A stretch of 64,000 nucleotides of DNA from Candidatus Obscuribacterales bacterium (GCA_019744775.1 JAIETZ010000007.1:1-64000), one strand, 5' to 3'. Shown: positions 1 to 64,000, counted from the first letter of the stretch. Notes: a model not told the origin generated them from the letters alone. A program made the numbers and translations.

Positions 1-7
1 TTCATTC

Positions 8-36
8 AACGTCAAGCCCCTATTTGACTTGACGTT
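8..36 (+). terminator. Hairpin terminator of an upstream gene
   Basis: AACGTCAAG at 8-16 pairs perfectly with CTTGACGTT at 28-36 and is followed by a T-rich stretch. It probably ends a gene lying before the window. Confidence 0.5.
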
Positions 37-125
37 ATTTATTACCGTACAAGATGACAAAAGCAAATTGTATACACGTCACGACGTACCGAACGTCGCA
101 AATACCCACATGGAGAACCACGCCC

Positions 126-614
126 ATGTCTACACTCAAAGAACTCATACGCCGCGCACTGCGCGCCCAAATAGATTACTTGTCTCTCTACCGCGCTGGT
201 CACAAGACAGTCGGCTGTCGCATCACACACATGATCGGCATTCCCATGATTATGGCGTCGCTCATCGCCTTTACTCTCTATCTAATTCCGATATTGAAAG
301 TATCAGCATTTATTGTAAAGTGCGCCTTCAGCCCAACAGGCATGCAACATTTCCACTTCTTCTTGCATGTCGCTCTGCCCAATATCCTCCAGAGTGTTGC
401 CACCACGCCGAGCGCAGTAACGAATTTGATGGCAGGAATTGCCCTCTTCACTGTCGGTTGGTTTCTGCAATTCCTCGGGCACGTCGCCTTCGAGAAGAAC
501 AGCCCGCTGTTTCTCAACAATCCATTCAATCCCCTGAGCTACACCACAGCCGTGATATTCACCGCCCAAGAGTACGGACAACTTATCACGCGCCCATTCA
601 AACGCAAAAAATAA
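126..614 (+). CDS. Mpo1-like (DUF962) integral membrane protein
   Basis: This 162-residue protein resembles the DUF962/Mpo1 family, whose yeast member is an iron-dependent dioxygenase in 2-hydroxy fatty acid breakdown. Visible family marks are H26, H35 followed by GIP at 38-40, and a second block WFLQFLGHVAFEK at about 112-124 with H119. Three or four hydrophobic segments (about 36-56, 60-90, 100-120) fit a small membrane enzyme. The start at 126 is chosen over an upstream in-frame ATG because GGAGA at 112-116 sits nine bases before it. Substrate and activity here are inferred from the family only. The next small gene follows after 11 bases, so the two are likely co-transcribed. Confidence 0.75.
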   Translation: MSTLKELIRRALRAQIDYLSLYRAGHKTVGCRITHMIGIPMIMASLIAFTLYLIPILKVSAFIVKCAFSPTGMQHFHFFLHVALPNILQSVATTPSAVTNLMAGIALFTVGWFLQFLGHVAFEKNSPLFLNNPFNPLSYTTAVIFTAQEYGQLITRPFKRKK

Positions 615-625
615 GGAGAACATCC

Positions 626-811
626 ATGGACCAACAAAAACCCAGCCGTCCCAAGCGTCGTGTCATATCCCAGGAAGAACGTAACGAGTTCTTCCGCAAA
701 CTCAACGAAAGTGTTGAGCGGCTAAAAGCAGATCCCGAAGCCTGGGCTGCATATCAAGCCGAATGCAAACTCTTCGATAACGCCGTAGGTGACGGACTCG
801 AAGCTATGTAG
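626..811 (+). CDS. Small basic hypothetical protein
   Basis: This 61-residue protein starts at an ATG seven bases after AAGGAG. It is charged, with a basic N-terminus (KPSRPKRR) and a helical acidic centre (EERNEFFRKLNESVERLK), and has no membrane segment. Its stop codon at 809-811 is formed by the first bases of the 19-bp palindromic repeat, so insertion of the repeat may have set its C-terminus. It follows the Mpo1-like gene by 11 bases and probably shares its transcript. No family is recognised. Confidence 0.6.
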   Translation: MDQQKPSRPKRRVISQEERNEFFRKLNESVERLKADPEAWAAYQAECKLFDNAVGDGLEAM

Positions 812-830
812 GGGCGCATTGCATGCGCCC
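809..830 (+). repeat. Palindromic repeat family 1, copy 1
   Basis: Copy of the element with core GGGCGCATTGCATGCGCCC, two 8-base arms around a 3-base loop, preceded by TA. It overlaps the stop codon of the preceding gene. Confidence 0.9.
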
Positions 831-833
831 TTT

Positions 834-861
834 GAGAGCAAGGGTTTACTCCCTTGCTCTC
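834..861 (+). terminator. Intergenic hairpin terminator
   Basis: GAGAGCAAGGG at 834-844 pairs with CCCTTGCTCTC at 851-861, followed by TTGTTTC. It lies between a family 1 repeat and the SD of the next gene. Confidence 0.65.
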
Positions 862-893
862 TTGTTTCACAACCCATAAAATAAAGGAACACT

Positions 894-1583
894 ATGATCA
901 AAAACCACAAAAAGAAAAAGACCTTCACTCAACTGACCGCTCGCCGTCGCAAAACCAAGCGCTTCTTCCTCAAGCGCAACATCGACAAAGCAGCCCCAGC
1001 CCTCGGTGGTCTCTTTTTCACAAACGACTATCTCGACGGAAAAAATGGTCTCGTTGATCTCTTCTTCCTCGGCAGAGGCAACAAGACCTTCTACAACGTA
1101 ACTCTCCAGACTACTCGCTGTGATTACAAAGACAAAGTCCACCACATTGCCCGCGACAACGCCGACAAACTCGTGCCTGTCGACTACGATGCAGTCTGGG
1201 ACAGACTCGCCGGCAAGAAAGTGAAAGGCGTTGATCCCTATGGACCCCACGAAGCCTTCGGTGGTCTCCGTCGTCTCGACTGGATCGATGCCGAAAGCCG
1301 CGTCGTCGCTGACGCCGGTACTGTGCAAGTCTTCGAAGAAGTCTCTCTTCACTACGACTATCGCTACGGTATCGGCTTGCACGCAACCATCGATGTCCCT
1401 TACCTCACTGTCGATACCATCAATACTTTCATCCGTGCCTTCCTCGCCAACGGCGAGAAAGCCTACCGCATCGAAAAACCAATCAGCTACAAAGCTGCTG
1501 AACTCAACTGGGACTACGACGACAGCGTCGCCTCCCTTGTTGATCCACTGGAAAATCCGCCGGTAAATCAGACCAGCGACTGA
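894..1583 (+). CDS. Hypothetical protein, 229 residues
   Basis: No family is recognised. The N-terminal 35 residues are very basic (KNHKKKKT, RRRKTKRFFLKR), as in nucleic-acid-binding tails. The rest is mixed alpha/beta and acidic, rich in Asp-Tyr pairs (DYDAVWD, HYDYRYG, WDYDD). There is no signal peptide or membrane segment. The ATG follows an AAAGGA site. A 13-bp hairpin just after the stop suggests that transcription ends here, and a hairpin before it suggests a monocistronic unit or a read-through array like the one at 30-57 kb. Confidence 0.6.
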   Translation: MIKNHKKKKTFTQLTARRRKTKRFFLKRNIDKAAPALGGLFFTNDYLDGKNGLVDLFFLGRGNKTFYNVTLQTTRCDYKDKVHHIARDNADKLVPVDYDAVWDRLAGKKVKGVDPYGPHEAFGGLRRLDWIDAESRVVADAGTVQVFEEVSLHYDYRYGIGLHATIDVPYLTVDTINTFIRAFLANGEKAYRIEKPISYKAAELNWDYDDSVASLVDPLENPPVNQTSD

Positions 1584-1597
1584 TCGAACAAAACCCA

Positions 1598-1639
1598 ATC
1601 AAAAGGAGCGAGGGCGCAAACTTCCCCGCTCTTTTTGAT
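1598..1639 (+). terminator. Long hairpin terminator
   Basis: ATCAAAAGGAGCG at 1598-1610 pairs over 13 positions with CGCTCTTTTTGAT at 1627-1639. The A-rich and T-rich arms make it a plausible bidirectional terminator. Confidence 0.65.
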
Positions 1640-1683
1640 CTGATCCACTCACTCGTAATTCCGGACTCACCTGAGGAATCAAC

Positions 1684-1923
1684 ATGGATGCAAATGACAA
1701 ACCGCCATTAACAGTTGCGAAAGTAGCAGACGAACTCAACGTCAGCGAAAAGTACGTCGTTGGATTGCTCGACGACGGCAAACTTCCTTTTAGCGAGACG
1801 ACTGACGGTCGTATTGTTGCTTATGCAGATCTTGTGGCGTACAAACAGCAACGAGAGCTCCGCCGACAAGCGGCAATGGACGAGTTAGTTGCACAGGCTC
1901 AGGAGCTAGGCTTGGGCTATTAA
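1684..1923 (+). CDS. Excisionase-type helix-turn-helix protein, orphan antitoxin-like
   Basis: This 79-residue protein has the MerR/excisionase-type winged helix layout: TVAKVADELNVSEKYVVGLLDDGKLPF at about 10-36, then a wing (TTDGRIVAYADL) and a charged helix. The C-terminal tail MDELVAQAQELGLGY resembles the toxin-contacting tail of excisionase-family antitoxins usually paired with PIN toxins. No toxin gene follows, since the next 240 bases hold only repeats. It may therefore be an orphan antitoxin or a stand-alone regulator. The start at 1684 follows a weak GAGGAA site. Confidence 0.6.
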   Translation: MDANDKPPLTVAKVADELNVSEKYVVGLLDDGKLPFSETTDGRIVAYADLVAYKQQRELRRQAAMDELVAQAQELGLGY

Positions 1924-1933
1924 CCAGCGATAG

Positions 1934-2002
1934 CCACTCTGAGTGAAGCGAAGAGTCTCACATGTTAAAGACGTGAGATTCTTCGCGCTGCTCAGAATGA
2001 CG
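1934..2002 (+). repeat. Nested inverted repeat family 2, copy 1
   Basis: Outer arms CACTCTGAG and CTCAGAATG enclose inner arms TCTCAC...GTGAGA. This is a slightly decayed copy of the element seen best at 47642-47722. A family 1 palindrome follows 32 bases later. Confidence 0.75.
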
Positions 2003-2034
2003 TTCCTCGGCGTTTGACGTGAGCCTCTTCGAAA

Positions 2035-2057
2035 GGGCGCATGCAATGCGCCCCTAC
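2035..2057 (-). repeat. Palindromic repeat family 1, copy 2
   Basis: Core GGGCGCATGCAATGCGCCC followed by CTAC, the reverse orientation of copy 1. It lies next to a family 2 element. Confidence 0.9.
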
Positions 2058-2168
2058 AGATCGACTGCCACCAGATTTTCGGATTTTTTGATGCGCTCTA
2101 CTAGCTAGTATCGTAGTCTACTACTAAAAAAAACTAGAAACTAGGCCGTCCGCGCTTCTAGTTTTTCA

Positions 2169-2393
2169 TTACGTTGACTCAGTAGAGTCACTAGGTTGAT
2201 CAACCTGCTCCTTGAGAGCGGCAAGTACTTTCAGGGCAGGGAAGATCACTTCCTTCATTTCGTCTAGTTCGTAGTTGCCGATCTCACGACGGTCGAAGCG
2301 GCGGCAAACATCTTCCCAGAGTTCAAATAGCTTCTTAGGGTCAGTAAGCTGACGAGCTCTCTGTTGGAACTCAAGCAAATCGAATCGTTCCAT
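2169..2393 (-). CDS. Small hypothetical protein beside tRNA array
   Basis: This 74-residue, acidic, probably all-helical protein (LLEFQQRARQLTDPKKLFELWEDV) is of no known family. Its ATG at 2391-2393 is preceded on the minus strand by a strong GGAGGT site. It begins 24 bases downstream of the tRNA-Asp 3' CCA, so it probably shares the tRNA transcript. Small genes embedded in tRNA arrays are common in phages and mobile tRNA arrays, but nothing in the sequence fixes its role. Confidence 0.6.
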   Translation of the reverse strand: MERFDLLEFQQRARQLTDPKKLFELWEDVCRRFDRREIGNYELDEMKEVIFPALKVLAALKEQVDQPSDSTEST

Positions 2394-2419
2394 AGTGTTA
2401 TACCTCCAATAAAAAATGG

Positions 2420-2493
2420 CGGTGCATACGGGACTCGAACCCGCGACCTCTCCGCTGACAACGGAGTGCTCTACACAATTGAGCTAATGCACC
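2420..2493 (-). tRNA. tRNA-Asp (GTC), copy 1
   Basis: Full cloverleaf: acceptor GGTGCAT/ATGCACC, D stem GCTC/GAGC, anticodon stem CTCCG/CGGAG with loop TTGTCAG (anticodon GTC), T arm with loop TTCGAGT, discriminator G and encoded CCA at 2417-2419. The anticodon arm differs from the second Asp gene nearby only in the loop and closing positions. Confidence 0.93.
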
Positions 2494-2622
2494 GTGAAAA
2501 AGCGGACTATTGGATTAGTAGATTTCCAATTAGTCCGCCAAAGAGGGTTGGTCCGGAAAACCAGACTAACCCTCGGTCGCCAGGAAGCGGGTCTGTTCCA
2601 ACCTGCACTTAGGCGATTGTTG

Positions 2623-3051
2623 TTATGTCCAGAGATACTTGCGGATTCGAATGAGGCGGTGGAGCATCTTTTGATCCTCCTTCTCCCATTCGTCGTCTTG
2701 CTTACAAGACTCTTCGCAGTATCTGTCCCAGGCAGCAGCAATTTTGCCATCGGGGTCATTGATGGGTTTGTCTTGCGCGCATATCGGCGGGAATACGTCG
2801 TATTCGTAATTCGCTTCTACACGAGCGGGGCGGATGCGCACCCACCAGCAGTAGAGTTTGGCGATTTCTCGACGAGCTTTGCGATTCTGGCGGTTCCAGG
2901 TCCAGTCGATATGAGTGAAGGGCTTTTCGCCTTCGACGAAATCAACCAAGACTTGGAATGGTGCGTGCAATAGTGTGTTGCATCTGTCTACCCATTGACC
3001 GTCTGGTAGTGTTTTGATGTGGAGTCGGTTCCAGTTCTTTTTACCGCGCAT
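2623..3051 (-). CDS. Phage-like hypothetical protein within tRNA array
   Basis: This 142-residue protein is rich in Trp and charged residues. Its N-terminal part contains RLHIKTLPDGQWVDRCN followed by HAPFQVLVDFVEGEKP, which resembles a group of uncharacterised phage proteins with a 'LLHA.FQVLVDFVE' block. That resemblance is from memory and was not tested. There is no signal peptide or membrane segment. The start ATG at 3051 has GGAGAAAC upstream. The gene sits between tRNA-Cys and tRNA-Asp on the same strand, which supports a mobile or phage-derived origin for the array. Confidence 0.65.
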   Translation of the reverse strand: MRGKKNWNRLHIKTLPDGQWVDRCNTLLHAPFQVLVDFVEGEKPFTHIDWTWNRQNRKARREIAKLYCWWVRIRPARVEANYEYDVFPPICAQDKPINDPDGKIAAAWDRYCEESCKQDDEWEKEDQKMLHRLIRIRKYLWT

Positions 3052-3083
3052 GCGTTTCTCCGAAAGTGGAACAAATAAAAATT

Positions 3084-3166
3084 AGCCGGCAGTGAGATTC
3101 GAACTCACGTAACCCGAAGGTGCCACATTTGCAGTGTGGTGACTTTGACCACTTATCTATGCCGGC
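3084..3166 (-). tRNA. tRNA-Cys (GCA) with long variable arm
   Basis: Acceptor GCCGGCA/TGCCGGC is perfect over 7 bp. The anticodon stem CCACA/TGTGG carries loop CTGCAAA (anticodon GCA), the T arm is GTGAG TTCGAAT CTCAC, and the discriminator is U73, the normal Cys identity base. The variable region is 14 bases and can form ACC-TTCG-GGT, as in class II tRNAs, whereas tRNA-Cys normally has 4-5 bases. The D stem is only 3 bp. No CCA is encoded. Confidence 0.85.
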
Positions 3167-3170
3167 ATGG

Positions 3171-3244
3171 CGACGCGTAGGGGATTTGAACCCCTGTTCT
3201 CTCCGGTGACAGCGGAGTGCTTTAGACCGCTAAACTAACGCGCC
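3171..3244 (-). tRNA. tRNA-Asp (GTC), copy 2
   Basis: Acceptor GGCGCGT/ACGCGTC with one G-U pair, D stem GTTT/AAGC, anticodon stem CTCCG/CGGAG with loop CTGTCAC (anticodon GTC), T arm AGGGG/CCCCT, discriminator G and encoded CCA at 3168-3170. This is the second Asp(GTC) gene of the array. Confidence 0.93.
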
Positions 3245-3248
3245 GTGG

Positions 3249-3321
3249 AGTGACTGAGGGGACTCGTACCTTCAACCTTCTCTGTGTAAAAGAGCTGCTC
3301 TACCAATTGAGCTAAAGGAGT
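3249..3321 (-). tRNA. Degenerate tRNA-Val (TAC)-like gene
   Basis: The 5' half is good: TA then D stem GCTC/GAGC and an anticodon arm GCTCT TTTACAC AGAGA (anticodon TAC). The 3' half is damaged: the T stem GAAGG/CCCCT pairs at only three of five positions, and the acceptor arms ACTCCTT and CAGTCAC do not pair. A CCA follows at 3246-3248. It starts two bases after the CCA of tRNA-Phe. It is probably a pseudo-tRNA, unless repaired or edited. Confidence 0.55.
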
Positions 3322-3325
3322 ATGG

Positions 3326-3399
3326 TGCCACCAGTCCGTATCGATCGGACGACCTCCGGGGTTTCAAGCCGGCGCTCTTACCAACTGAGCTATGGTGGC
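3326..3399 (-). tRNA. tRNA-Phe (GAA)
   Basis: Acceptor GCCACCA/TGGTGGC, D stem GCTC/GAGC, anticodon loop TTGAAAC (anticodon GAA), T stem GTCCG/CGGAC with loop ATCGATA, discriminator A and encoded CCA at 3323-3325. The last anticodon-stem pair is a C-C mismatch, a mild irregularity. Confidence 0.82.
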
Positions 3400-3410
3400 A
3401 AAATAAAATA

Positions 3411-3484
3411 CGCGCCCCGTAGGAGTCGAACCTACACCGGCCGGATTTGGAGTCCGGAATGCTGACCAATTACAACAGGGACGC
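3411..3484 (-). tRNA. tRNA-Trp (CCA)
   Basis: Acceptor GCGTCCC/GGGGCGC, anticodon stem CCGGA/TCCGG with loop CTCCAAA (anticodon CCA), T arm GTAGG TTCGACT CCTAC and discriminator G. The D arm is irregular and one base longer than usual. No 3' CCA is encoded. It is the first gene of the minus-strand array. Confidence 0.85.
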
Positions 3485-4044
3485 ATATAGAAAGATGGAA
3501 GCAAGATCCACAAAGTCGAATCTTGCCTCACGGTGTTACATAGCCCTTAGCGCGAACCTTACACAACAACGCTTAGAGCTGTTCACAACATTCATCGAGT
3601 AACTAAAGATCTATTTCTCTCTTCTCCCTCTAACATTGCTCGCACTGCAAGCTAGATATGTTCTGAGGTGAGGTGTTGGATTTGTTTCTTTAGTTGTGTT
3701 CTCCGATGTTGTTGTGGGGGGTGGAAAAATGTGTACCCAAAACTAGCCAACTGGCAGATCCGAATGCAAGGCCTTGACAAAGAAAACCGAAAAAATCCTG
3801 AACATCAATACTGGTAAGGCTTTTGGGTGTTTTCAGTAGGTTAGCGCTAGTTAAGACAGCAAAAATTGGCAATAAGTGGTTCCCCCACTGAAGTCGTCAG
3901 TAGGCACACTTCGTAGCCCTAGTGCAGCTCATTACAACGTGGTGGCACCCGTGGTGGCGTGAATTTGTTAGACTCATAGACGCACCTTTGCGACTCACAC
4001 TTGAAAAGTTTCGCGTCAGCAATGCCACCATGGGAATACACGAC
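3485..4044. other. Intergenic region between tRNA array and coaX
   Basis: No supported gene. GCAAGAT at 3501-3507 and ATCTTGC at 3520-3526 form a hairpin just upstream of the tRNA array and may lie in its promoter or leader. The rest is AT-rich and should hold the divergent promoters of the array and coaX, but none is clear enough to place. Confidence 0.4.
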
Positions 4045-4773
4045 ATGCGCAATTGGCTCGCCATCGACATTGGCAATACATATATAAAGAGTGCGATTAT
4101 CGGCAACGATTCCTTGGGCACCGTCTCCCGCTATGCCACTGCTAGCGTAGAAGAAGCAGCGAAACAGATACTCGCCGACGGCGCTAGCGAACCTATCGCA
4201 CTTGCGTCCGTCGTACCAGCAGCAACCGAGTGCATCAAGTCGTTAGCACTAGCGAAGCAGCGCGAAATATTTGAAGTCAAACCAAACACACAGAAACTAC
4301 TTTCCAACATGCATCCGGAGATGGGAGCAGATCGTATAGCTAGCGCAGCAGCGGCGTGGAAAATCTACGGCAAAGGGCAACCAACAATTGTAATGACCTT
4401 TGGAACCGCGACAACTCTGCTGGCAATTTCCGCCGAAGGAAAAATCGAGGGCGGCTATATCGCCCCCGGACTAACAATGATGCTCGATGTCCTGCATCAG
4501 CGCACGGCACTCTTGCCACAACTTTCCATCACCGAAGTAACAACCGAACTCGGGCAAGACACGCAGACTCACATAACCAACGGCGTGCTACTTGGACACA
4601 TCGGCATGATCCGTTCATGGCTGGATGAGGCCAAGAGATCACTTGGCGCACCGGCAGTAACAGTAGCAACTGGTGGTTGGGACAAAGAATTGCAAAACCG
4701 ACTTCACCTGTTCGATCACGTCGACGACGATCTCACATTGAAAGGCATTCACGTCATCGCGGAAAACGCATAA
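4045..4773 (+). CDS. coaX: Type III pantothenate kinase
   Basis: CoaX phosphorylates pantothenate with ATP in the first step of coenzyme A synthesis, in the cytosol as a dimer. The 242-residue product begins with the phosphate-binding motif AIDIGNTYIK (DIGNT at about 7-11). It contains the GADRIASAAAAW block typical of type III enzymes, then TFGTATTLLAIS and GGYIAPGL, and ends with ATGGW. The length is close to the usual 240-260. The start is uncertain: an ATG at 4030 adds five residues, and neither has a good SD site. I prefer 4045 because the family usually begins within a few residues of DIGNT. It stands alone, followed by about 300 bases of untranslated sequence. Confidence 0.9.
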   Translation: MRNWLAIDIGNTYIKSAIIGNDSLGTVSRYATASVEEAAKQILADGASEPIALASVVPAATECIKSLALAKQREIFEVKPNTQKLLSNMHPEMGADRIASAAAAWKIYGKGQPTIVMTFGTATTLLAISAEGKIEGGYIAPGLTMMLDVLHQRTALLPQLSITEVTTELGQDTQTHITNGVLLGHIGMIRSWLDEAKRSLGAPAVTVATGGWDKELQNRLHLFDHVDDDLTLKGIHVIAENA

Positions 4774-4953
4774 CCGCAAATGCGGACAACCCCACTTCGT
4801 TGTTTCATCACTTAAACATTAGACACTGCGCTAAGTGCGCGAGTCTCGTTCTTCGTGTAATTCCCATATAGATCTATTTTTCAACGAATTAATGACATAA
4901 GGTGGATCTAATATTCATTTCAAATCGAATTGAACAAAAAGGTTTCTATATAA

Positions 4954-5040
4954 GCGCAAAAGCATAACAGGCAACACAGGCAGCATTTCTCTTAGTGGCA
5001 ACAAGCCCTGCGGAATGAGCCCGTGTTGCCTTTGTGCGCG
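4954..5040 (+). ncRNA. Candidate leader RNA, GGCAACAAGCC hairpin type (copy A)
   Basis: GGCAACAC at 4970-4977 pairs with GTGTTGCC at 5023-5030. CATTTC pairs with GGAATG inside that stem, and the apex carries AGTGGCAACAAGCC with a GGC/GCC mini-stem. GCGCAAA at 4954-4960 can extend the helix. Two other leaders, at 12255 and 25169, share the apex with different paired stems. It ends 41 bases before the glycosyltransferase start. Confidence 0.45.
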
Positions 5041-5080
5041 CAGATACAGCCACAGCAATATCTAGAAAGGAGTTCACCAC

Positions 5081-6181
5081 ATGCACATACTCATGATTTG
5101 CGATCCACCCGTTTCTGCACCAGGACAAAATACCGGCGGCACGCACCAAGTCGTTGCACATCACAAATATGAACTCGAACAGATGGGTCACAAAGTCACA
5201 GTTCTCGACGGTCGCCTGTTAGGCTCCATTCCCGAAGGATCAATAGCTTACGACCACGTAAAGCAAACACTCGAAGGACTCCAACTCGGCGCTGACACTC
5301 GCATCCACATCGTCACACAAGGTCAACTCGGCTTTCTGAGTCGCCGGTATTGTGTCGAACACAGTCTTGCATTCACGACCGCATATCACACCCAGTACCC
5401 TGAATATCTACGTGATCGCCACGGCTTCCAATCAGAACCCATCTACGACTACATCCGCTGGTTCAACCGCGCATCCAGCGCCGTCGTCGTTCCCACTCCA
5501 AGTATGGCTCAGCGTCTCGTCGACGCAGGAATACCACAAGCTGTTCCTTGCCTCCACGGTGTTGATACCGAAAGATTCAAGCCCAGGGAAAATCGATTTC
5601 TTCAAGTCAAATCGCCGAAATTCCTATACGTCGGTCGAGTCATGATCGAGAAGAATGTCGAAGCTTTCCTTAAACTGGATCTGCCCGGAACCAAAATCGT
5701 GGTCGGAGACGGTGTCCTGCGCAAAGAACTCGAAGAGCGCTACCCGGAAGTCCATTTTGTCGGCGTCAAAAGCGGCGAAGAATTGGCGAAGTTTTACGCC
5801 GCGGCAGATGTCTTTGTATTTCCAAGCCTAACTGACACGTTTGGGTTGGTAATGCTCGAGGCATTGGCTGCCGGTGTTCCGGTCGCAGCTTTTCCTGTAA
5901 CAGGACCAGTAGATGTAATCACAAGTGAAAAAGTAGGGTGCCTCGACGAAGATCTAGAAAAAGCCGTAATGACAGCAATGCATCTATCCCCCAAGGACTG
6001 CCGCGACTACGCCCTAGAAAATACCTGGGCAAAATCAGCGGAAAGATTCCTCAACTTCCAAGTACCCTGCGGCGAAAAGATGTTGCCCGATCCATCCGTC
6101 AAAGAAGAAATGCCATTGGGCTTTACCTATGACGTGCTGGAAGCGATGGTGGCAAAGATAGAAGCTCTCTTGTTCTTCTAA
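5081..6181 (+). CDS. Family GT4 glycosyltransferase
   Basis: This 366-residue GT-B fold enzyme probably transfers a sugar from a nucleotide sugar to a lipid or saccharide at the inner membrane face. The N-terminal half starts MHILMICDPP and has the TGGTHQVV acceptor-side loop. The C-terminal half has KFLYVGRVMIEKN (about 184-196), a VVGDG turn, and the signature FPSLTDTFGLVMLEALAAG (about 245-263) with the conserved Glu. These match GT4 alpha-mannosyl or glucosyl transferases, but the exact donor cannot be told. The ATG follows AAAGGAG. A candidate structured leader lies upstream and a terminator downstream, so it is likely transcribed alone. Confidence 0.85.
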   Translation: MHILMICDPPVSAPGQNTGGTHQVVAHHKYELEQMGHKVTVLDGRLLGSIPEGSIAYDHVKQTLEGLQLGADTRIHIVTQGQLGFLSRRYCVEHSLAFTTAYHTQYPEYLRDRHGFQSEPIYDYIRWFNRASSAVVVPTPSMAQRLVDAGIPQAVPCLHGVDTERFKPRENRFLQVKSPKFLYVGRVMIEKNVEAFLKLDLPGTKIVVGDGVLRKELEERYPEVHFVGVKSGEELAKFYAAADVFVFPSLTDTFGLVMLEALAAGVPVAAFPVTGPVDVITSEKVGCLDEDLEKAVMTAMHLSPKDCRDYALENTWAKSAERFLNFQVPCGEKMLPDPSVKEEMPLGFTYDVLEAMVAKIEALLFF

Positions 6182-6216
6182 ACACCTGTCCAAAACTCGT
6201 TCTCATAAGTTCACAG

Positions 6217-6245
6217 CCACAATCTCGCGTGAGGTTGTGGTTTTT
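6217..6245 (+). terminator. Rho-independent terminator
   Basis: CCACAATCTC at 6217-6226 pairs with GAGGTTGTGG at 6231-6240, followed directly by five T. Only 32 bases separate it from the next ATG. Confidence 0.75.
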
Positions 6246-6272
6246 CGTCTTTGTTTAAAAGGAGATTGTTCA

Positions 6273-7040
6273 ATGACTAACGAAATCAGCAACACCGCCG
6301 TAAACGTCAGCATCAACGATAATCAAACACCAGAAGAACGCGCAGTAGCAGAAGCCGTTTTGAAAGCAGCACACGAAGCGGAGAAAAAAGTCCGCAAAGA
6401 ACAATTGGCACACTGGGCTGAACAATTCGTCGCCCAGGTTGAGAAAAGCGTGTTCGATCCATGTGACGCCCCAAATCTGCAAGTAAATCTCCTGAGGGCT
6501 CGCGAAACGAGAGCACAGCTGGCAGCAGAAGGTGGATCAGAGCTGACCACAAAATTCGACCAAAAGGTGCTTTCACTGATCTATGAGATGATCAAAACCA
6601 ACAATCACACACTCATCTACCCGGTGATTGATATCGTCAGATCAGCCTTGCCTGCACGGTTTAACGGCAATCAAAATGAGCTTACCGTTTACATCAAGCT
6701 TGCCCTCGTCGAATACGCATTGGCTCATGCCGTCCACGATGATGCAGCAAGAGAAGCCGCAGGCGAAAACAAAAACGCAGGCAACCAAAACTACGCCGTC
6801 GAACGCAAAATCGAAGACGCAGTGTATGGCCAAGCGTCTCCTGAAGAAGCAATCGATGCGGCACAACTCGAGGCAAACAGACAAGTCTGGTGTGCCATCC
6901 TCGGCAAATCAGAACATGCACTCTACCTAAAGACCGCCTGCGAAAATCTCGCTATGGCATTGCTCGCCAGCGACAGTCCTGCCAACCCACAGTTGCTCAA
7001 ACTCCGCACACTGCTCGACAAAATCCGCCGCGGCGGCTAA
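6273..7040 (+). CDS. Hypothetical protein, 255 residues
   Basis: No family is recognised. The protein is Ala- and Glu-rich and almost entirely helical by eye, with charged stretches (EERAVAEAVLKAAHEAEKKV at about 19-38) and a Leu-rich C-terminus (LLKLRTLLDKIRRGG). There is no signal peptide or membrane segment. The start at 6273 follows AAAAGGAG at 9-base spacing. An upstream in-frame ATG has no SD and lies in the terminator region. It is framed by hairpins at 6217 and 7057, the same cassette pattern as the array beyond 30 kb. Confidence 0.65.
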   Translation: MTNEISNTAVNVSINDNQTPEERAVAEAVLKAAHEAEKKVRKEQLAHWAEQFVAQVEKSVFDPCDAPNLQVNLLRARETRAQLAAEGGSELTTKFDQKVLSLIYEMIKTNNHTLIYPVIDIVRSALPARFNGNQNELTVYIKLALVEYALAHAVHDDAAREAAGENKNAGNQNYAVERKIEDAVYGQASPEEAIDAAQLEANRQVWCAILGKSEHALYLKTACENLAMALLASDSPANPQLLKLRTLLDKIRRGG

Positions 7041-7056
7041 CGCCTCGACTTTTATC

Positions 7057-7085
7057 ACAGATCGGCGGGATTCCTGCCGATCTGT
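7057..7085 (+). terminator. Intergenic hairpin
   Basis: ACAGATCGGC at 7057-7066 pairs perfectly with GCCGATCTGT at 7076-7085. There is no strong T tract, so it may be a processing or stabilising hairpin rather than a terminator. Confidence 0.5.
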
Positions 7086-7138
7086 GTGTTGGATGAAACA
7101 TGGGCGTACTAACAACAAACTCACAAGGAGATAAATCT

Positions 7139-7399
7139 ATGCACGACATTCCATCCACCGCTCTCGGCGTGGCACTGCTGGCACTGATCGTTTTCGGAAG
7201 AAGTTATAAGCACCATCTTGAACTCTTCCGAGGAGATTGGCTCCTAGGTACTTTCAGACTTTGGCCCCTTGTCGGACTTCTTCTGGCAGCCGGCAGTCAG
7301 TACTTTCTGTGCCAAGGGATCTCGGATCAGTCGCTGATTGCTGCTATCGATGGTATTGCGCTCTACGCCGCGTACCTTCAAATCTGCCGCAACTACTAA
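7139..7399 (+). CDS. Small three-helix membrane protein
   Basis: This 86-residue protein has hydrophobic segments at about 8-20, 42-60 and 65-83, likely three membrane helices. The first loop is basic (RSYKHHLELFRGD). The chosen ATG at 7139 lies after AAGGAGATAAATCT. It precedes prs by 32 bases and is probably co-transcribed with it. Function unknown, and no family recognised. Confidence 0.6.
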   Translation: MHDIPSTALGVALLALIVFGRSYKHHLELFRGDWLLGTFRLWPLVGLLLAAGSQYFLCQGISDQSLIAAIDGIALYAAYLQICRNY

Positions 7400-7431
7400 A
7401 AATAACTACACCCCCAAAAGGAGACTTAAAG

Positions 7432-8385
7432 ATGGATAAGCGTTTGATGATCGTAACCGGCTCAGCCAATCCCGAACTCGCCAAAGAAATTGTCGGCCCT
7501 GCCGGTGTCTACCTGACCGAATGCATTTCAAAAACATTCGCCGACGGTGAACGATACGTTCAAATCAGCAAAACTGTGCGCGGGGCAGACGTATTCGTCA
7601 TTCAGCCGACGTGCAATCCAGTCAACGAAAACCTCATGGAATTGCTCATCATGGTTGATGCACTCAAGCGGGCTTCCGCTGAGCGCATCACTTTGGTAAT
7701 TCCCTACTTCGGGTACGCAAGACAGGACCGCAAAGCTGCCGGTCGCGAACCCATTACCTCGAAGCTTGTCGCCGACATGATTCACACTGCTGGTGCCGAT
7801 CGAGTAGTGCTCGTCGATTTGCATGCCGAGCAAATTGTGGGATTCTTCCACAAAGACGTCAGAGTCGATCACCTGTATGCTAATTCCGTCCACCTCAAAT
7901 TCATCAAGTCATTAGGGCTAGAAAATTTGGTCGTAGTTAGCCCTGATGTCGGCGGTGTCAAACGCGCGCGTGCTTTCGCCAAGAAATTAGACGATGCACC
8001 TCTCGCCATTATCGACAAGCGACGCAATCCGAACGAGCACAACAAAGCAGAGAGCCTTGCCGTCGTCGGCGACGTAAGCGGCAAGAACTGCCTCATCGTA
8101 GACGACATCATCGACACCGGCAACACGATTATCAAAGGAGCCGATCTCCTCAAGAAAAACGGCGCCAACAAGATATACGTCTGCTGCACACACCCTGTGT
8201 TGTCCAACAACGCAGCCGCTCGCATTCAGGAATCTTGCATTGAGATGTTAATCACAACCAACTCGATTCCTGAAGACCCGGCCAATACCTGCAACAAAAT
8301 AGAACGACTCTCGTTAGCAGGTTTGCTGACTGATGCCATCAAGCGAATTCACAACGACAAGTCGGTGAGCGAATTATTCGAATAG
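7432..8385 (+). CDS. prs: Ribose-phosphate pyrophosphokinase (PRPP synthetase)
   Basis: The enzyme makes phosphoribosyl pyrophosphate from ribose 5-phosphate and ATP, feeding purine, pyrimidine, NAD, histidine and tryptophan synthesis. The 317-residue length is normal. Visible signatures are the flexible catalytic region YFGYARQDRK (about 92-101), the metal-binding DLHAEQIVGFF (about 128-138), and the PRPP-binding loop VDDIIDTGNTI (about 222-232). ATG at 7432 follows AAAAGGAGACTTAAAG. It is followed 30 bases later by a Nudix-like gene. Sitting next to small unknown cassettes is unusual for a housekeeping prs, and a phage-type nucleotide-metabolism pair is a possible alternative reading. Confidence 0.95.
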   Translation: MDKRLMIVTGSANPELAKEIVGPAGVYLTECISKTFADGERYVQISKTVRGADVFVIQPTCNPVNENLMELLIMVDALKRASAERITLVIPYFGYARQDRKAAGREPITSKLVADMIHTAGADRVVLVDLHAEQIVGFFHKDVRVDHLYANSVHLKFIKSLGLENLVVVSPDVGGVKRARAFAKKLDDAPLAIIDKRRNPNEHNKAESLAVVGDVSGKNCLIVDDIIDTGNTIIKGADLLKKNGANKIYVCCTHPVLSNNAAARIQESCIEMLITTNSIPEDPANTCNKIERLSLAGLLTDAIKRIHNDKSVSELFE

Positions 8386-8415
8386 TAGGGACGCAACTGT
8401 TTCAAGGAGACCAAT

Positions 8416-9045
8416 ATGACAAAAGAAATTCTCATTCCATTTCCAGTCCCTACATCAACTGTTATCGCTTATCACGAGCGCGATCCGTACAAAGTCTGGG
8501 TCATCGAGCAAGCAAAGAAACACCGAGGTCGACTGACATTGGTCGGTGGTCGTTGCGAGCTGCCGGGACAATCTCATGAGACGTGCATCACGGATGAATG
8601 GCAACAAGAAGCCGGCGGGAATGGACCAGATGGCATCGCCGCCGAACTTACATGCTTGCAGTACTTCCTCACAAAAAACGATCGCTTCGCCGATCCGCGA
8701 GAAACCACTCTCGGAAAATTGACGAGCGGCAAATGCCCCAAGAAGCTGTTCAACCAGCCCATACTTGGACTCTACGGTAGCCCGGATGCAATTTACTTGG
8801 GGCGCGTCATCGGTATTCCGTACCCTAATGACGGTGAGGCAAAGCAGTGTCTCTTGTTCGACGTCAGAGACCTTGTGATTACAGAGACTGCCGACCAAAG
8901 CAAATTCGGTGCCCAACACGATCTCTTGTTGGGACTCTATCGTCGCTTCGTGGATCGCAAGTTTCACGGAACGAACGAAATGTTGACTGACATGAACGAA
9001 TTGCGCAGTTCACTTCTCAGCATTCAAGCATCTGGCTGGAAGTAA
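8416..9045 (+). CDS. Divergent Nudix hydrolase-like protein
   Basis: The 209-residue protein has a Nudix-box-like segment: VGGRCELPG at about 41-49 and ETCITDEWQQEAGG at about 55-68. The spacing matches GG...E...E.......E..E.G, but the usual REx2EE is altered to DEWQQE, so two metal ligands remain and others are changed. Nudix enzymes cleave nucleoside diphosphates linked to another moiety, such as ADP-ribose or NADH. Activity here is uncertain. It lies 30 bases after prs with its own AAGGAG, suggesting a shared transcript and a possible link to nucleotide or NAD metabolism. A strong terminator follows. Confidence 0.65.
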   Translation: MTKEILIPFPVPTSTVIAYHERDPYKVWVIEQAKKHRGRLTLVGGRCELPGQSHETCITDEWQQEAGGNGPDGIAAELTCLQYFLTKNDRFADPRETTLGKLTSGKCPKKLFNQPILGLYGSPDAIYLGRVIGIPYPNDGEAKQCLLFDVRDLVITETADQSKFGAQHDLLLGLYRRFVDRKFHGTNEMLTDMNELRSSLLSIQASGWK

Positions 9046-9057
9046 ACGTCAACACCA

Positions 9058-9094
9058 AGAGAGAGACAATTGCAATTGTCTCTCTCTTTTTTTT
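9058..9094 (+). terminator. Strong rho-independent terminator
   Basis: AAGAGAGAGACAATTG pairs with its complement CAATTGTCTCTCTCTT and is followed by a run of T. It ends the prs-Nudix unit. Confidence 0.9.
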
Positions 9095-9132
9095 AGCTTT
9101 TTGGCACTTTTTGAGCTTTAAAATCGGGTTGT

Positions 9133-9513
9133 TTATCCCGTCTGCTCAAGTTTATCTACCCTATGTTCAAGCCGGGTAATGCGTTCATCGGTTTGATCTG
9201 TGCGCTTGTTTAACGACCCAAAACCCTCGGCAAGAATAACTCTGACTGAGTCCACACGCTGGTTTGCCTGCTCCACTTGCCTTTCTAAACTGCCGAGGCG
9301 TCTGTTCGATTCCACCAGTTGCCCTTCTACATTAACTAGGCGTTGGTCAACGCTGTCCAGTTTGGTATTTGTTACATCAATCCTTGCCCCCAGTCCGGCT
9401 TCCACCATGCCCAGTTTGGCATTGGTCTCGTCAATTCGTCCGCCAAGCTTGTCCCCAAGCAGGTCGATACCATCTCTAATGGATTCCAGTAGTTTTATCT
9501 GTTCGGCGCTCAT
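9133..9513 (-). CDS. Coiled-coil protein of unknown role
   Basis: All 126 residues look like one long amphipathic helix with heptad and 7/11-type repeats (RIDETNAKLGMVEAGLGARI, then DVTNTKLDSVDQRLVNVEGQ). No signal peptide or membrane segment. The repeats resemble the short coiled-coil 'DUF' proteins common in cyanobacteria and Myxococcota. The start ATG at 9513 is preceded on the minus strand by GGGAGAG. It is convergent with the Nudix gene and divergent from the alpha-glucosidase gene. Confidence 0.7.
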   Translation of the reverse strand: MSAEQIKLLESIRDGIDLLGDKLGGRIDETNAKLGMVEAGLGARIDVTNTKLDSVDQRLVNVEGQLVESNRRLGSLERQVEQANQRVDSVRVILAEGFGSLNKRTDQTDERITRLEHRVDKLEQTG

Positions 9514-9765
9514 ATTAAAAACTCTCCCGCTGAAGTTGTCCTACTGTATAGACGTTTGAACACCCCAAAAAGTTCAATGGATTTACTACGATTCTAGCAA
9601 ATTAACCACTTGGCACCTTTCTTTTTACTCTCTACTACTACCGCCTATCGTAACTTCACACAATCATACTTTGCATGCGTGATCGGTTAGAATTTATCTT
9701 TGACACGAGACAGCGCCAGCGACTATACGCCGGCGGCAAATTTAGCGACATCGCCAGGAGAAGAC

Positions 9766-11961
9766 ATGGACCAGCAGCTTGACGAATCCAAAGTGGATCT
9801 TAAAGAGGCAAGTACAAAGAGACGCATGTGGAAGCCACACGAGCGCCAAAAGAATGTCTTCAAAGGCAATAGTCACTGGGAGCAAGCGAAGATAGGCGAA
9901 GTTGATGTTGCACGCTTGTCGGTTTTGCCGCAGGGCGCTGCGCTTATTCCTGATTCATTTGGTGTTATCGCTACTCCTAGTTGGAAAGAAGTCAAACAAC
10001 CAACGTTGCCATTTGGTTTTGATTGGCAGCAGACACTAGCCGGTCGATTTGATTTTTACTTTGAACTCAAAAAAGGTCTGCGCTGTCTAGCACTAGGTGA
10101 AAGATTCTCCGGACTAAATGTACGCGGTGAAAAGCACACGCTAATTAGTACTGACAATCCACATCACGATGAGTCTATGGATTCGATGTATAAACCCATA
10201 CCATTCCTGGTTGTGGGCAGTCAGAATAAGTTTTTTGCCATCTTCATTGATAGTTCTGCCCCCTCGCGTTTTGACCTTGATACAGAGCTAACAGAAGAGG
10301 GACGCATCGAGTTATTTACTCGCCGCGGCTTTCGAGTCTACATTCTCGGCGGCGGGACATTGCCACAGCTTGTGGAAGCATTCACAACTCTAACCGGACG
10401 GGCAAAGTTGCCACCGCTATGGTCACTGGGTCATCAGCAATGTCGCTGGAGTTATCCAAATGAAGAGACGGTGCGCGAATTGGCTCATGAATTCCGCCAG
10501 CGGAAAATCCCTTGCGATACTCTCGTGCTGGACATCGATTACATGGATGAGTATCGCGTATTCACGACGAGCAAGAAGGCTTTTCCAAATTTTGAAAAGA
10601 TGATTGCCGACTTGAAGAAAGAGAATTTCAATGTCGTAACTATTGTTGATCCAGGTGTAAAAGTCGACGACAACTACAAGCACTTCGTCGACGGCAAGAA
10701 GAACAATTACTTCTGCAAGAACAAAGAAGGCGAGGTATTTCAAGGCAAAGTCTGGCCGGGGGATTCGGCATTTCCAGACTTTCTCAAAGATGAAACAAGA
10801 AAGTGGTGGGCGGACTCGCATAAGTTTTACACCGATGCAGGCATTGCCGGCATTTGGAATGACATGAATGAGCCGGCATTTTTCGGCATAACAAAAGTCT
10901 TGCCAGCGGACTTCTCCGAGATGCCAGAGCAACACGCTGACTTTTGCTTGCATGACGCACAAGACGGAAAAATTCAGCATCTTGAAGTACGCAATCTCTA
11001 CGGCTTTTTGATGTCTCGTTCCACCCAAGAAGGACTGCTGGCGATTCGTCCTAACGAGCGACCATTTGTACTAACACGCTCCGGCAGCACAGGCATTCAG
11101 AGATACGCCGCTGTTTGGTTAGGCGATAACAAGTCATGGTACGAACATCTCGGAAAGAGCATTCCCATGCTTCTTAACGTGGGACTCTCCGGAATTCCAT
11201 TTGCCGGAGTAGATATCGGCGGATTCTGGGATGACGCCTTGCCGGAGATAGTAATTCGCTGGTACGAACTCGGCATCTTCTATCCATTCTTCCGCAACCA
11301 CTGCAGTCTATCGGGACGCGGACAAGAAGCTTACGCGTATGCCCCGAACGTCGAAGGCATCGCGCGCAAGTTAATCGAGACGCGTTACAGCTTGCTGCCA
11401 TATATCCGCGGGCTCTTCTGGGAGCATATGCGTACAGGCGCGCCATTAATGCGTCCGCTCATGTGGCATTTCCCAACTGATGCTATTGCTTGTGATATCG
11501 ACGACCAATTCATGTTCGGCAGCGACATCCTTGTCGCCCCCATCGTCGAACGCGCGCATGAATATCGCACCGTGTACTTCCCAGCGGGCACCTGGTATCA
11601 CTTCGAGACCAACGAAAAATACGAAGGCGGACGCCCCTACGTCATCAACATGCCGCTTGGAACAGTCCCCGCTTTCGTCCGCGAAGGCGCCATATTGCCG
11701 ATAGCCGACGTCATGCAACACACTGGCGAGTATTCGGCAACGCCTATCACCTTCAAAGTATTCGGCAAGAAAGCCGCCGGACGCTTCTTCGAAGACGACG
11801 GCATAACCTTCGACTACGAGACAGGCAAGTACAACGAATACGAGTTGACCTTTACCGACGGCAAATTCACCGCCAAATCGGTGCACAAGGAATACAAGCC
11901 TGGTAACAAGTATACGTATCAACTTGCCGGCGACAACAAGTCAACGCCAGTGACGCTCTAA
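9766..11961 (+). CDS. Glycoside hydrolase family 31 alpha-glucosidase
   Basis: The 731-residue enzyme should release alpha-linked glucose (or xylose) from oligosaccharides by a retaining mechanism. The catalytic domain shows the nucleophile motif GIWNDMNEPAFF (Asp at about 364) and the acid/base region AVWLGDNKSWYEHL (Asp at about 453). It also has the conserved WSLGHQQCRWSYP and FPDFLKDETRKWW segments, with a beta-rich N-terminal domain before and a C-terminal sandwich after. No signal peptide, so probably cytosolic. ATG at 9766 follows CCAGGAG, and I reject an upstream in-frame TTG at 9700 that lacks an SD. Repeats lie immediately downstream. Confidence 0.95.
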   Translation: MDQQLDESKVDLKEASTKRRMWKPHERQKNVFKGNSHWEQAKIGEVDVARLSVLPQGAALIPDSFGVIATPSWKEVKQPTLPFGFDWQQTLAGRFDFYFELKKGLRCLALGERFSGLNVRGEKHTLISTDNPHHDESMDSMYKPIPFLVVGSQNKFFAIFIDSSAPSRFDLDTELTEEGRIELFTRRGFRVYILGGGTLPQLVEAFTTLTGRAKLPPLWSLGHQQCRWSYPNEETVRELAHEFRQRKIPCDTLVLDIDYMDEYRVFTTSKKAFPNFEKMIADLKKENFNVVTIVDPGVKVDDNYKHFVDGKKNNYFCKNKEGEVFQGKVWPGDSAFPDFLKDETRKWWADSHKFYTDAGIAGIWNDMNEPAFFGITKVLPADFSEMPEQHADFCLHDAQDGKIQHLEVRNLYGFLMSRSTQEGLLAIRPNERPFVLTRSGSTGIQRYAAVWLGDNKSWYEHLGKSIPMLLNVGLSGIPFAGVDIGGFWDDALPEIVIRWYELGIFYPFFRNHCSLSGRGQEAYAYAPNVEGIARKLIETRYSLLPYIRGLFWEHMRTGAPLMRPLMWHFPTDAIACDIDDQFMFGSDILVAPIVERAHEYRTVYFPAGTWYHFETNEKYEGGRPYVINMPLGTVPAFVREGAILPIADVMQHTGEYSATPITFKVFGKKAAGRFFEDDGITFDYETGKYNEYELTFTDGKFTAKSVHKEYKPGNKYTYQLAGDNKSTPVTL

Positions 11962-11974
11962 CCGCAACTTCATC

Positions 11975-12045
11975 GTCATTCTGAGCGAAGCGAAGAATCT
12001 CGTAGCTTAAGTAGCGAGATCCTTCGTCGCAGCTCCGGCAGCTCT
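11975..12045 (+). repeat. Nested inverted repeat family 2, copy 2
   Basis: GTCATTCTGAG then CGAAGAATCTCG pairs with CGAGATCCTTCG further on. The distal outer arm is replaced by the adjoining family 1 palindrome. Confidence 0.75.
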
Positions 12046-12068
12046 GTAGGGGCGCATTGCATGCGCCC
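12046..12068 (+). repeat. Palindromic repeat family 1, copy 3
   Basis: Core GGGCGCATTGCATGCGCCC preceded by GTAG, abutting the family 2 element. Confidence 0.9.
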
Positions 12069-12243
12069 TCTTCCCCTTTTCCCACCAACATTAGACACTA
12101 CGCGAGCCTCGCTAAATTAATGTCTACGTGTATTTCCCACTAATTTACTGTCTATTTGATCTTCTCTTTTAATAGTGTAGAAGCATATTTACAGAACTTC
12201 AGTTCTACCCAGGTCGTTTTAAAACCAGCAAAACGCAAGCATA

Positions 12244-12327
12244 GTTTCCATTCACGGCATTTTTAGTTGGCAGCAAGCCTTCTAGGAGTGTCGTTGGTTT
12301 TTGCGCGCGTTGTTTTGCTTTGGAAAC
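12244..12327 (+). ncRNA. Candidate leader RNA, GGCAGCAAGCC hairpin type (copy B)
   Basis: CGGCATTTTT at 12255-12264 pairs with AGGAGTGTCG at 12284-12293 using several G-U pairs. The apex is AGTTGGCAGCAAGCCTTCT, nearly identical to that at 25179. GTTTCCA at 12244-12250 can pair with TGGAAAC at 12321-12327 to close the whole element. It lies upstream of the nucleotidyltransferase start at 12365. Confidence 0.5.
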
Positions 12328-12364
12328 GAGCCTTTATTTGAGTTTAGACGGAGGCATTGCTTAC

Positions 12365-13063
12365 ATGACCAACAAATTTCAGGCGCATCCGCTTCCGACT
12401 GACTGGAAGCCGACCACTCTCATGACAGCGCTTGCCGGTTCACAGGCGCACGGCACACAGCTTCAATCATCTGATGTTGATACAAGGACATTGTTTATCC
12501 AGCCAACCAGAGCAATCTTGTCTTTTGGTTATAAGTACAAACCAGACAAGTTAGAAAACACCGATGAAAATGCATGGGAGCTTCATCGGTATATCGAGCT
12601 GGCGTTGAAAAACGAACCATCGGTGATCGAGACATTTAAGACGCCGTTCCTGTCCATCACCGATGACGGACTTGCCATAAGAGAACTTTTTCCTCACTTC
12701 CTGAGCAAAAGGCGAATACTGCACTGCTATCGCGGGAATGCGCACAAGCAGAAGCATTTGGCTGTGCAAGCACAGAACCAAGACAGAAGAAGCAAGTGTG
12801 CAGCTCATTATCTGAGAATTCTTTTCAATGGTATTGAGTTGCTTCAATCCGGCGACTTTACCGTAAGGATTGTCGATAGCGAAATTGGCGATGCTGTTAT
12901 GCGCGCCAAGAAAGGGCTGCTGAGTCTGGACGAGGTAACGACTCTAGGGCAAGACTTGGAGGCACGGCTAGAGACAGCATACCTAAATTCAACAATCGAT
13001 GAGCAGTGGAATCTTGATCCAATCAACGAGCTACTTTTGTCCCTGAGACAAAAGTACTGGTAA
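12365..13063 (+). CDS. RlaP-like nucleotidyltransferase (pol beta fold)
   Basis: The 232-residue protein has the minimal nucleotidyltransferase signature GSQAHGTQLQSSDVDTR at about 24-40, with metal-binding Asp36 and Asp38. It continues with HRYIELALKNEPSVIE and later basic helices, as in the RlaP/YcgL-like family found in RNA-repair loci and many phages. Such enzymes add a nucleotide to an RNA or protein, but the target here is unknown. ATG at 12365 follows ACGGAGG. A TTG 15 codons upstream is rejected because it lies inside the leader hairpin. A Rnl1-type RNA ligase is encoded at 53040, so an RNA-repair role is conceivable. Confidence 0.75.
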   Translation: MTNKFQAHPLPTDWKPTTLMTALAGSQAHGTQLQSSDVDTRTLFIQPTRAILSFGYKYKPDKLENTDENAWELHRYIELALKNEPSVIETFKTPFLSITDDGLAIRELFPHFLSKRRILHCYRGNAHKQKHLAVQAQNQDRRSKCAAHYLRILFNGIELLQSGDFTVRIVDSEIGDAVMRAKKGLLSLDEVTTLGQDLEARLETAYLNSTIDEQWNLDPINELLLSLRQKYW

Positions 13064-13093
13064 GCGTTATTACATGTCTGCGGAGGGTAACTA

Positions 13094-13468
13094 GTGTCCA
13101 TATTTTTGGTTTTCCATCAGGATAGTGAAGATTACTCCCCTCAATTGAAGGGAGTTTGTGAGAGTTGGGAGAAGACCCAGAAATTTCTTGAATGTGATGG
13201 GGAAGTTCTGGGTTGTTTTATGGAGAAATATCTCGGCGATCGCATCTATGCGGTCGTGAATGATAAGTTTGAGGGAAAAGTTGAATGGCCCAGCTTCCCC
13301 TGGATGGGCGTGAAGGAAATCCTGGTCAATGTAATGCACGAACCCAGACATCCCGGAGACGTGCGGGGGGAGAGGACTTACAAGGTTGTCCTCAGTGAGT
13401 TTTGGCAGCCGCCAGAATATGGCGTGCAGGATTTGTTGAAAAAATATGGGTCCAAGCATTCGCGCTAG
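13094..13468 (+). CDS. Hypothetical protein, 124 residues
   Basis: No family is recognised. A GTG start is preceded by CGGAGGGT. The N-terminus is hydrophobic and beta-like (SIFLVFHQDSEDYS), the centre has FPWMGVKEILVNVMHEPRHPGD, and the C-terminus is basic. No membrane segment or signal peptide. It lies 30 bases after the nucleotidyltransferase gene on the same strand and is probably co-transcribed. A 12-bp hairpin follows the stop. Confidence 0.55.
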   Translation: MSIFLVFHQDSEDYSPQLKGVCESWEKTQKFLECDGEVLGCFMEKYLGDRIYAVVNDKFEGKVEWPSFPWMGVKEILVNVMHEPRHPGDVRGERTYKVVLSEFWQPPEYGVQDLLKKYGSKHSR

Positions 13469-13475
13469 GACTAAC

Positions 13476-13512
13476 AAGAAACGCTTCGGACTTAAGCTCT
13501 GAAGCGTTTCTT
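13476..13512 (+). terminator. Hairpin terminator
   Basis: AAGAAACGCTTC at 13476-13487 pairs perfectly with GAAGCGTTTCTT at 13501-13512. The next ATG is only 23 bases further. Confidence 0.6.
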
Positions 13513-13534
13513 TAAGACACCACAGGAGAAAAAC

Positions 13535-14284
13535 ATGAAAAGTATTTGTGTAAACATCAACAATTATGACAACGCCGAGGTGACTAAGGCCAAACTCGAA
13601 CAAATTAAAGCACTACCCGGCGTTCAAAATGCCGATTGGTTCAAGCCCGAAGATCGCATAGGAGACAAAGCCTATCGCAATCGATTCAGAAATGTTGCTT
13701 GGGTTGACGTAGCCGACAACGCGGACCTGAGCAAAGTCGTTGAACTCATCAAAACCTCTGCCAAGGTTCAGTCAGCAGTAATAATTCAACCAAAAGAGTC
13801 ATACAACTTCGAACGCAATGAGAAATCCAAAGAAGACTTGGTCTCACGCCTGAACAGGATAATTATTCAAGATCTCTACTCCTGCAAGCGAATGATGGAC
13901 GCCAACTATCCAACTCCTCATATGTGGTCAGCGCGATCCTACCGAAAGCTGGACAAGACTCTCACCAAGCAAGTTGGCTGGTTCAACGTCAACCTCGTCA
14001 TCATCGAGACTCGTCTCACGCGCAAAGACCCCGAATACACGCATCGCACCGCCAACTTCTCCAAAGTCGTCAAAGCACAGGCAGAAGAAATCGCCGGCGA
14101 CTTGAGAAAAATAGTCAACTCCAGCTTCATTGGCTGTAGCACATACACCATTGAAGAAATCATGGAACTTCCTCAGGAATGGGATGTAGGACGTATGGGA
14201 CGCAGCGATACTGAAGGCGTCCGCGAATTCAAGATCGAAACAAGAGTCATACTCATCCCGCACCGGTACGATTCGATTATCTAA
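13535..14284 (+). CDS. Hypothetical protein, 249 residues
   Basis: No family is recognised. The N-terminal part (about 1-95) looks like an alpha/beta domain of the ferredoxin-like type: beta ICVNINNY, helix EVTKAKLEQIKAL, strands VAWVDVAD and VQSAVIIQ. A helical section with Arg and Asn follows, then a charged C-terminal part (ETRLTRKDPEYTH, EFKIETRVILIPHRYDS). Cytosolic by appearance. ATG after CAGGAG. Hairpins at 13476 and 14341 isolate it as a cassette. Confidence 0.6.
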   Translation: MKSICVNINNYDNAEVTKAKLEQIKALPGVQNADWFKPEDRIGDKAYRNRFRNVAWVDVADNADLSKVVELIKTSAKVQSAVIIQPKESYNFERNEKSKEDLVSRLNRIIIQDLYSCKRMMDANYPTPHMWSARSYRKLDKTLTKQVGWFNVNLVIIETRLTRKDPEYTHRTANFSKVVKAQAEEIAGDLRKIVNSSFIGCSTYTIEEIMELPQEWDVGRMGRSDTEGVREFKIETRVILIPHRYDSII

Positions 14285-14340
14285 AACACAATAAGCGGCT
14301 TTGAAATATCCCAAAGCTGCTGCACGAAAAGAAAAACCCA

Positions 14341-14371
14341 AAAGAGCAGGACGTCTGTCCTGCTCTTTTTT
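14341..14371 (+). terminator. Strong rho-independent terminator
   Basis: AAAGAGCAGGAC at 14341-14352 pairs with GTCCTGCTCTTT at 14357-14368, followed by TTTT. Confidence 0.9.
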
Positions 14372-14400
14372 TCGTCCTCACAAAACTTCGGAGGTTACCT

Positions 14401-15963
14401 ATGACACAAGTATTCGTTGGGCAACAAATTCAAGTCAAATTCGTGAAACACAGAGGTTCAATTCGCGCGGAGAATGTCAAATTCACAAAAATAGCTTTCA
14501 TTTCAAAACGCTGGACCAGCACTTCCCACCCGAAGTCCGAACAGCCTCGCGCTAGAGAAGAATGGATTTGCCAGATTATTCACGATACGCTGCCCGACAA
14601 CCCAAGAAAAGGCGTTCTTATCCTAGCCCCTCTCCGCAAATTGACAGAACAAATAGACTGGCAGGTAAGTGAGCAACCCAAGAACAAAGAGCAGCTCCTC
14701 GTTACTAAAACTGCTCATCTCGGTGAAAGAATTCTCTGCACACAAACATTCTCGCTCAGCGAAGAATCAGCTATTCCCCCTGGTTGCCCCCAGGCTACCG
14801 TCAATGTAATTCAAAGGAAGCTGGACGAGATTCGTTACACCAAGCTACGGTGTTCGTCTTCCATATCATCCGTAGACGGAAAACACTGTGTTGTGGTCTC
14901 ACTCTTGCACCAAGGCGTCGGCATGCAATCCTTCAATTTGAAGTCCGAGAGTGAAGTGAATCCAACGTGGCCCAACAAACTGAAAGAGCAAGCCAAACGC
15001 TGTTTGTTCCTCATCAATTACCAAGAAGAACAAGCGAAGAAAAGGCTTGAGCAAGTTCAAGCTCGAAAGCAAAAGGCAGAACTAGCAGGCCATCGCGCTA
15101 TAGAAGCGGAAGCAGAACAGAGACGCAAGCTTGAACTGAACTTTAAGGGAGGCAAGCCTGTGTCAGTAGTGAGTATGACTTCATTCAAGGTGACCTCAAG
15201 CATCGAACAACGAATACTCATTCTGTCAAACGGCAAAACGGTGCAAGTCGCGAATATAGCAGGAATTTTTCGACATGGGTACTTCGTGGATTACGTCAGA
15301 ATTGATTTACCCTGTGTGCCGATCCTTTCCTGGGAACATGCCTTCCTGCTTACTGAAGGCTCGGTCGTCAGTTACGAATATCCGTTTCAGTGGGTCAATG
15401 GCAGCCTAACCAACGGACTGGTCGGCTTTCCCAAACTTCGCCCGGAAGGCGCTGAATGGAGAAACTATCCAATCAACGCAATTCCACAAGATTGTTGGGA
15501 GCTTTTTCTGGCAGGACTTGAAGGCAAGTTCGCTGCAGACATTTTGCCCTGGCACACGCAAGTAACAGCCGAAGCTAAGGAAAAGAAAAAGCGCGTGATT
15601 AAACTAACGCCTAGACAAAAGGCGTTACAGGCAATCGTGCGAAAACAGATGTGGAAAGGCAAAGAAGACGACTACGTCGTCATCGGCACCAACCTCATCT
15701 TCAGCTACGAGACAGCACACGGCTCGATGCTCTATCTCGTAGATAATCCCGGCGTTGGTGCAATTTATGTCTTCACTGATATACAGAAGGCAAGACAATT
15801 GGCAAGCAACGCCATCACAAGAACGAAAGCAATTGAGCGCGGCGACCACCGAATTCTTCACAACGAAGGCTGGGAAGAGAAGGTGGAAGCTTTGCTAAGC
15901 GGCACAGTCTCACTCGCCAATCGGCAGCGCTCAACGACTAAACGAGTCGCATCAGGTAGATAG
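14401..15963 (+). CDS. Large hypothetical protein, 520 residues
   Basis: No family is recognised. Residues 1-200 are mixed alpha/beta with a Cys-containing block (CPQATVNVIQ, RCSSSISSVDGKH). Residues about 205-245 are a charged coiled coil (EEQAKKRLEQVQARKQKAEL). A beta-rich domain follows (MTSFKVTSS, GKTVQVANIAGIF). The C-terminal 130 residues form another domain with DDYVVIGTNLIFSYET and GAIYVFTDIQKARQL. No signal or membrane segment. It is the largest unknown in the 13-16 kb group. A C-terminal tail TTKRVASGR is basic. ATG follows CGGAGGT. Confidence 0.6.
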   Translation: MTQVFVGQQIQVKFVKHRGSIRAENVKFTKIAFISKRWTSTSHPKSEQPRAREEWICQIIHDTLPDNPRKGVLILAPLRKLTEQIDWQVSEQPKNKEQLLVTKTAHLGERILCTQTFSLSEESAIPPGCPQATVNVIQRKLDEIRYTKLRCSSSISSVDGKHCVVVSLLHQGVGMQSFNLKSESEVNPTWPNKLKEQAKRCLFLINYQEEQAKKRLEQVQARKQKAELAGHRAIEAEAEQRRKLELNFKGGKPVSVVSMTSFKVTSSIEQRILILSNGKTVQVANIAGIFRHGYFVDYVRIDLPCVPILSWEHAFLLTEGSVVSYEYPFQWVNGSLTNGLVGFPKLRPEGAEWRNYPINAIPQDCWELFLAGLEGKFAADILPWHTQVTAEAKEKKKRVIKLTPRQKALQAIVRKQMWKGKEDDYVVIGTNLIFSYETAHGSMLYLVDNPGVGAIYVFTDIQKARQLASNAITRTKAIERGDHRILHNEGWEEKVEALLSGTVSLANRQRSTTKRVASGR

Positions 15964-15983
15964 TTCGACAGGGAAGAGACAAA

Positions 15984-16006
15984 GGGCGCATGCAATGCGC
16001 CCCTAC
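15984..16006 (-). repeat. Palindromic repeat family 1, copy 4
   Basis: GGGCGCATGCAATGCGCCC then CTAC, in the 59-base gap between two plus-strand genes. It ends only 16 bases before the next ATG, just before its SD. Confidence 0.9.
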
Positions 16007-16022
16007 GATACAGGAGACCTAA

Positions 16023-16424
16023 ATGAATTACTCAGATCAGTTTTGGAAGTACACACAAGAGCCATGCGGCTCCTGTCCCCTGCAAGCAGAAGGCACGCTT
16101 ATATCAGGCGAAAAATTCTATTTTCGCCTGGAATATTGCCACGCCGGCATTTTCATTGCCGACATGAAGGCACGCCATGGCTTGGACAATCCCATTTGGA
16201 CATCCTCAGCGTCGGTGCCTACGGTCACAAGGAAAGTCCCATCCTCCTGGCACGACGAAAACTACGCAAAGGAAGACATCACGGAAGCCATCGAATCACT
16301 CTTGATGGACTACGTTCTGTCAGTCGAAGGAAAGGACTTTGACGAAAACGAAGTTGTCGATTTGGCGAAATGGCGCCGTCGGCAGCACATCAAAAAACAA
16401 CTTGAACAAAACAGCCACCAATAG
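16023..16424 (+). CDS. Hypothetical protein, 133 residues
   Basis: No family is recognised. The first 60 residues hold three Cys and a His (EPCGSCPLQ, YCHAGIF), which could bind a metal. The C-terminus is acidic then basic (FDENEVVDLAKWRRRQHIKKQ). No membrane segment. ATG follows CAGGAGACCTAA. The next gene, a membrane hydroxylase-like protein, starts 10 bases after the stop, so the two are very likely one operon and may work together. Confidence 0.6.
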   Translation: MNYSDQFWKYTQEPCGSCPLQAEGTLISGEKFYFRLEYCHAGIFIADMKARHGLDNPIWTSSASVPTVTRKVPSSWHDENYAKEDITEAIESLLMDYVLSVEGKDFDENEVVDLAKWRRRQHIKKQLEQNSHQ

Positions 16425-16434
16425 GAGGGTGCAA

Positions 16435-17028
16435 ATGAACACAATTCTGCACATCGCAGCCAGCATGCTGGTGGCGTATGTACTTGTGTCGTTAATTGAG
16501 TACTTGGTGCATCGGTATCCCATGCACAGCCCTCGATTAGCGAAGCATTTCAAAAATAAGTACTTGGAAGGGGCGTACAAAAATCACGCGTCTCTTCACC
16601 ACAATCACTACTACTCTGTCTTTGATCACGAGGAAGACGAATTCGGCAGGGAGGTCGGTATTCCTGTCGGCGTCCGCAACAGTGTGTTTGTCGTTGGTCC
16701 ATTCATTCTGTTGAGCTGGTCCATCGATCCAATTACTGGGGCAGCCGTCTTATTTTTCACCGCGCTTCACAATGTGGCATGGACGACTATTCACCGGGCA
16801 ATGCACGATAGGTCCGCTCAGCATTGGTGGACTCGCACCGCGCTATTCGGGTTCTACACGCGATACCATTTCTTACATCATCGCCAGCAAGGCAAAAACT
16901 ACAATGCCTTTTATCCCATGTGGGATTGGCTTTTAGGCACCCTTGCACAAGAACGCGAAAGTGATCGACTAGAAATGGAAAAGTCGCAATGGAGAGTGCG
17001 ATCTCCTAGAGAACAGAGCAGGTTCTAA
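16435..17028 (+). CDS. Fatty acid hydroxylase/sterol desaturase-family membrane protein
   Basis: This 197-residue protein has the eight-histidine pattern of di-iron membrane hydroxylases: EYLVHRYPMH (about 22-31), HASLHHNHY (about 52-60), HNVAWTTIHRAMH (about 107-119) and YHFLHHRQQGKNY (about 139-151). Hydrophobic helices flank these motifs (1-20, 78-105). Family members hydroxylate or desaturate fatty acyl, sterol or carotenoid chains using oxygen and an electron donor. The lipid used here cannot be told. ATG at 16435 follows AGGAGGGT. It probably forms an operon with the preceding Cys-containing protein. A terminator follows. Confidence 0.85.
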   Translation: MNTILHIAASMLVAYVLVSLIEYLVHRYPMHSPRLAKHFKNKYLEGAYKNHASLHHNHYYSVFDHEEDEFGREVGIPVGVRNSVFVVGPFILLSWSIDPITGAAVLFFTALHNVAWTTIHRAMHDRSAQHWWTRTALFGFYTRYHFLHHRQQGKNYNAFYPMWDWLLGTLAQERESDRLEMEKSQWRVRSPREQSRF

Positions 17029-17040
17029 CTTGCTTTGACA

Positions 17041-17076
17041 GCAAAAGAGTGCGCGTTTTAATGCCCACTCTTTTGC
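17041..17076 (+). terminator. Hairpin terminator
   Basis: GCAAAAGAGTG at 17041-17051 pairs with CACTCTTTTGC at 17066-17076. Confidence 0.65.
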
Positions 17077-17610
17077 TGTGTCGTAATAATCCTGTTGGCT
17101 GTGTTGTCTTTTTAAGTCAGATAATTAACTATAGAGCACAGTTGTTACAACCACGCAGGGTGACAATTCTAAGATGCGGTCTGTTACAGACTTTGCTGAA
17201 CTCATACCCACAGAAGATCGATTACATTGACAAGCACGACATTTTGATGCCACTATCGTTATAACGAAACTATGGCGGAGATAGCAATTTATGGACAGAG
17301 CAAAGCAACCTCCCAACAATAAGCAAAAAGTGCTTCCATTTGGTTGCATGAGTGACTCAGTTGAAATTCGAGGAGACATAGTCGGGTCACTGGAAGAACA
17401 ATGGGATGCGGAGTCATAGCATTAGCCTAAGGAAACGAATACCCAGGGCTATCTTGGCGGCAGCGGACAAACAAATCCTCACCTATTCGAAAACAGGTGC
17501 TGTCAGCGCGCTGGCTTGCTAAATTTACATGCACGTGACAGGGCGCATGCAATGCGCCCCTACAAATACCAGGACAGGGAGGCGACGCATTGGTTCGTCA
17601 CGAAGCGAGA
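17077..17610. other. Intergenic region without a supported gene
   Basis: No coding sequence with a convincing SD is visible. It contains a family 1 palindrome at 17541-17564 and one copy of a 21-base direct repeat at 17580-17600, whose other copy is the 3' end of the following minus-strand gene. Confidence 0.5.
17541..17564 (-). repeat. Palindromic repeat family 1, copy 5
   Basis: GGGCGCATGCAATGCGCCC followed by CTACA, between convergent genes. Confidence 0.9.
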
Positions 17611-17680
17611 CTAGATATACCCCACCTTCTTGTCACTTGTAGCAGGTGGCAAGATGCGGAGGCGACGCATTGGTTCGTCG
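17580..17680. repeat. Direct repeat across the 3' end of the Ycf45-like gene
   Basis: GAGGCGACGCATTGGTTCGT occurs at about 17580-17599 and again at about 17660-17679. The second copy encodes the DEPMRRLR end of the R3H protein. The first lies just beyond its stop, which looks like a partial tandem duplication or a former longer C-terminus. Confidence 0.7.
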
Positions 17681-19209
17681 CCTATCGAGCGGCTTGTTAA
17701 GTTGTACTGCTCCACGAGTTGGTGTTGCAGACGACGAATGTACGACCGGCGCGGGGCAAGTTCAATCGGCTCGAGTCTGTCAATGACTCGCATGATTGCT
17801 TGTCGCGCTTCCTCGAGTGCAACTTCGGATTCTTCCTGGATATCTGATTCCCAGTCGACCGAACCGTACTGCTCCGTGTCTAAGTGCAAAGCTTCGCGCA
17901 GCGCTTTTTGAATTTGCGGCGTGTTATTGCTCTTCACTATATAGACAGGGATGCTCCGCGCTTCGGCAAGTGAGTGAATCTTCGCACCGGCTCGCGCGTA
18001 ACTGCGCAAGGCAAGTATCGCGTCAGCTTCGTCTATAGACTTCACCACGTTAACAGGCAACTGCAACGTCTTAACCACTCGCTCCAGCTGACCCTTACTT
18101 ACAGCATAGGGATATATATTAAGATGCGTCTCTTCCGGCTGCGGTTCAAACTCCGGCTGGAAGACATGGTCCATCTGATGTTGACCTGTTGCCACAGGCG
18201 ACACTTCGCGTTGAAGAACAGCAACTTGACCCGTGGACTCGTCGCGGCGACGAATTTCCGGATGAATCTTCCAGCCACGCAATAGCTGGTCGACGGATTC
18301 GGCCACGTTGCGATGAACAGCAAGCGTCTGTCTATCAAGTATCTCCACGCAGATTTCAAAAGTCGGTTGTTGCGCACGTTCCAAAACAGTCTTTTGCGTA
18401 CCGCGGCGGCGAGCTTCATCGTCACCGAGAGTTACTGTTTGAATGCCACCAATTAGGTCAACCAAAGTTGGGTTCTTGAGCAAGTTTTCCAAAGCATTAC
18501 CGTGAGCGGTGCCGATAAGCATGACGCCACGCTCGGCAATTGTGCGAGCTGCTGCCGCTTCTTGCTCAGTACCAATTTCGTCAATAATGATGGCTTCCGG
18601 CGTATGGTTTTCCACTGCCTCGATCATCACCGCGTGCTGGTGGTCCGGATGACTTACCTGCATACGACGAGCGCGCCCGATAGCCGGGTGCGGCACGTCA
18701 CCGTCGCCGGCGATTTCGTTAGACGTATCGATAACGACAACACGCTTATTCAACTCATCGGCAAGCACACGCGCCATTTCGCGCAGTTTAGTTGTTTTGC
18801 CGACCCCTGGCGGTCCCAGGAAAAGAATAGACTTGCCGCCTTCGACTAAGTCACGAATGATGCTTATCGTCCCAGAAATTGCTCGACCAACCCGGCAAGT
18901 AAGACCAATTACTTTGCCTGAGCGGTTGCGCATGCAAGATATGCGGTGCAGAGTACGTTCGATACCTGCGCGGTTGTCTCCGGAAAATTGTCCAATGCGT
19001 TTTATCGCAAATTCAAGATCTAATTCACTTACTGGTTCATCCGACAAGATGACCGCGTGCCTATCGTGATAACGGGCTTCTGGTTTTCGCCCTAAATCCA
19101 ATACGATTTCGACAAGTCCGTCGGTGTCTTTCTCAAGCTTCGCTTTAACTTTGTCCGGAAGCATGGACAGAAAAGAGGATAGGTCGTCTGCAGGTGGGAT
19201 GTATTCCAT
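17611..19209 (-). CDS. Ycf45-type AAA ATPase with R3H domain
   Basis: The 532-residue protein combines a SpoIIIAA/Ycf45-like ATPase with a C-terminal single-strand nucleic-acid-binding R3H domain. Walker A GPPGVGKTTK is at 132-141, Walker B AIIIDEIGTE at about 206-215, and a sensor region LIGTAHGNALENLL follows. The region about 385-440 resembles a Rossmann-like domain (DEADAILALRSYARAGAKI). The end shows ELAPRRSYIRRLQHQLVEQY, the R3H core. Homologues are conserved in cyanobacteria and plastids; their cell role is not settled. ATG at 19209 has CGGAGATG upstream. A long structured leader precedes it. This gene is the best lineage marker in the window. Confidence 0.9.
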   Translation of the reverse strand: MEYIPPADDLSSFLSMLPDKVKAKLEKDTDGLVEIVLDLGRKPEARYHDRHAVILSDEPVSELDLEFAIKRIGQFSGDNRAGIERTLHRISCMRNRSGKVIGLTCRVGRAISGTISIIRDLVEGGKSILFLGPPGVGKTTKLREMARVLADELNKRVVVIDTSNEIAGDGDVPHPAIGRARRMQVSHPDHQHAVMIEAVENHTPEAIIIDEIGTEQEAAAARTIAERGVMLIGTAHGNALENLLKNPTLVDLIGGIQTVTLGDDEARRRGTQKTVLERAQQPTFEICVEILDRQTLAVHRNVAESVDQLLRGWKIHPEIRRRDESTGQVAVLQREVSPVATGQHQMDHVFQPEFEPQPEETHLNIYPYAVSKGQLERVVKTLQLPVNVVKSIDEADAILALRSYARAGAKIHSLAEARSIPVYIVKSNNTPQIQKALREALHLDTEQYGSVDWESDIQEESEVALEEARQAIMRVIDRLEPIELAPRRSYIRRLQHQLVEQYNLTSRSIGDEPMRRLRILPPATSDKKVGYI

Positions 19210-19214
19210 GAAAT

Positions 19215-19410
19215 CATCTCCGTGATTCGATCATAACTCTAAGGTTGATTTGGCGCGATAGCCGGTCAAAACTGAAGTCCTGGGCTTTTACTTAGCCGGA
19301 CTTGGCACCTCTTTCTATTAATCTGTCGGTCAACTGGTAAATTTAAATTTGAAATTCAGACGGGCTCTGCCTTTACGGATGCAAGTATAACATGAGATTT
19401 TAGAAATCAA
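19215..19410 (-). promoter_or_regulatory. Promoter candidate and structured leader of the Ycf45-like gene
   Basis: On the minus strand TTGATT (19405-19410) and TATACT (19384-19389) lie 15 bases apart, a possible but short-spaced sigma-70 promoter. The leader that follows contains AAGTCC then GGCT...AGCC then GGACTT at about 19270-19305, a strong two-part hairpin, and further complementary GACCGG/CGGTC segments. It does not match a riboswitch class that I recognise. Confidence 0.35.
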
Positions 19411-19485
19411 GCCCCGCCAACTAGGGTCAACACATACTCAAACCATATGCATCAACAATACTATCGCCGACAAAACAGGGATATT

Positions 19486-19833
19486 TTAAAGAGCTGGACG
19501 TATAACTAATTCGATTCCCTTAATAATTTCAACGACCCGCCTCGGAGAAATGGTGCCAATCTTTTCCTTGAGATGCGATCGATCGACAGTAAATATCTGC
19601 GAGACATTCACTACGCTTTCCTGCTTGAGTCCAGCCTCGCCCTTGTTCAACCGCACATTACCCGGAGCTTCGCCTAGACTCATATTTGTCGTTAGCGCAC
19701 AAACGACTGCAGTCCTAATTTTGCTTCTGTTAAACATACCGTTTTGAACAACAACCACAGGACGACGAAACCCCGGCTCCGATCCAGTCGGTTTTGCCAG
19801 GTTCAGCCAAAACAGGTCGCCCTGTTCTATCAC
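19486..19833 (-). CDS. MazF/PemK-type endoribonuclease toxin
   Basis: This 115-residue toxin shows the MazF/PemK barrel signatures GDLFWLNLAKPTGSEPGFRR, PVVVVQN, VVCALTTNMSLGEAPGN and the C-terminal IGTISPRRVVEIIKGIELVI. Such toxins cleave mRNA at short sequences in the cytosol. It starts with GTG at 19833, overlapping the antitoxin stop by four bases (GTGA), so translation is coupled. The antitoxin gene lies directly upstream. Confidence 0.92.
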   Translation of the reverse strand: MIEQGDLFWLNLAKPTGSEPGFRRPVVVVQNGMFNRSKIRTAVVCALTTNMSLGEAPGNVRLNKGEAGLKQESVVNVSQIFTVDRSHLKEKIGTISPRRVVEIIKGIELVIRPAL

Positions 19834-20078
19834 TCAAAAGTCTCCATGATGTCGATTTGATACTCAAACATTGCCTCTACAAAGTCATCTTTGCCCTTCT
19901 TGTCTCCGTAGACTTTATTGAGTTTTGCAGTAACCAACTCTTCCCGGTAACGCTTCACGAATTGACGAGCAGCCAGTTCAAAGGCTCGACTGCGTGAAAT
20001 CGACAAGCGACCGGCGACATCATCCATTGCTTCAAAAACGGATTCATCAATTGAAATTGCTGTTTTAAATTGCGGCAT
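19830..20078 (-). CDS. Ribbon-helix-helix antitoxin of MazF-type pair
   Basis: This 82-residue protein starts with a beta strand FKTAISIDESVFEAMDDVA and a helix pair LSISRSRAFELAARQFVKRY, the ribbon-helix-helix DNA-binding fold. An acidic C-terminal tail (DDFVEAMFEYQIDIMETFE) probably wraps the toxin. It should neutralise the MazF-like toxin encoded next and repress the operon through the repeated sites just upstream. Confidence 0.88.
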   Translation of the reverse strand: MPQFKTAISIDESVFEAMDDVAGRLSISRSRAFELAARQFVKRYREELVTAKLNKVYGDKKGKDDFVEAMFEYQIDIMETFE

Positions 20079-20095
20079 ATTCGAATAAGTCCTTT

Positions 20096-20126
20096 GTTAT
20101 ACCCTTAGTATAACATATCGTTATAC
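20096..20126 (-). promoter_or_regulatory. Operator with three GTTATAC half-sites
   Basis: GTTATAC at 20096-20102, its inverse GTATAAC at 20108-20114 and GTTATAC again at 20120-20126 lie 18-48 bases upstream of the antitoxin start. The palindromic spacing suits a ribbon-helix-helix dimer, and the sites resemble -10 boxes, so autoregulation is likely. Confidence 0.6.
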
Positions 20127-20305
20127 CCCCGACAATATTAGATTAGCTGGTGCGCTAGCTCCGCCTATGGGGATAGCATCAAGCAAATCCGCCAACTACC
20201 TGAAATTGAACTTCTCTATTTATTAGGGTGAGATGACTCTCGCACTCACACAAATCATCTCTAACTTAACGCCAAGACAAGCACCGCACTAGAAACGCAT
20301 TTTCC

Positions 20306-20329
20306 CTAAAGCTCTTTTTCGAGCTTTAG
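20306..20329 (+). terminator. Hairpin before a small-gene cassette
   Basis: CTAAAGCTC at 20306-20314 pairs with GAGCTTTAG at 20321-20329 around a T-rich loop. It lies 44 bases before the next ATG, so it is more likely a leader hairpin than a terminator. Confidence 0.45.
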
Positions 20330-20372
20330 CCGAATGTCGCGTGCGTACAACCATCAACAAGGAGACAACACT

Positions 20373-20525
20373 ATGTCAAATCAATTTCCACCAACCGCCG
20401 GCGAATGGTACCAAGGACTTCCCAGCTGGAAGAAAGGTCTGTTCAATTTCCTCGCGAGAACCGTCGGTGACATGCGCGCCATGGAGTGGTGCGGTTATCA
20501 CAAATACAAACAGCAAAGAGGTTAG
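20373..20525 (+). CDS. Small hypothetical protein, 50 residues
   Basis: The ATG follows AAGGAGACAACACT. The product is rich in aromatic and basic residues (GEWYQGLPSWKKGLFNFLAR) and could be an amphipathic membrane-surface peptide. The next gene starts four bases after its stop, a tight operon-like spacing. No family recognised. Confidence 0.55.
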   Translation: MSNQFPPTAGEWYQGLPSWKKGLFNFLARTVGDMRAMEWCGYHKYKQQRG

Positions 20526-20528
20526 AAA

Positions 20529-20870
20529 GTGCCACACCCTTTAACCAAGCTGACGATATTCGCCGGCTTCTCCGTCCTGGCAATTCTTGCCGCGCATGGA
20601 TTAATCTGCGGTGAATATAGCATCGCTCTTGGATGTGCGTTAGTCGCAACGTGGCTAGTAACCACCAGCCTTATTGTTTCAAACAAATGGCTGAGCGCCA
20701 CCTATCAAAGGCGGCTTACCAGCGTCACATTCATTGTCGCTAGTTTTTTAGCCCTCATCACATGCGGTAGCATGCAATACGAGGAAATAAGTCGCACACA
20801 CAAGACGTGCGCGGTCCAACTTCAGCTGACCGAGTCTGGACAGTTGAAATCTTTCATCGACAACAAATAG
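20529..20870 (+). CDS. Small membrane protein, 113 residues
   Basis: GTG start after AAGAGGT. Three hydrophobic segments (about 8-26, 32-50, 65-82) suggest three membrane helices, followed by a short soluble tail with one Cys (KTCAVQLQLTESGQ). No family recognised. It lies in a four-gene plus-strand cassette (20373-21842) placed between two minus-strand toxin-antitoxin pairs. Confidence 0.6.
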   Translation: MPHPLTKLTIFAGFSVLAILAAHGLICGEYSIALGCALVATWLVTTSLIVSNKWLSATYQRRLTSVTFIVASFLALITCGSMQYEEISRTHKTCAVQLQLTESGQLKSFIDNK

Positions 20871-20880
20871 GAGAAAAAAT

Positions 20881-21393
20881 ATGCCAAAAGCAAGAAGACT
20901 ATCCAAACAACGCAAAGAAGAATTATTGAAAGACTACGGCAACGTCGACAATTCCGCCCAATTGATCGAAGTTGCAATTCAGTCATATTACGGAGACCAC
21001 GCCACGGCAAGACTTGCCAAAGATAACCACGCCGTAATCGTCACCGGACTGAAAGCAAAAGAACTCCAATACATCCGCAGTATCTTTTCCGGCATCGTCG
21101 TGCAGGCAGGAAAGCCCAAGGACACACCAGAGCCGCCAACGTTGCGCGCCAAAGGAAAGCTCGAAGAATTGCGCAAAAACGTCGAGCTTTGCATTCTCGA
21201 AAGCATCGCCTGCTTCAACGAAGACTGGGTAGTGATGTCCTGGCGACAACCACGCTGCGAAAAAGCCTATGTCCACATCACAGTCAGCCGAGATGAAGGT
21301 GATGCCGAAGACGAAGGCAGCCCCGCCTACGTTCAAGAATGGATCGACACGATAAACGCCCTGTTCAGATCGAACAAAGTGAAGAGGCAATAA
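20881..21393 (+). CDS. Hypothetical protein, 170 residues
   Basis: A very basic N-terminus (PKARRLSKQRKEELLKDYG) precedes a soluble alpha/beta body with NHAVIVTGLKAKELQYIRSI and a C-terminal EAYVQEWIDTINALF-like helix. No signal or membrane segment. ATG is preceded by AGGAG, 10 bases after the previous stop, so likely one operon. A family 1 palindrome follows the stop. No family is recognised. Confidence 0.6.
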   Translation: MPKARRLSKQRKEELLKDYGNVDNSAQLIEVAIQSYYGDHATARLAKDNHAVIVTGLKAKELQYIRSIFSGIVVQAGKPKDTPEPPTLRAKGKLEELRKNVELCILESIACFNEDWVVMSWRQPRCEKAYVHITVSRDEGDAEDEGSPAYVQEWIDTINALFRSNKVKRQ

Positions 21394-21408
21394 CACCTCA
21401 CGATGTTG

Positions 21409-21430
21409 TAGGGGCGCATTGCATGCGCCC
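21409..21430 (+). repeat. Palindromic repeat family 1, copy 6
   Basis: Core GGGCGCATTGCATGCGCCC preceded by TAG, within the 65-base gap between two genes. Confidence 0.9.
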
Positions 21431-21458
21431 TTGTTCTACCAACACAAGGAAAAGAACG

Positions 21459-21842
21459 ATGAAACAACAAGTGATAATCTGTCACGAAAACTACTATGTA
21501 GTGAGCAATTCAATTACCGACTACGCGCCTGCCAAAGACGCGATTCTTGTAATTGATCGAACAACCTATCGGGTAACTGGCGAACCGGCTGTTTTCCTAA
21601 GAAGCAAGCCCGATGAAGACCTATTGAAAGATGCCGCTGTATTTGTTGCACAACTATGCAAGGATGACCCCGACTACCTCCGATTGCTAACTGCAGACAA
21701 GTTGCGAACCACCGACTGGCAAGATCAATTGACGTGCACCCCGGATCGCGTCGTAGTTGTTGCTGTGAAGCAAGCCGTCCCACAAAATTTATTCTATGAA
21801 GTGGAGGCTAAACTCCAGGAAAAATTGAAAAAGAAACAATAG
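21459..21842 (+). CDS. Hypothetical protein, 127 residues
   Basis: ATG after ACAAGGAAAAG. The protein starts with beta strands (QVIICHENYYVVSNS), then an acidic helical middle (KPDEDLLKDAAVFVAQLC) and a basic amphipathic end (VEAKLQEKLKKKQ). No signal or membrane segment and no recognised family. It ends the 20.3-21.9 kb cassette, followed by a perfect hairpin. Confidence 0.55.
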   Translation: MKQQVIICHENYYVVSNSITDYAPAKDAILVIDRTTYRVTGEPAVFLRSKPDEDLLKDAAVFVAQLCKDDPDYLRLLTADKLRTTDWQDQLTCTPDRVVVVAVKQAVPQNLFYEVEAKLQEKLKKKQ

Positions 21843-21853
21843 GCAGAGGAACG

Positions 21854-21889
21854 CTGAGGGCGATCAATCGATAGATTAATTGCCCTCAG
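21854..21889 (+). terminator. Hairpin terminator of the 20.3-21.8 kb cassette
   Basis: CTGAGGGC at 21854-21861 pairs with GCCCTCAG at 21882-21889, with GATCAAT/ATTAAT-like pairing inside. Confidence 0.65.
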
Positions 21890-21979
21890 TTGTCCGAAGC
21901 ACAACCAGTCTCACGGAGAAACCGGACTGCTTTTTCCGTCCCCCAATCTACTATTTTACATAGCGGGTTAAACTCAAAT

Positions 21980-22396
21980 CTAAACAAAGGGATTATTCAA
22001 CGCAACTCCCATAGGAGCAAAGTCGCTCACGTTGCGAGTAACAACAGTCATGCGATGCGTTAGCGCAGTGGCTGCTATCAACGCATCGCGATCTCCGCGT
22101 GGTTGCGGCACGTGCAATTTCGCAAATTGCTGCGCAACGGCTATGTCGATCGGCAAAATGCGATTGGAAAAGACCGGCAGCACATAGTCATTTAGCCAAT
22201 CACGAAACATTTGCCCTTGTGCATGATCACGACGCTCGACCAACAACGTACCAACTTCGAGTTCGAGGATAGTGATGACGGAAAGATAGAGACTATTTGC
22301 TGAGACAGTAGAAGCCCATGCCAGCACTCCGCTGTTAGCCTTACCGGACTTCGCCTTTCTGAGCTCGGACACGACATTGGTATCAAGGAGATACAT
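21980..22396 (-). CDS. PIN-domain toxin (FitB/VapC type)
   Basis: The 138-residue product begins MYLLDTNVVSELRK, the PIN motif with the first catalytic Asp. It has ILELEVGTLL with a conserved Glu, and GDRDALIAATALTHRMTVVTRNVSDF with the remaining acidic residues. PIN toxins are Mg-dependent RNases. The start at 22396 overlaps the antitoxin stop by one base (TAATG), so the two are translationally coupled. Confidence 0.92.
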   Translation of the reverse strand: MYLLDTNVVSELRKAKSGKANSGVLAWASTVSANSLYLSVITILELEVGTLLVERRDHAQGQMFRDWLNDYVLPVFSNRILPIDIAVAQQFAKLHVPQPRGDRDALIAATALTHRMTVVTRNVSDFAPMGVALNNPFV

Positions 22397-22653
22397 TAGG
22401 TTAAGTCAGCAGGACGAAAGAAAGGCCCGTCCATACGTGGCGGTTCAAACTCTACATTCTCTATGCCGGGCATTGCCAGCAACTCAACAATGTTGCCTTT
22501 CTTACCGGTGAGTTTTTCATAGTCTTCGATGCTCAATAAAACATGTGCAGGACGTCCGCGATCAGTAATGAACACCGGACCCTTTTGGGCCAGCTTTTTT
22601 GCTCCACTGGAGTCTTGATTAAACTCGCGACTAGACATGCTTGTAATAGACAT
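22396..22653 (-). CDS. Phd/YefM-type antitoxin
   Basis: The 85-residue protein has SMSSREFNQDSSGAKKLAQK, GPVFITDRGRPAHVLLSIEDY and a Pro-rich acidic C-terminus, the Phd/YefM layout. It should bind its own promoter and block the PIN toxin encoded downstream. The pair lies just after trmFO on the same strand. Confidence 0.9.
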   Translation of the reverse strand: MSITSMSSREFNQDSSGAKKLAQKGPVFITDRGRPAHVLLSIEDYEKLTGKKGNIVELLAMPGIENVEFEPPRMDGPFFRPADLT

Positions 22654-22665
22654 CGAGACCTTCCA

Positions 22666-22685
22666 ATGTAGATATGTTACTACAT
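22666..22685 (-). promoter_or_regulatory. Putative operator of the Phd-PIN pair
   Basis: ATGTAG at 22666-22671 and CTACAT at 22680-22685 form an inverted repeat 13 bases upstream of the antitoxin start, a plausible Phd-type operator. Confidence 0.45.
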
Positions 22686-22703
22686 TTTTATACTGGTTGT
22701 CAA

Positions 22704-24032
22704 TTAGCCCAGATTAGCAGTCAGCTCTTTCGCATCAGCAAGTGCCCGATCGACGATGTGGCTATGCCGCAATTGCTTGTCCAATTTTTTCCACTCTTCC
22801 GGGACATCGAAGATTCCCCAGTTGGAATTGATCGGCTGGAAATTTTTTGGATTGGCGTTTGTGATGTATCGAAGTAATGCACCGATCATCATGTTGGGAG
22901 AAATTGTAATCGGCTCTTCGCCATTAAAAAGGCGGGCGGCATTTCTTGCGGCAATTAATCCGGTGGCGATCGATTCGGTATAACCTTCCGTGCCGGTTAG
23001 TTGTCCGGCGAAGAATATGGTCGGCTTGTTTTTCAATTGAAGAGTCGGCTGCAAAACGACGGGACTATTTAAGTAAGTGTTGCGGTGCATCACTCCGAGT
23101 CGGACAAACTCCGCTTTTTCCAATCCGGGAATTAGGCGGAAGACTCTTTGCTGTTCGCCCCATTTAAGGTTGGTCTGAAAGCCTACGATATTAAACAAGT
23201 CGGCGGCGGCATTGTCTTGTCGAAGTTGGACAACCGCAAAATGTTTCTCGCCGGTTCGCGGGTCTTGTAGTCCGACCGGTTTCATCGGACCAAATCGCAG
23301 GGTCTTGTGTCCGCGGGAAGCAATTACTTCGACTGGCAAACACGACTCGAAATACTTCGTGTCCTTTTCGAAGTCCTTTAATTCAACCTTCTCGGCAGTG
23401 GTTAATGCTTCCCAGAAAATCTGGTACTCGTCTTTACTCATCGGGCAATTAAGGTATTCGCCGTCGCCTTTGTTATATCGACTTTGAGCGAAGACTTTGT
23501 CGAAGTTAATGGAATCGCGAGTAAGAATTGGGGACGCCGCGTCGAAGAAATGGAGTTGTTCGTGACCTGTCACTTGCGAGATGGATTTGGCGAGAGACTC
23601 TGTAGTTAATGGACCGGTGGCGACAATGGTAATACCTTGCTCCGGCAACTCGGGCAACTCTTCTCTGTGGGCGGTCACATTTGGGTGTTCCATGACTGCT
23701 TTAGTCACCGCGTCGCCGAAACCTTCGCGGTCGATCGCTAAAGCTTGTCCGGCAGGAACTCGATGTGTCCAGGCGAGTTCGATAAGTTTTGAACCGAGAA
23801 TCTTCAGCTCTTCTTTGAGTAAAGCCGAGGCGCTTTTGGGATCGAATGAGCCAAGGCTATTTGAGCATACGAGTTCAGCCAACTTGTCCGTGTGATGTGC
23901 CGGCGTCATACGCTTCGGGCGCATCTCATAGAAGTGGACTTTTATACCGAGATTGGCCAACTGCCAGGCAGCTTCACTACCGGCTAGCCCGCCCCCGATA
24001 ACGGTAACGTGCGGTGTCTTTTCCATGCGCAT
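22704..24032 (-). CDS. trmFO: Methylenetetrahydrofolate-tRNA-(uracil-54-C5)-methyltransferase
   Basis: TrmFO uses FAD and methylenetetrahydrofolate to make ribothymidine at position 54 of tRNA. The 442-residue product has the N-terminal dinucleotide motif VIGGGLAGSEAAWQLA (about 10-25), the family blocks YEMRPKRMTPAHHTD and AELVCSNSLGS, a VPAGQALAIDREGF stretch, and the C-terminal FFAGQLTGTEGYTESIATGL. Length is normal. ATG at 24032 or a second ATG two codons later could be used; neither has a clear SD. It is sandwiched between two toxin-antitoxin modules on the same strand. Its activity would act on the T arms of the tRNAs encoded at 2.4-3.5 kb. Confidence 0.96.
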   Translation of the reverse strand: MRMEKTPHVTVIGGGLAGSEAAWQLANLGIKVHFYEMRPKRMTPAHHTDKLAELVCSNSLGSFDPKSASALLKEELKILGSKLIELAWTHRVPAGQALAIDREGFGDAVTKAVMEHPNVTAHREELPELPEQGITIVATGPLTTESLAKSISQVTGHEQLHFFDAASPILTRDSINFDKVFAQSRYNKGDGEYLNCPMSKDEYQIFWEALTTAEKVELKDFEKDTKYFESCLPVEVIASRGHKTLRFGPMKPVGLQDPRTGEKHFAVVQLRQDNAAADLFNIVGFQTNLKWGEQQRVFRLIPGLEKAEFVRLGVMHRNTYLNSPVVLQPTLQLKNKPTIFFAGQLTGTEGYTESIATGLIAARNAARLFNGEEPITISPNMMIGALLRYITNANPKNFQPINSNWGIFDVPEEWKKLDKQLRHSHIVDRALADAKELTANLG

Positions 24033-24076
24033 AGCTTAGCATGCGACGTTTTTTACCCCGGTGTGAACACACGTGT

Positions 24077-24502
24077 TCACATTTTCGCGGGTTCAGTCTC
24101 GGGGACTCGGATGACGTCGGGGAATAGGAGAAAGTGCTTGTTGAAGCTCAAGACTTTGGCTATCTGGTAGCGGCGCATTAGGGCAACCGACATTGCCGTG
24201 GTTAAGGAAAGCAATTGGTCCGAGTACTTCCTATGAATAACAAAGGCATTTTGCCGGTCTTCGTTTTGGATGTCCAGGACGGTACAAGCCGACTGATCGA
24301 CCAGGCTTTGAATAGCTCGGGTGGCGAGAGCCTGGGATTTTCCATGGTAGACCAGCCACTTATGCGTCTCGGCTATAACCAGGTCCGAAGTCACTAACGG
24401 CTCCTCAATGGAAGCCACGAATTCCCGGGCTGCCTCCGAGTAGGGCGAAGCGGCATCGGCATCGAACAGGGCAATCCAGGCGATAGTGTCCACAAAAATC
24501 AT
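24077..24502 (-). CDS. PIN-domain toxin
   Basis: The 141-residue protein starts MIFVDTIAWIALFDAD, with the first PIN Asp. It has SDLVIAETHKWLV with the conserved Glu and SLTTAMSVALMRRYQIAKVLSFNKHF near the end, where the later acidic residues are weaker than usual. It overlaps the upstream HTH gene by four bases (ATGA). It is probably an RNase toxin. Confidence 0.85.
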   Translation of the reverse strand: MIFVDTIAWIALFDADAASPYSEAAREFVASIEEPLVTSDLVIAETHKWLVYHGKSQALATRAIQSLVDQSACTVLDIQNEDRQNAFVIHRKYSDQLLSLTTAMSVALMRRYQIAKVLSFNKHFLLFPDVIRVPETEPAKM

Positions 24503-24855
24503 GGCTTCTTATACTGCTGGTCTTCTATATTAGAAAGCTGGCGATCCAATACATCCGGTTTGTAAGTCGACTTATAGCCAACTGTACCCATAAGGGCCGA
24601 CAAGGCAGATTTCTGCTTTTGGGTAAGGTCATCAACTGACTGGTCAGTTATCTCAAATAGATCATCCAACGAACAATGAAGGGCTCGGCTCAACTTAGCT
24701 AGGGTATCCAACTCAATCCGCTTCAACTTTCCCGACTCCAAATTCGAGATAGTTGCCGGCGTAAGTCCAGCAACCTTCGCTAGCTGCGATTGGCTCATTT
24801 TGCCACTTCGCGCCCTTAGCTCAGGTGTTCTCAAGCGTATGCGAAAACTTGTCAT
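24499..24855 (-). CDS. XRE-family helix-turn-helix antitoxin
   Basis: The 118-residue protein has a Cro/C1-type domain at about 10-70 (SQLAKVAGLTPATISNLESG and LDTLAKLSRALHCSLDDLFE), then an acidic linker and a tail that should contact the PIN toxin. A helix-turn-helix antitoxin paired with a PIN toxin is less common than Phd or AbrB partners. An AT-rich region with AGCTATAT repeats at 24903 and 24942 upstream may be its operator. Confidence 0.82.
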   Translation of the reverse strand: MTSFRIRLRTPELRARSGKMSQSQLAKVAGLTPATISNLESGKLKRIELDTLAKLSRALHCSLDDLFEITDQSVDDLTQKQKSALSALMGTVGYKSTYKPDVLDRQLSNIEDQQYKKP

Positions 24856-25168
24856 GAGAGAATCATTCGTTCTTTACAGCCCGTTTTTAGCATAAGTCTA
24901 GAAGCTATATTCGTCAAGTTAGTAGTTATATTTTTATAGTTAGCTATATCACTCTTGTCATGAATATATTCGGACACCGCGAGCGGCGCATAACTTTTTC
25001 GCGACGTTTATGCGACACAAATTGCTTAGAGGCTCGCGCAGCTAGCGGAGCAATTTGGTCGCCACCCTTGCTTTCTCTAGGCTCTTCTTTCTAGGGTTAG
25101 TTACTCATTGATCTTCTATTCAACAAAAGGCTTTCTCTAAACCAAACCGCAATCACTCATTGCACTTT
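24856..25168. other. Intergenic region between HTH-PIN pair and small-gene leader
   Basis: No gene seen. The left part (24895-24955) is AT-rich with repeated AGCTATAT and TAGTTA motifs, a probable promoter/operator for the HTH-PIN pair. The right part holds GGCTCGCGCAGCTAGCGG and a TTGATCTTCT tract similar to those upstream of leader copy B. Confidence 0.4.
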
Positions 25169-25208
25169 CAGCATTTTCAGTCGGCAGCAAGCCTTCCGGG
25201 AAATGCTG
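25169..25208 (+). ncRNA. Candidate leader RNA, GGCAGCAAGCC hairpin type (copy C)
   Basis: CAGCATTTTC at 25169-25178 pairs fully with GGAAATGCTG at 25199-25208. The apex AGTCGGCAGCAAGCCTTCC carries a GGC/GCC mini-stem. Compared with copy B the apex is almost identical while the outer stem has compensating changes. It lies 33 bases before the next ATG. Confidence 0.55.
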
Positions 25209-25241
25209 TTGTCTTACGTACTTACTAAAAGGAGTCCCATC

Positions 25242-25679
25242 ATGAACGACGAAAACAATCCATACCAGACAAGTCTCGGAAGCAAAATAACCCAGCGCTT
25301 GATCAACGGACTAAGCCGAGTTCTTCTACAGGAAAATTCCGTAGGCAGAGCTGTTTCAATCACCCGCGCAGATCTCATAACAGGCAAGACGTCACTTCGA
25401 GTCTCTCTGTATCTGCCGAAGATAATTGAAATCACCTACGTGCAAGAAAAAACCAATTGGTTAAATACTCTACCTCCTGAAACTCTCAGAGCCCAGGTTC
25501 TGGAATACATCCGGGATGGAATTGCCGATGTTCTCAGCCAGGCTAAGATTCAATCCGAAGTCGTGTACGTTCGCTACAAGGACCAAGAGTCCGTAGCGCA
25601 GTTCGAAGTAGTTTTGGATGATCTGGCAATCGTGGAAAAGGAATTCCTGCCACGAGTTATCGAAATCGAATACGCCTAA
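25242..25679 (+). CDS. Hypothetical protein, 145 residues
   Basis: ATG after AAAGGAGTCCCATC. Mixed alpha/beta, soluble, with an ITQRLINGLSRVLLQ helix, VSLYLPKIIEITYVQ strand and an acidic C-terminus (LDDLAIVEKEFLPRVIEIEYA). No family recognised. Downstream of leader RNA copy C and followed by a terminator, so it forms a self-contained leader-gene-terminator unit. Confidence 0.6.
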   Translation: MNDENNPYQTSLGSKITQRLINGLSRVLLQENSVGRAVSITRADLITGKTSLRVSLYLPKIIEITYVQEKTNWLNTLPPETLRAQVLEYIRDGIADVLSQAKIQSEVVYVRYKDQESVAQFEVVLDDLAIVEKEFLPRVIEIEYA

Positions 25680-25687
25680 TTCCATTA

Positions 25688-25718
25688 AACCGTTCTGCCC
25701 CCAGGACGGTTTTCTTTT
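25688..25718 (+). terminator. Rho-independent terminator
   Basis: AACCGTTCTG at 25688-25697 pairs with CAGGACGGTT at 25702-25711, followed by TTCTTTT. Confidence 0.85.
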
Positions 25719-25812
25719 CGGAAGTTATACTATCGTTTATAGTTATTCACAATCAAAAGAGAGAGCGCAGAGAATCACATTAGCAATTCTCCGGGCTCAC
25801 TCTTCGGGTCGG

Positions 25813-26628
25813 TTACTGCGCAAGCTTGTTTCCGATTTCGGCTGCCACTTCAATCAAGCTGAGCGCGTAGAGTGTTGACTCAATTGGTCGGGTCTGTTCG
25901 GCTACTTCCTTAGAAACAGCAGTCCAGACGGAAGTCACATCGACATCGCCACAAGTGTAGACGCGCTCAGTTACGTCCTTAACACCTTCCATTTCCGCCC
26001 ACTTACTGAGAGGCTTGGCGTTTTCCCCTGGCGACAGCGCAAGCGGGGGCTCGACGATAGCTTTTGCCGATATGAGCAAATGGTCGACGAAACTCATGAG
26101 ATAGAGGTTGTCCACCGTAGCGCAAAGAGCATGGTATTTCTCCTGCAACCCGGTCACGGAAGGCTCAGCCTTTTGATGATTTCCTTGAAGCAGTTTTGCA
26201 CTGATTAAGGTCTCTTTGTTGAGCGCCGCATGGAACATCGCAATGGCTTCATCAAGAGTGGAGAACGACTTCTCATAGAGGTATAACCCTAGAGGCGATG
26301 CTACTACCTCAGTCTTCTTTCTCTTCAACTCCTTAAACTCGCGTTTAACGTTCATGAGCGCCTGGCGCTCTGTCGTGTCCGAGAGTTTGGCTCTATCAGA
26401 GATAGGTGCTCGCGGTGAAAACTGCTCCAATCCTCCAAGTAATCTCAAAAGCATGTTCAGCTGCTGTCCTAGCAATACACACTGGGCCGCGTGAATGATT
26501 TCGGACCAGTTTTTTGTTTTATCTCGCCCGGCAAGAAGCTTGACCTGCAAATCGGCTGCATAGCCAATGCGAATGCTTAGCTCCCACAATTTCCTTGCGT
26601 TTTCTTGCAAGGGACTATTTTCTGTCAT
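25813..26628 (-). CDS. Hypothetical helical protein, 271 residues
   Basis: No family is recognised. Mostly helical and soluble, with basic FKELKRKKTEVV in the centre and Leu/Ala-rich helices (AAQCVLLGQQLNMLLRLLGG). No signal peptide. ATG at 26628 is chosen because GAGGA lies upstream at suitable distance. An upstream in-frame TTG would place the SD inside the coding sequence. It is the last gene of a minus-strand series (28633 to 25813) with a TPM-like protein. Confidence 0.6.
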   Translation of the reverse strand: MTENSPLQENARKLWELSIRIGYAADLQVKLLAGRDKTKNWSEIIHAAQCVLLGQQLNMLLRLLGGLEQFSPRAPISDRAKLSDTTERQALMNVKREFKELKRKKTEVVASPLGLYLYEKSFSTLDEAIAMFHAALNKETLISAKLLQGNHQKAEPSVTGLQEKYHALCATVDNLYLMSFVDHLLISAKAIVEPPLALSPGENAKPLSKWAEMEGVKDVTERVYTCGDVDVTSVWTAVSKEVAEQTRPIESTLYALSLIEVAAEIGNKLAQ

Positions 26629-26647
26629 TATGTTTGTCCTCAAAAAA

Positions 26648-26673
26648 GAGGAGAGACGAAGCCGTCTCTCCTC
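26648..26673 (-). terminator. Rho-independent terminator, minus strand
   Basis: GAGGAGAGACG at 26648-26658 pairs with CGTCTCTCCTC at 26663-26673. On the minus strand it is followed by six T, ending the 26694 gene. Confidence 0.85.
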
Positions 26674-26693
26674 GGTGTAAAACTTATTTCCAG

Positions 26694-27017
26694 CTATTTG
26701 ACCAGGCAGGGAATGACCAAGTCCAGGTCGCCCTTAGGTCCGACAATCGTGAGCTTGACGCTACCTTCGCCGGAATGGAAAGCAGTGGCACCTCGCGTGA
26801 GAACGCCGTTGTCCGCACGGGATGTTCTCTCGTTAACGCCTTTTCCGGAAAAACTAAAGAGTCCATCAGGCAGCGTGATGCGTTTCACTTTGCGCTCGTC
26901 GTAGACCAGCTCAAGATCGTCCATCTTATTCAATACAATCTTTTCGGGAGCATCTTCCTCGGAGAGGTTAATGCTGAGGGTTCGTGACGATCCGCCAGTT
27001 GTTGATTCATATTTCAT
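26694..27017 (-). CDS. Small beta-rich hypothetical protein
   Basis: The 107-residue product is polar, beta-rich (RTLSINLSEEDAPEKIVLNK, then VKLTIVGPKGDLDLVIP) with an Arg/Ser/Gly middle. No signal or membrane segment. ATG after CGGAGGAAACCCA. It follows the TPM-like gene by 21 bases and is probably translated from the same mRNA. The LVIPCLVK end leaves one Cys near the C-terminus. No family recognised. Confidence 0.55.
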   Translation of the reverse strand: MKYESTTGGSSRTLSINLSEEDAPEKIVLNKMDDLELVYDERKVKRITLPDGLFSFSGKGVNERTSRADNGVLTRGATAFHSGEGSVKLTIVGPKGDLDLVIPCLVK

Positions 27018-27038
27018 TGGGTTTCCTCCGTAGTCTCT

Positions 27039-27902
27039 TCAACTATTTCCTTTTTTGATCTCTAAAATGATCCCGACAACCGCAGCGAAAGCAACCATTC
27101 CCAAAACTGTCCAAAACAGAGGGTAATTAATTTCACCAACTCTTTTCACGGCATCGTCCTTTGCTTGTTCCAAACCAGCGATAGCGACAGCATATTGCGG
27201 ATTCCCGCCGTGATCAGATTGCCTGGCGGCTTGTATTTTGGCTTCTTCGGCAGACTTCGCTGCAGCTTGTTTCTGGGTTTCCGCAGCTTCGGCAGCAGCT
27301 TTTTCCTGAGCCTTTTTCTGAGCAGCAGCTTCTCGTTGTTTAGCTGCTTCTGCTTCAAATTGATCCTCCACGTCCAGCAATACTGAACGAACATAAAGTT
27401 GCGGGCAGTTGCGATCAACCAGGCAATCCGTACTTGATTTTAGAAACTGATCAGCCTTGTCGCTGTTGGTCATCAACGGAATAGTTACCGAACTACCATA
27501 CCAAGCCCAACTTCGACTCATCCCTGCCTGATTTCCTGCCAAGGTAACGACAATCGCATTGGACTCCTGAACCTCGCGCCTGGTCCACTCGCGCCACAAT
27601 AGTCCCGCGTATACACCAATCGACGATTGCATCTTGTTGCCATCGCTCTCGTAGGAGTTCAGACAAACAAGATAGACATCCTTTTTGTATTTTTGGGAAA
27701 TCGCCGCGAGGCGAGACTCCACTTCTGCAAAGAAAGCATCGCCCATACTCTCACCAGCACAGCCTTTTTGAACGTAGACATGCTGCTTAGGAGTGGGTTT
27801 GGGAAAGTAATCCATTTCGTAGGACATCGCCGGCAAAATTGTCGACGCAAAAAACAAAACAAGCGCGACTATTGAGGTCACGCATTTGAGTGTTGAGAAC
27901 AT
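27039..27902 (-). CDS. TPM-domain-like exported protein with C-terminal membrane anchor
   Basis: The 287-residue protein has a signal peptide (about 1-28, VALVLFFASTILPAMS) and a TPM-like domain (about 45-170) with FFAEVESRLAAISQKYKKDVYLVC, SSIGVYAGLLWREWTRREVQE and AIVVTLAGNQAGMSRSW. A long Ala/Glu/Lys coiled coil follows (about 190-225), and a membrane helix (about 258-278) ends in KKGNS. TPM domains occur in envelope-associated proteins with proposed phosphatase or stress roles. ATG at 27902 follows CAGGAGC. A related lipoprotein is encoded at 56390-57247. Confidence 0.65.
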   Translation of the reverse strand: MFSTLKCVTSIVALVLFFASTILPAMSYEMDYFPKPTPKQHVYVQKGCAGESMGDAFFAEVESRLAAISQKYKKDVYLVCLNSYESDGNKMQSSIGVYAGLLWREWTRREVQESNAIVVTLAGNQAGMSRSWAWYGSSVTIPLMTNSDKADQFLKSSTDCLVDRNCPQLYVRSVLLDVEDQFEAEAAKQREAAAQKKAQEKAAAEAAETQKQAAAKSAEEAKIQAARQSDHGGNPQYAVAIAGLEQAKDDAVKRVGEINYPLFWTVLGMVAFAAVVGIILEIKKGNS

Positions 27903-27967
27903 AGCTTTCGCTCCTGTTGTCTGTGTGCCTGAAATAAATGTGATGCCAGAAAAAAAAGGGTAGTAAA

Positions 27968-27999
27968 CCAAGTCGGCCCGGAGGGCCGAACCGACTTGG
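27968..27999 (-). terminator. Hairpin terminator, minus strand
   Basis: CCAAGTCGG at 27968-27976 pairs with CCGACTTGG at 27991-27999, with GGCCC/GGGCC inside. On the minus strand a run of T follows about 10 bases later. Confidence 0.7.
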
Positions 28000-28021
28000 A
28001 CATTCGTTGTTACGGACCCAG

Positions 28022-28222
28022 CTACGGTCCGGCACTGGAATCAGCCGACTGCTCAGTGGCAGTCTCGACAGCTTCTTCCTTTGTTTTGCTGAGACTTGGT
28101 TTGACTACAGGAGTCGTGCCTTGTCCAGGCCGTTTTCTCCTGTAGCTGGTCATGGGTTTCCCCGTGTCCAAGCCGCAGTTGCAGTTCGCATCCTTACAAC
28201 GAATGTTATTACCATCAGCCAT
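28022..28222 (-). CDS. Small Cys-containing hypothetical protein
   Basis: This 66-residue protein has three Cys at its start (RCKDANCNCG), possibly a metal site, then a basic linker (YRRKRPGQG) and a Ser/Glu-rich tail. ATG follows an ideal AAGGAGG. It sits between a three-way RNA-like element upstream and a terminator downstream. No family recognised. Confidence 0.55.
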   Translation of the reverse strand: MADGNNIRCKDANCNCGLDTGKPMTSYRRKRPGQGTTPVVKPSLSKTKEEAVETATEQSADSSAGP

Positions 28223-28247
28223 GATATTTCCTCCTTATGAGCTAGGG

Positions 28248-28325
28248 GGCTGACCCAGGCAGCAAAGCCTGCCTGGTAAACCGCAGATGTCTTGCGACAG
28301 GGCTGCATCGTCAGGTAATCCAGCC
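28248..28325 (-). ncRNA. Candidate three-way-junction RNA
   Basis: Minus-strand GGCTG (28325-28321) pairs with CAGCC (28252-28248). Inside are GCAG...CTGC enclosing TGTC-GCAA-GACA, a GNRA-capped stem, and CCAGGCAG...CTGCCTGG. Two arms within a closing stem upstream of a small gene suggest a structured leader. No known class recognised. Confidence 0.4.
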
Positions 28326-28633
28326 TATTTGTCTAAAATTTCCGAGACAAACAGACTGTTTGTCAGACACTTAACCACTTGTGGCGGTAAGCGCCCGACC
28401 AAGACTTCTTCGAGCACTGCGAGCTTGAATTTGCTCTGCAATGCTTCGCGAAACTGTTGAGCAGTTTTGCTAGTGCCATTGTCTTTGAGACGAATTTGCA
28501 CAACGCATTTCTTTGATGCTCTAACAGTTTCAATAATTTTCTGGCTACATTTACGTTCTAACAGCGCATGCGCCCCACAGCCCGGGGGACACAATAATTT
28601 GCACTTGCCTCCCGGGCAGTTCAGGTTTTTCAT
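28325..28633 (-). CDS. Small protein with Cys-rich N-terminus
   Basis: The 102-residue product begins MKNLNCPGGKCKLLCPPGCG with four Cys that could bind zinc. The rest is a soluble alpha/beta part with ECSQKIIETVRASKKCVVQIR-like and LAVLEEVLVGRLPPQVVK. ATG at 28633 follows GAGGTC; an upstream ATG lacks an SD and adds a basic leader. First gene of the minus-strand series ending at 25813. No family recognised. Confidence 0.55.
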   Translation of the reverse strand: MKNLNCPGGKCKLLCPPGCGAHALLERKCSQKIIETVRASKKCVVQIRLKDNGTSKTAQQFREALQSKFKLAVLEEVLVGRLPPQVVKCLTNSLFVSEILDK

Positions 28634-28873
28634 GATGACCTCACGTGACGACGTGCTTCTCCGACTCTTCAAGGAAGAGCGACGCATTGATTGGAATGAA
28701 GACTAGTTGCGGTGTTTGTTGCCTAGTTGGAGAGATAGAGAATTAGGGATATAGACATACCGTATTAATAACTAGATGGAATTTCCAAATCAATTTCGCG
28801 GAATTTATACGTAATTTCCGCACGCAAGACGACAAGATCGTCTTCGCGAGGCTAGCGCGAGACATAGTGGCCG

Positions 28874-29302
28874 TCAGTCCGGTATGAGGCGAAAACTCTT
28901 AGCGTGACTCGGTCGATAAATTGAAAAATCCCGTTTATCCAAAGTAAAAATGGTGTCTATCTTTAACTTCTCAGCAGCTAGGCAAATTTCACAATCAGCG
29001 AAATCCATAGGCAAATCCGCGTATTTTTTCAGCAACTCCTGAGCACCCAGTAAATCTTGCGAGTCAAACGACACAATCTGACAGCCGAGCAACGAAAGAC
29101 TATTGAACACAGAATCAACACTATGTTTGCCTTGCGGCAACAACCACAGTGCTTCGGCCAGCACGGAAGCTACTGTGTACACAGCAACGCTGCCGGAAAG
29201 CTTTTTCATCGTACGGACGCAAATCTCGTGGCGATTATCATCTTCATTCGCCAGAGCAACAAGCGGCCCCGCATCAAGAATTATCGCGCGCGGCTCTTTC
29301 AC
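28874..29302 (-). CDS. PIN-domain toxin
   Basis: The 142-residue protein shows IILDAGPLVALANEDD (first PIN Asp), VASVLAEALWLL with the conserved Glu, DFADCEICLAAEKLKIDTIFTLDKRDF with the later Asp residues. A likely RNase toxin. GTG at 29302 is chosen because ACGGAGG precedes it. It overlaps the antitoxin gene by 29 bases, so coupling is likely. Confidence 0.85.
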   Translation of the reverse strand: MKEPRAIILDAGPLVALANEDDNRHEICVRTMKKLSGSVAVYTVASVLAEALWLLPQGKHSVDSVFNSLSLLGCQIVSFDSQDLLGAQELLKKYADLPMDFADCEICLAAEKLKIDTIFTLDKRDFSIYRPSHAKSFRLIPD

Positions 29303-29552
29303 GGACTCGCCTCCGTAATAATTCCTTGTCCGTCGAGAGATTGCGTATTCCAGTCCGAATCGGCTTCCAGCCACCTGCCATCAACTTGTCGTAGAGCGAT
29401 CCTTCGGGCTGCTGCATAAGAGAGCGACAATAAGTCTCCAGTGCCTCGCGAATAATTCGAGAACGCTTTTTGCCGGTTTTTAAAACCGCTTTGTTGAGAA
29501 GCACATTTAGTTCGGCAGTAAGTCTGATGGATGTGTTCATTACAGGTGCCAT
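29274..29552 (-). CDS. Ribbon-helix-helix (CopG-like) antitoxin
   Basis: About 92 residues. MNTSIRLTAELNVLLNKAVL and KTGKKRSRIIREALETYCRSL form the ribbon-helix-helix fold; the C-terminal half is basic and should hold the PIN toxin. The start may be 29552 or 29540; neither has a clear SD. TTGTAC is repeated at 29561 and 29574 upstream and may be its operator. Confidence 0.8.
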   Translation of the reverse strand: MAPVMNTSIRLTAELNVLLNKAVLKTGKKRSRIIREALETYCRSLMQQPEGSLYDKLMAGGWKPIRTGIRNLSTDKELLRRRVRERAARDNS

Positions 29553-29560
29553 AGTCGCAT

Positions 29561-29579
29561 TTGTACTACATAATTGTAC
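29561..29579 (-). promoter_or_regulatory. Putative operator, repeated TTGTAC
   Basis: TTGTAC occurs at 29561-29566 and 29574-29579, 13 bases apart, directly upstream of the ribbon-helix-helix antitoxin gene. Confidence 0.35.
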
Positions 29580-29684
29580 CACTTTTCAATTCCTCGGTTG
29601 ATTGCCTTTACTAACTAATACGTTTGAGACGCGAAAAAGTTCAAGCCAAGTGATTAATTCGCCAAAGATTAGACGAAGCGCTAG

Positions 29685-29815
29685 CTGTCAGAGTCTCTAA
29701 TGTTCCATCAGGCTGCTCTGTAGGGGCGCATTGCATGCGCCCTGTCCGAAGCGTGTTAAAGCCGTGAGATTGTTCGGGCTGCCGCTCTCAGAACGACATT
29801 CGTAAACGCCAAACA
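29685..29815 (+). repeat. Decayed family 2 repeat containing a family 1 palindrome
   Basis: Remnants of the family 2 element (GTCAGAGTCTCTAATG, then GTGAGATTGTTCG and CTCAGAACGAC) surround a perfect family 1 palindrome at 29720-29742. It lies in a 496-base gap with no gene; the rest of the gap to 30048 holds GCGAGCTTCGCGATAT and an A/T-rich leader with a CATCTGG...CCAGGTG hairpin at about 29990-30011. Confidence 0.65.
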
Positions 29816-30048
29816 TTAGACGGAGTGCGAGCTTCGCGATATCTTAACGCCCGCTAATGGTGGGAATTCTACGGGAAATTGAATTGTTATAGATCAAAGA
29901 ATTTGTAATGGTATCAGTTACATCCAATTCTCATTCTCAATTAAACAAACGCCTCAAACGTAGTTTCCATCTCTTTCCCAAAGCATTTCATCTGGTAATT
30001 ACACCAGGTGATATTTCACGCGCGCAGAACTTCCCACAGGAGCAAAAA

Positions 30049-30330
30049 ATGTATTTGACACAAGAGAACGTGCAGACCATGTTGGACGTCTTCGCAGCAT
30101 CGCATGGAATAACACCACCCTGGATTCAAATCAGCTGGTCTGAACCACGGCAAGAAAATGGACTCCTCAACTGGGAGGTTTACACCGCCGAGGGTCCTCT
30201 CAACCAGCGCTTCGTCAATTGGCACAAGCAGCACGAGGACTACTGGAAGCCGAAGGCACACGTGCCTCTGAAACTTGTCAGCGTGCTTTTCGACGCATAC
30301 GCCGGACGCAATAAGGTGCTCAGCTGGTAG
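30049..30330 (+). CDS. Hypothetical protein, 93 residues
   Basis: ATG at 30049 follows CAGGAGCAAAAA; a longer reading from 29908 lacks an SD. The product is Trp-rich (PPWIQISWSEPRQENGLLNW, NWHKQHEDYWKPKAHVP) and soluble. No family recognised. It opens the long plus-strand array and is followed by a 458-base gap. Confidence 0.55.
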   Translation: MYLTQENVQTMLDVFAASHGITPPWIQISWSEPRQENGLLNWEVYTAEGPLNQRFVNWHKQHEDYWKPKAHVPLKLVSVLFDAYAGRNKVLSW

Positions 30331-30728
30331 TGATACCAAAGAGGGCCGACCCACACACCACCTACGTACAACCACGTGTCCATGCGGGCTCGCGATATGT
30401 TAAGCACCCCTAATTTTCGTAAGCTTACGTAGACCCGCATGGTGACTGGGTTTGATAATTTTGCCCCATAAGCTACCCCATAAATCACTTGTTTTCAGGC
30501 GAAATGAAAGCTGCAAATTCAAGTAGAAATTGAACTTTACGGTACAACAGTATTGGAATTTCAATGCATTAAGCATTCCCATTAATATGCATTTCGTAGT
30601 TTCCTAAATAACTATTGTGTCTTGAAGTTCAAAAAATATAGGGTAACGGACACATAAATACATTTCTCAAATACAACGAGTACAACCCAGCTATCTAGCA
30701 ACCTGATTTCAATTCAAAGCTTTTATAC
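30331..30728. other. Intergenic region with long-armed inverted repeat
   Basis: No gene supported. CCATGCGGG at 30380-30388 and CCCGCATGG at 30434-30442 form a 9-bp inverted repeat around 45 bases that contain GCTCGCGATATGTTAAG, similar to sequence at 29837-29856. The rest is AT-rich (about 30500-30720), the most likely promoter zone for the array that follows. Confidence 0.45.
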
Positions 30729-30754
30729 CCGACGCCTTATGGTGTCGGTTTTTT
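30729..30754 (+). terminator. Terminator-like hairpin, CCGACGCC type
   Basis: CCGACGCC at 30729-30736 pairs with GGTGTCGG at 30741-30748, followed by TTTTTT. The SD of the next gene begins about 20 bases on. Related hairpins occur at 31920 and 34382. Confidence 0.8.
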
Positions 30755-30788
30755 ACGTTTATCCAATCTACATACAGGAGTGACAAAC

Positions 30789-31307
30789 ATGCAAACTCAA
30801 GCACAACCCGAAGCTCTCAATCCAACAGTTCAATCATGGAAAAACATGTTTGTGCAAACCACGTGCGCCATTTTGCAGTGGGTTACCCTACTTGCCCAAG
30901 AAGACCGCTTCGTTGATGCTAATGGTCAGCCGCCGCTTCCACTCTTAACCAAAGAGCAACTCTTGAATGCAGCGAATACACTCGTGCACATGCCAGCCTC
31001 AGGTCCGGAAACGTTTAACGCAATGGCAGGCGAAGATTGTCCGGATATTCCGTGGCAGAGAGTCATACTCGGCGAAGGAGACTTGTCCATTGTCGGAGCT
31101 GCCCACGGAACCAACTTTCATTGGACTTTCGAATTCCTGCTCGGCGTGAAGGAAAGCAAAGAAGCTCAATACGAATGCTTCCTAGAAGCAGCAAACCAAC
31201 TGCTCGAGAAAATCTATCGCATGGGCTCGACTACAAAAATCAACGAGGCGTGGTCCCAGTACCTCCAGCAGACTAACTGCGTCGAGTACAAGGCGATGGA
31301 GTTCTAA
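30789..31307 (+). CDS. Hypothetical protein, 172 residues
   Basis: ATG at 30789 follows CAGGAG. The N-terminal half is helical with one moderately hydrophobic stretch (FVQTTCAILQWVTLLAQ); the C-terminal half contains DLSIVGAAHGTNFHWTFEFLL and ends ECFLEAANQLLEKIYRMG. No signal peptide. No family recognised. It lies between two terminator-like hairpins, a one-gene cassette. Confidence 0.6.
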   Translation: MQTQAQPEALNPTVQSWKNMFVQTTCAILQWVTLLAQEDRFVDANGQPPLPLLTKEQLLNAANTLVHMPASGPETFNAMAGEDCPDIPWQRVILGEGDLSIVGAAHGTNFHWTFEFLLGVKESKEAQYECFLEAANQLLEKIYRMGSTTKINEAWSQYLQQTNCVEYKAMEF

Positions 31308-31336
31308 GCCGACCGGAAATCAGCTTTCACAACTAA

Positions 31337-31368
31337 AACGACCTGAAGCAACCGTGCCTCAGGTCGTT
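31337..31368 (+). terminator. Intergenic hairpin
   Basis: AACGACCTGA at 31337-31346 pairs perfectly with TCAGGTCGTT at 31359-31368. The loop AGCAACCGTGCC resembles sequence before the 31920 hairpin. Confidence 0.65.
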
Positions 31369-31396
31369 GTTTCACAACGCCCCAGGAGGTGAGTTC

Positions 31397-31891
31397 ATGG
31401 AAATCGAGAAATTCGTCAATGACCAACTTAAAGCGCAAGGCTGGCATGTTTGGTATCAGCTTGAGGACATCTGCAAGCCACAAGGCTTGGAAGTCGAAGA
31501 ACTGACACAAGGCATGTCAAAGCTCTCCGGACTTTCGGCAAGCGTGGTTCGAAATCTGACGCGCAATCAAAAATTGCCTGGTGCCGTTTTCGACTTGATG
31601 AAAATGGCTGTGACAATCAAACGCAATGTGAAGCTGGAGGTCTACCCAATCGACGATAACGACAAGCGTCTTATTGGTTCGAAGGTTCTGAAATCCTTTG
31701 GCAAATCACAGATCAGCCAGGACATTGCCGCCTTCTTGCAAGGCATTCGGACAAAGGCCGAAGACGAACACACAATGAAAGCGCAAGTATCCAGTCTCGA
31801 ACAGGCGAACCATGAACAGACCTTCCGCGGTGTCATGCGTGCGCTTGCCAATCTCGGCTACAAACTTCGCGTCAAATTGGAACCTCGCTAG
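31397..31891 (+). CDS. Hypothetical protein with possible DNA-binding N-terminus
   Basis: 164 residues. The N-terminal half includes LSGLSASVVRNLTRNQKLPG, which by eye could be a helix-turn-helix, but the match is weak. The C-terminal half is helical (SQISQDIAAFLQGIRTKAED, RGVMRALANLGYKLRVKLE). Soluble. ATG follows AGGAGGT. Possible regulator of the array; no family recognised. Confidence 0.55.
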   Translation: MEIEKFVNDQLKAQGWHVWYQLEDICKPQGLEVEELTQGMSKLSGLSASVVRNLTRNQKLPGAVFDLMKMAVTIKRNVKLEVYPIDDNDKRLIGSKVLKSFGKSQISQDIAAFLQGIRTKAEDEHTMKAQVSSLEQANHEQTFRGVMRALANLGYKLRVKLEPR

Positions 31892-31919
31892 AACTAACCG
31901 GAAAGTGAGACTCAAGCAA

Positions 31920-31946
31920 CCCGACACCATGAGGCGTCGGGTTTTT
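31920..31946 (+). terminator. Rho-independent terminator, CCCGACACC type
   Basis: CCCGACACC at 31920-31928 pairs with GGCGTCGGG at 31933-31941 (one A-C mismatch), followed by TTTTT. Confidence 0.85.
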
Positions 31947-31986
31947 ACGTGCGCATTAAACCAGACACCACACAAAGGAGACTCTC

Positions 31987-32370
31987 ATGGAGATTGAAGT
32001 TCCAACCGCAAACGCAACAACGCTTGTCACCTCTTATCTCACGAAGCTGAAAGAATTTGCTCAACTCAGCGAATGTAGAGACGTGACGATTGGTGATAGC
32101 CCAGTCAATCCCACTCTTACGAATAAGCTCGATGCTCTTTCTGACGCAGAATTCCTAGATCTTGTGCAAGGTATCGTGGATGGTAAAGTTCACAAGATCG
32201 ATCTCAATGGTGACGAGCTTTTCCTCTTCGCTTTCACACACAGCCAGAATGGTCGTACCGAATTTCACCTTACGGTTAGCGGACGATTGCACGACTCACA
32301 ATACGGACGCTTAATCCCATATGCAAACGCCCTATTAAGCACCCTCGCGACTCAGCTTCAGACAGTCTAG
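31987..32370 (+). CDS. Hypothetical protein, paralogue of 33474-33857
   Basis: 127 residues, soluble alpha/beta. It shares most of its sequence with the product of 33474-33857: TANATTLVTSYLTKL, NKLDALSDAEFLDLVQGIVD, DLNGDELFLFAF, NGRTEFHLTVSGR and LIPYANALL. The block pattern helix, LDALSDA, GKVxKxDLNGDxLFLFA suggests one compact domain. ATG after AAAGGAGACTCTC. Two unrelated genes separate the paralogues. No family recognised. Confidence 0.65.
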   Translation: MEIEVPTANATTLVTSYLTKLKEFAQLSECRDVTIGDSPVNPTLTNKLDALSDAEFLDLVQGIVDGKVHKIDLNGDELFLFAFTHSQNGRTEFHLTVSGRLHDSQYGRLIPYANALLSTLATQLQTV

Positions 32371-32431
32371 CCACTTCTGGTTACTCTACCCGTCCAAAAC
32401 TCAAATCCCCGGAAATAAAGGAGACCAGCAC

Positions 32432-32731
32432 GTGACCAAGTATGGAACAATCGAATCGGAATACCAAGGCGACTCATGCGGAGGCTGCGATGAGCATGAT
32501 TACGTCGTCTGCCACATTGAAAGTGAGTTCGAATCGGAAGACGAACTTCGCGAGTACTATTCAAGACGAGGATACACGCTTGTCGAACTCAAAGAGGATT
32601 CAGCCAACGAGGAACATTCCGAGGAAGAAATTGAAATGCTTAGCCACTTGGAGCAGCCCGCCAAATTCTTGACTGCGGTCCTCGAAAGCTCTGGAAACAA
32701 GCGGTCGGAGTCTCTAGTTGCTTTCGGATAA
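32432..32731 (+). CDS. Small acidic hypothetical protein
   Basis: 99 residues, GTG start after AAGGAG. Very acidic (SEFESEDELREYYSR, EHSEEEIEMLSHLEQ), with four Cys/His residues clustered near the start (CGGCDEHDYVVCH), a possible metal site. No membrane segment. Acidic small proteins of this kind are often inhibitors or nucleic-acid mimics, but nothing here proves that. No family recognised. Confidence 0.55.
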   Translation: MTKYGTIESEYQGDSCGGCDEHDYVVCHIESEFESEDELREYYSRRGYTLVELKEDSANEEHSEEEIEMLSHLEQPAKFLTAVLESSGNKRSESLVAFG

Positions 32732-32773
32732 TACCGACCTTATCAATCATCAAGAAGCAAAACAAGATTTTCC

Positions 32774-32890
32774 AGCAAGCAGTGGCACCAACCACTGCTT
32801 GCTTCATCGCGAGCGAACTCGGTAATCCCGAGGAGACAGTTTCTGACTGCAGGGATGCAGCTTGTGGTTGAGCAACACCCACCCTCGCGA
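32774..32890 (+). ncRNA. Candidate multi-branched intergenic RNA
   Basis: A perfect hairpin (AGCAAGCAGTGG 32774-32785 with CCACTGCTTGCT 32792-32803) is followed by TCGCGAG (32807-32813) closing with CTCGCGA (32884-32890). Between them lie CTCGG-TAAT-CCCGAG, CTGCA-GGGA-TGCAG and GTGG...CCAC arms. It precedes the 32943 gene by 52 bases. Confidence 0.4.
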
Positions 32891-32942
32891 GCAATTTGAA
32901 AAACAGATATGCACTTCAATTATTGAAAAAGGAGTCTCAAAT

Positions 32943-33296
32943 ATGCAGATAAAACCAGCAGGATACAACATCCTCGAAGGTATTACTTACAAAATCGCCA
33001 AAGGTATTTCAAGCAAGATGCTCTTCTGGGATAGAGAAGTAGCGATAACTGCACTCGTTCAACTAAAAGTTGTTGAATCAGCATGCTTGGAAGCCCGGGA
33101 TTTCGAATACATTGAATCAGCAATCGAACTGGGGCGCTTACTCGAAGCAGCCGGGATCAAAGAGCCGCTCGGAATCTTCTATGCGAATCTCAGGGCGCTC
33201 GTACATAACCTCAACTACGGCGCCAACCCCGACAGCACGAAAGATGAAATCACAAATCGAAAAAAGGTTTTGGAAAAAACCAAGAAATACAGCTAG
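32943..33296 (+). CDS. Hypothetical helical protein, 117 residues
   Basis: ATG at 32943 after AAAAGGAGTCTCAAAT. All-helical by eye, with EVAITALVQLKVVESACLEA and ELGRLLEAAGIKEPLGIFYA, a layout resembling two helical hairpins. Soluble. It lies between two candidate structured RNA elements. No family recognised. Confidence 0.55.
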   Translation: MQIKPAGYNILEGITYKIAKGISSKMLFWDREVAITALVQLKVVESACLEARDFEYIESAIELGRLLEAAGIKEPLGIFYANLRALVHNLNYGANPDSTKDEITNRKKVLEKTKKYS

Positions 33297-33335
33297 CTGA
33301 CTGTTAACTCAACGAGAAGCAGTCTTTCCACTAAT

Positions 33336-33423
33336 GGCAGCATTTTCGGATGCTGCCTTCCGACGCAGGCACTCCAGTGAGGGGGATCAGGGATGATTCC
33401 TGACGGGGCAGCACCGTCCCTGC
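33336..33423 (+). ncRNA. Candidate cloverleaf-like intergenic RNA
   Basis: Hairpin GGCAGCAT/ATGCTGCC (33336-33357) is followed by GCAGG (33365-33369) closing with CCTGC (33419-33423). Three arms lie inside: CACT-CC-AGTG, TCAGG-GATGATT-CCTGA and CGG-GGCAGCA-CCG. The layout is cloverleaf-like but lacks tRNA consensus bases. The element lies 51 bases before the 33474 gene. Confidence 0.45.
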
Positions 33424-33473
33424 GGCCATTTTAAGTATTTCGAATTACCTACACAAGACAAAGGAGAGTCACT

Positions 33474-33857
33474 ATGAGAATAGTCGTTTCAACCGCCAAT
33501 GCATCCACTCTCGTCAGCTCCTTCCTCACTAAGCTGCAAGAGCTCGCACAACTCGATGAGTGCAAAGGCGTGATGATTGGAGACAAACCAGTCAACCCGC
33601 CACCGACGAAAAAACTCGATGCGCTCAGCGACGCACAAATCTTGTCCCTTGTGCAAGGGATTATCGAAGGTAAAGTTCAGAAGTTCGATCTCAATGGTGA
33701 CGCTCTGTTCTTGTTTGCTTCGGCATTCAGCTACAACGGTCGCACCGAACTCCAGCTCGCCGTGCGCGGACGATTCAGAGACATTCACTACGGGCTCTTC
33801 ATCCCGTACGCCCAAGAGCATCTGCAATACCTTGCCGGACAACTACAGGCTGCGTAG
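33474..33857 (+). CDS. Hypothetical protein, paralogue of 31987-32370
   Basis: 127 residues, the same length as its paralogue and alignable without gaps: STANASTLVSSFLTKLQELA, KKLDALSDAQILSLVQGII, DLNGDALFLFASAF and LFIPYAQEHL. Differences are spread through the protein, so the duplication is not recent. ATG after AAAGGAGAGTCACT. Soluble. No family recognised. Confidence 0.65.
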   Translation: MRIVVSTANASTLVSSFLTKLQELAQLDECKGVMIGDKPVNPPPTKKLDALSDAQILSLVQGIIEGKVQKFDLNGDALFLFASAFSYNGRTELQLAVRGRFRDIHYGLFIPYAQEHLQYLAGQLQAA

Positions 33858-33893
33858 CAGACCCATTCACTACAACCAACAAAAGGAGGACTC

Positions 33894-34352
33894 ATGGCAT
33901 TCAACATCAAATTGCCCGACAATTCCCGCCGTGGACCAAGCGAAACCAATCGCCACAAGTTCCGCAAGCAGGTGCTCGATGTCTTCGGCAATCAGACGTC
34001 AAACGGAGAATTCCCCGTCCACGTCGATTCCAAAGGGAAAGTATCAAGCATCGCATTGGCCAACACAGTGACGATATTGATGTTCGGAATGGACGAGCAT
34101 GGCTGGCCATACGTGAGAGTAACCGGCAATCAAGACGGCTGGGAACTCAATGGAAAGCAAGTTCAAGTCGGAGCACACAGACTCAACTACTTGAACATCA
34201 GCCCCAACGGTCGCCCCGATTACCTCACCAACACACAGCTTGATGCTAAGTTCTACTTCCAGCAGAAAGGAGTTAAAAGCACCGAGTACTTCTTCGTCTG
34301 CTGGCAATCCGCATCATGCGAAGCACCGGTGAATCCGCTGTTCATCAGGTAA
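33894..34352 (+). CDS. Hypothetical protein, 152 residues
   Basis: ATG after AAAGGAGGACTC. Basic N-terminus (LPDNSRRGPSETNRHKFRKQ), then a beta-rich body (VSSIALANTVTILMFGMDEH, WPYVRVTGNQDGWELNGK) and a C-terminal FFVCWQSASCEAPVN with two Cys. Soluble. No family recognised. A CCCGGCACC-type hairpin follows. Confidence 0.55.
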   Translation: MAFNIKLPDNSRRGPSETNRHKFRKQVLDVFGNQTSNGEFPVHVDSKGKVSSIALANTVTILMFGMDEHGWPYVRVTGNQDGWELNGKQVQVGAHRLNYLNISPNGRPDYLTNTQLDAKFYFQQKGVKSTEYFFVCWQSASCEAPVNPLFIR

Positions 34353-34381
34353 CTCAATCCATAGTTCAGCACTAGTCAGAA

Positions 34382-34403
34382 CCCGGCACCGCGAGGCGTC
34401 GGG
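34382..34403 (+). terminator. Hairpin of the CCCGRCACC type
   Basis: CCCGGCACC at 34382-34390 pairs with GGCGTCGGG at 34395-34403 (one mismatch, one G-U). Downstream is TTCTGACTTT, a weak T tract. Sister of the 31920 hairpin. Confidence 0.65.
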
Positions 34404-34445
34404 TTCTGACTTTAATTCCCAACAAACAAAAGCGAGGCATTATTA

Positions 34446-34673
34446 ATGAGCACATACAAAGACGAAACCGCTATGGCAACTTACATTGCAGGCTGGGGAA
34501 CTTCAGCTTGGGTCGCTGGCTTGGTTAAACCAGTCACAGGTAATCCCAATATCAAGATTCAGTCCCACTACAGCCAGCCGAGTGATTACCGTCCACAAAC
34601 ATCGCCAGCCGGCTACGACCCGCGTCGTGTCCCAGTTGCCGAAGTCTATGGCGATCCAGGCTGGGGCGAGTAG
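34446..34673 (+). CDS. Small Gly/Pro-rich hypothetical protein
   Basis: 75 residues with low-complexity features: AMATYIAGWGTSAWVAGLVK then a Pro/Tyr/Ser tail (HYSQPSDYRPQTSPAGYDPR). One marginal hydrophobic segment. The SD is weak (GCGAGGC), making this one of the less certain genes, though it fits between a hairpin and the next start. No family recognised. Confidence 0.45.
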   Translation: MSTYKDETAMATYIAGWGTSAWVAGLVKPVTGNPNIKIQSHYSQPSDYRPQTSPAGYDPRRVPVAEVYGDPGWGE

Positions 34674-34704
34674 CAGCTTCTCATCACTGGAGGTTACCTC
34701 AATA

Positions 34705-35019
34705 ATGATTGCACTTATTTGTGCCCTCATCGCAGCAAGTTGCGGTCACCCCTATGTGGCCGCTTTCCTCGCTGCGTTCACATCCTTCGCCACCAACGAC
34801 CAACTCGCACACTGCTGGCGGTGGGTGCACTCACTAAATGGCGAAGTCAACAAGCTCAACACCAAAATCACCGAAGAGCAAAACCTGCGCAAATCGCTTG
34901 AGCGCAAGGTGTCAGTTCAACAATCAAAAATTACATCCCTACAGACCGAACTGTCGACAGTGCGAGCAAAAAACAAAAACGCCCGCACACTCAAGCTCAG
35001 CTTGAGCAGCTTTCAGTAA
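34705..35019 (+). CDS. Small membrane-anchored coiled-coil protein
   Basis: 104 residues. An N-terminal membrane segment (IALICALIAASCGHPYVAAFLAAF, about 2-27) is followed by a coiled coil (LNGEVNKLNTKITEEQNLRK, about 45-64, and on to SLQTEL) and a basic tail. ATG at 34705 after TGGAGGT; an upstream in-frame reading without an SD is rejected. Possibly a bitopic inner-membrane protein with a cytoplasmic coil. No family recognised. Confidence 0.6.
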   Translation: MIALICALIAASCGHPYVAAFLAAFTSFATNDQLAHCWRWVHSLNGEVNKLNTKITEEQNLRKSLERKVSVQQSKITSLQTELSTVRAKNKNARTLKLSLSSFQ

Positions 35020-35059
35020 TACAGCACTACCACCCATTGACCCAGCTACGGAGGATCAC

Positions 35060-35623
35060 ATGAAAAGACAGAAGTATACGTACTCACCCAAACAACTCGA
35101 CGCACAACAATTCGAAACTGCCGCAAAGGAAGCGAAATTTCACCGCGACCTTTTGGACCGAGTGCTTGCGCAGTATCCAAGAAGGGACGGTTTCACCAAG
35201 ACCGTCCGCGGCGCGATACAGCGAGAAATCTTCTTCTACGCAGAGGTTTGGGCTTTGAATGTACACAAGCTAAATCTCGGGTGGGCTAGCGATTTCGTCG
35301 CAATGCTTGAGAAAGAAGTGTTGGCACGAACAAACAACGGCAAGGCAAGCTGGAGCCGGATAGAGAAAGTGTCCGAGTCCGTAGCTCGGGAATACATCTT
35401 CGCTCCACTGTTCGAACTGCTCAGCACAAACGCAATTGAGACAGGGACGCAACAACACTGCTCGTTCACCATTGACGATGACCGTGTCACACCTGCGTAC
35501 TGGCTCTACTCACACGAAGACCGCTGCCTTCAAGGAGACTTTTTCCAGAAGCCTCTGTTGCAGGTAGACATCAGCAGTCACGCCGCATTCGCCGAGTCTG
35601 TCGCAAAACTCACTCGTAGATAA
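35060..35623 (+). CDS. Hypothetical protein, 187 residues
   Basis: ATG after ACGGAGGATCAC. Basic, helical N-terminal half (YTYSPKQLDAQQFETAAKEA, VRGAIQREIFFYAEVWAL) and a C-terminal half with VAREYIFAPLFELLSTNAIE and a His/Cys cluster (YSHEDRCLQGDFF). Soluble. No family recognised. Confidence 0.6.
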   Translation: MKRQKYTYSPKQLDAQQFETAAKEAKFHRDLLDRVLAQYPRRDGFTKTVRGAIQREIFFYAEVWALNVHKLNLGWASDFVAMLEKEVLARTNNGKASWSRIEKVSESVAREYIFAPLFELLSTNAIETGTQQHCSFTIDDDRVTPAYWLYSHEDRCLQGDFFQKPLLQVDISSHAAFAESVAKLTRR

Positions 35624-35679
35624 GCGAATGGATCATTCAACCAAAGAAAACGAAACCCTGAAAAGACAAGGAGGTCTTG

Positions 35680-36525
35680 ATGTTGCAATTGCTGAACGCC
35701 TCTGCTCCTTCGACTGCTCAATTCTCTACCGAAGAAGAGCGGTACTTCACCAACACGCTGCAATCAACACATATCAACCGATGGGAGTTGCATGCCGAAA
35801 TCCTCGACATGGAGCAAGAGCTTCTGGAATACCAGCACGACTACTGGGAGGACTTCAGATCGAACTGGTCTGGTCTTGACGAAGCGCAACAGCGTTTGAC
35901 CGATCACAAACAACCCTACAACCGCCGCTTCCGCAAGTTGAAAAACAAGAGGTTTTTGCCATTGCGCCGCTATGGCAACAGCTTCGACGGATGGGAAAAG
36001 AGTCGCAATGACAGCCCGAATATGTTCAAGACGTACCGGGATGTAATTGACTCGTTGCGGAAGCAGGAGTTGACCGAACCATTGCGCGTTCTGCAACACA
36101 GCACTCTGAAAGCGGCCAAGGACGACTTGCGAGCACTTGGCTATATCTTCAACTGGAGAAAAACAATGGACATACATCTTGCTGAAAACAACAAGTATCA
36201 GCACGCTCTGTGTGAACCAGAAACAGACTTCTGGGCTTACGGTGAAAATCCATACGGCAAGCACGGCATCGAGCCGAGCTGGCGCAAGATTGTCACTCAC
36301 GAGCCTGGCTCGTACCCTCTCATGCAACGTGAGCGTACCGAGCAACGCAAGCCCATCGGTCTCGAAAAACACTTTGTGTACGACTGGAAAACCGGCACGT
36401 ACGCGCTACCCACGCCATCAAAGCCGACCGCCAAGAGCAGCCGTATCACGGTTCAAGCTCGCGGCGGCGGTGGTGGTGGCATCAGAACAATGCACAACTA
36501 CAAGGAGTACAGAAATCATGGCTAA
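35680..36525 (+). CDS. Hypothetical protein, 281 residues
   Basis: ATG at 35680 after AAGGAGGT; a TTG one codon upstream is less likely. Helical and charged (RWELHAEILDMEQELLEYQH, KQPYNRRFRKLKNKRFLPLR), with many Trp/Tyr. The C-terminus ends in a six-Gly run (ARGGGGGGIRTMHNYKEY). Soluble. It overlaps the next gene by eight bases, so the two are translated together. No family recognised. Confidence 0.6.
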   Translation: MLQLLNASAPSTAQFSTEEERYFTNTLQSTHINRWELHAEILDMEQELLEYQHDYWEDFRSNWSGLDEAQQRLTDHKQPYNRRFRKLKNKRFLPLRRYGNSFDGWEKSRNDSPNMFKTYRDVIDSLRKQELTEPLRVLQHSTLKAAKDDLRALGYIFNWRKTMDIHLAENNKYQHALCEPETDFWAYGENPYGKHGIEPSWRKIVTHEPGSYPLMQRERTEQRKPIGLEKHFVYDWKTGTYALPTPSKPTAKSSRITVQARGGGGGGIRTMHNYKEYRNHG

Positions 36526-36772
36526 GCAAAAGTCCTACGAGACTCGCCAACAGAGAAAGCAAAAGGGCATGAAGATTTCGAAGAAGCAACTTCGCCAACA
36601 GGAAAAAGGAATCGACCGTGATCTCAGAATTGAGCAAGGTTACGACCCAGCTTTTGTAGGCGGCGGTGCTCATGGCGGTACCGTGGAGGCTCAAAATAGT
36701 CGTGCACGCAAGAAGTCCCGCAAGGACCTCAACAAGTACCGCAACGTGAACACCCGCGACTTGGAAGACTAA
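36518..36772 (+). CDS. Small very basic protein
   Basis: 84 residues with about one third Lys/Arg (KSYETRQQRKQKGMKISKKQ, NSRARKKSRKDLNKYRNVN) and a Gly-rich centre (FVGGGAHGG). Probably binds nucleic acid. ATG at 36518 after AAGGAGTACAGAA lies inside the end of the previous gene. No family recognised. Confidence 0.6.
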   Translation: MAKQKSYETRQQRKQKGMKISKKQLRQQEKGIDRDLRIEQGYDPAFVGGGAHGGTVEAQNSRARKKSRKDLNKYRNVNTRDLED

Positions 36773-36783
36773 CCAAGTAGCAC

Positions 36784-36813
36784 AAGAAGCAGCGTGGCAA
36801 CATGCTGCTTCTT
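36784..36813 (+). terminator. Intergenic hairpin
   Basis: AAGAAGCAGC at 36784-36793 pairs with GCTGCTTCTT at 36804-36813; TCTATC follows. Confidence 0.65.
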
Positions 36814-36867
36814 TCTATCGCGCTAGAACTACCAGGATAAAACCTGTTACACACAGGAGGTGGAAGC

Positions 36868-37170
36868 ATGACTGGAGTTTACAACGGAATTCAAAACCTA
36901 AGTTCGAAAGATTTGCTCGCAAAAGTCGGCGCTCTTGAGTTGATGAAAGCGGATCTTGAGTCACGCGGGCTGACTGATGCTGCGTCGGAGACTGAGTGGT
37001 TGATCAAGCGATTGAATTCAATCAACTCAGAACTAAACACACTAGACGCAGGATTGGATAATCTACGCAACGTCTGGCGCCCGCTCGATTTACTGCATGA
37101 CGACAATGCAGTCAACGAGGCGAACAAAGCTTACGTCGCCGAGAAGAACAAAGCCGGACTCGAAGGCTAA
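36868..37170 (+). CDS. Hypothetical coiled-coil protein, 100 residues
   Basis: ATG after AGGAGGTGGAAGC. Helical, with LLAKVGALELMKADLESRGL and a heptad-rich LIKRLNSINSELNTLDAGLD section. Soluble. No family recognised. Confidence 0.55.
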   Translation: MTGVYNGIQNLSSKDLLAKVGALELMKADLESRGLTDAASETEWLIKRLNSINSELNTLDAGLDNLRNVWRPLDLLHDDNAVNEANKAYVAEKNKAGLEG

Positions 37171-37190
37171 CACAACCTAGCCACACACCA

Positions 37191-37216
37191 GCCCAGCAGC
37201 AGCAATGTTGCTGGGC
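37191..37216 (+). terminator. Intergenic hairpin
   Basis: GCCCAGCA at 37191-37198 pairs with TGCTGGGC at 37209-37216, within a 142-base gap. No T tract. Confidence 0.5.
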
Positions 37217-37312
37217 GCATCGCAATGCTCAGTAGAGGGTTCTTCGGAGCCGGAGGTTCACTACCACCCATGCGTCACTTCTCAAGACTGGTCCCCATGG
37301 AGGATATGAATT

Positions 37313-37588
37313 ATGCAAAACAACAATCAACAACCTAACAAACAGAAGAGCATGTTTCGCAATCCGGAAGACGAAGAACTCCTCTGCCAAGTCCTGAAGG
37401 CATTTGTCGAAGAGTGGGGTCCTGAACATGTTTACGTAAGCGTGCCTACACACTGGAAAGAGCATGGCACGACGAATCTCGGACGTGTTTCCCTCTCCTT
37501 TGAGACCAAAGACTCAGTCGTTATTTACGTCATCCACGAAGAGTATGGTGTCACCATCGAATACAAAATCACACTCGCGCTCGTTTAG
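37313..37588 (+). CDS. Small hypothetical protein, 91 residues
   Basis: ATG after TGGAGGATATGAATT. Gln/Asn-rich start (QNNNQQPNKQKS), acidic helix (NPEDEELLCQVLKAFVEEWG) and a beta-rich end (VSLSFETKDSVVIYVIHEEY). Soluble. No family recognised. Confidence 0.55.
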   Translation: MQNNNQQPNKQKSMFRNPEDEELLCQVLKAFVEEWGPEHVYVSVPTHWKEHGTTNLGRVSLSFETKDSVVIYVIHEEYGVTIEYKITLALV

Positions 37589-37610
37589 AGCAGAGCAAGG
37601 AGCAGCACAT

Positions 37611-38093
37611 ATGGACAATAGAGACTACGCACAACGCGTGCGCGACCGATTGACAGACATCTTCGACAAAAGAGCCACATTCCAAACGCAATATCACTTC
37701 GGCGCCACAGCCGCCGAACTCGATAAAACGTCAGTTCTCTTGCTTCTGCTTCTCACACAGCGAGTCAATTACCTCACTTGCGAAAACATTGAGCGAGTCA
37801 GAGGTATATACGACCTCCACGACTATGTACCATACGAAAAATTGCGCACAGAAGCAGGCAAGCAAACAATCGAAGACTTGTTGGCAGAGCACACCACCCA
37901 GCTTGACGGCATCCTCTTGCAATTGGATGCCCGGGGCGATGTGTTGTTTACCGCCGTCCATCCGACCCAACGCAGTCGCGTCATAAAAGCCCGCGACGTT
38001 CTCATCGGAATGGACGACACGCTCGCGCAATACATTCGCAAAGGCGGACAAGCAGAAGCACTCACACCCAAGTGTCACATTTACGGAGGTTAA
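37611..38093 (+). CDS. Hypothetical protein, 160 residues
   Basis: ATG at 37611 after AAGGAGCAGCACAT. Helical, with a Leu-rich run TSVLLLLLLTQRVNYLTCEN that is more likely buried than a membrane helix, then LLAEHTTQLDGILLQLDARG. The next gene begins two bases after its stop. No family recognised. Confidence 0.6.
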   Translation: MDNRDYAQRVRDRLTDIFDKRATFQTQYHFGATAAELDKTSVLLLLLLTQRVNYLTCENIERVRGIYDLHDYVPYEKLRTEAGKQTIEDLLAEHTTQLDGILLQLDARGDVLFTAVHPTQRSRVIKARDVLIGMDDTLAQYIRKGGQAEALTPKCHIYGG

Positions 38094-38095
38094 AG

Positions 38096-38203
38096 ATGTT
38101 CGAACCATCGTTTCAGTTCATTGTGATTTTCAATTCGCTTCTGCCCGTAGCCGTTTTCTTCGGAATACTGCTTCTGGAAAAGCTTGGCTTTGACGTTACC
38201 TAA
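38096..38203 (+). CDS. 35-residue membrane microprotein
   Basis: ATG after CGGAGGTTAAAG, two bases after the previous stop. The product is a single hydrophobic helix (FIVIFNSLLPVAVFFGILLL, about 8-27) with an acidic N-terminus and a short charged end. The next gene's AAAGGAG starts directly at its stop. Its tight fit between two genes supports real translation. It may be a subunit of the neighbouring membrane protein. Confidence 0.55.
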   Translation: MFEPSFQFIVIFNSLLPVAVFFGILLLEKLGFDVT

Positions 38204-38216
38204 AAGGAGATTCTCG

Positions 38217-38594
38217 ATGACAACCGTATTAACAGCAATCCTCTTCCTTACAGCATTCCAGAAAATCGAGGGCGTCAACTTCAAGGGTGGCTTCTTCTGG
38301 GCATTCATCATCTCCTTCTGCAGTCTGTTTATGACGTGGCTGCACTGGACGTATCAAATACTCAAGCTCCTCATCCTCACAGTGTGCACATTCGGCATCT
38401 ACCTCATCTTCTTTGTCAAAGGCATCTTAAAAATCGGGCTTGCCAAATACATGTCCGACCTTTTCACACGGCCGATGCGATTCGTTGCTGAGCAGTTTCC
38501 CGACCGACTCAGCTTTGACTCCGAGGAAGCATTGCAACAACTCACAGCCTGCATCTTCGGGCTCACATTCCTCGTTCCGTTCACTCTGGGTTAG
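38217..38594 (+). CDS. Small multi-helix membrane protein
   Basis: 125 residues, with hydrophobic segments at about 2-18, 24-45, 46-70 and 108-124 (TTVLTAILFLTAFQ, FFWAFIISFCSLFMTWLHW, LLILTVCTFGIYLIFFVKG). A basic stretch near 85 precedes FPDRLSFDSEEALQQL. ATG at 38217 after AAAGGAGATTCTCG, an SD placed right at the stop of the microprotein gene. The two may form one membrane complex. No family recognised. Confidence 0.6.
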   Translation: MTTVLTAILFLTAFQKIEGVNFKGGFFWAFIISFCSLFMTWLHWTYQILKLLILTVCTFGIYLIFFVKGILKIGLAKYMSDLFTRPMRFVAEQFPDRLSFDSEEALQQLTACIFGLTFLVPFTLG

Positions 38595-38621
38595 TCCTTT
38601 TACAATCTCAAGGAGTCACAC

Positions 38622-39248
38622 ATGAATAGCACTTTCAAATTGGATTACAACGAAATCCTCAAAGATTTCACAGACTATTGCGACACCAGGGATGAAGAAA
38701 CAAAGGTGAGTCTTTTGCTCGCCTACTCCCTCGCACATCTTGCACACGAAGGACACACTCGCAAAGCTGAGCCGGGTAACGCCATACAGCCGTACGTCAT
38801 CCACCCGATGCGCGTGATGTTGATCCTGGCTGAAGAAGTTGGCATAACCGAACCAGCAATACTAACAGCGGCACTCTTGCACGACGTCATTGAAGATGGC
38901 GAAGGTCGAGTGACGCTGGAAATGATTCGAAAACACTTCGGCGTAGCTGCTGACCACGTCAAAGCTGTCACCAAACAACCGGAAATGACTGAGACAGACC
39001 ATCAGCAGTACTACGACTTGATCATCAACGGTTCTCCGGAACCTCGCTTGGTCAAGTTTGCCGATCGCGCCGACAATCTCCGCAATGCGCTTGAGTTAAA
39101 GGACAAGAAATTCCAGCGTAAACAGTTGGAAGAAACCCGGAAATACTTTCAGTTGTCCAGAAATCCATCGCCGTACAACGGCTACGAAATCACTCTCTAT
39201 ATGGAGATCGCACGCCTCTGCGAACAGCTAAAGGCGCGCCTTGCATAG
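38622..39248 (+). CDS. HD-domain protein, small alarmone hydrolase-like
   Basis: The 208-residue protein has the HD layout of the RelA/SpoT hydrolase domain: AHEGHTRK (His42), YVIHPMRV (His61), AALLHDVIEDG (His87, Asp88, Glu91, Asp92) and KFADRADNLRN (Asp148). That set is what (p)ppGpp 3'-pyrophosphohydrolases use. No synthetase or TGS domain is present, so it would be a stand-alone hydrolase. A different phosphoester substrate is possible. ATG follows AAGGAGTCACAC. A second, shorter homologue is encoded at 45823. Confidence 0.82.
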   Translation: MNSTFKLDYNEILKDFTDYCDTRDEETKVSLLLAYSLAHLAHEGHTRKAEPGNAIQPYVIHPMRVMLILAEEVGITEPAILTAALLHDVIEDGEGRVTLEMIRKHFGVAADHVKAVTKQPEMTETDHQQYYDLIINGSPEPRLVKFADRADNLRNALELKDKKFQRKQLEETRKYFQLSRNPSPYNGYEITLYMEIARLCEQLKARLA

Positions 39249-39293
39249 CAACAAGTTTCATCGTCACACCCACATCAGGAGAACAATCGCCTT

Positions 39294-40064
39294 ATGACAA
39301 ACATCAGCGACAACCAGACCTTGCTCGCCCGCTTCTACGGAAGACTCCAAGCCGACTGGCTTAAAAAGGAAAGCCCGGATCAATCGTTCGAAGTCCAGAT
39401 GAGTGAACATGGTGTGAGAGTCGTAAACACTGCCTCAGGCAAGACGGAATACTCCAATTCCATCTACACCTGTGCGCAACTAGCGACACCAATACGCAAC
39501 CGTGTCGTGTACGAGGTCGCGGAGGCAATGAAGAAAATTGCCCTCGCCCGCCAAGCAGCAAGTCAGAACGGCCGCCTCAACCAGCGTTGGACTGAGTTCG
39601 CCGCATCGGCGTCGCCCATTCCTTCCAATGACGAAATCGTCCATTTCGTCAACATCCTCAAGAAGGAAGGTGCGTTATCCAAAACCGGCATCGACGAAAT
39701 CGCTCGTTTCATTACGGCATTCGCCATCGTGCAGGAGGACAACAACGCTCAAGAATCTGCCGCGTTTATCGACGCATTGCTCGAGCGATTCGTTGCTGCC
39801 AAACAGCAAAAGAAGCTCAGCTTTGCTGCGGTAGAAGCGGCGCAAAAAGCAAATCGGCAAAAGGCTAAGCCGCTAGCCGATAAGTTCAAGCCTGTTACCG
39901 GCAAGACGGAACCAACGCTTCCACTTGCCGAAGCCCAGAAAGCACACGAAAAGACAACTCATCTTTTCGACGCGCTCAACTGGCTCGCAACAGAGCTCGA
40001 ACTTGTTGCTGACACCACAGGTGCAGCCGGCACACTCTACACAGGGTGTGTCCGGCGCTTCTAG
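39294..40064 (+). CDS. Hypothetical protein, 256 residues
   Basis: ATG after CAGGAGAACAATCGCCTT. N-terminal alpha/beta part (QTLLARFYGRLQADWLKKES, QMSEHGVRVVNTASGK), a helical middle with VVYEVAEAMKKIALARQAAS, then a Lys/Ala-rich helix (FAAVEAAQKANRQKAKPLAD). Soluble. No family recognised. A perfect terminator follows. Confidence 0.6.
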   Translation: MTNISDNQTLLARFYGRLQADWLKKESPDQSFEVQMSEHGVRVVNTASGKTEYSNSIYTCAQLATPIRNRVVYEVAEAMKKIALARQAASQNGRLNQRWTEFAASASPIPSNDEIVHFVNILKKEGALSKTGIDEIARFITAFAIVQEDNNAQESAAFIDALLERFVAAKQQKKLSFAAVEAAQKANRQKAKPLADKFKPVTGKTEPTLPLAEAQKAHEKTTHLFDALNWLATELELVADTTGAAGTLYTGCVRRF

Positions 40065-40112
40065 TGCGTTCCGTAACCAGGTTACTTCGTTAGACCCTCA
40101 GTAAATACCCAG

Positions 40113-40142
40113 AAAAACGGCCGTCTATGACGGCCGTTTTTC
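40113..40142 (+). terminator. Strong rho-independent terminator
   Basis: AAAAACGGCCGTC at 40113-40125 pairs with GACGGCCGTTTTT at 40129-40141. The SD of the next gene follows within eight bases. Confidence 0.88.
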
Positions 40143-40157
40143 TATTGGAGGAAATCG

Positions 40158-40619
40158 ATGGGAATTAGATTTTGTACCGAAGAGCATTACATCACCAGAG
40201 ACAATGTAAATCCAAATCAGCTTGACGAAGCTACATTGCGCAAGTTCTTGAAACTTGCACATCACTGCTTCGACACGTTGCGGCGAAACATCTCAACGGA
40301 GATGTCACATTGCCGAGGTACAGAAGCGCACACACAACTGCAGACACTCTTCTATCTCGCTCAAAAAGGATACACCGTGCTGAAGAAGAGATCCTCGCGC
40401 CTGAAAACAGCCAACCAACTCTTCAGCTTCGCCGAAGAATCAGAGAGCGTGCTCCGGTACATAACATCAACAGCGTTAGCTCTCGAATACTCGACAAAGA
40501 CAGATGAGTTCACAGCGGACATTCATCACACGACAACGTGTCTGAACAACCACTGCAAACTCACGCTCAGTGCGATGGGCTGCTCGCTCAGTTCAAAACT
40601 CGCATCCACCGTTCACTAG
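40158..40619 (+). CDS. Hypothetical protein, 153 residues
   Basis: ATG after TTGGAGGAAATCG. Helical, with NQLDEATLRKFLKLAHHCFD and a run of Cys/His residues scattered along its length (FCTEEHYI, HHCFD, SHCRG, TTCLNNHCK). Soluble. No family recognised. Confidence 0.55.
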   Translation: MGIRFCTEEHYITRDNVNPNQLDEATLRKFLKLAHHCFDTLRRNISTEMSHCRGTEAHTQLQTLFYLAQKGYTVLKKRSSRLKTANQLFSFAEESESVLRYITSTALALEYSTKTDEFTADIHHTTTCLNNHCKLTLSAMGCSLSSKLASTVH

Positions 40620-40639
40620 CAACTAGGAGGATTCACCAT

Positions 40640-41419
40640 ATGTCAGACAACAACAAGAAAGATAGTCACTGCTATGACAATTCACTGGACGACTGGCGAA
40701 GCCACTCAGTTGCAGCACTCGAAAAGAAGTGCCCCGACTGGACGGACTTAGAAATGCCAATCGTCAAACAATTCAAGCATCAGCTTGAAGCAACAAACCA
40801 AGCAATCGATGACGCACATGCCGACGTTCGAACTAACGCCCCTGGTTCAGTCGACGAGCGGATCGCAGGCTGGATCAGGTTTTACAGCCTGACCGACTAC
40901 GGTCCCGCATACAGCAATGTGTATCGCCGCACTCGTAAACAACTCAACCGCTCAATCCAACAAACAAAGGAGAATTCCATGACTACCGAAATCAGAAATA
41001 TCGAACGTGATGGTGTCGGCGCTGAAGCAATCGACCTCACCTGGACTCTGGTCGAAAGCCAGACTGCAGTCAACGAGACCGTCGAACAAGGTGCCGTGAT
41101 TTTCGAATTTCCGGAATTGTCAGCAGCCGAGAACTTCACCGAAGCGGTCATTGCCTACATCGAGCGCTGCACCGAACACGAAGCAAGTTGTGTCGATTCC
41201 GAAGAATTCGGTACCGACACCAGCTACGAATGGTCAATCATTCGCTCGGAAATGCCGACACTGACTCCAGTGTACTTGCCGACGATCGAACTCCGTATGT
41301 CCGGCACTGGACTGCAAGTCGAAGGACTCGTAGTCACGGACAAAAACGGTCTTCCCCTCGGCGTGAAAGTGACCGAATGCGACGACGACGAACTCGTCGG
41401 CACGTTCATTCGCATCTAA
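40640..41419 (+). CDS. Two-part hypothetical protein with an in-frame internal start
   Basis: 259 residues in one reading frame. Residues 1-113 are helical and polar (DNSLDDWRSHSVAALEKKCP, RKQLNRSIQQTKENS). At 40979, codon 114 is an ATG preceded by AAAGGAGAATTCC, as strong as any gene start here, beginning MTTEIRNIERDG. Residues 114-259 form a separate acidic beta-rich domain with VIFEFPELSAAENFTEAVIA and LRMSGTGLQVEGLVVTDKNG. Either two old genes fused by loss of a stop, or the gene makes a long and a short product. No family recognised. Confidence 0.6.
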   Translation: MSDNNKKDSHCYDNSLDDWRSHSVAALEKKCPDWTDLEMPIVKQFKHQLEATNQAIDDAHADVRTNAPGSVDERIAGWIRFYSLTDYGPAYSNVYRRTRKQLNRSIQQTKENSMTTEIRNIERDGVGAEAIDLTWTLVESQTAVNETVEQGAVIFEFPELSAAENFTEAVIAYIERCTEHEASCVDSEEFGTDTSYEWSIIRSEMPTLTPVYLPTIELRMSGTGLQVEGLVVTDKNGLPLGVKVTECDDDELVGTFIRI

Positions 41420-41451
41420 CTTGTCCTTTGTCAGACTGACCATCCCACTTT

Positions 41452-41513
41452 GTCATTCTGAGGCGCTAGCCGAAGAATCTGCCGCGACGGTCCAGTACCC
41501 CGCGGCAGATTCG
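41452..41513 (+). repeat. Nested inverted repeat family 2, copy with altered core
   Basis: GTCATTCTGAGG then CGAAGAATCTGCCGCG pairs with CGCGGCAGATTCG at 41501-41513, followed by TTTTCCC. The inner arms have a different sequence from the other copies but keep the pairing. Confidence 0.7.
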
Positions 41514-41547
41514 TTTTCCCACTTTTGAAACGAGGTCAACACCACGA

Positions 41548-42075
41548 ATGAGAAAACCAATTCCGTTTTTCGTCTTCGCATCAATGTGCATCGCCTACGT
41601 AGTCAGCTTCATCTACAACCTCATCTACTGCAAGCCAAACGGCGTAGTTGAAACACTCGGCGCATTCCTCACATCGGCTTTCCTCGCACTCTACACGCTG
41701 CCACTCATCTGGGTCGGCACCGTCGTAGTCATGCTTCCGCTTATTGTCGCCGGCTATCTCTACTTCAAAGATACCGGCATCCCGACGATACGCGAAGTAT
41801 GGGTTTTCGTCTGGCAAGTCCGCGATGACTCCAACACAGTCGATGCCGAAGCGATCGAAGCATCCAGTCCACCACTCATCGCCGGCAGCCGCAAACGCGA
41901 ACTGCCCGCACCAATCACCAAGGAGAAACAATGCACAACAGAAAAGAGCAAGAACCTCCCTATATCGCAGAAGAAGTCCCCTTTGCTGCTGCCCTTACGA
42001 AAGTTGCTTCCTTCTTGCAAGTCGACGCCTTCGACTTCGCTAACAGTATCGGAGGAGTCGACGAAACAGAAGTAA
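41548..42075 (+). CDS. Membrane protein with long overlap into the next gene
   Basis: 175 residues. Hydrophobic segments at about 5-26, 37-57 and 58-75 (FFVFASMCIAYVVSFIYNLI, FLTSAFLALYTLPLIWVG, VVVMLPLIVAGYLYF) suggest three membrane helices. The last 48 residues are polar, low in structure, and overlap the next gene by 145 bases in another frame. The original stop was probably just before the SD at 41920 and has been lost. The SD (CGAGGT) is weak. No family recognised. Confidence 0.55.
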   Translation: MRKPIPFFVFASMCIAYVVSFIYNLIYCKPNGVVETLGAFLTSAFLALYTLPLIWVGTVVVMLPLIVAGYLYFKDTGIPTIREVWVFVWQVRDDSNTVDAEAIEASSPPLIAGSRKRELPAPITKEKQCTTEKSKNLPISQKKSPLLLPLRKLLPSCKSTPSTSLTVSEESTKQK

Positions 42076-42410
42076 AAAGCTGGATGCAATACGACGACAA
42101 GCAGTTTCGCCCGACAGAGAAACCAACTCTCCGCGAAACACTCACTGCCAAACGCCGCTTCCACGAACCGCTGCTTTACAGACGAATTCTCATCTCGAAG
42201 CTGAATTCGCTGCACGCACTCTTGTTAGAGCACTTCAACGGCTCCGAAGCCGAAGTGAGCCGTTTTTTGGACGCACCCTGGTTAGGCGGAGAGATGTCCT
42301 GGCGCGAGATGTCCCATCAAAGACGCGGACTGGCAACTGCCTGCGCCGCACTCGAAGACTGGCTCCACAACAAAGAATCCCAATCTCACACGACCGAGAA
42401 AGAGAGGTAA
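41931..42410 (+). CDS. Hypothetical protein, 159 residues
   Basis: ATG after AAGGAGAAACA, inside the end of the membrane protein gene. Helical, with FAAALTKVASFLQVDAFDFA, RKRRF-like basic turns (TLTAKRRFHEPLLYRR) and ALLLEHFNGSEAEVSRFLDA. Soluble. The next gene starts four bases after the stop. No family recognised. Confidence 0.6.
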   Translation: MHNRKEQEPPYIAEEVPFAAALTKVASFLQVDAFDFANSIGGVDETEVKSWMQYDDKQFRPTEKPTLRETLTAKRRFHEPLLYRRILISKLNSLHALLLEHFNGSEAEVSRFLDAPWLGGEMSWREMSHQRRGLATACAALEDWLHNKESQSHTTEKER

Positions 42411-42413
42411 TAA

Positions 42414-42929
42414 ATGACACTCAGAATACATGTTGAGTCCGCAACCATCAGCGATGAAGGCATCAACATAAACGCTCTCAACTTCAGAATCATGAGAGAA
42501 GTTGGCACGCACCTCGACGAAGCAGCACGTCTTCTCATTCCCAAAGACGAAAGAGAATCACTGCTTTTGAGAGACGTACACATCAACAGCCGCACGCTCG
42601 ATTTGTTGACATACGACGTCGACAAAGACCCCGAACTCGGCTGGTTAAAACGCCCAAGACAAAAAGCTCTCCTGCAAGCACTCTGGCAAGTCTACAAGCG
42701 AATCAGCTATTGCAAGCACTCACCCGACGACGGCTTCGAACTTCTCTTCGATCGCGACGAGCATGTGATTGCACCGGAAATCTTGCAACAAGGCGAAGAC
42801 GTCCTGCGAAGACGAGCAATTGCACTGCTCGAAATCCGCGAACCGGAAATCCGGTTCGACATGCAAGACCTGCGCAAGCAGCTCTCCAAAAATCAAAAAG
42901 ACTGGGTCCACATTTTAACTGGAGAATAA
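42414..42929 (+). CDS. Hypothetical protein, 171 residues
   Basis: ATG after GAGAGGTAATAA. Starts beta (LRIHVESATISDEGININAL), then helical and acidic (EVGTHLDEAARLLIPKDERE, LQQGEDVLRRRAIALLEIRE). Soluble. Tight spacing, 4 and 3 bases, to both neighbours indicates one operon 41548-43352. No family recognised. Confidence 0.6.
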   Translation: MTLRIHVESATISDEGININALNFRIMREVGTHLDEAARLLIPKDERESLLLRDVHINSRTLDLLTYDVDKDPELGWLKRPRQKALLQALWQVYKRISYCKHSPDDGFELLFDRDEHVIAPEILQQGEDVLRRRAIALLEIREPEIRFDMQDLRKQLSKNQKDWVHILTGE

Positions 42930-42932
42930 CGA

Positions 42933-43352
42933 ATGGAACAACGGCACGCATACGATATTGTCTGTGATTACTTCTGCATGAACATGGACGAACTCGGAGA
43001 AATCATCAAAGAAGATCCCGATGTTATAAAGTCCTGGTTCACCCAACCGCTGCCGTTCGGCGGCCACTATTTCTTGCTGGAAAATAGTCCTGTGCATAAC
43101 GCATTCGACAAATACCAGCAATTGTTGATGGTCGCCGGATACATTCAAGCACTCAAAGACGTGATCAAGTGTGACAAAACAGTATGGCTGATTCTCAACA
43201 GACAGCGTTCTAAGCTCAAGGGCAATTCTTTTGCCTCAATAGCCAAAAGCGCACCAAATCCATTGCCTGAAGACAACGGATTACAAGACATGCTCGACAA
43301 ATTGCAATCATGGTGCGTGCGCAAGGGCATTGAAATAAAGCTCCCGCGCTGA
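42933..43352 (+). CDS. Hypothetical protein, 139 residues
   Basis: ATG after CTGGAGAATAACG. The start AYDIVCDYFCMNMDELGEII and ALKDVIKCDKTVWLILNRQR suggest a helical protein; the first section might be a degenerate helix-turn-helix (MNMDELGEIIKEDPDVIKSW). Soluble, five Cys. A terminator follows. No family recognised. Confidence 0.55.
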   Translation: MEQRHAYDIVCDYFCMNMDELGEIIKEDPDVIKSWFTQPLPFGGHYFLLENSPVHNAFDKYQQLLMVAGYIQALKDVIKCDKTVWLILNRQRSKLKGNSFASIAKSAPNPLPEDNGLQDMLDKLQSWCVRKGIEIKLPR

Positions 43353-43380
43353 GCACCACGAATCCAACACACAAACCGCA

Positions 43381-43409
43381 AAACCCCAGGCACCGTGTCT
43401 GGGGTTTTT
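43381..43409 (+). terminator. Rho-independent terminator
   Basis: AAACCCCAG at 43381-43389 pairs with CTGGGGTTT at 43399-43407, within a T tract. The loop GCACCGTGT echoes the CACC-type hairpins at 31920 and 34382. Confidence 0.85.
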
Positions 43410-43430
43410 CATACAAACAAGGAGAACGAA

Positions 43431-43826
43431 ATGACTAAACACAACGAACGCACACCATACGCGCACAACTCTCGGGAGTACAACCAAAACAACAAAGACC
43501 CACGCAAGAAGGGCAACGGCGCTCCAAGAACTCTCAGCCAAGCAGACCGAGAAAACGTCGACAACGCCGTAAAGCTTGTACAAGAAGCATTCGCCCAAGC
43601 CGGCAAAAACACGACAGTAATTGACGTACGAGTCGGCAAGTTCAAGGCCCGACACATCGGTGTCCGCCCGGTAGATAGCGAAGGCAATCTCGGCTTTGGA
43701 TTCTTCGGATTCGAATCGGATTGGCTCACCACCTACAAAAAGGCGGTAGCTATTTCGACCGACAAAGATGTCCAAGTCGCGGCAATCATCGAAAGCCGAA
43801 ACTTCCAGAGTGTCCTGAACGCCTAG
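43431..43826 (+). CDS. Hypothetical protein, 131 residues
   Basis: ATG at 43431 after AAGGAGAACGAA. A polar basic Asn-rich N-terminus (SREYNQNNKDPRKKGNGAPR) precedes a small alpha/beta domain (VDNAVKLVQEAFAQAGKN, TVIDVRVGKFKARHIGVRP, GFGFFGFESDWLTTYKKAVA). Soluble. Followed by both repeat families. No family recognised. Confidence 0.6.
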   Translation: MTKHNERTPYAHNSREYNQNNKDPRKKGNGAPRTLSQADRENVDNAVKLVQEAFAQAGKNTTVIDVRVGKFKARHIGVRPVDSEGNLGFGFFGFESDWLTTYKKAVAISTDKDVQVAAIIESRNFQSVLNA

Positions 43827-43829
43827 CCC

Positions 43830-43912
43830 GTCATTCTGAGCCCTCTGCGTCTGTCATTCTGACGAGCGAAGCGAGGAAGAATCTCACGTGTTGAAGCCGT
43901 GAGATTCTTCCA
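43830..43912 (+). repeat. Nested inverted repeat family 2, copy with doubled end
   Basis: GTCATTCTGA occurs twice (43830 and 43853), then GAAGAATCTCACG pairs with CGTGAGATTCTTC. A decayed family 1 palindrome follows immediately. Confidence 0.75.
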
Positions 43913-43914
43913 CA

Positions 43915-43975
43915 GGGCGCACGCAATGCGCGTACACATACACGGCTGCTTTGTAGGGGCGCATTGCATGCGCCC
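43915..43975 (+). repeat. Two family 1 palindromes, one decayed
   Basis: GGGCGCACGCAATGCGCGT at 43915 is a mutated copy; a perfect copy in the opposite orientation follows at 43953-43975. The next SD starts about 20 bases later. Confidence 0.85.
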
Positions 43976-44008
43976 GTCCTACCTTCCCACACCCACAAAG
44001 GAGAATCA

Positions 44009-44518
44009 ATGAGCGAAGAATCGCGTATCAAACTACCGAATTTCCTTGACGCTCTCATGTCCGACACGGTTTTCCGTCCGGAAGTACTAGAACTCTTACT
44101 TGCCCGACTCGAAGACAACGGAGATTCGGACACCGCCGGCGCACTCTTGCAAATCCAACTAGACAACAGCGAAGCGCTTGAATACATTGCAACTCGTCAC
44201 TACAACGAGCTGCACGGATTGAAAGCGTTAGCAGGCAGACAAGTCATCGAAGCCGAAGTCGCACTGAAATACGCGCAAACCAACTATGCGCGCGCCAAGG
44301 TGCAACAACAGCAAGGTCAAGTTGGAGTAGAAGCCTTCGCTCGCAAACAGCTAGCTGAAGCAGAAAGCAAGTACGCACAGGCAAAAGACTACGAGACCGA
44401 AGTACTCAACAAAGAGTCCCAAGTCATCGCCACCAAAAGATCCGAACCAATTCGTCAAGCATACCTACGTTCACAACTGGCCAAGCTTCAAACCAAACAG
44501 GAGGTTCAATGTACGTAA
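44009..44518 (+). CDS. Helical coiled-coil protein upstream of Toastrack-like gene
   Basis: 169 residues. The second half is a long Ala/Gln/Lys coiled coil (ALKYAQTNYARAKVQQQQGQ, KQLAEAESKYAQAKDYETEV). The first half is helical and acidic (RPEVLELLLARLEDNGDSDT). No membrane segment. ATG after AAAGGAGAATCA. It overlaps the next gene by ten bases, so translation is coupled and the two products may interact. Confidence 0.6.
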   Translation: MSEESRIKLPNFLDALMSDTVFRPEVLELLLARLEDNGDSDTAGALLQIQLDNSEALEYIATRHYNELHGLKALAGRQVIEAEVALKYAQTNYARAKVQQQQGQVGVEAFARKQLAEAESKYAQAKDYETEVLNKESQVIATKRSEPIRQAYLRSQLAKLQTKQEVQCT

Positions 44519-45420
44519 TTCTAACCATGCTCTTCTGCTCAATCTTCGCTCTCGTTGCATCCTATCTCATAGTTTGGATTGCCTTCAAAGCTGAAACACC
44601 CAAAAGAGACACAAAGGAGAATTCACCAATGTCCAAGACAAGCACTGCACCTGCATCAACCACAGAGCTAAAAGTCGGAGTACACACTGCGCAAGTAACC
44701 ATTCAGCACGGCGACGTACAGGACATTGTCATCGAGACCAACAACCCTGATGAATTTGACATATGCCAAAACGGAGACTGCCTTACCGTCAAGGAAAAGG
44801 ATTCCTCTGGCGGCTGCATATCAAATGTCTATCAGTCCAATCTCGGGGGTAGAAACACAATCAGCGTCAACGGGAAGACCTACACCGGCAACAGTGTGAG
44901 CATCGTCAACGGTAAAGTCTTCATAGACGGTAAGCCGGCAGAAGATGATAAATCATCTGCACCAAAAGATCGCAACCGACTGCAAATCACTGTTCCAAAC
45001 AACTATTCCGGCGAGTTGCGGCTTGATGGTTCTGGTATATCGTGCATAGAGCTCGACGCCTGGGTAGGTCCACGATTGAAGTTACATTCGAGTGGAACAG
45101 CTGAACTAGTAGTCGGAGCCGTTAGCGTTGATGAGCTTAAGTGCGATCTATCCGGAGTAACGAACATCAACCTAAACAAAGGTGATTGCCCAAGAGCGGA
45201 TATATCAACTTCGGGAAGATCGACATTTGTCGCTACCTATCTCGACACCGCCACGCTGGATATTGACTGTTCCGGCATATCAGCGGTTGCCATCGGGTCC
45301 GGAAGCGCCACAAAGCGAACCTCAGCGCAGGCTTCAGGCAACTCCAAAATCACTTGCAGAGGAAACTACAACAACGTCTCGAAAGACAAAAGTGGTCTCG
45401 CTGAAATTCGAATTAGCTAA
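44509..45420 (+). CDS. Toastrack/DUF2807-like beta protein with alternative membrane-anchored start
   Basis: The 303-residue reading frame begins with a membrane helix (LFCSIFALVASYLIVWIAFK, about 8-27) and a short charged linker. At codon 41 (44629) there is an in-frame ATG after AAAGGAGAATTCACCA, giving a 263-residue soluble form. Both starts have strong SD sites. The rest is a right-handed beta-type repeat domain (LRLDGSGISCIELDAW, LHSSGTAELVVGAVSVDELK, DLSGVTNINLNKGDCP) typical of DUF2807/DUF4097, called Toastrack in phage-shock studies. Such domains are envelope-stress sensors or adhesin heads. PspA-like protein at 63244 makes the link attractive. Confidence 0.68.
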   Translation: MYVILTMLFCSIFALVASYLIVWIAFKAETPKRDTKENSPMSKTSTAPASTTELKVGVHTAQVTIQHGDVQDIVIETNNPDEFDICQNGDCLTVKEKDSSGGCISNVYQSNLGGRNTISVNGKTYTGNSVSIVNGKVFIDGKPAEDDKSSAPKDRNRLQITVPNNYSGELRLDGSGISCIELDAWVGPRLKLHSSGTAELVVGAVSVDELKCDLSGVTNINLNKGDCPRADISTSGRSTFVATYLDTATLDIDCSGISAVAIGSGSATKRTSAQASGNSKITCRGNYNNVSKDKSGLAEIRIS

Positions 45421-45512
45421 TCCCCGGAAGCGGTATGCCCAAGCAAATCCGCACGCAAGGCTTTCGGTCTCGTGACTGAAAGCGTCGAAACAACTTCTTA
45501 GGAGAAGTACAT

Positions 45513-45734
45513 ATGAAGAAAAACATCGTAGCAATCGCCATCGCAACAAGCATGACCACAGGCGTCGGCGCCGCCATCGCCAGCCCAATCATGATGCCGA
45601 GCGTACCGGCTGTGCCTGTTACCGTGCATGCACCAGTGGTGGCAAAACCGGCAGGTGTGTCGATGCAGACCAAATTGCTCAACAGCTACAGAAGCGTCCG
45701 CGCTTTCTGGCTTAGCCGCGCAATCGTCAGGTAG
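45513..45734 (+). CDS. Small exported protein
   Basis: 73 residues with a typical signal peptide (KKNIVAIAIATSMTTGVGAA, cleavage probably after AIA near residue 23) and a short mature part rich in Pro/Val (MMPSVPAVPVTVHAPVVAKP) and Arg. ATG after TAGGAGAAGTACAT. Likely periplasmic or secreted. No family recognised. Confidence 0.6.
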   Translation: MKKNIVAIAIATSMTTGVGAAIASPIMMPSVPAVPVTVHAPVVAKPAGVSMQTKLLNSYRSVRAFWLSRAIVR

Positions 45735-45746
45735 TCGTTGACACCG

Positions 45747-45809
45747 GGGCGGACTCATCATCCGCCCTTCCCTCCGGCGGGCAGCCTCAAAGAAGCTGCC
45801 CGCTTCTTT
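45747..45809 (+). terminator. Double hairpin, second with T tract
   Basis: GGGCGGA/TCCGCCC (45747-45767) is followed by GCGGGCAGC/GCTGCCCGC (45777-45803) and TTCTTTA. The next ATG is 14 bases later, and the SD (AGGTGAA) overlaps the end. Confidence 0.75.
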
Positions 45810-45822
45810 ATTAGGTGAAAAC

Positions 45823-46401
45823 ATGAAAGCCAAGAAACCAGACAAGATTGCAAACAGAGACCGCATCACCGAAGCGATTCACTTCGCAACCAACAAGCAT
45901 AAAGATCAGCCTCGCAAAGACAAAGTAGGCACGCCCTACATCGTCCATCCCGTCGCTGTAATGAGCCTGCTCACTTCAATCGGTGGAATTACCGACACTG
46001 ATACTCTCGTCGCCGCCGTGTTGCACGACACAATCGAAGACACCGGCACAAAAGGTCAGGAAATTGAAGACGCTTTCGGCATCGAAGTCCTCGCCTACGT
46101 GCTTGAGTGCACCGACGACAAGTCTCTAAAGAAACAGAAGCGCAAGAAATTGCAAATTCTGAATGCTCCACACAAATCAACCGGCGCAAAGCTAATTAAG
46201 ATAGCCGACAAGATAAGCAATGTCGCCGACTTGATTAGCAATAAACCAAAAGGCTGGAGCATAAAACGAGTCAACCGCTATTTGGACTGGGCAGTAGCCG
46301 TGGTCGCAGGTCTGCGCGGAATCAATCAACCGCTGGACGACTTGTTCGACCAAACCGTCGCTCGCGCCCGCGCCAAATATCACACACCACAAAAAGGATG
46401 A
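45823..46401 (+). CDS. MESH1-like HD hydrolase, small alarmone hydrolase-like
   Basis: 192 residues with the full HD set: ATNKHKDQPRKD (His26), YIVHPVAV (His42), AAVLHDTIEDTG (His68, Asp69, Glu72, Asp73) and LIKIADKISNVADL (Asp129). Length and motifs fit small alarmone hydrolases (MESH1 group), which cleave (p)ppGpp or, for animal MESH1, NADPH. It lacks synthetase and regulatory domains. It is distinct from the 38622 protein, with which it shares motifs but little else. It overlaps nothing, and the next gene begins six bases after its stop. Confidence 0.85.
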   Translation: MKAKKPDKIANRDRITEAIHFATNKHKDQPRKDKVGTPYIVHPVAVMSLLTSIGGITDTDTLVAAVLHDTIEDTGTKGQEIEDAFGIEVLAYVLECTDDKSLKKQKRKKLQILNAPHKSTGAKLIKIADKISNVADLISNKPKGWSIKRVNRYLDWAVAVVAGLRGINQPLDDLFDQTVARARAKYHTPQKG

Positions 46402-46407
46402 AATCCA

Positions 46408-46881
46408 ATGTCCAAAGACGACAAACACAAACGAAAGAAGCGACAAAAGCAAATTCGCGATCTTCTCGTCAACTTCGGCAACAGGTATAACAACCCTAAA
46501 CCCGCTGACTGTGGACGCCTCATCGAAAACATGATGCGCAAAGTCAAAGGCATGACTCCGGTGCTGCTTGAAGAGCTCATCACTCTTCAACGACCCAAAG
46601 AACTCGAAGCGTTGATCGGCAAAGGCGATTATCCATCCGATAAACTCCTGCCGAAAGACTACTTCTACGGCGAGCCCTCAGACGATGAAATCGAAGAATG
46701 GTTAGACGGTATTCGTATCGAAGAAGTGATTGGCGATAAAACCAAAGTCAATGCACTCCTCAGAGACGAAGATTTGGAACCGCTTATCTACGCAATCGCG
46801 TACGTACTTGCAGGACAGGAGGTAGCTGCACAAACACCCGCATTCAACAATCGCAAACGCCCAGAAGCTCGCGCTAAGTAA
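46408..46881 (+). CDS. Hypothetical protein, 157 residues
   Basis: ATG after AAAGGATGAAATCCA, six bases downstream of the alarmone hydrolase-like gene, so certainly co-transcribed. Very basic N-terminus (DDKHKRKKRQKQIRDLL), then helical acidic sections (LLEELITLQRPKELEALIGK, PSDDEIEEWLDGIRIEEVIG). Soluble. No family recognised. Confidence 0.6.
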   Translation: MSKDDKHKRKKRQKQIRDLLVNFGNRYNNPKPADCGRLIENMMRKVKGMTPVLLEELITLQRPKELEALIGKGDYPSDKLLPKDYFYGEPSDDEIEEWLDGIRIEEVIGDKTKVNALLRDEDLEPLIYAIAYVLAGQEVAAQTPAFNNRKRPEARAK

Positions 46882-47014
46882 TAGGGGCGCTCAAGCAAAG
46901 TTGTTCATCACTGTCGATCCAAAGGGACCAGTCTTGGGCAACTTTGCAGCGCCGACGCGCAGCCCAAGAGAAATCAGACATCACGAAATAGAGAAGACCA
47001 AGAAGGAGCTAACT

Positions 47015-47611
47015 ATGACAATTATTGCATTTGCATTCGCCTTCGTTTCCCTCGTAATCATGTGCGCAGCATTCCTCGAGCGCATGGGTCGCGAGCAAAC
47101 AAAAACCAGCAACACCGACGAAGTCCTCACATCCGAACAACAATTCCACGCACTGGTCGAGAAAGTCAATTCACTCATCGGTATCGGCGTCTTCGGAGTT
47201 GCTCGCGACACGTGTCTCAAAGCATTGGAAGCTCTTTCAGCTGCTCGCCTCAACAAGAAGTCTGATAGCGATGCGCTCTTTGAAGATCTGAAGAAGCTGA
47301 CTGCCTACATTCACGAGCTGGACTATGAAGCTGAAGTGTTGCCGCTTTATCGCGAAGTGAAAGCCAACTTGAAAAACACTTTCACCGGCAAGCACAAAAT
47401 CACCTGGCTTGCCAAGACCCAACTCAAACAATTGGAGTTGTCAGCCAACATAGAGCAAAGCTGGCTCGGAAGAAACATCAACGAGCTTCTGCCCATGCTC
47501 ATGGGAGAAGCCGCCTACGATCAATGCCGGCAAATAGCCGAATGGTCGAAAGAGATGTGCTCAATCCCCGAACCCTGCTACGCCGTCCGCCAAGTCGCCG
47601 CCCGCCGGTGA
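47015..47611 (+). CDS. Membrane-anchored helical protein
   Basis: 198 residues. N-terminal membrane helix (IIAFAFAFVSLVIMCAAFLE, about 3-22) then a cytoplasmic or periplasmic all-helical domain (FEDLKKLTAYIHELDYEAEV, LPLYREVKANLKNTFTGKHK). ATG at 47015 after AAGGAGCTAACT; a longer reading from 46901 starts with TTG and has no SD. A family 2 repeat follows the stop. No family recognised. Confidence 0.6.
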   Translation: MTIIAFAFAFVSLVIMCAAFLERMGREQTKTSNTDEVLTSEQQFHALVEKVNSLIGIGVFGVARDTCLKALEALSAARLNKKSDSDALFEDLKKLTAYIHELDYEAEVLPLYREVKANLKNTFTGKHKITWLAKTQLKQLELSANIEQSWLGRNINELLPMLMGEAAYDQCRQIAEWSKEMCSIPEPCYAVRQVAARR

Positions 47612-47641
47612 CGCCGCGGCTTTGTTACAGCCGTCGCCTTT

Positions 47642-47722
47642 GTCATTCTGAGCGAAGCGAAGAATCTCACGCATTTAACACGTGAGATTCTTCGTCGCAG
47701 CTGCGCTGCTCCTCAGAATGAC
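47642..47722 (+). repeat. Nested inverted repeat family 2, best copy
   Basis: Perfect outer arms GTCATTCTGAG (47642-47652) and CTCAGAATGAC (47712-47722), and perfect inner arms CGAAGAATCTCACG and CGTGAGATTCTTCG. CGCAGCTGCGCTGCT fills the right side. Confidence 0.9.
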
Positions 47723-47763
47723 GTTCATTTACGGCCCACCCACTCACCCACAAGGAGACACAC

Positions 47764-48096
47764 ATGAAACTAACGCTGGAACCACTTCGCAAACACAAAG
47801 CTACATTCAACCTGAAGCTGTCCTTTGACGACTCCGACAAGATCGAGCAGCAAGACTCAGACACAGACATCCCGGACATGGCTGTATACGAACGCCTTGC
47901 CACAGCGCGCAAACGAGTTGACGCTTTCATAACAAGAAACGGTCTTTGCGTCGACTCCGACAACACCACGGTCAGTGGTGTCGACATGATTGTCTATCAC
48001 GATGTCGATCCACAGATGCTAGAAAACCTGCTTGAACCAAGACCACTAGTTCTCGACGAACTAGATCTTCAAAACTTCGACGGATACACACACTAA
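47764..48096 (+). CDS. Small hypothetical protein, 110 residues
   Basis: ATG after AAGGAGACACAC. Acidic, mixed alpha/beta (ATFNLKLSFDDSDKIEQQDS, YERLATARKRVDAFITRN) with an acidic Leu-rich end (RPLVLDELDLQNFDG). Soluble. No family recognised. Confidence 0.55.
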   Translation: MKLTLEPLRKHKATFNLKLSFDDSDKIEQQDSDTDIPDMAVYERLATARKRVDAFITRNGLCVDSDNTTVSGVDMIVYHDVDPQMLENLLEPRPLVLDELDLQNFDGYTH

Positions 48097-48111
48097 AAAG
48101 GAGGCCCGCGA

Positions 48112-48690
48112 ATGCATTCGCACCAGGAGTCGCAAACTCCAGATCAGCTGTTCTTCTTCAACATGTACGTAAAGTCGCGCAGATACAACGATGAGTTTAG
48201 GGTATACAACCAAGCCTTGTTAAAAGAATTTGCCACAAACGCACTGTCATCACTGTTCAATACTTTCGTCACATTAGCTGAAGAAGCCAACTCAAAATCA
48301 ATTGAACGACTCTCGACATATGGACACTTATTCCTCGAAAGATACATCGAGCCGACACTCCAACAAACGGACGACGAACTAAATCTTCTCACGGGACTAA
48401 ATGTTCAATATGAATATCGAGACACCTGCCACAGTGAAGAGTGGGATTTGCAGACGTTCAAAACAATTAAAACCAGCATCGCTAAGGTGTCTGTCGGTAT
48501 CAAAGCCAACAGCAGCGTCAACGATGCGACATCCCACTCACCAGACAACAGTCTCACTTTCGATGAGCTTCACCAGCTAATCAAAGAAATGTGGACAAAT
48601 CATACCGAACTCTTGCTGCTTGCCGAGCGACTTTCTGCCAGGTCCGCCTGTCTAGAAAAGTGGCGCCGCAAGCGCGAAACCAATCCGTAA
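48112..48690 (+). CDS. Hypothetical helical protein, 192 residues
   Basis: ATG after AAAGGAGGCCCGCGA. Helical, with LLKEFATNALSSLFNTFVTL, RYIEPTLQQTDDELNLLTGL and a C-terminal LLLLAERLSARSACLEKWRR. Soluble. It lies 15 bases after the previous gene and 34 before the next. No family recognised. Confidence 0.55.
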   Translation: MHSHQESQTPDQLFFFNMYVKSRRYNDEFRVYNQALLKEFATNALSSLFNTFVTLAEEANSKSIERLSTYGHLFLERYIEPTLQQTDDELNLLTGLNVQYEYRDTCHSEEWDLQTFKTIKTSIAKVSVGIKANSSVNDATSHSPDNSLTFDELHQLIKEMWTNHTELLLLAERLSARSACLEKWRRKRETNP

Positions 48691-48724
48691 TCACAATCAT
48701 CAACCTACAAAGGAAGAATATCCA

Positions 48725-49480
48725 ATGAAAATTAACGTTCAAGACCAATACGCATCGATCCGCACTCAAGTCATCAGCGCCCTGCTTCCCAATGGATTCA
48801 AGGTGACGGACTACAAAGTCGAACAGTCTGACAACAAGGTAAGTCTCACAATTGACATGCTCGATTCGTCACTCCACTCAATGCGTAAGGTAACGGTAGT
48901 AATCACTGACGCGCACAACGAGACGTCGCTCGGCTACACGCGCACTTTCGGTATCTCATATAACGGAGCCGAAAGCGTCGAAAATGTCGACAGCAGCGAA
49001 CATCATTCGAAGCAAATCAAGGGTGTACTCAAGCACGAATTGAATCCAAGTGAAAGATGTAGATATTCCGCAGCTCAGTTTATCGTTTCAAGACCAGGGC
49101 TCGAATACCTAGACACCGTCCGTCAAGACATCCAACACTATTGCGCAAGGTTGGATACTCTCGCTAAAGCCAAACAACTTCTCGAGAGCGCCAAAAGCAT
49201 CTTAAAGGCGGACAAGGATCAACACGGCACTCTGCTTGCGGCAAACACTCGCGAACAAATAACCACCTGGATCGCAAAATACCGCAAACTTGCAGAGGAC
49301 AAACTAGCAAGCTGGGTCGCCAAAGGTGACAAGCTTCAAAAGAAGCCACTCGCCGACCTTCGCGCACAAGCAGTAGCTGTTTCTCTTCAAGCAGCTGCCG
49401 CACCAGTGCCGAGAGCATCGGAACAACAGCTTCACGCTCTAGCCAACAGGTTCGCTGCTATGCACGTGCGAGCCAGCTAG
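48725..49480 (+). CDS. Hypothetical protein, 251 residues
   Basis: ATG after AAAGGAAGAATATCCA. N-terminal beta-rich domain of about 120 residues (GFKVTDYKVEQSDNKVSLTI, RKVTVVITDAHNETSLGYTR), then a long helical part with EQITTWIAKYRKLAEDKLAS and an Ala-rich end. Soluble. No family recognised. A hairpin follows. Confidence 0.6.
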   Translation: MKINVQDQYASIRTQVISALLPNGFKVTDYKVEQSDNKVSLTIDMLDSSLHSMRKVTVVITDAHNETSLGYTRTFGISYNGAESVENVDSSEHHSKQIKGVLKHELNPSERCRYSAAQFIVSRPGLEYLDTVRQDIQHYCARLDTLAKAKQLLESAKSILKADKDQHGTLLAANTREQITTWIAKYRKLAEDKLASWVAKGDKLQKKPLADLRAQAVAVSLQAAAAPVPRASEQQLHALANRFAAMHVRAS

Positions 49481-49512
49481 TCACAACGTCAATCGACGTC
49501 GATATCTCATTC

Positions 49513-49538
49513 GGCTCCCAGCATTCGGGCTGGGAGCC
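49513..49538 (+). terminator. Rho-independent terminator
   Basis: GGCTCCCAGC at 49513-49522 pairs with GCTGGGAGCC at 49529-49538, then TCTTTG. Confidence 0.75.
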
Positions 49539-49566
49539 TCTTTGTATCAACCAGGAGAAATCTAAC

Positions 49567-49989
49567 ATGGACAACTTCGAAAAGCGCACAGACTCTCTTC
49601 TCAACCGTTTTGACAATCGAATTTTCATCGATGACACGCGTGAAGAAGAGGGCGACTTTGCCTTTGATGAACTCGTGAAGTTTCTGAATATGTACCCTCA
49701 GAACATCGATGTTCTCGAAAAGCTTTTCACACTGCTGACGCGCAATTGCCCGGCCGGCAGCAAACGCACGCTTGTACTGGACTCGTGGGGCGGAAATCCA
49801 CACGAGCCGGAAGCAACAAATGTCCGCTATATCGGACACGAAGACTTTGTTCGAGAAGGTGTACTGACCATTGAAGTACGCCTTCCGGTCAAAGACCAAC
49901 GCATCGCCGACAACGCACTCGGCATCGTGGAAGACTTCGCCAACAAGACAGAACTAAACGCCATCATCGCAGTACAAATCACACAGTAG
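49567..49989 (+). CDS. Hypothetical protein, 140 residues
   Basis: ATG after CAGGAGAAATCTAAC. Acidic and mixed alpha/beta: SLLNRFDNRIFIDDTREEEG, NIDVLEKLFTLLTRNCPAGS, EGVLTIEVRLPVKDQRIADN and a beta end AIIAVQITQ. Soluble. It lies 19 bases before the first isochorismatase-like gene and is likely in the same operon. No family recognised. Confidence 0.55.
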   Translation: MDNFEKRTDSLLNRFDNRIFIDDTREEEGDFAFDELVKFLNMYPQNIDVLEKLFTLLTRNCPAGSKRTLVLDSWGGNPHEPEATNVRYIGHEDFVREGVLTIEVRLPVKDQRIADNALGIVEDFANKTELNAIIAVQITQ

Positions 49990-50008
49990 CGACAACTAAA
50001 GGAGCTAA

Positions 50009-50626
50009 ATGACAAGACAATTTCGAACTGAAAAAACTCTTGCGGTAATAGACATGGCACCGGCGCACAGTCGTTATTTGCCACTGAGCACCAAAGTCAT
50101 GCTATTCCACAACATGCTCATGCAAATTGAGCAAGCGATAAGTGACGGACAACCGGTAATTGTTCAAGACTTTCCCGACTCATCGGTAGCGGACGAACTC
50201 AGCTGCACTCATGACTTTGTCGTGAGTGCGTTGAGCGGCTACGCCGACAAATGCTTTATCAAAAAGCATCAAAACGATGGCTCGCAAGAAATTCTCGAAG
50301 CATGCCGGGACCAAGGCTATCCAACCAAGCACATTCAACTATGCGGATTGTTCACCAATCGCTGCATACGCGATACAGCCGTTGGACTAGCCAAACAACA
50401 ACCAGACGGCATCATCGAAGTCATGCGCACTGCCTGCGCATCAACAGATCCAGCGGACGAACTTCGACAGTGCTTTTGGAATCGCTTTTCAGAACCGAAC
50501 ATCACGATAACTCCAGCGCCGACCATCATCCCCTGGTCGGCGCACCAAGATGACGAACAACTCTACTTCAGTGTCAAAGCCCGCGACCACATGCGCCGCG
50601 ACTACGACGCGTACATTTCACTCTAA
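50009..50626 (+). CDS. Isochorismatase-fold cysteine hydrolase, copy 1
   Basis: 205 residues. The catalytic triad of the family is visible: Asp15 in LAVIDMAPAH, Lys85 or 86 in CFIKKHQNDGS, and Cys119 in LCGLFTNRCIRDTAVGLA. Family members hydrolyse isochorismate, nicotinamide or other amides; the substrate here is not evident. ATG after AAGGAGCTAA. It precedes a UPF0114 membrane protein by 18 bases. A homologue lies at 52058 beyond two envelope genes. Confidence 0.75.
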   Translation: MTRQFRTEKTLAVIDMAPAHSRYLPLSTKVMLFHNMLMQIEQAISDGQPVIVQDFPDSSVADELSCTHDFVVSALSGYADKCFIKKHQNDGSQEILEACRDQGYPTKHIQLCGLFTNRCIRDTAVGLAKQQPDGIIEVMRTACASTDPADELRQCFWNRFSEPNITITPAPTIIPWSAHQDDEQLYFSVKARDHMRRDYDAYISL

Positions 50627-50643
50627 ACACAAGGAGAACATAA

Positions 50644-51324
50644 ATGACCACACATGAAACAGGTCATGAATCACAACCGCCGACACCGGCGCAGCAACCA
50701 CAACCTAGGGTTTCAAACCTAATAACTGATATAGCGCTCTTTGTCGAGCACGTTCTTTTCACAGGACGTTGGACATTGGCACTATTCAACATGGGATTAC
50801 TGGCCGGCTTGGTTTCCTACACCGGCAAATTCTTGTGCGAAGCATTTGAACTCTGCGCATTGCTCCCAAACATTGCGCACACTCACGAGACGGAAATATT
50901 GATCAAAGTATTGAATTTGGTTGATATGGCAATGGTCGCCAATTTGATCGTCATGGTCGGAATTGGAAATCATTTGATCTTCATCCGTCGAATGGATCAA
51001 TTTGATCCCAAGGTCAAACCTCAGTGGGCTGAAGGCATCAGTCCAAGCACAATGAAAATCAAACTATCGATGAGTTTGGTCACCATCTCCAGCGTCTTCT
51101 TGCTGAAATCGTTTTTCGAAATCGGTCAAGTCGGCTGGGAAGTGTTAGCCAAACAAGTCGGCATCCATCTGGTCTTCATCATCTCCACGATGGCAATGGC
51201 ATGGGTATACGCCAAATCCCACTCCGTCGACCACGGTCCCTCGTCTCCGGACCATCACGCCCACTCTACAGATAACAGCGTTCAACAGTCGTCACACGTT
51301 ACCGAGGAAAAAACACATGCGTAA
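50644..51324 (+). CDS. UPF0114/YqhA-family membrane protein
   Basis: 226 residues with four hydrophobic segments (about 42-60, 88-112, 140-160, 172-190). The central part ADNLIVMVGIGNHLIF-like (VDMAMVANLIVMVGIGNHLI) and WAEGISPSTMKIKLSMSLVTIS match the YqhA family, inner-membrane proteins of unknown function. N- and C-terminal tails are polar and His-rich (DHGPSSPDHHAHSTD). ATG after AAGGAGAACATAA. It overlaps the next lipoprotein gene by eight bases, so they are translated together. Confidence 0.82.
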   Translation: MTTHETGHESQPPTPAQQPQPRVSNLITDIALFVEHVLFTGRWTLALFNMGLLAGLVSYTGKFLCEAFELCALLPNIAHTHETEILIKVLNLVDMAMVANLIVMVGIGNHLIFIRRMDQFDPKVKPQWAEGISPSTMKIKLSMSLVTISSVFLLKSFFEIGQVGWEVLAKQVGIHLVFIISTMAMAWVYAKSHSVDHGPSSPDHHAHSTDNSVQQSSHVTEEKTHA

Positions 51325-51907
51325 ACAAATACTCACCGCGTTGCTAACTCTCTCAATCATCTCGTCATTGACCGCATGCACCACCGGCGAGTATCGCAGA
51401 CACCACAAGAAGAAACGCCCGACAGTAAACGTGACCATCTATCACGTCCCCAATGGCGACAGCTATTACCGCGACAGCTCCGGTGACTGGTGGATCTACC
51501 AAATGATGAACAACTCATCGTCATCCTCGACAAGCTCATCAGCTACTTCGACCACATCGTCGAGCACAAGCAGCTCGAGATCATCTTCTGTATCCAGCAG
51601 CAGCTCTTCCTCAACTCTCTCAGGCGGCACATGGTCCAAAGCCAGCAAGCCACCAACCGAAGAAGAGCAGGAGCAAGCCGAGCAAGAACAGCAAGAGATG
51701 GAAGTCGACGAAACCGGCAATCCCAGCCCCGAAGAAGCCAACGAAGCAACCACAGAAGAAGCTGCCGACGCAGCCGACGGCGCATCAGACTCATCCGACG
51801 CCGGTGACTCCAGCTCCGACGCTGGCGGCGCTGATGCAGGTGATGCCGGCGGCGGCGATTCCGGTGGCGGCGACTGCGGCGGTGGAGACGGCGGCGGCGG
51901 CGACTAA
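51317..51907 (+). CDS. Low-complexity lipoprotein
   Basis: 196 residues. A lipoprotein signal ends in SLTAC (Cys21). The mature part has a short folded segment (VTIYHVPNGDSYYRDSSGDW) and then Ser/Thr-rich (about 63-100), Glu-rich (about 108-130) and Asp/Ser/Gly-rich runs ending with GGGD repeats (CGGGDGGGGD). It should be tethered to a membrane with an extended, acidic, possibly ion-binding tail. Slippage-prone repeats may make length variable. Overlaps the UPF0114 gene by eight bases. Confidence 0.7.
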   Translation: MRKQILTALLTLSIISSLTACTTGEYRRHHKKKRPTVNVTIYHVPNGDSYYRDSSGDWWIYQMMNNSSSSSTSSSATSTTSSSTSSSRSSSVSSSSSSSTLSGGTWSKASKPPTEEEQEQAEQEQQEMEVDETGNPSPEEANEATTEEAADAADGASDSSDAGDSSSDAGGADAGDAGGGDSGGGDCGGGDGGGGD

Positions 51908-51949
51908 CCCCCGTTTGTCATCTCAATCGTAACAACGACTTTTCGAACT

Positions 51950-51972
51950 GTAGGGGCGCATTGCATGCGCCC
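51950..51972 (+). repeat. Palindromic repeat family 1, copy 9
   Basis: Core GGGCGCATTGCATGCGCCC preceded by GTAG, followed by TTTTT so that here it could act as a terminator. Confidence 0.9.
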
Positions 51973-52002
51973 TTTTTACCCAAGTTCTCAATCTAACCCC
52001 CA

Positions 52003-52032
52003 ACACGCCGGTGAATTTCTTCACCGGCGTGT
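52003..52032 (+). terminator. Rho-independent terminator
   Basis: ACACGCCGGTGAA at 52003-52015 pairs perfectly with TTCACCGGCGTGT at 52020-52032, followed by CTTTTC. The next SD is 12 bases on. Confidence 0.82.
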
Positions 52033-52057
52033 CTTTTCACACAAAAGGAGCACATCA

Positions 52058-52609
52058 ATGAACATTCTCCAACTTCGCTACGACATCCGAATCGCCAAAC
52101 ATGTGCTCCTCGTCGTCGACATGCAACCTGTTTGGGCAACTTCCAACAACAAGGATTTGCAGGAGCGCATCGCGATGCTCATCAATTGGTCAATGCATCA
52201 CGGTTGCCCAATCATCTTTCTGGAATATCGCCATTCCGACAACGAGCCGACTGAGCGCAACACACAAGAATGTTTGCTCAAGTTAGTGCGTGACTACGAT
52301 CTCTACAGCAGAGTGCCAAAGCGCCAATCGCGTGGATCGGATGAAACCATTCTACGCTGCATCGAAGCCGGCTATCCAACCAACAACTTTATTGTTGCCG
52401 GAGTCGACGCTGATGCCTGCGTAATCAACACCGTCACAGGACTTGCACGCATGCGACCGAATGCACGCATCCAGGTCGTCCGCGACGCTTGCCGCGCATC
52501 CAACGAAATAACAAATAACGACGAGTCGTTCTGGAAGAGATTTGTCTTCAAGAATGTCTCTCTCTGTCAATTGCAAGAGTGCGCACCGTCCTCACCAACC
52601 AGCCTATAA
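52058..52609 (+). CDS. Isochorismatase-fold cysteine hydrolase, copy 2
   Basis: 183 residues. Catalytic residues visible are Asp21 in VLLVVDMQPVW, Lys88 in RVPKRQSRGSD and Cys121 in VAGVDADACVINTVTGLA. It is closer to the canonical family than copy 1 (VVDMQ retained). ATG at 52058 after AAAGGAGCACATCA; a longer reading from 51965 crosses the terminator and is rejected. The next gene follows after 11 bases. Substrate unknown. Confidence 0.82.
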   Translation: MNILQLRYDIRIAKHVLLVVDMQPVWATSNNKDLQERIAMLINWSMHHGCPIIFLEYRHSDNEPTERNTQECLLKLVRDYDLYSRVPKRQSRGSDETILRCIEAGYPTNNFIVAGVDADACVINTVTGLARMRPNARIQVVRDACRASNEITNNDESFWKRFVFKNVSLCQLQECAPSSPTSL

Positions 52610-52620
52610 GGAGCCAATCA

Positions 52621-53040
52621 ATGAAAACTGTTTCCGCTCAAGAAATGAAAGACCGACTAGGCATTGACATCGAACAGGAACGTCGGGAAAACATGACGCT
52701 CAATAGGCTGTGCTCTTTCCTTCATCGCGTAGCAATCGCCGGCGTCCATCCCAACAACATCGGTCTCGATGGACGCGTGGCGACTCAATCCCTCATCGAG
52801 CAGGGATTTGCACATCCCGAAGTCATCGCCAAACACTTCATCAAACGCGACGGAGAATATCCACTCGACGGCGCACATCTAAAACTCTACGGCGGCTTCT
52901 TCTGGACAAAAGAGGGACGTAGATTCGGCACGCTAAAACTCGAAAGCCCCGATTCCCGTGCCAACTTCGTCAACTTCTCCAAAGAAGTTGACGAACTCAT
53001 CGCGCACTTCTTCCCCGACCGTTCAGAAAGGAGTGAATAA
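52621..53040 (+). CDS. Hypothetical protein coupled to RNA ligase
   Basis: 139 residues. ATG at 52621 after AAGGAGCCAATCA. Helical N-terminus (SAQEMKDRLGIDIEQERREN), then LKLYGGFFWTKEGRRFGTLK and a C-terminal NFSKEVDELIAHFFPDRSER. Soluble. Its stop shares a base with the RNA ligase start (TAATG), so the two are translationally coupled and may form a complex. No family recognised. Confidence 0.6.
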   Translation: MKTVSAQEMKDRLGIDIEQERRENMTLNRLCSFLHRVAIAGVHPNNIGLDGRVATQSLIEQGFAHPEVIAKHFIKRDGEYPLDGAHLKLYGGFFWTKEGRRFGTLKLESPDSRANFVNFSKEVDELIAHFFPDRSERSE

Positions 53041-54860
53041 TGTCCCAACAATTCGGTTTCGGCAATGGACTGCCCTCACTCGATGAATTCTTCCAAGCAC
53101 AGCGCAACGGTTGGATCGTCTCAAGGACTCGCAAAACTTCCGACGGCTTGACCTACAGAATCTTCAACTACAGCAAACGCGCTCAATTCCATCGAGTCTG
53201 GACACCAGTCACATTGGTGGCGCGCGGTCTCATCTACTGCGAAGAGACCCAAGAAATTGTCGCTCTAGCCTTGGATAAATTCTTCAACCTCGGCGAAAGA
53301 ATCAGCGACACCGAATGCGCAACAATTCAGTCCGGCCCATTCGAGGCTCTAGTGAAATTGGACGGCGCACTCGGAATCGGCTACAGAGTAAATCAAGCAA
53401 TCTCCGTTGCCACCCGTGGTTCATTCGATTCACCACAGGCCTTGGCTGCGCAAACTCTCTGGAACGAGAAGTACAAACAACACGAACACCTCTTCTACAC
53501 CGAATGGAATCACATCACTCCGCTGATGGAGATTATCCATCCCGTTAGTCGAGTAGTGGTTCAATACGACTTCCAAGACCTCGTGCTGATTGCTGCTCGC
53601 AATCGTTTTACCGGCGAAGATATGCCGTATGAGTTTCTCGTCGAAATGTCTCAACGATTGGGCATGCCAGTCGTTGAGCGCTTCAGCAGCGACGATCTCG
53701 ACGCTATTCTCCTACGCGTAACAGAGCTGGACAGCAATCAAGAAGGCGTGGTACTTCACTGGCCGGACTATCGCGTAAAAGTCAAAGGTGACGAATACAA
53801 GCGTGTACACAGACTGCTTAGTGGAGCGACTCCACAATGCGTCGGACTTGCTTGGCTTAACGGCACTGATGAAGAGTTGCTGTTGATGATCCCCGAAGAG
53901 TTTCGCGAGAACAGCGAAAAGATTCTGTCGCGGTTGGAGGAGCAGCTCGTTGTTTCTGTTTTGGAAACAGAGGCAATTTACGGAACTGCTCCACAGACTG
54001 ATCAAAGAGAGTTCGCCGCATGGGTCAACCGGAATCACAAACAGATTTCGGCAGGTCTATTTGTCCGTCGTCTACTCGACACGGACGAATTCATCAACCG
54101 ACTCGTGGCGGACTCAATTGCTTCAGCAGCGAGAACAGGGCGCATTCAATCCATGCTCACAGACTCGCACCACGAGTCGTTGATTTCCCACCTGGATGCT
54201 TACGAGGAATCCGTCGGCAATGTGTTTTGGCATTTCGCGCGCGATGTCGAATCGGGCGCACAACTCCAACTCGAGTTAAGGAAGCTGACACACAAAGCCC
54301 TGCGAAGTGCTATGGCTACTGCCGTAGAAGAGCTGAAGCCGGAATTGGTTGAAATAAAGTTACAACAATATCTCAACCAACCCGAACAGAAAGCTTTATA
54401 CGGCGACCTCGATGTCCAATCGATTTTCGCCAGCGCACCTTCACCGGACAGCCCGCTTGAGCATCATCATCAGTGGATCGCGCAGTACTCGCCACAACTA
54501 AGATCGTTTCTCGATCGCTGGCGCTACTGCGGTCAACGACAATCTGCGACCAACGAAGCAAGAGGCATGCTTGCAGCAGCCATTCGCACCAATTGCGTCT
54601 CGAATGCCGGACCGTGCCAGATTGATTGCACTGAATTGGCAACTGAAATTACTCAACTCGCCAATGAAGTGAAAGACGTCTGGCAAAGCATTCCTCACGA
54701 AGAAGGACCACAAGCCATGTTGCAATTTGCTCGCAACAGCAAAAACGCTTGGGCATCCATCTTGCTCAACCAAGTGTGGCACTCACACCGCGAAGCGGTA
54801 TTCAACCGCTTCATCTCCGACCATAAAAATGACGTGACTGCCTTCGGCGACGAAGGTTAG
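53040..54860 (+). CDS. T4 Rnl1-type RNA ligase with long C-terminal extension
   Basis: 606 residues. All nucleotidyltransferase motifs are visible: motif I ALVKLDGALG with lysine 106 as AMP acceptor, an ARGLIY block before it, TRGSF near 126, the Glu-containing PLMEIIHP and RVVVQYDFQDLVLIA segments, motif IV EGVVLHW and motif V YRVKVKGDEYKR. T4 Rnl1 seals RNA ends such as cleaved anticodon loops using ATP. Here about 330 residues follow the catalytic core, helical and unrecognised, far more than T4 Rnl1 (374 residues in total). Translationally coupled to the gene before it. The enzyme is typical of phages and RNA-repair loci. Confidence 0.85.
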   Translation: MSQQFGFGNGLPSLDEFFQAQRNGWIVSRTRKTSDGLTYRIFNYSKRAQFHRVWTPVTLVARGLIYCEETQEIVALALDKFFNLGERISDTECATIQSGPFEALVKLDGALGIGYRVNQAISVATRGSFDSPQALAAQTLWNEKYKQHEHLFYTEWNHITPLMEIIHPVSRVVVQYDFQDLVLIAARNRFTGEDMPYEFLVEMSQRLGMPVVERFSSDDLDAILLRVTELDSNQEGVVLHWPDYRVKVKGDEYKRVHRLLSGATPQCVGLAWLNGTDEELLLMIPEEFRENSEKILSRLEEQLVVSVLETEAIYGTAPQTDQREFAAWVNRNHKQISAGLFVRRLLDTDEFINRLVADSIASAARTGRIQSMLTDSHHESLISHLDAYEESVGNVFWHFARDVESGAQLQLELRKLTHKALRSAMATAVEELKPELVEIKLQQYLNQPEQKALYGDLDVQSIFASAPSPDSPLEHHHQWIAQYSPQLRSFLDRWRYCGQRQSATNEARGMLAAAIRTNCVSNAGPCQIDCTELATEITQLANEVKDVWQSIPHEEGPQAMLQFARNSKNAWASILLNQVWHSHREAVFNRFISDHKNDVTAFGDEG

Positions 54861-54892
54861 CGCATCACCTAAAGCATTCCAGATTTATCCCC

Positions 54893-54924
54893 AAACGGCT
54901 CGCCCACAAGCGAGCCGTTTTTCT
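54893..54924 (+). terminator. Strong rho-independent terminator
   Basis: AAACGGCTCGC at 54893-54903 pairs with GCGAGCCGTTT at 54909-54919, then TTCTTT. The next ATG is only 19 bases on, with AAGGAG directly after. Confidence 0.88.
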
Positions 54925-54942
54925 TTCAAGGAGAACCGCTAA

Positions 54943-55755
54943 ATGAAACTTTCTTTGCAACTGTCGCGCCCAAACTTTCACCAACCAACCAACTCATCAT
55001 TAGCTAAAACGCTAAGCGCTGATGGCGAACCGGACGAAAAGACTTCGTTCCTCGTCAATGCAATTGCACTTGCAGTCTGGGCTCTGTTCAGTCTCGGCTA
55101 TTACACGTTCGTTAAAGCTAATTGGCCTTGGGTTGTGCCTTACGGATTCCTCGACCTCTGGGAACAAAGAGGAGTTTGGACAGACTGGTTGGCTGCCGGT
55201 GCTCCAATGTTTATATGGGCTGTGATTCTTAACGGCGTCATCCTGTTCAACACGACCAACAAGCCCGAACAAAATCGACATGCCGAAAAAGGGTTTCTCT
55301 GGGGACTGGTGAAGAGCATTTGGGCAGGCGTATCAGAAGAAATTCTTTTCCGCTGGCTCATATTCATGGGCGCTTTTGCCGCCCTCGCCTTGTCTAACTA
55401 TCTGTTTTTCGGAGCCTTATTCCACTTCGGAGTGGCGGAATGGTTTCAGTTGAATGTTGGTGGACCTCTCAATGACCTTTGCTCGGGCGGCTACATGCAC
55501 AAATACATCAACAATCCAGAGAACTGGATGTTGGGTGCAGCCATTCTTTCTGCTAACACCAAATTCCGCGACGGTCATAAATATCAAGGAACTCTCGGAC
55601 TAGTTAATAGCTGGTTCGCCGGACTATTCCTCTTCTACATCATGTTCAACTACGGACTGCTAGCAGCCATTCTCGTACACGCCTTGTACGACATCATCTG
55701 CTACACAGTCGGCTACTTGGATTGCATCATCGAACGGGCCGGCGGCAACGCCTAG
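54943..55755 (+). CDS. CPBP-family intramembrane protease
   Basis: 270 residues with several membrane helices. The CPBP/Abi signature is clear: SEEILFRWLI (Glu132, Glu133, Arg137), FFGALFHFGVAEW (His161) and a final LVHALYDIICYT (His near 249). Members cleave prenylated or other membrane peptides, or act in bacteriocin immunity. ATG after AAGGAGAACCGCTAA. It ends 10 bases before the next gene, starting an operon that runs to 57697. Confidence 0.85.
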   Translation: MKLSLQLSRPNFHQPTNSSLAKTLSADGEPDEKTSFLVNAIALAVWALFSLGYYTFVKANWPWVVPYGFLDLWEQRGVWTDWLAAGAPMFIWAVILNGVILFNTTNKPEQNRHAEKGFLWGLVKSIWAGVSEEILFRWLIFMGAFAALALSNYLFFGALFHFGVAEWFQLNVGGPLNDLCSGGYMHKYINNPENWMLGAAILSANTKFRDGHKYQGTLGLVNSWFAGLFLFYIMFNYGLLAAILVHALYDIICYTVGYLDCIIERAGGNA

Positions 55756-55765
55756 GAGAATCAGC

Positions 55766-55960
55766 ATGACTGAACAAAAACAACGCACACTCAAAGAACT
55801 CAACGAGCGTGAACAACAAATCCTGCCACGCATCTACGAAATTCAGGCGGAGCAAGAAAAACTCAACAAAGAATACTGCGAACTATATACCGAACTCATG
55901 ACAATCCACCAAGAGCGAGCCCGTGCAGTCAATCAACCCAAAGAAGAGGTCGACCAATGA
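55766..55960 (+). CDS. Short coiled-coil protein
   Basis: 64 residues, one amphipathic helical coil (LKELNEREQQILPRIYEIQA, EQEKLNKEYCELYTELMTIH). ATG after TAGGAGAATCAGC. Its last four bases overlap the next gene (ATGA), so they are coupled. No family recognised. Confidence 0.6.
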   Translation: MTEQKQRTLKELNEREQQILPRIYEIQAEQEKLNKEYCELYTELMTIHQERARAVNQPKEEVDQ

Positions 55961-56397
55961 CACAACAACACCCCAAACCAATTTCGTTCTGGTTACTCCG
56001 CAACACCAAGACGAACGACCTCTTCGCTCAATTCGGTCAACGAGCACATCTCACTGGAAATGATGTTCTCGTATACACCGAATACGAAGATGGCACCGGA
56101 TACTTTCAGGAAGGCTACAGTCCCAACACCATCTGCAAGGAACCGTATCTGCTTCCAGAGCCCAACTTCCCGCTACCTTACAGAGTCGGCTCGGCCATCT
56201 TCAATGCCCGAGTCGAAAAGGTAAAGCTGGAAAAGCGTTGCGCCGATCCGGATGCCGAACCGGACGCGAATGTTTGCGTCGTCGACCGCAGCATACAAGA
56301 GGTCGACGAACCCGAATTCACAATCAAAGGAGACTTGTGGGCATTCATTGCCGAGCAAGGACTCTGGTCAAACATTAATGGAGGAACCGATGCGTAA
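55957..56397 (+). CDS. Hypothetical protein, 146 residues
   Basis: Overlaps the coiled-coil gene by four bases and the next lipoprotein gene by eight. Mixed alpha/beta (KPISFWLLRNTKTNDLFAQF, DVLVYTEYEDGTGYFQEGYS) with an acidic, Val-rich end. No signal peptide. No family recognised. Confidence 0.55.
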   Translation: MTQQHPKPISFWLLRNTKTNDLFAQFGQRAHLTGNDVLVYTEYEDGTGYFQEGYSPNTICKEPYLLPEPNFPLPYRVGSAIFNARVEKVKLEKRCADPDAEPDANVCVVDRSIQEVDEPEFTIKGDLWAFIAEQGLWSNINGGTDA

Positions 56398-57247
56398 ATT
56401 TTCGAAAGCAGTTTCTTGCTGCTTCGCCTTAGCTCTCATCGCAATGTGCGCATTGCTCACCGGCTGCACCTCATCGACACTCAATCCGGCTGACTACGAT
56501 CAGGCTGCGAAAGAGTGTGGTGATAGCTTTCTGAATTCAATGCCCGAAGGACAAAATGTATTCATTGATCCTCAATTGCTGAATCACGAATACGCACCCA
56601 TGTCACTTCGTGGCGTCGAGCAGAGACTGGCGCGACTGGAGGACAAAGCTGCAGGCAAGGTTCGCTTTCTAGTAATAGCGAAGCAAATCAACGAGCCGGC
56701 TTCCGCCGCGCTAAGGCAATACAGTCGAGCCGGGCTAACGCCTGCGCAACTACTGTCACCACTGATGCTGGAAAGAGCCAAACGTAGCGAGTCGTTTCCC
56801 GACGATAGCTATGTGTTGATAGTCCTGACTCGCTACAAAGATAGTGTGCAATCAACATGCATGGAGACAACGTGCAGCCCAGCGCTGTTAGCTGTCTATC
56901 CAACTTTGGAGAATCTTCTCAACCGTGGTCTAAGCAACAACTTGCAAAGCAACGCAGAGAAGTATTTACCCAACCCAGTTGATCAAGCAATACTTCTCGT
57001 AGCACAAGGAATAACCGATGAAGTGGCGAAAGTAGAAAAGTCCAAGAGCGACGAAGCTGACGCTCTGCGTAAAGCAGAAGAAGAAAAGCAAAAAGCCGCC
57101 GAAGCTGAGAAGAAGGCTCTAGAAGAACAGCAACGAAAAGCATCCGACTCAACGTGGCTGTGGTGCATTTGGGGCGGACTTTTGGCAGGAGCTGCTCTAA
57201 CTCTCTGCGGCGTCGGAATATTCAAGCTCGCCAGAAAAAGAAACTAA
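56390..57247 (+). CDS. TPM-like lipoprotein with C-terminal membrane helix
   Basis: 285 residues. Lipoprotein signal ending LLTGC (Cys26). A TPM-like domain (about 60-210) has VEQRLARLEDKAAGKVRFLV, a SYVLIVLTRYKDS strand and PVDQAILLVAQGITDEVAKV. A Lys/Glu/Ala coiled coil follows (about 218-255), and a membrane helix near the end (LWCIWGGLLAGAALTLCGVG) with ARKRN. The order matches the 27039-27902 protein, so they are probably distant paralogues. ATG after GGAGGAACCG. Confidence 0.62.
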   Translation: MRKFSKAVSCCFALALIAMCALLTGCTSSTLNPADYDQAAKECGDSFLNSMPEGQNVFIDPQLLNHEYAPMSLRGVEQRLARLEDKAAGKVRFLVIAKQINEPASAALRQYSRAGLTPAQLLSPLMLERAKRSESFPDDSYVLIVLTRYKDSVQSTCMETTCSPALLAVYPTLENLLNRGLSNNLQSNAEKYLPNPVDQAILLVAQGITDEVAKVEKSKSDEADALRKAEEEKQKAAEAEKKALEEQQRKASDSTWLWCIWGGLLAGAALTLCGVGIFKLARKRN

Positions 57248-57268
57248 CAATCAAAGGAGATAACCCCT

Positions 57269-57697
57269 ATGTCAGACAACATCGTTTGTATCATAGGGCT
57301 GATGATCGCCTCTTTCTGCATCAGCACGTGGACTCTGGTCCGCATGTTTCGGCGAATGGACGCCGAAGAAGCTGAGTCAAGAAAGAAAGAGGAGGCACAG
57401 CTCTATCCAAACAGCATTTCACTCCACCTCCTAGAGCAAATCCTTGAGAGTCGAAAACTCATGCTTGCACAGATACAAGTCAACGGTGACCGAATCGCAC
57501 ATCTAGATTCACTATCTTACGAATCATGGAAATTGATTCGAGATTATCTAGAAGGCGCTTACCGTTGCCAATGCCTGGCAATTTCCGCATATAGAGATTC
57601 CGATTATCAGGGAGCCGCTCAGATGGTTCAGTACGCAACTGCTGCACTCAACAGAGCATACGGCACACTCTACCCCCCAACCAATGGAAGCCGCTAG
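57269..57697 (+). CDS. Membrane-anchored helical protein
   Basis: 142 residues. N-terminal membrane helix (IVCIIGLMIASFCISTWTLV, about 5-24), basic MFRRMD boundary, then a helical domain (SLHLLEQILESRKLMLAQIQ, LIRDYLEGAYRCQCLAISAY). ATG after AAAGGAGATAACCCCT. Last gene of the CPBP-TPM operon. No family recognised. Confidence 0.6.
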   Translation: MSDNIVCIIGLMIASFCISTWTLVRMFRRMDAEEAESRKKEEAQLYPNSISLHLLEQILESRKLMLAQIQVNGDRIAHLDSLSYESWKLIRDYLEGAYRCQCLAISAYRDSDYQGAAQMVQYATAALNRAYGTLYPPTNGSR

Positions 57698-57968
57698 CGC
57701 GAGCTATGCAAAGACTGTTTCGACGGACATGATGGTGGTAAACACTCAGTCAATCGGCACACCGCATGCGTCACGCTTGCGGTAATTACGTAGTAATTTA
57801 ATTGCTATGGTAATTAGCTTATAAGTACTGTGGATATACAACTTTCAAATTCCCGAGAAATAGAAATAGCTTTACCTAACCACTTCTAAATACACACTAC
57901 AGACAACCCCTTGAGCCGGATCTTCTGGTTTGGGGGGTTTCTGTACGTTCAACAGCTTTTCAAACCAA
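57698..57968. other. Intergenic region upstream of the SBP-VWA operon
   Basis: No gene seen. It contains CGCATGCG and CTTGCGGTAATTACG near 57765-57790, and an AT-rich tract (57785-57860) with repeated GGTAATTA that probably contains the promoter of the following operon, though no precise -35/-10 pair can be fixed. Confidence 0.4.
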
Positions 57969-57999
57969 GCAGCGCTGACTCGTGTCGGCGCTGCATCTT
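57969..57999 (+). terminator. Hairpin upstream of the SBP-VWA operon
   Basis: GCAGCGC at 57969-57975 pairs with GCGCTGC at 57988-57994, then ATCTTTT. It precedes the first gene by 31 bases and may be a leader attenuator. Confidence 0.6.
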
Positions 58000-58024
58000 T
58001 TACCGAGTAGAACAAGGAGGTTCT

Positions 58025-59809
58025 ATGAAAGACAAACGTTTTGTTGCCTTCATGGCGGCATTCACTCTTTTGATCAACCTGATACTTTCCGCCTGTCCGG
58101 CATACGCCAATGGCAATGCAAAAATCGAATACCTGACACCGAAGCCGCTCGTCGACACGCTAAAGAGTACCGTCGCCCAACCCGTTCGCCCGGGCATCCT
58201 GTATATCCCGACCATCACATGGGCCGGCGATACCTCAATTATCTTCGCCGACCAGACTGGCGCCTTCCAACAAGAAGGACTCCAAGTGAAATTGTTCAAA
58301 GAGGACAACTTCGCCAAACAAGTTCAAGACTGCCTCAACGGAAAAACACCGTACGTTCGCGGCACGATGGGAATGGTCAACTCGGCAGCTGAAGCATTCG
58401 ACAAAGCCGGTGTGCCACTGGTCGTCATCTATCAGCTGACCTGGTCATCCGGTGGTGACTGCATGGTCGTTCGTCCAGGAGTCAACAGCTTGACTGACCT
58501 CAACGGCAAAACAATTGCGCTGCAGTTGTATGGTCCACACATGGACTTTGTCAACACAATTATCGAGAAAGCCGGTCTGGATGCAAGCAAAGTTAAGTTC
58601 AAGTGGCTACGCAATCTTGCTCTTCCGCTTAATGAACAGCCCATTGCTGACGACACCGTTTCGGCGTTCCAAAAAGACTCCAGCATCAATGCATGTATGG
58701 TCATTGCTCCGGATGCCGGAACACTGACAAATGGCAATGGTGCAGAAGGTTCGGTAAAAGGCGCCAAGACTCTCATCACGTCTGCCGCTGCCAGCCGCAT
58801 CATCGCTGATGTCTATGCCGTACGCAAAGACTACTACGACGCGCACAAAGCGGAAGTGCAAAAGTTCGTCCATGCTTTGATGGTCGGACAAGAGCGCTTC
58901 GATGCTTTGATGGCAAACAAGTCCGCCAACCAAGCGGCCTACAACGAGCTCATCAAGCGCGCTGCGGTTATGCAGTACGGCGACGACAGCAAACAGTCCA
59001 AAGACTTTGCTTCCGGATCACTAGGAGACTGCACATGGGTTGGATTCAACGGCAACGTTCAATTCTTCACCGGCAAAGGAACATCGAGAAATTTCGCTCA
59101 GCTCAACAGCGAAATTCAACCAGAGTTCCGCAGTCTTGGTTTGATGCGTGGCACGCCAAAACTCACCACAGCAAATTGGGACTACAACCAATTAGCTGCC
59201 GGACTGAGAAATGCCGATGTCAATGCATTACCGAAGCCAGCTCTTACGCCGGCTCAAAGAGCAGCAGTACAAACCAAAGCCACGCAAGCAATTGCAGCCG
59301 AGCCTACGAAGTGGCAACAGGACGGTACCTTGTACTCGTTTGAAGTTCGCTTCAAGCCGAATGTCCCCACATTCGACATCGACGAATACAAGAATTATTT
59401 CAAACAGGCGTACAACATTTCGCAACCTCTAGCCGGCGCCCTCGTGTTCGTCGAAGGACACAGCGCCCCGACATATGTTGTCGATTTGCAAGACCAAATT
59501 GCCGCAGCCAAAGCCGCCGGCAAGACACCTGCTGAAGTAGCCGTGTTGACCACCAAGTTGGCCGACAAGCAACGCGCCGCCAACAAACTTGGACTCGACC
59601 GCGCTAGAGCTGTCTGCAACGCATACATCCAGTATTGCAAGCAGAACAATCTGCCAGTCGATGAAAGTCAGTTCCAGCCGGTATCGATGGGTGCCAACGC
59701 TCCCAAGTATCGCAAGCCCACCAGCGAGTCGGAGTTCTACGAAAATTTCCGCGTAGTCTTCCGTATCAAAGAAGAGCAAGCTGAACCAACGACCTTCCAA
59801 GGCAAGTAA
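58025..59809 (+). CDS. Substrate-binding protein fused to OmpA-like domain, copy 1
   Basis: 594 residues. Signal peptide (about 1-28). Residues about 50-330 form a periplasmic binding-protein fold of the SsuA/NMT1/ThiY type: ADQTGAFQQEGLQVKLFKED, MGMVNSAAEAFDKAGVPLVV, GKTIALQLYGPHMDFV, VYAVRKDYYDAHKAEVQKFV. The C-terminal part (about 440-590) is OmpA-like (VEGHSAPTY, LGLDRARAVCNAYIQYC, FQPVSMGANAPKYRKP) and should bind peptidoglycan. No transporter permease follows, so it is more likely a ligand sensor or scaffold than a transporter part. ATG at 58025 after AAGGAGGTTCT. Confidence 0.82.
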   Translation: MKDKRFVAFMAAFTLLINLILSACPAYANGNAKIEYLTPKPLVDTLKSTVAQPVRPGILYIPTITWAGDTSIIFADQTGAFQQEGLQVKLFKEDNFAKQVQDCLNGKTPYVRGTMGMVNSAAEAFDKAGVPLVVIYQLTWSSGGDCMVVRPGVNSLTDLNGKTIALQLYGPHMDFVNTIIEKAGLDASKVKFKWLRNLALPLNEQPIADDTVSAFQKDSSINACMVIAPDAGTLTNGNGAEGSVKGAKTLITSAAASRIIADVYAVRKDYYDAHKAEVQKFVHALMVGQERFDALMANKSANQAAYNELIKRAAVMQYGDDSKQSKDFASGSLGDCTWVGFNGNVQFFTGKGTSRNFAQLNSEIQPEFRSLGLMRGTPKLTTANWDYNQLAAGLRNADVNALPKPALTPAQRAAVQTKATQAIAAEPTKWQQDGTLYSFEVRFKPNVPTFDIDEYKNYFKQAYNISQPLAGALVFVEGHSAPTYVVDLQDQIAAAKAAGKTPAEVAVLTTKLADKQRAANKLGLDRARAVCNAYIQYCKQNNLPVDESQFQPVSMGANAPKYRKPTSESEFYENFRVVFRIKEEQAEPTTFQGK

Positions 59810-59822
59810 TAGGAGAAGCACC

Positions 59823-60575
59823 ATGAAAACTCTCAAAAAGAATTTAATGGCGTTGACCCTGTGCTTGACGGCACTTTCGTTAACTGCTTGCGGGGACATC
59901 GCGCCCTCTGGCACTTCCGAATCATCGCCCCCAGCCGTTGCACAAGTCGATCAATCCGGCTATGTGCAATTGCAAGATCCGTTAGGACAACAAGGTGCGC
60001 AGCCAGGACAAATCTCCACTGCTCGCAATTTTGAGATTGTTCTCGATGCCTCCGGCTCGATGGCAGGATCCGCAATTGAAGAAGCTAAACAAGCAATTCA
60101 CAGTTTTGTGCAAAGCTTGCCGACTGATATCAATGTCGGTCTGGTCGTCTTTGACGGAAGCGGCATCCAAGAAAAGGTCTCTCTCGATGCTCCTGCAGCA
60201 AAAAATAGACAACAATTCCTGCAGGAAGTCCAATCGGTAGATGCTGGTGGTGGTACTCCACTTGCTGACGCCATGAATGTAGGATCAGGCGCATTGCTCA
60301 AGCAATGCCAACGGCAGCTCAACTATGGTGACTATCGCCTGATAGTCGTCACGGACGGGCAGCCTGACTGGGGACAAGACCTTGATAAAGCCTGTTCAAC
60401 GGCTGCTTCATACGGCTTTTCCATCTACACCATCGGCTTCAACATCGATGATGGCCACCCACTTAAAAACTGGGCAACCTCATACGAAACCGCATCCAGC
60501 GCTGACGAGTTGACCCGCAAGCTGCAGAACACTGCTGCCGAACCGGACAACTACGTGCCCACGTATCACAAGTAA
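59823..60575 (+). CDS. VWA-domain lipoprotein
   Basis: 250 residues. Lipoprotein signal ending SLTAC (Cys23). VWA domain with an intact metal-ion site: IVLDASGSMAGSAIEE (Asp75, Ser77, Ser79), GGGTPLADAMNV (Thr) and LIVVTDGQPDWG (Asp). Such domains mediate metal-dependent protein contacts. ATG after TAGGAGAAGCACC, 13 bases after the first SBP-OmpA gene, so they are co-translated or closely coupled. It probably sits on the periplasmic face as a partner of the two SBP-OmpA proteins. Confidence 0.88.
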   Translation: MKTLKKNLMALTLCLTALSLTACGDIAPSGTSESSPPAVAQVDQSGYVQLQDPLGQQGAQPGQISTARNFEIVLDASGSMAGSAIEEAKQAIHSFVQSLPTDINVGLVVFDGSGIQEKVSLDAPAAKNRQQFLQEVQSVDAGGGTPLADAMNVGSGALLKQCQRQLNYGDYRLIVVTDGQPDWGQDLDKACSTAASYGFSIYTIGFNIDDGHPLKNWATSYETASSADELTRKLQNTAAEPDNYVPTYHK

Positions 60576-60587
60576 CAACTCCCGCCT

Positions 60588-60623
60588 CAACAGCAGCTCG
60601 ATAAAACATCGAGCTGCCTGTTG
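60588..60623 (+). terminator. Intra-operon hairpin
   Basis: CAACAGCAGCTCGAT at 60588-60602 pairs (one bulge) with ATCGAGCTGCCTGTTG at 60608-60623. No T tract; probably a stabiliser or attenuator between operon genes. Confidence 0.6.
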
Positions 60624-60651
60624 TCGCGGTTTCCCTAAGGAGAAAACAAGA

Positions 60652-62157
60652 ATGAAACGCATACACGCAGCAATAGCGTTACTGCTCTTGCTTGTATTCT
60701 GTGGCGGCGTCTGGTTTTTCAAATTCCAAGAATCAGGCAAATCCATTCTCGTGGCAGGCGATGACTATCAGGGCTACGCCATCATTCGCTCAGACGAGAT
60801 GAGAAAACAAGCCAAACAACGTGGGCTGACAGTCAGCTTCACTCCTAAAGACAAAGGCAACTACGCAGATAGACTCGAAAGATTCTCGAAAGGTGAATAT
60901 CAAGCCATTGTCTTGCCCGTTAGCAGCTGGCTGCAACACGGCAAGCAATACAACTATCCAGGAGTCATCGTTGCTGCAATTGCCAAAAGCAATGGTGCGG
61001 ACGCCATTCTTGCTTTTCCACCTGTCAAAGAGGTCAAAGATCTCAACAATGGAAAACTAAAATTCGTCTACACCGCAGACAGCCCATCCAGCTTTCTGCT
61101 CGGACTAACTCGCACCGACTTCGGCATGGACAACCTGACCGAAGCCGACAAGTCCTGGCAAAAAGAAGTTGCGGGCGGCTCTGAAGAAGTCTATCAGCTA
61201 GCTCAACAACACAAAGGCGACGTCTTCGTCATGTGGGAACCGGAAGTCAGCAAAGCGCTACACACCATTCCCAATATGACGGTCGTGTGGGACTCAAGCA
61301 AATTCAATGGCTACATTGAAGATGTGATTGTGTTCCACAAAGACTTTGTGCGTGACCACAAAGGCGATTGTGTCAAGTTTATGGAAGCGTACTTCACAGC
61401 AATGCGAACATACAAAGCCAGCAAAGCCAATCACGATCGTTTGATAAAAGAGATCTGCGACGCAGTCGGTTGCAAACCGGAATTAGCCGAAGCAATGACC
61501 CAGAAGATCGATTTTCACGGTTTGCACGACAACTGCAATCGTCAATTCGGTATTTCCGGCGAACATAAAGCTGACGGCATTCTCAATTGCATAAGCTCTT
61601 GCATCAATGTTCTCGTTCGCACGAAAGAAATGCAATCAGAACCGCTCAGCGATCCAACGACAATTATCGACAAGTCGATACTGCAAGAAGTACATGATCA
61701 CATGCTCGCTGACGTCGGCAATGCCGATGCAGCCAAGCGTGAGTTCAGAGAACTTACAGCCGACGAATGGAAGACTCTAAAGGAGATAGGCGTTATGCGC
61801 ATAGAACCAATAGACTTCCTGCAAGGAGAATCAGACCTGGACGCCGACGCACAAAAGCAAGTCGATGCATTCGTCAAGCTTTTGTCAGTCAACTACACCG
61901 ATGCTCGCGTGGTCGTCAAAGGCCACACGGGACCAAGTGTAGATGGCGACGACACAGAAAACATCAAGTTGTCGCAAGCCAGAGCTGACGCTGTCATCAA
62001 TTACTTGACGACAGCAGGATTGTCTCCCAATCGCCTACGCGCAGTCGGCTGCGGTTCATCCGAACCGCCGGCACGCAAACCCGGCGAAAATCGCTTGTCC
62101 TTCAATCGTCGAAAACAGCGAGTGGAATTTGTCCTTTATAACGACACCGATATCTAG
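60652..62157 (+). CDS. Substrate-binding protein fused to OmpA-like domain, copy 2
   Basis: 501 residues. A single N-terminal hydrophobic helix (IALLLLLVFCGGVWFF-like, about 5-23) is a signal or anchor. Residues about 35-270 are a type 2 binding-protein fold (ILVAGDDYQGYAIIRSDEMR, QAIVLPVSSWLQHGKQYNYP, KGDVFVMWEPEVSKAL). The end is a clear OmpA domain: MRIEPIDFLQGESDLDADAQ, VVVKGHTGPSVDGDD, LSQARADAVINYLTTAGLSP, RLRAVGCGSSEPP. Peptidoglycan-binding Asp/Arg positions look present. It is shorter than copy 1 and differs strongly in sequence. ATG after AAGGAGAAAACAAGA. Confidence 0.85.
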   Translation: MKRIHAAIALLLLLVFCGGVWFFKFQESGKSILVAGDDYQGYAIIRSDEMRKQAKQRGLTVSFTPKDKGNYADRLERFSKGEYQAIVLPVSSWLQHGKQYNYPGVIVAAIAKSNGADAILAFPPVKEVKDLNNGKLKFVYTADSPSSFLLGLTRTDFGMDNLTEADKSWQKEVAGGSEEVYQLAQQHKGDVFVMWEPEVSKALHTIPNMTVVWDSSKFNGYIEDVIVFHKDFVRDHKGDCVKFMEAYFTAMRTYKASKANHDRLIKEICDAVGCKPELAEAMTQKIDFHGLHDNCNRQFGISGEHKADGILNCISSCINVLVRTKEMQSEPLSDPTTIIDKSILQEVHDHMLADVGNADAAKREFRELTADEWKTLKEIGVMRIEPIDFLQGESDLDADAQKQVDAFVKLLSVNYTDARVVVKGHTGPSVDGDDTENIKLSQARADAVINYLTTAGLSPNRLRAVGCGSSEPPARKPGENRLSFNRRKQRVEFVLYNDTDI

Positions 62158-62175
62158 TCACGGAGGTGACAATCG

Positions 62176-63147
62176 ATGACATTTGAAAGAAGGTCTCGCG
62201 GGACTGACAACACGAACAAACGTGATGGTCCTGTAACCAAACCAAAACCTGAGGATTTCGCGCCTGGCAAAGTAGCAATGGATGTTCGCACTGACATTCT
62301 CTGTCACCCGGCAACAATCTATCCGTTAGTTGGTTCGATTGGTGCCGTAGTTTGTGCGGTGTTCATTCCAGCTACGCTGCCGCTAACCGCAGGAATAGCA
62401 ACAATTGGACTTATAGCCAGCGGTGGCTCCTGGTATTACAACTACGTCGTCAAAGGCGAAGAGAAGGTAGCACAACGCTATGCTGATCTTCGCCAACAGC
62501 GCCGTCAGTACGAAGAACAGGAATTGCAACAACTGACCCTTGAATGCAAAAAGATAAAGTTCGCATCAGGAGTTGCAGAAGCTACCGAACTCAATGCAGC
62601 ATATCAACCCCTCCTGGATTATTTCCAGGAGAAACTTGCGAAAAGGTCAATTGCAACAGTTGAGCAATTTCAACTTCTTGCAGCAGACACTTATAAGCAG
62701 GGAGTTTCGGTGCTGGAAAAAGCACTTGATGTAACCAAAGCATTGAGCGCTTTCAATATCAAGGCACTGGAACGCGAGGTTGAAGGGTGGAAAGAAGAGC
62801 TATCGAAGGCCAAGGAAGGAAGCACAAAAGCTAAGACCCTTGAGCAACAGATTGCCTCACACACTCGCCGACTCGATCTCTACAACAAAAGGCAAGACCT
62901 ACAGCTCGAGCTGCTTGCCCAAGTCAACGAGATTGAATGCGCGCTGCAAACGACCTATCTCGAATTGGTCGACTTAGGAAATGGCGACATAAGTTCGTTC
63001 CTAGACAGAGACAGTGATGCTTCACACAGATTGCGCACAGCAGTCGAAGCTGCACGTCGAGTCGAGGACCGACTTAAAGGACGCAACACCGAAGACGAAC
63101 AACAATTGGACAAGTACAGAAAAGCTGCCCGTCGCGAACAACAATAA
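62176..63147 (+). CDS. Membrane protein with long coiled coil
   Basis: 323 residues. Basic polar N-terminus, two adjacent hydrophobic stretches (IYPLVGSIGAVVCAVFIPAT and LPLTAGIATIGLIASGGSWY, about 48-87), then a long helical coil (RYADLRQQRRQYEEQELQQL, EREVEGWKEELSKAKEGSTK, HTRRLDLYNKRQDLQLELLA). Probably a bitopic or hairpin inner-membrane protein with a cytoplasmic coil that could bind the PspA-like product next to it. ATG after CGGAGGTGACAATCG. No family recognised. Confidence 0.7.
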   Translation: MTFERRSRGTDNTNKRDGPVTKPKPEDFAPGKVAMDVRTDILCHPATIYPLVGSIGAVVCAVFIPATLPLTAGIATIGLIASGGSWYYNYVVKGEEKVAQRYADLRQQRRQYEEQELQQLTLECKKIKFASGVAEATELNAAYQPLLDYFQEKLAKRSIATVEQFQLLAADTYKQGVSVLEKALDVTKALSAFNIKALEREVEGWKEELSKAKEGSTKAKTLEQQIASHTRRLDLYNKRQDLQLELLAQVNEIECALQTTYLELVDLGNGDISSFLDRDSDASHRLRTAVEAARRVEDRLKGRNTEDEQQLDKYRKAARREQQ

Positions 63148-63243
63148 CGTTCGCACAAGCAGTGCTTTGGATTCACAGTTTTAACCCGCGGCTGAGTTAT
63201 GCATCGTGCATAAACAGTCGCTCCAAACCATGAGGATATCATC

Positions 63244-64000
63244 ATGACAGAAGGTAAAATCGGCTTTTTCGCAGCTCTGTGGCGCTTCGTCTCCCTGTAC
63301 GAAGCAAGAAAGGCACTCGGACTTGTTCGCGCTGCCGACAAAATGTTCACCGGCTCGGCAGCGGGCATCAGCGACGGATTCGCCATGTACCGCGAACAAC
63401 TGGTCAAGAACTTCAACGACCTCACTCAAGCGGTCACCCAATCGGAAACCGCACACGAAATGATGGTGACCAACCTTCAAAATCTTCTCAAGGAAATCGA
63501 GGACAAGAAGGAGCTCCAAGCAGGTGCAGATCAGCTTTACGATGAGGCCGAAGCTGCAAAAGACGAAGGTGAAATGAAGAGAGCTCGCGAGGATAGTGAA
63601 CGCTTCACAGCAGAACTAGCCAAACTGCAGCAGGAAGCCACAGACCTTGAAGCTCAAATCAAGCAGGACGAGATCGAAGTCAAAGACCTGGAAGCTCAGC
63701 TCAGCAAGATGCTCAGCGAAATCGAAAACCTCAAGGGCGAAGAAGCCAAGGAAGTGGCTAAGTTCATCACGAACAAATCACTCATCGATGCTCGCGAGCG
63801 GGTTGCCGGACTGAAGTCCCGCCTCGACAGTTCGCCTATTGATGCGATAAAAGCATCCAACAACGAACTTGCTGCCAAAGCCAAAGTACTTGGACGAGTC
63901 ACTCGTGCCACGACCAACGACCAAGACGAGAAGTATCGCAAGGCCGCACGCAACACCGAAGCATCCGATGCCTTCGAAAAGCGTAAAGCTGCTCGAGAAG
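63244..64000 (+). CDS. PspA/IM30-like coiled-coil protein (partial)
   Basis: At least 252 residues, continuing beyond the window. It is a long chain of charged helices (FAALWRFVSLYEARKALGLV, LVKNFNDLTQAVTQSETAHE, LAKLQQEATDLEAQIKQDEI, KVLGRVTRATTNDQDEK). The size, helix order and amphipathic N-terminal region suit the PspA/Vipp1/ESCRT-III-like family, which coats and remodels the inner membrane under stress. The match is by pattern only, and other coiled-coil families remain possible. ATG after GAGGATATC. It lies in the operon with SBP-OmpA and VWA genes. Confidence 0.65.
   Translation, partial: MTEGKIGFFAALWRFVSLYEARKALGLVRAADKMFTGSAAGISDGFAMYREQLVKNFNDLTQAVTQSETAHEMMVTNLQNLLKEIEDKKELQAGADQLYDEAEAAKDEGEMKRAREDSERFTAELAKLQQEATDLEAQIKQDEIEVKDLEAQLSKMLSEIENLKGEEAKEVAKFITNKSLIDARERVAGLKSRLDSSPIDAIKASNNELAAKAKVLGRVTRATTNDQDEKYRKAARNTEASDAFEKRKAARE

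Follow-up and report, generated by a model that had tools for sequence, protein, structure and literature searches.

The question raised by this locus is what brings together two periplasmic binding folds fused to OmpA-like domains, a VWA lipoprotein, a membrane coiled coil and a PspA-like protein. They are encoded one after another at the end of a 64,000-nucleotide stretch of DNA (the window) from Candidatus Obscuribacterales bacterium, a non-photosynthetic relative of cyanobacteria. A preliminary description, made from the window alone, proposed an envelope-stress system in which the binding folds serve as sensors.

Locus and gene layout

Contig C7 (125,565 bases), of which the window is the opening 64 kb, belongs to a genome of 4.1 Mb in 13 contigs. 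The window contains five consecutive plus-strand ORFs, all at the places first described, the fifth being cut by the window end and stopping at 64074. Read on along the contig, these form the first part of an operon of nine genes (58025-69012), all on the same strand, with intergenic gaps of 13 to about 110 bases and one overlap. The products are, in order, a first SBP-OmpA protein (SBPO1), the VWA lipoprotein, a second SBP-OmpA protein (SBPO2), the membrane coil (MEMC), the PspA-like coil (COIL), an SBP lipoprotein (SBPL), an ABC permease, an ABC ATPase and an AAA+ ATPase. Two strong terminator-like stems occur, one directly 5′ of SBPO1 and the other between SBPL and the permease; Rfam gave no RNA elements near the operon.

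The operon is present once in the host genome, which gave no match for a terminase, and the window is thereby ruled out as a prophage. Many genes in the surroundings are unrecognised, and it is possible that a genomic island encloses the operon. SBPO1 is 98% identical to the copy in the nearest named relative, a Candidatus Obscuribacterales MAG; its presence in four of 35 relatives within the genus and family of the host suggests that the operon has been gained and lost.

Conservation of the gene order

A profile of SBPO1 recovered 171 relatives, one genome per species. The best 80 of these loci were read; adding the window, phage G, a 595-kb phage and two Vibrio plasmids gives a set of 85 loci from bacteria of many phyla, two plasmids and two huge phages. 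The order that recurs in this set is SBP-OmpA, VWA, SBP-OmpA, membrane coil, coil, SBP, permease and ATPase, and the operon is spread over Obscuribacterales, Acidobacteriota, Desulfobacterota, Gammaproteobacteria, marine plasmids and the 595-kb phage. Genes were counted as adjacent when located on the same strand within 600 bases; the resulting numbers are lower bounds, because many loci are contig fragments, and amount to 81 loci for SBPO1-VWA, 70 for VWA-SBPO2, 63 for SBPO2-MEMC, 35 for MEMC-TelA and 12 for MEMC-COIL (47 together), 25 for TelA-SBPL, 11 for COIL-SBPL, 37 for SBPL-permease, 41 for permease-ATPase and nine for ATPase-AAA+. Since most loci were chosen by SBPO1, the counts do not show the frequency of the other genes in its absence. 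The identical gene order in dozens of unrelated genomes excludes chance, and this survey of homologous neighbourhoods bears out the earlier suggestion that the genes belong together as one unit.

Wall-side proteins

SBPO1 (58025-59809, plus strand, 594 aa) has a signal peptide and is predicted to be secreted. It carries an NMT1/SsuA-type periplasmic binding fold (Pfam NMT1, 1.5e-13) and a divergent C-terminal OmpA-like domain, which at 0.016 and 16 bits falls under the Pfam cut-off of 27.2 bits. The VWA lipoprotein (59823-60575, plus strand, 250 aa) was recognised by Pfam VWA at 9.6e-19 and bears the lipobox LTAC; a lipobox is likewise found in SBPL. Its metal site (MIDAS) is intact, the D-x-S-x-S and TDG motifs being present in 83 of 84 family members. 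SBPO2 (60652-62157, plus strand, 501 aa) possesses an N-terminal TM anchor (residues 4-22), a divergent SBP half with a weak match to TIGR03427 (1.6e-6, residues 50-274), and an OmpA domain scoring 7.7e-16 (58.7 bits versus the cut-off of 27.2 bits). The domains first assigned to these three proteins, and the intact metal site of the lipoprotein, are thus confirmed. In the 595-kb phage the lipobox of the VWA protein is replaced by a predicted C-terminal TM segment, which suggests that the anchoring of this protein in the membrane matters.

OmpA domains normally bind peptidoglycan through an Asp and an Arg, located in the motifs GHxD and LSxxR, as in Acinetobacter OmpA. At this DAP site the window SBPO1 reads GHSA, having lost the Asp that is kept in 80 of 84 SBPO1 relatives, and SBPO2 reads GHTG and not GHTD; in the SBPO2 family GHT is almost always followed by G, S or A. 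The Arg is retained in both. To judge from these residues, the absence of the Asp from the pair makes its binding to the wall doubtful in the host lineage; the OmpA domains of the preliminary description stand, while the peptidoglycan-binding function given to them is weakened. We have counted the missing contact residues against the role proposed at the end of this paper.

The ABC importer

Three transporter genes follow COIL on the plus strand (contig numbering), namely SBPL (64184-65299), the permease (65401-66231) and the ABC ATPase (66246-67217), the last two located 1.4 to 3.2 kb past the window end. The Walker A, signature, Walker B and H-loop motifs of the ATPase are all intact. Judged by its sequence, the operon encodes an ABC importer of the TauT/NitT type, with an NMT1/SsuA-type SBP, a BPD_transp_1 permease and an ABC ATPase. 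The earlier remark that neither a permease nor an ATPase was visible is correct for the window, but both genes lie directly beyond it. With an SBP lipoprotein, a permease and a competent ATPase following COIL, the argument that the binding folds must be sensors for lack of a transporter falls. Finding the two genes there had been expected to favour an ordinary transporter; this was not borne out, in that the companion genes are conserved along with the transporter.

The solved structures closest to the SBPs of the operon are those of taurine, sulfonate and nitrate binders. The model for urea SBPs (TIGR03427) gave 323.9 bits against a curated cut-off of 333.9 bits and no urea carboxylase in the host genome scored over its cut-off, and the label of urea transporter was rejected on these grounds. 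With these structural neighbours and a full SBP, permease and ATPase set of intact motifs, the operon might encode no more than an importer that uses several SBPs to take up an organic anion (sulfonate, taurine, nitrate or urea type) and that the remaining genes would stabilise or localise. We consider this unlikely, as the core of VWA, SBP-OmpA and coil genes is more constant than the transporter, no catabolic genes are seen travelling with the operon, and the urea variant is without support. In 14 genomes SBPL was not seen beside the core; eight of these have a strong match elsewhere, two a weak one, and the remaining four, including both Photobacterium, bear the core and show no match at E 1e-20 anywhere in the genome. 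TauABC, SsuABC and NrtABC have the SBP, permease and ATPase families in common with the window operon, which differs in its two extra SBP-OmpA proteins, VWA lipoprotein, coils and AAA+ ATPase; of the conserved neighbours examined, none was recognisable as a metabolic enzyme.

The membrane coil and the PspA-like coil

MEMC (62176-63147, plus strand, 323 aa) consists of an N-terminal TM region, identified by hydropathy, and a long helical domain that is presumed to be cytoplasmic (AlphaFold2 model, pLDDT 86.7), in agreement with its description as a membrane coil. It matches no Pfam family. An alignment of 25 members exhibited no profile similarity to PspA (hhalign), and MEMC was rejected as a PspA/Snf7 homologue, a result that weighs against the role we propose. 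Its nearest folds are BAR-type and other helical bundles at chance-level scores, and ESCRT-III is not among the matches listed by Foldseek and VIA-align.

COIL (63244-64074, plus strand, 276 aa, of which the window holds the part to 64000) is the PspA-like coiled coil. The Pfam PspA family (PF04012) does not match the window protein and matches one of 11 relatives, with an E-value of 1.7e-4. When the COIL profile was compared with that of twelve PspA proteins from the host clade, hhalign returned a probability of 86.9% over 189 collinear columns, against 0.5% for the membrane coil and 1.5% for TelA as controls. The AlphaFold model (pLDDT 71) superimposes on E. coli PspA (4whe) with a Z score of 10.2 and an rmsd of 2.2 over 121 residues; Vipp1 and ESCRT-III chains are also among the fold matches, and unrelated helical bundles score equally high. 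A fold match no better than that to unrelated bundles, and the lack of a Pfam call, are likewise entered on the debit side of our proposal. On the profile comparison COIL is PspA-like, remotely, as had been suggested (87% versus controls below 2%); being under the gathering score of PF04012, it is named PspA-like and not a member of that family. The host genome holds a separate, true PspA elsewhere, from which it follows that COIL is not the phage-shock protein of this host.

The AAA+ ATPase and the exchange of COIL for TelA

The last gene of the operon (67207-69012, contig numbering, plus strand) encodes an AAA+ ATPase of the classical clade, belonging to the VCP/spastin/Vps4 group. Its C-terminal AAA domain contains Walker A and B; the N-terminal half, compared with this AAA half, gives no significant match (hhalign 0.9%), another point counted against the proposed role, and no MIT domain was shown for the protein.

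The slot after MEMC is occupied by COIL in 13 loci (two of which have the same sequence) and by TelA in 40, never by both. Acanthopleuribacter pedis and Sulfidibacter corallicola, both culturable, are of the COIL type, and the environmental Hahella is of the TelA type. Three of the TelA proteins were tested and matched PF05816 at about 1e-70, and homology of COIL and TelA was rejected on a profile comparison of 0.3-0.6%. An AAA+ gene of the window family follows the ABC ATPase in nine of the 13 COIL loci and in none of the 40 TelA loci; because a different AAA gene, divergent, is found upstream in six loci, this absence is limited to the AAA family and place seen in the window. Among the four COIL loci in which the gene was not seen, two end too early to show it, and the 595-kb phage has none of this family nearby. 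The phage copy and the TelA loci, in having no window-family AAA nearby, also speak against our reading of the operon. In a tree of SBPO1, built by a quick method and with the phage row on a long branch, the COIL and TelA types are split at a 99% branch. One TelA locus (Cyclobacteriaceae) branches within the COIL clade, a position that a further refilling of the slot would produce.

TelA is known as a "toxic anion resistance protein" and, according to one proposal, forms structures beneath the membrane (PMC7824862). Its presence in the commoner form of the operon would suit a system for sensing or resisting toxic, tellurite-like oxyanions, in which the SBPs would recognise the anion and the membrane would be shielded by TelA or the PspA-like coil. 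That the operon serves this end seems to us improbable: the importer would carry the toxic anion inward, and the conserved neighbours included no recognisable TerC, TerD or metal-handling gene. The window copy resembles Ter/TelA stress systems through the TelA of its 40 related loci, and is itself without TelA (PF05816) and Ter genes.

Megaphage copies

The 595-kb phage (LR756511) carries eight genes in the same order as the window. In phage G, where the cassette spans gp243-250, and in phage-G-like viral contigs a permease, an ABC ATPase, a small protein, a PspA-like coil bearing a TM segment and an SBP-OmpA protein are found, with a terminase on nine of the 11 phage-G-like contigs tested. 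A small protein, a membrane coil, SBP-OmpA, a permease and an ABC ATPase occur in the two Lak phages that were read, in the 735-kb LR756501 and in the 462-kb LR756500; SBP-OmpA is present in all 15 Lak records. The membrane coils of the Lak and 735-kb types show weak or no similarity to bacterial MEMC, which leaves their common descent unproved. Near full-length SBP-OmpA matches among 50,697 phage records are confined to megaphages and one 38-kb fragment. The cassette gave no match in phages of 642, 636 and 484 kb and is therefore not universal to megaphages. Scans of viral contigs with the bacterial SBPO1 profile and the 595-kb phage protein produced no confirmed matches.

The occurrence of relatives in five or more megaphage lineages, and on phage-G-like contigs with a terminase, raises the idea of a resident barrier to phage entry or lysis, with which megaphages would shut out superinfecting phages or maintain the energised state of the host membrane. 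Huge phages reportedly possess genes for membrane or cell-surface proteins that possibly affect susceptibility to other phages (PMC7162821). We give this idea the least credence of those discussed here. PADLOC returned no specific match, only generic ones of the ABC, AAA and MotB type, the three phages mentioned above lack the cassette, and the bacterial copies are mostly on ordinary genome contigs.

Relation to described systems

Operons combining PspA/Snf7, AAA+, ABC and SBP/OmpA genes are mentioned in one passage by Ravi et al. (mSystems 2024, PMC11237479; example OGG56892.1), where they are read as ATP-dependent membrane remodelling tied to solute transport and their AAA+ protein is said to have two AAA+ domains, the N-terminal one inactive. 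The window operon is very probably a member of this class, having in common with it the PspA-like coil, membrane coil, AAA+, ABC ATPase, permease and SBP-OmpA, so that, as far as the passage goes, this kind of operon is already known in outline. The earlier statement that no described system has exactly this order must be narrowed accordingly; what the passage does not contain is the VWA lipoprotein, the two SBP-OmpA genes with a third SBP, the TelA alternative, and the phage and plasmid copies. On an order with VWA or TelA, or on a phage cassette, the literature yielded only this passage and general remarks, and no experiments on any member of the operon were found.

The phage shock system (PspA with PspBC or the AAA+ PspF) is similar in its PspA-like coil, presumably at the membrane, and its linked AAA+; the window operon, in contrast, is without PspB, PspC and PspF, and its AAA+ is of the VCP/spastin/Vps4 group. 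It resembles ESCRT-III/Vps4 in placing a coil like those of the PspA superfamily beside a classical AAA+ ATPase, but the sequence similarity is remote and the coil is coupled to an ABC importer.

Proposed role of the operon

We tentatively propose that the operon encodes an envelope-protection machine which couples the uptake or sensing of small anions to membrane remodelling, and would put the probability of this at roughly 0.4. The proposal is based on the recurrent gene order in the 85 loci, the mutual exclusion of COIL and TelA with AAA+ accompanying COIL, the profile similarity of COIL to PspA, the intact ABC and AAA motifs, the lack of any recognised metabolic enzyme among the conserved neighbours examined, and the independent notice of such operons in the passage cited above. 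It starts from the parts observed, their conserved order and intact ATPase and metal sites, and from a topology that is likely on the predicted signals and TM segments.

In such a machine SBPO1 and SBPO2 would hold their binding domains near the wall or the inner membrane, beside the importer, and the VWA protein might clamp or gate the pair by means of its metal site. MEMC could pass the state of the periplasmic complex to the cytoplasmic side; a link across the membrane from the wall-side binding folds to the cytoplasmic coil, as first imagined for this locus, is plausible. COIL would assemble on the membrane and be dismantled by the AAA+ ATPase, by analogy with ESCRT-III and Vps4, and in other bacteria TelA would fill its slot. 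The machine would probably serve to protect or mend the inner membrane when the envelope is stressed, with a small organic anion as trigger or fuel.

More speculatively, and with rather long odds, the operon may represent a distinct class of bacterial ESCRT-III-like membrane machine. Its assembly would be governed by an ABC transporter for which SBP-OmpA proteins act as sensors on the wall side, and several of the largest phages would use their full or reduced copies to preserve the host envelope, or to bar rivals from it, while a long infection runs its course.

The near-constant order from Obscuribacterales to a 595-kb phage makes an important role likely. The operon offers a testable link between solute transport and membrane remodelling of the PspA/ESCRT-III type in bacteria, and the natural exchange of a PspA-like coil and AAA+ for TelA could reveal what TelA does. 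The megaphage copies also lead one to ask what use some phages with genomes of about 460 to 735 kb have for an ABC importer with a wall-side binding protein.

Related loci in viruses and plasmids

Cassettes comprising the SBP-OmpA protein (a periplasmic binding fold fused to an OmpA-like domain), an ABC permease, an ATPase and a coil are carried by megaphages of ~460 to 735 kb, namely Lak, phage G, LR756500, LR756501 and LR756511 (records L146, L147, L148, L153, L006 and L007). Three other megaphages, of 484 to 642 kb, gave no match to the cassette. The phage-G-like viral contigs (L090-L114) possess a compact five-gene version, which begins with the permease and the ABC ATPase, continues with a small protein and a PspA-like coil anchored by a TM segment, and ends with SBP-OmpA.

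Two large Vibrio plasmids (L004 and L005) contain the operon in its TelA form, with the ABC ATPase as the first gene; both also encode an RctB-type replication protein and a PRTRC gene.

A second type of AAA ATPase, distinct from the AAA+ gene of the window's operon, lies divergently and directly upstream of the operon at six similar loci, most of them of the TelA type. At L040 it spans 8085-9563; the other five are L034, L041, L045, L065 and L075.

Other genes of the window and contig

A T4 Rnl1-type RNA ligase gene (53040-54860; PF09511, 3.5e-15) is located near two genes judged by eye to be isochorismatase-like (50009-50626 and 51965-52609), the first of which had no match in a Pfam search. 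Five tRNA genes are clustered on the minus strand (2417-3485), and a sixth, weak tRNA-like match falls within this region (3254-3316).

Long stretches of small genes of unrecognised families, mostly on the plus strand, occupy window positions 25000-57700, where HD-type hydrolase-like proteins were noted by eye at 38622 and 45823, and contig positions 69000-95000. These runs may represent a genomic island.
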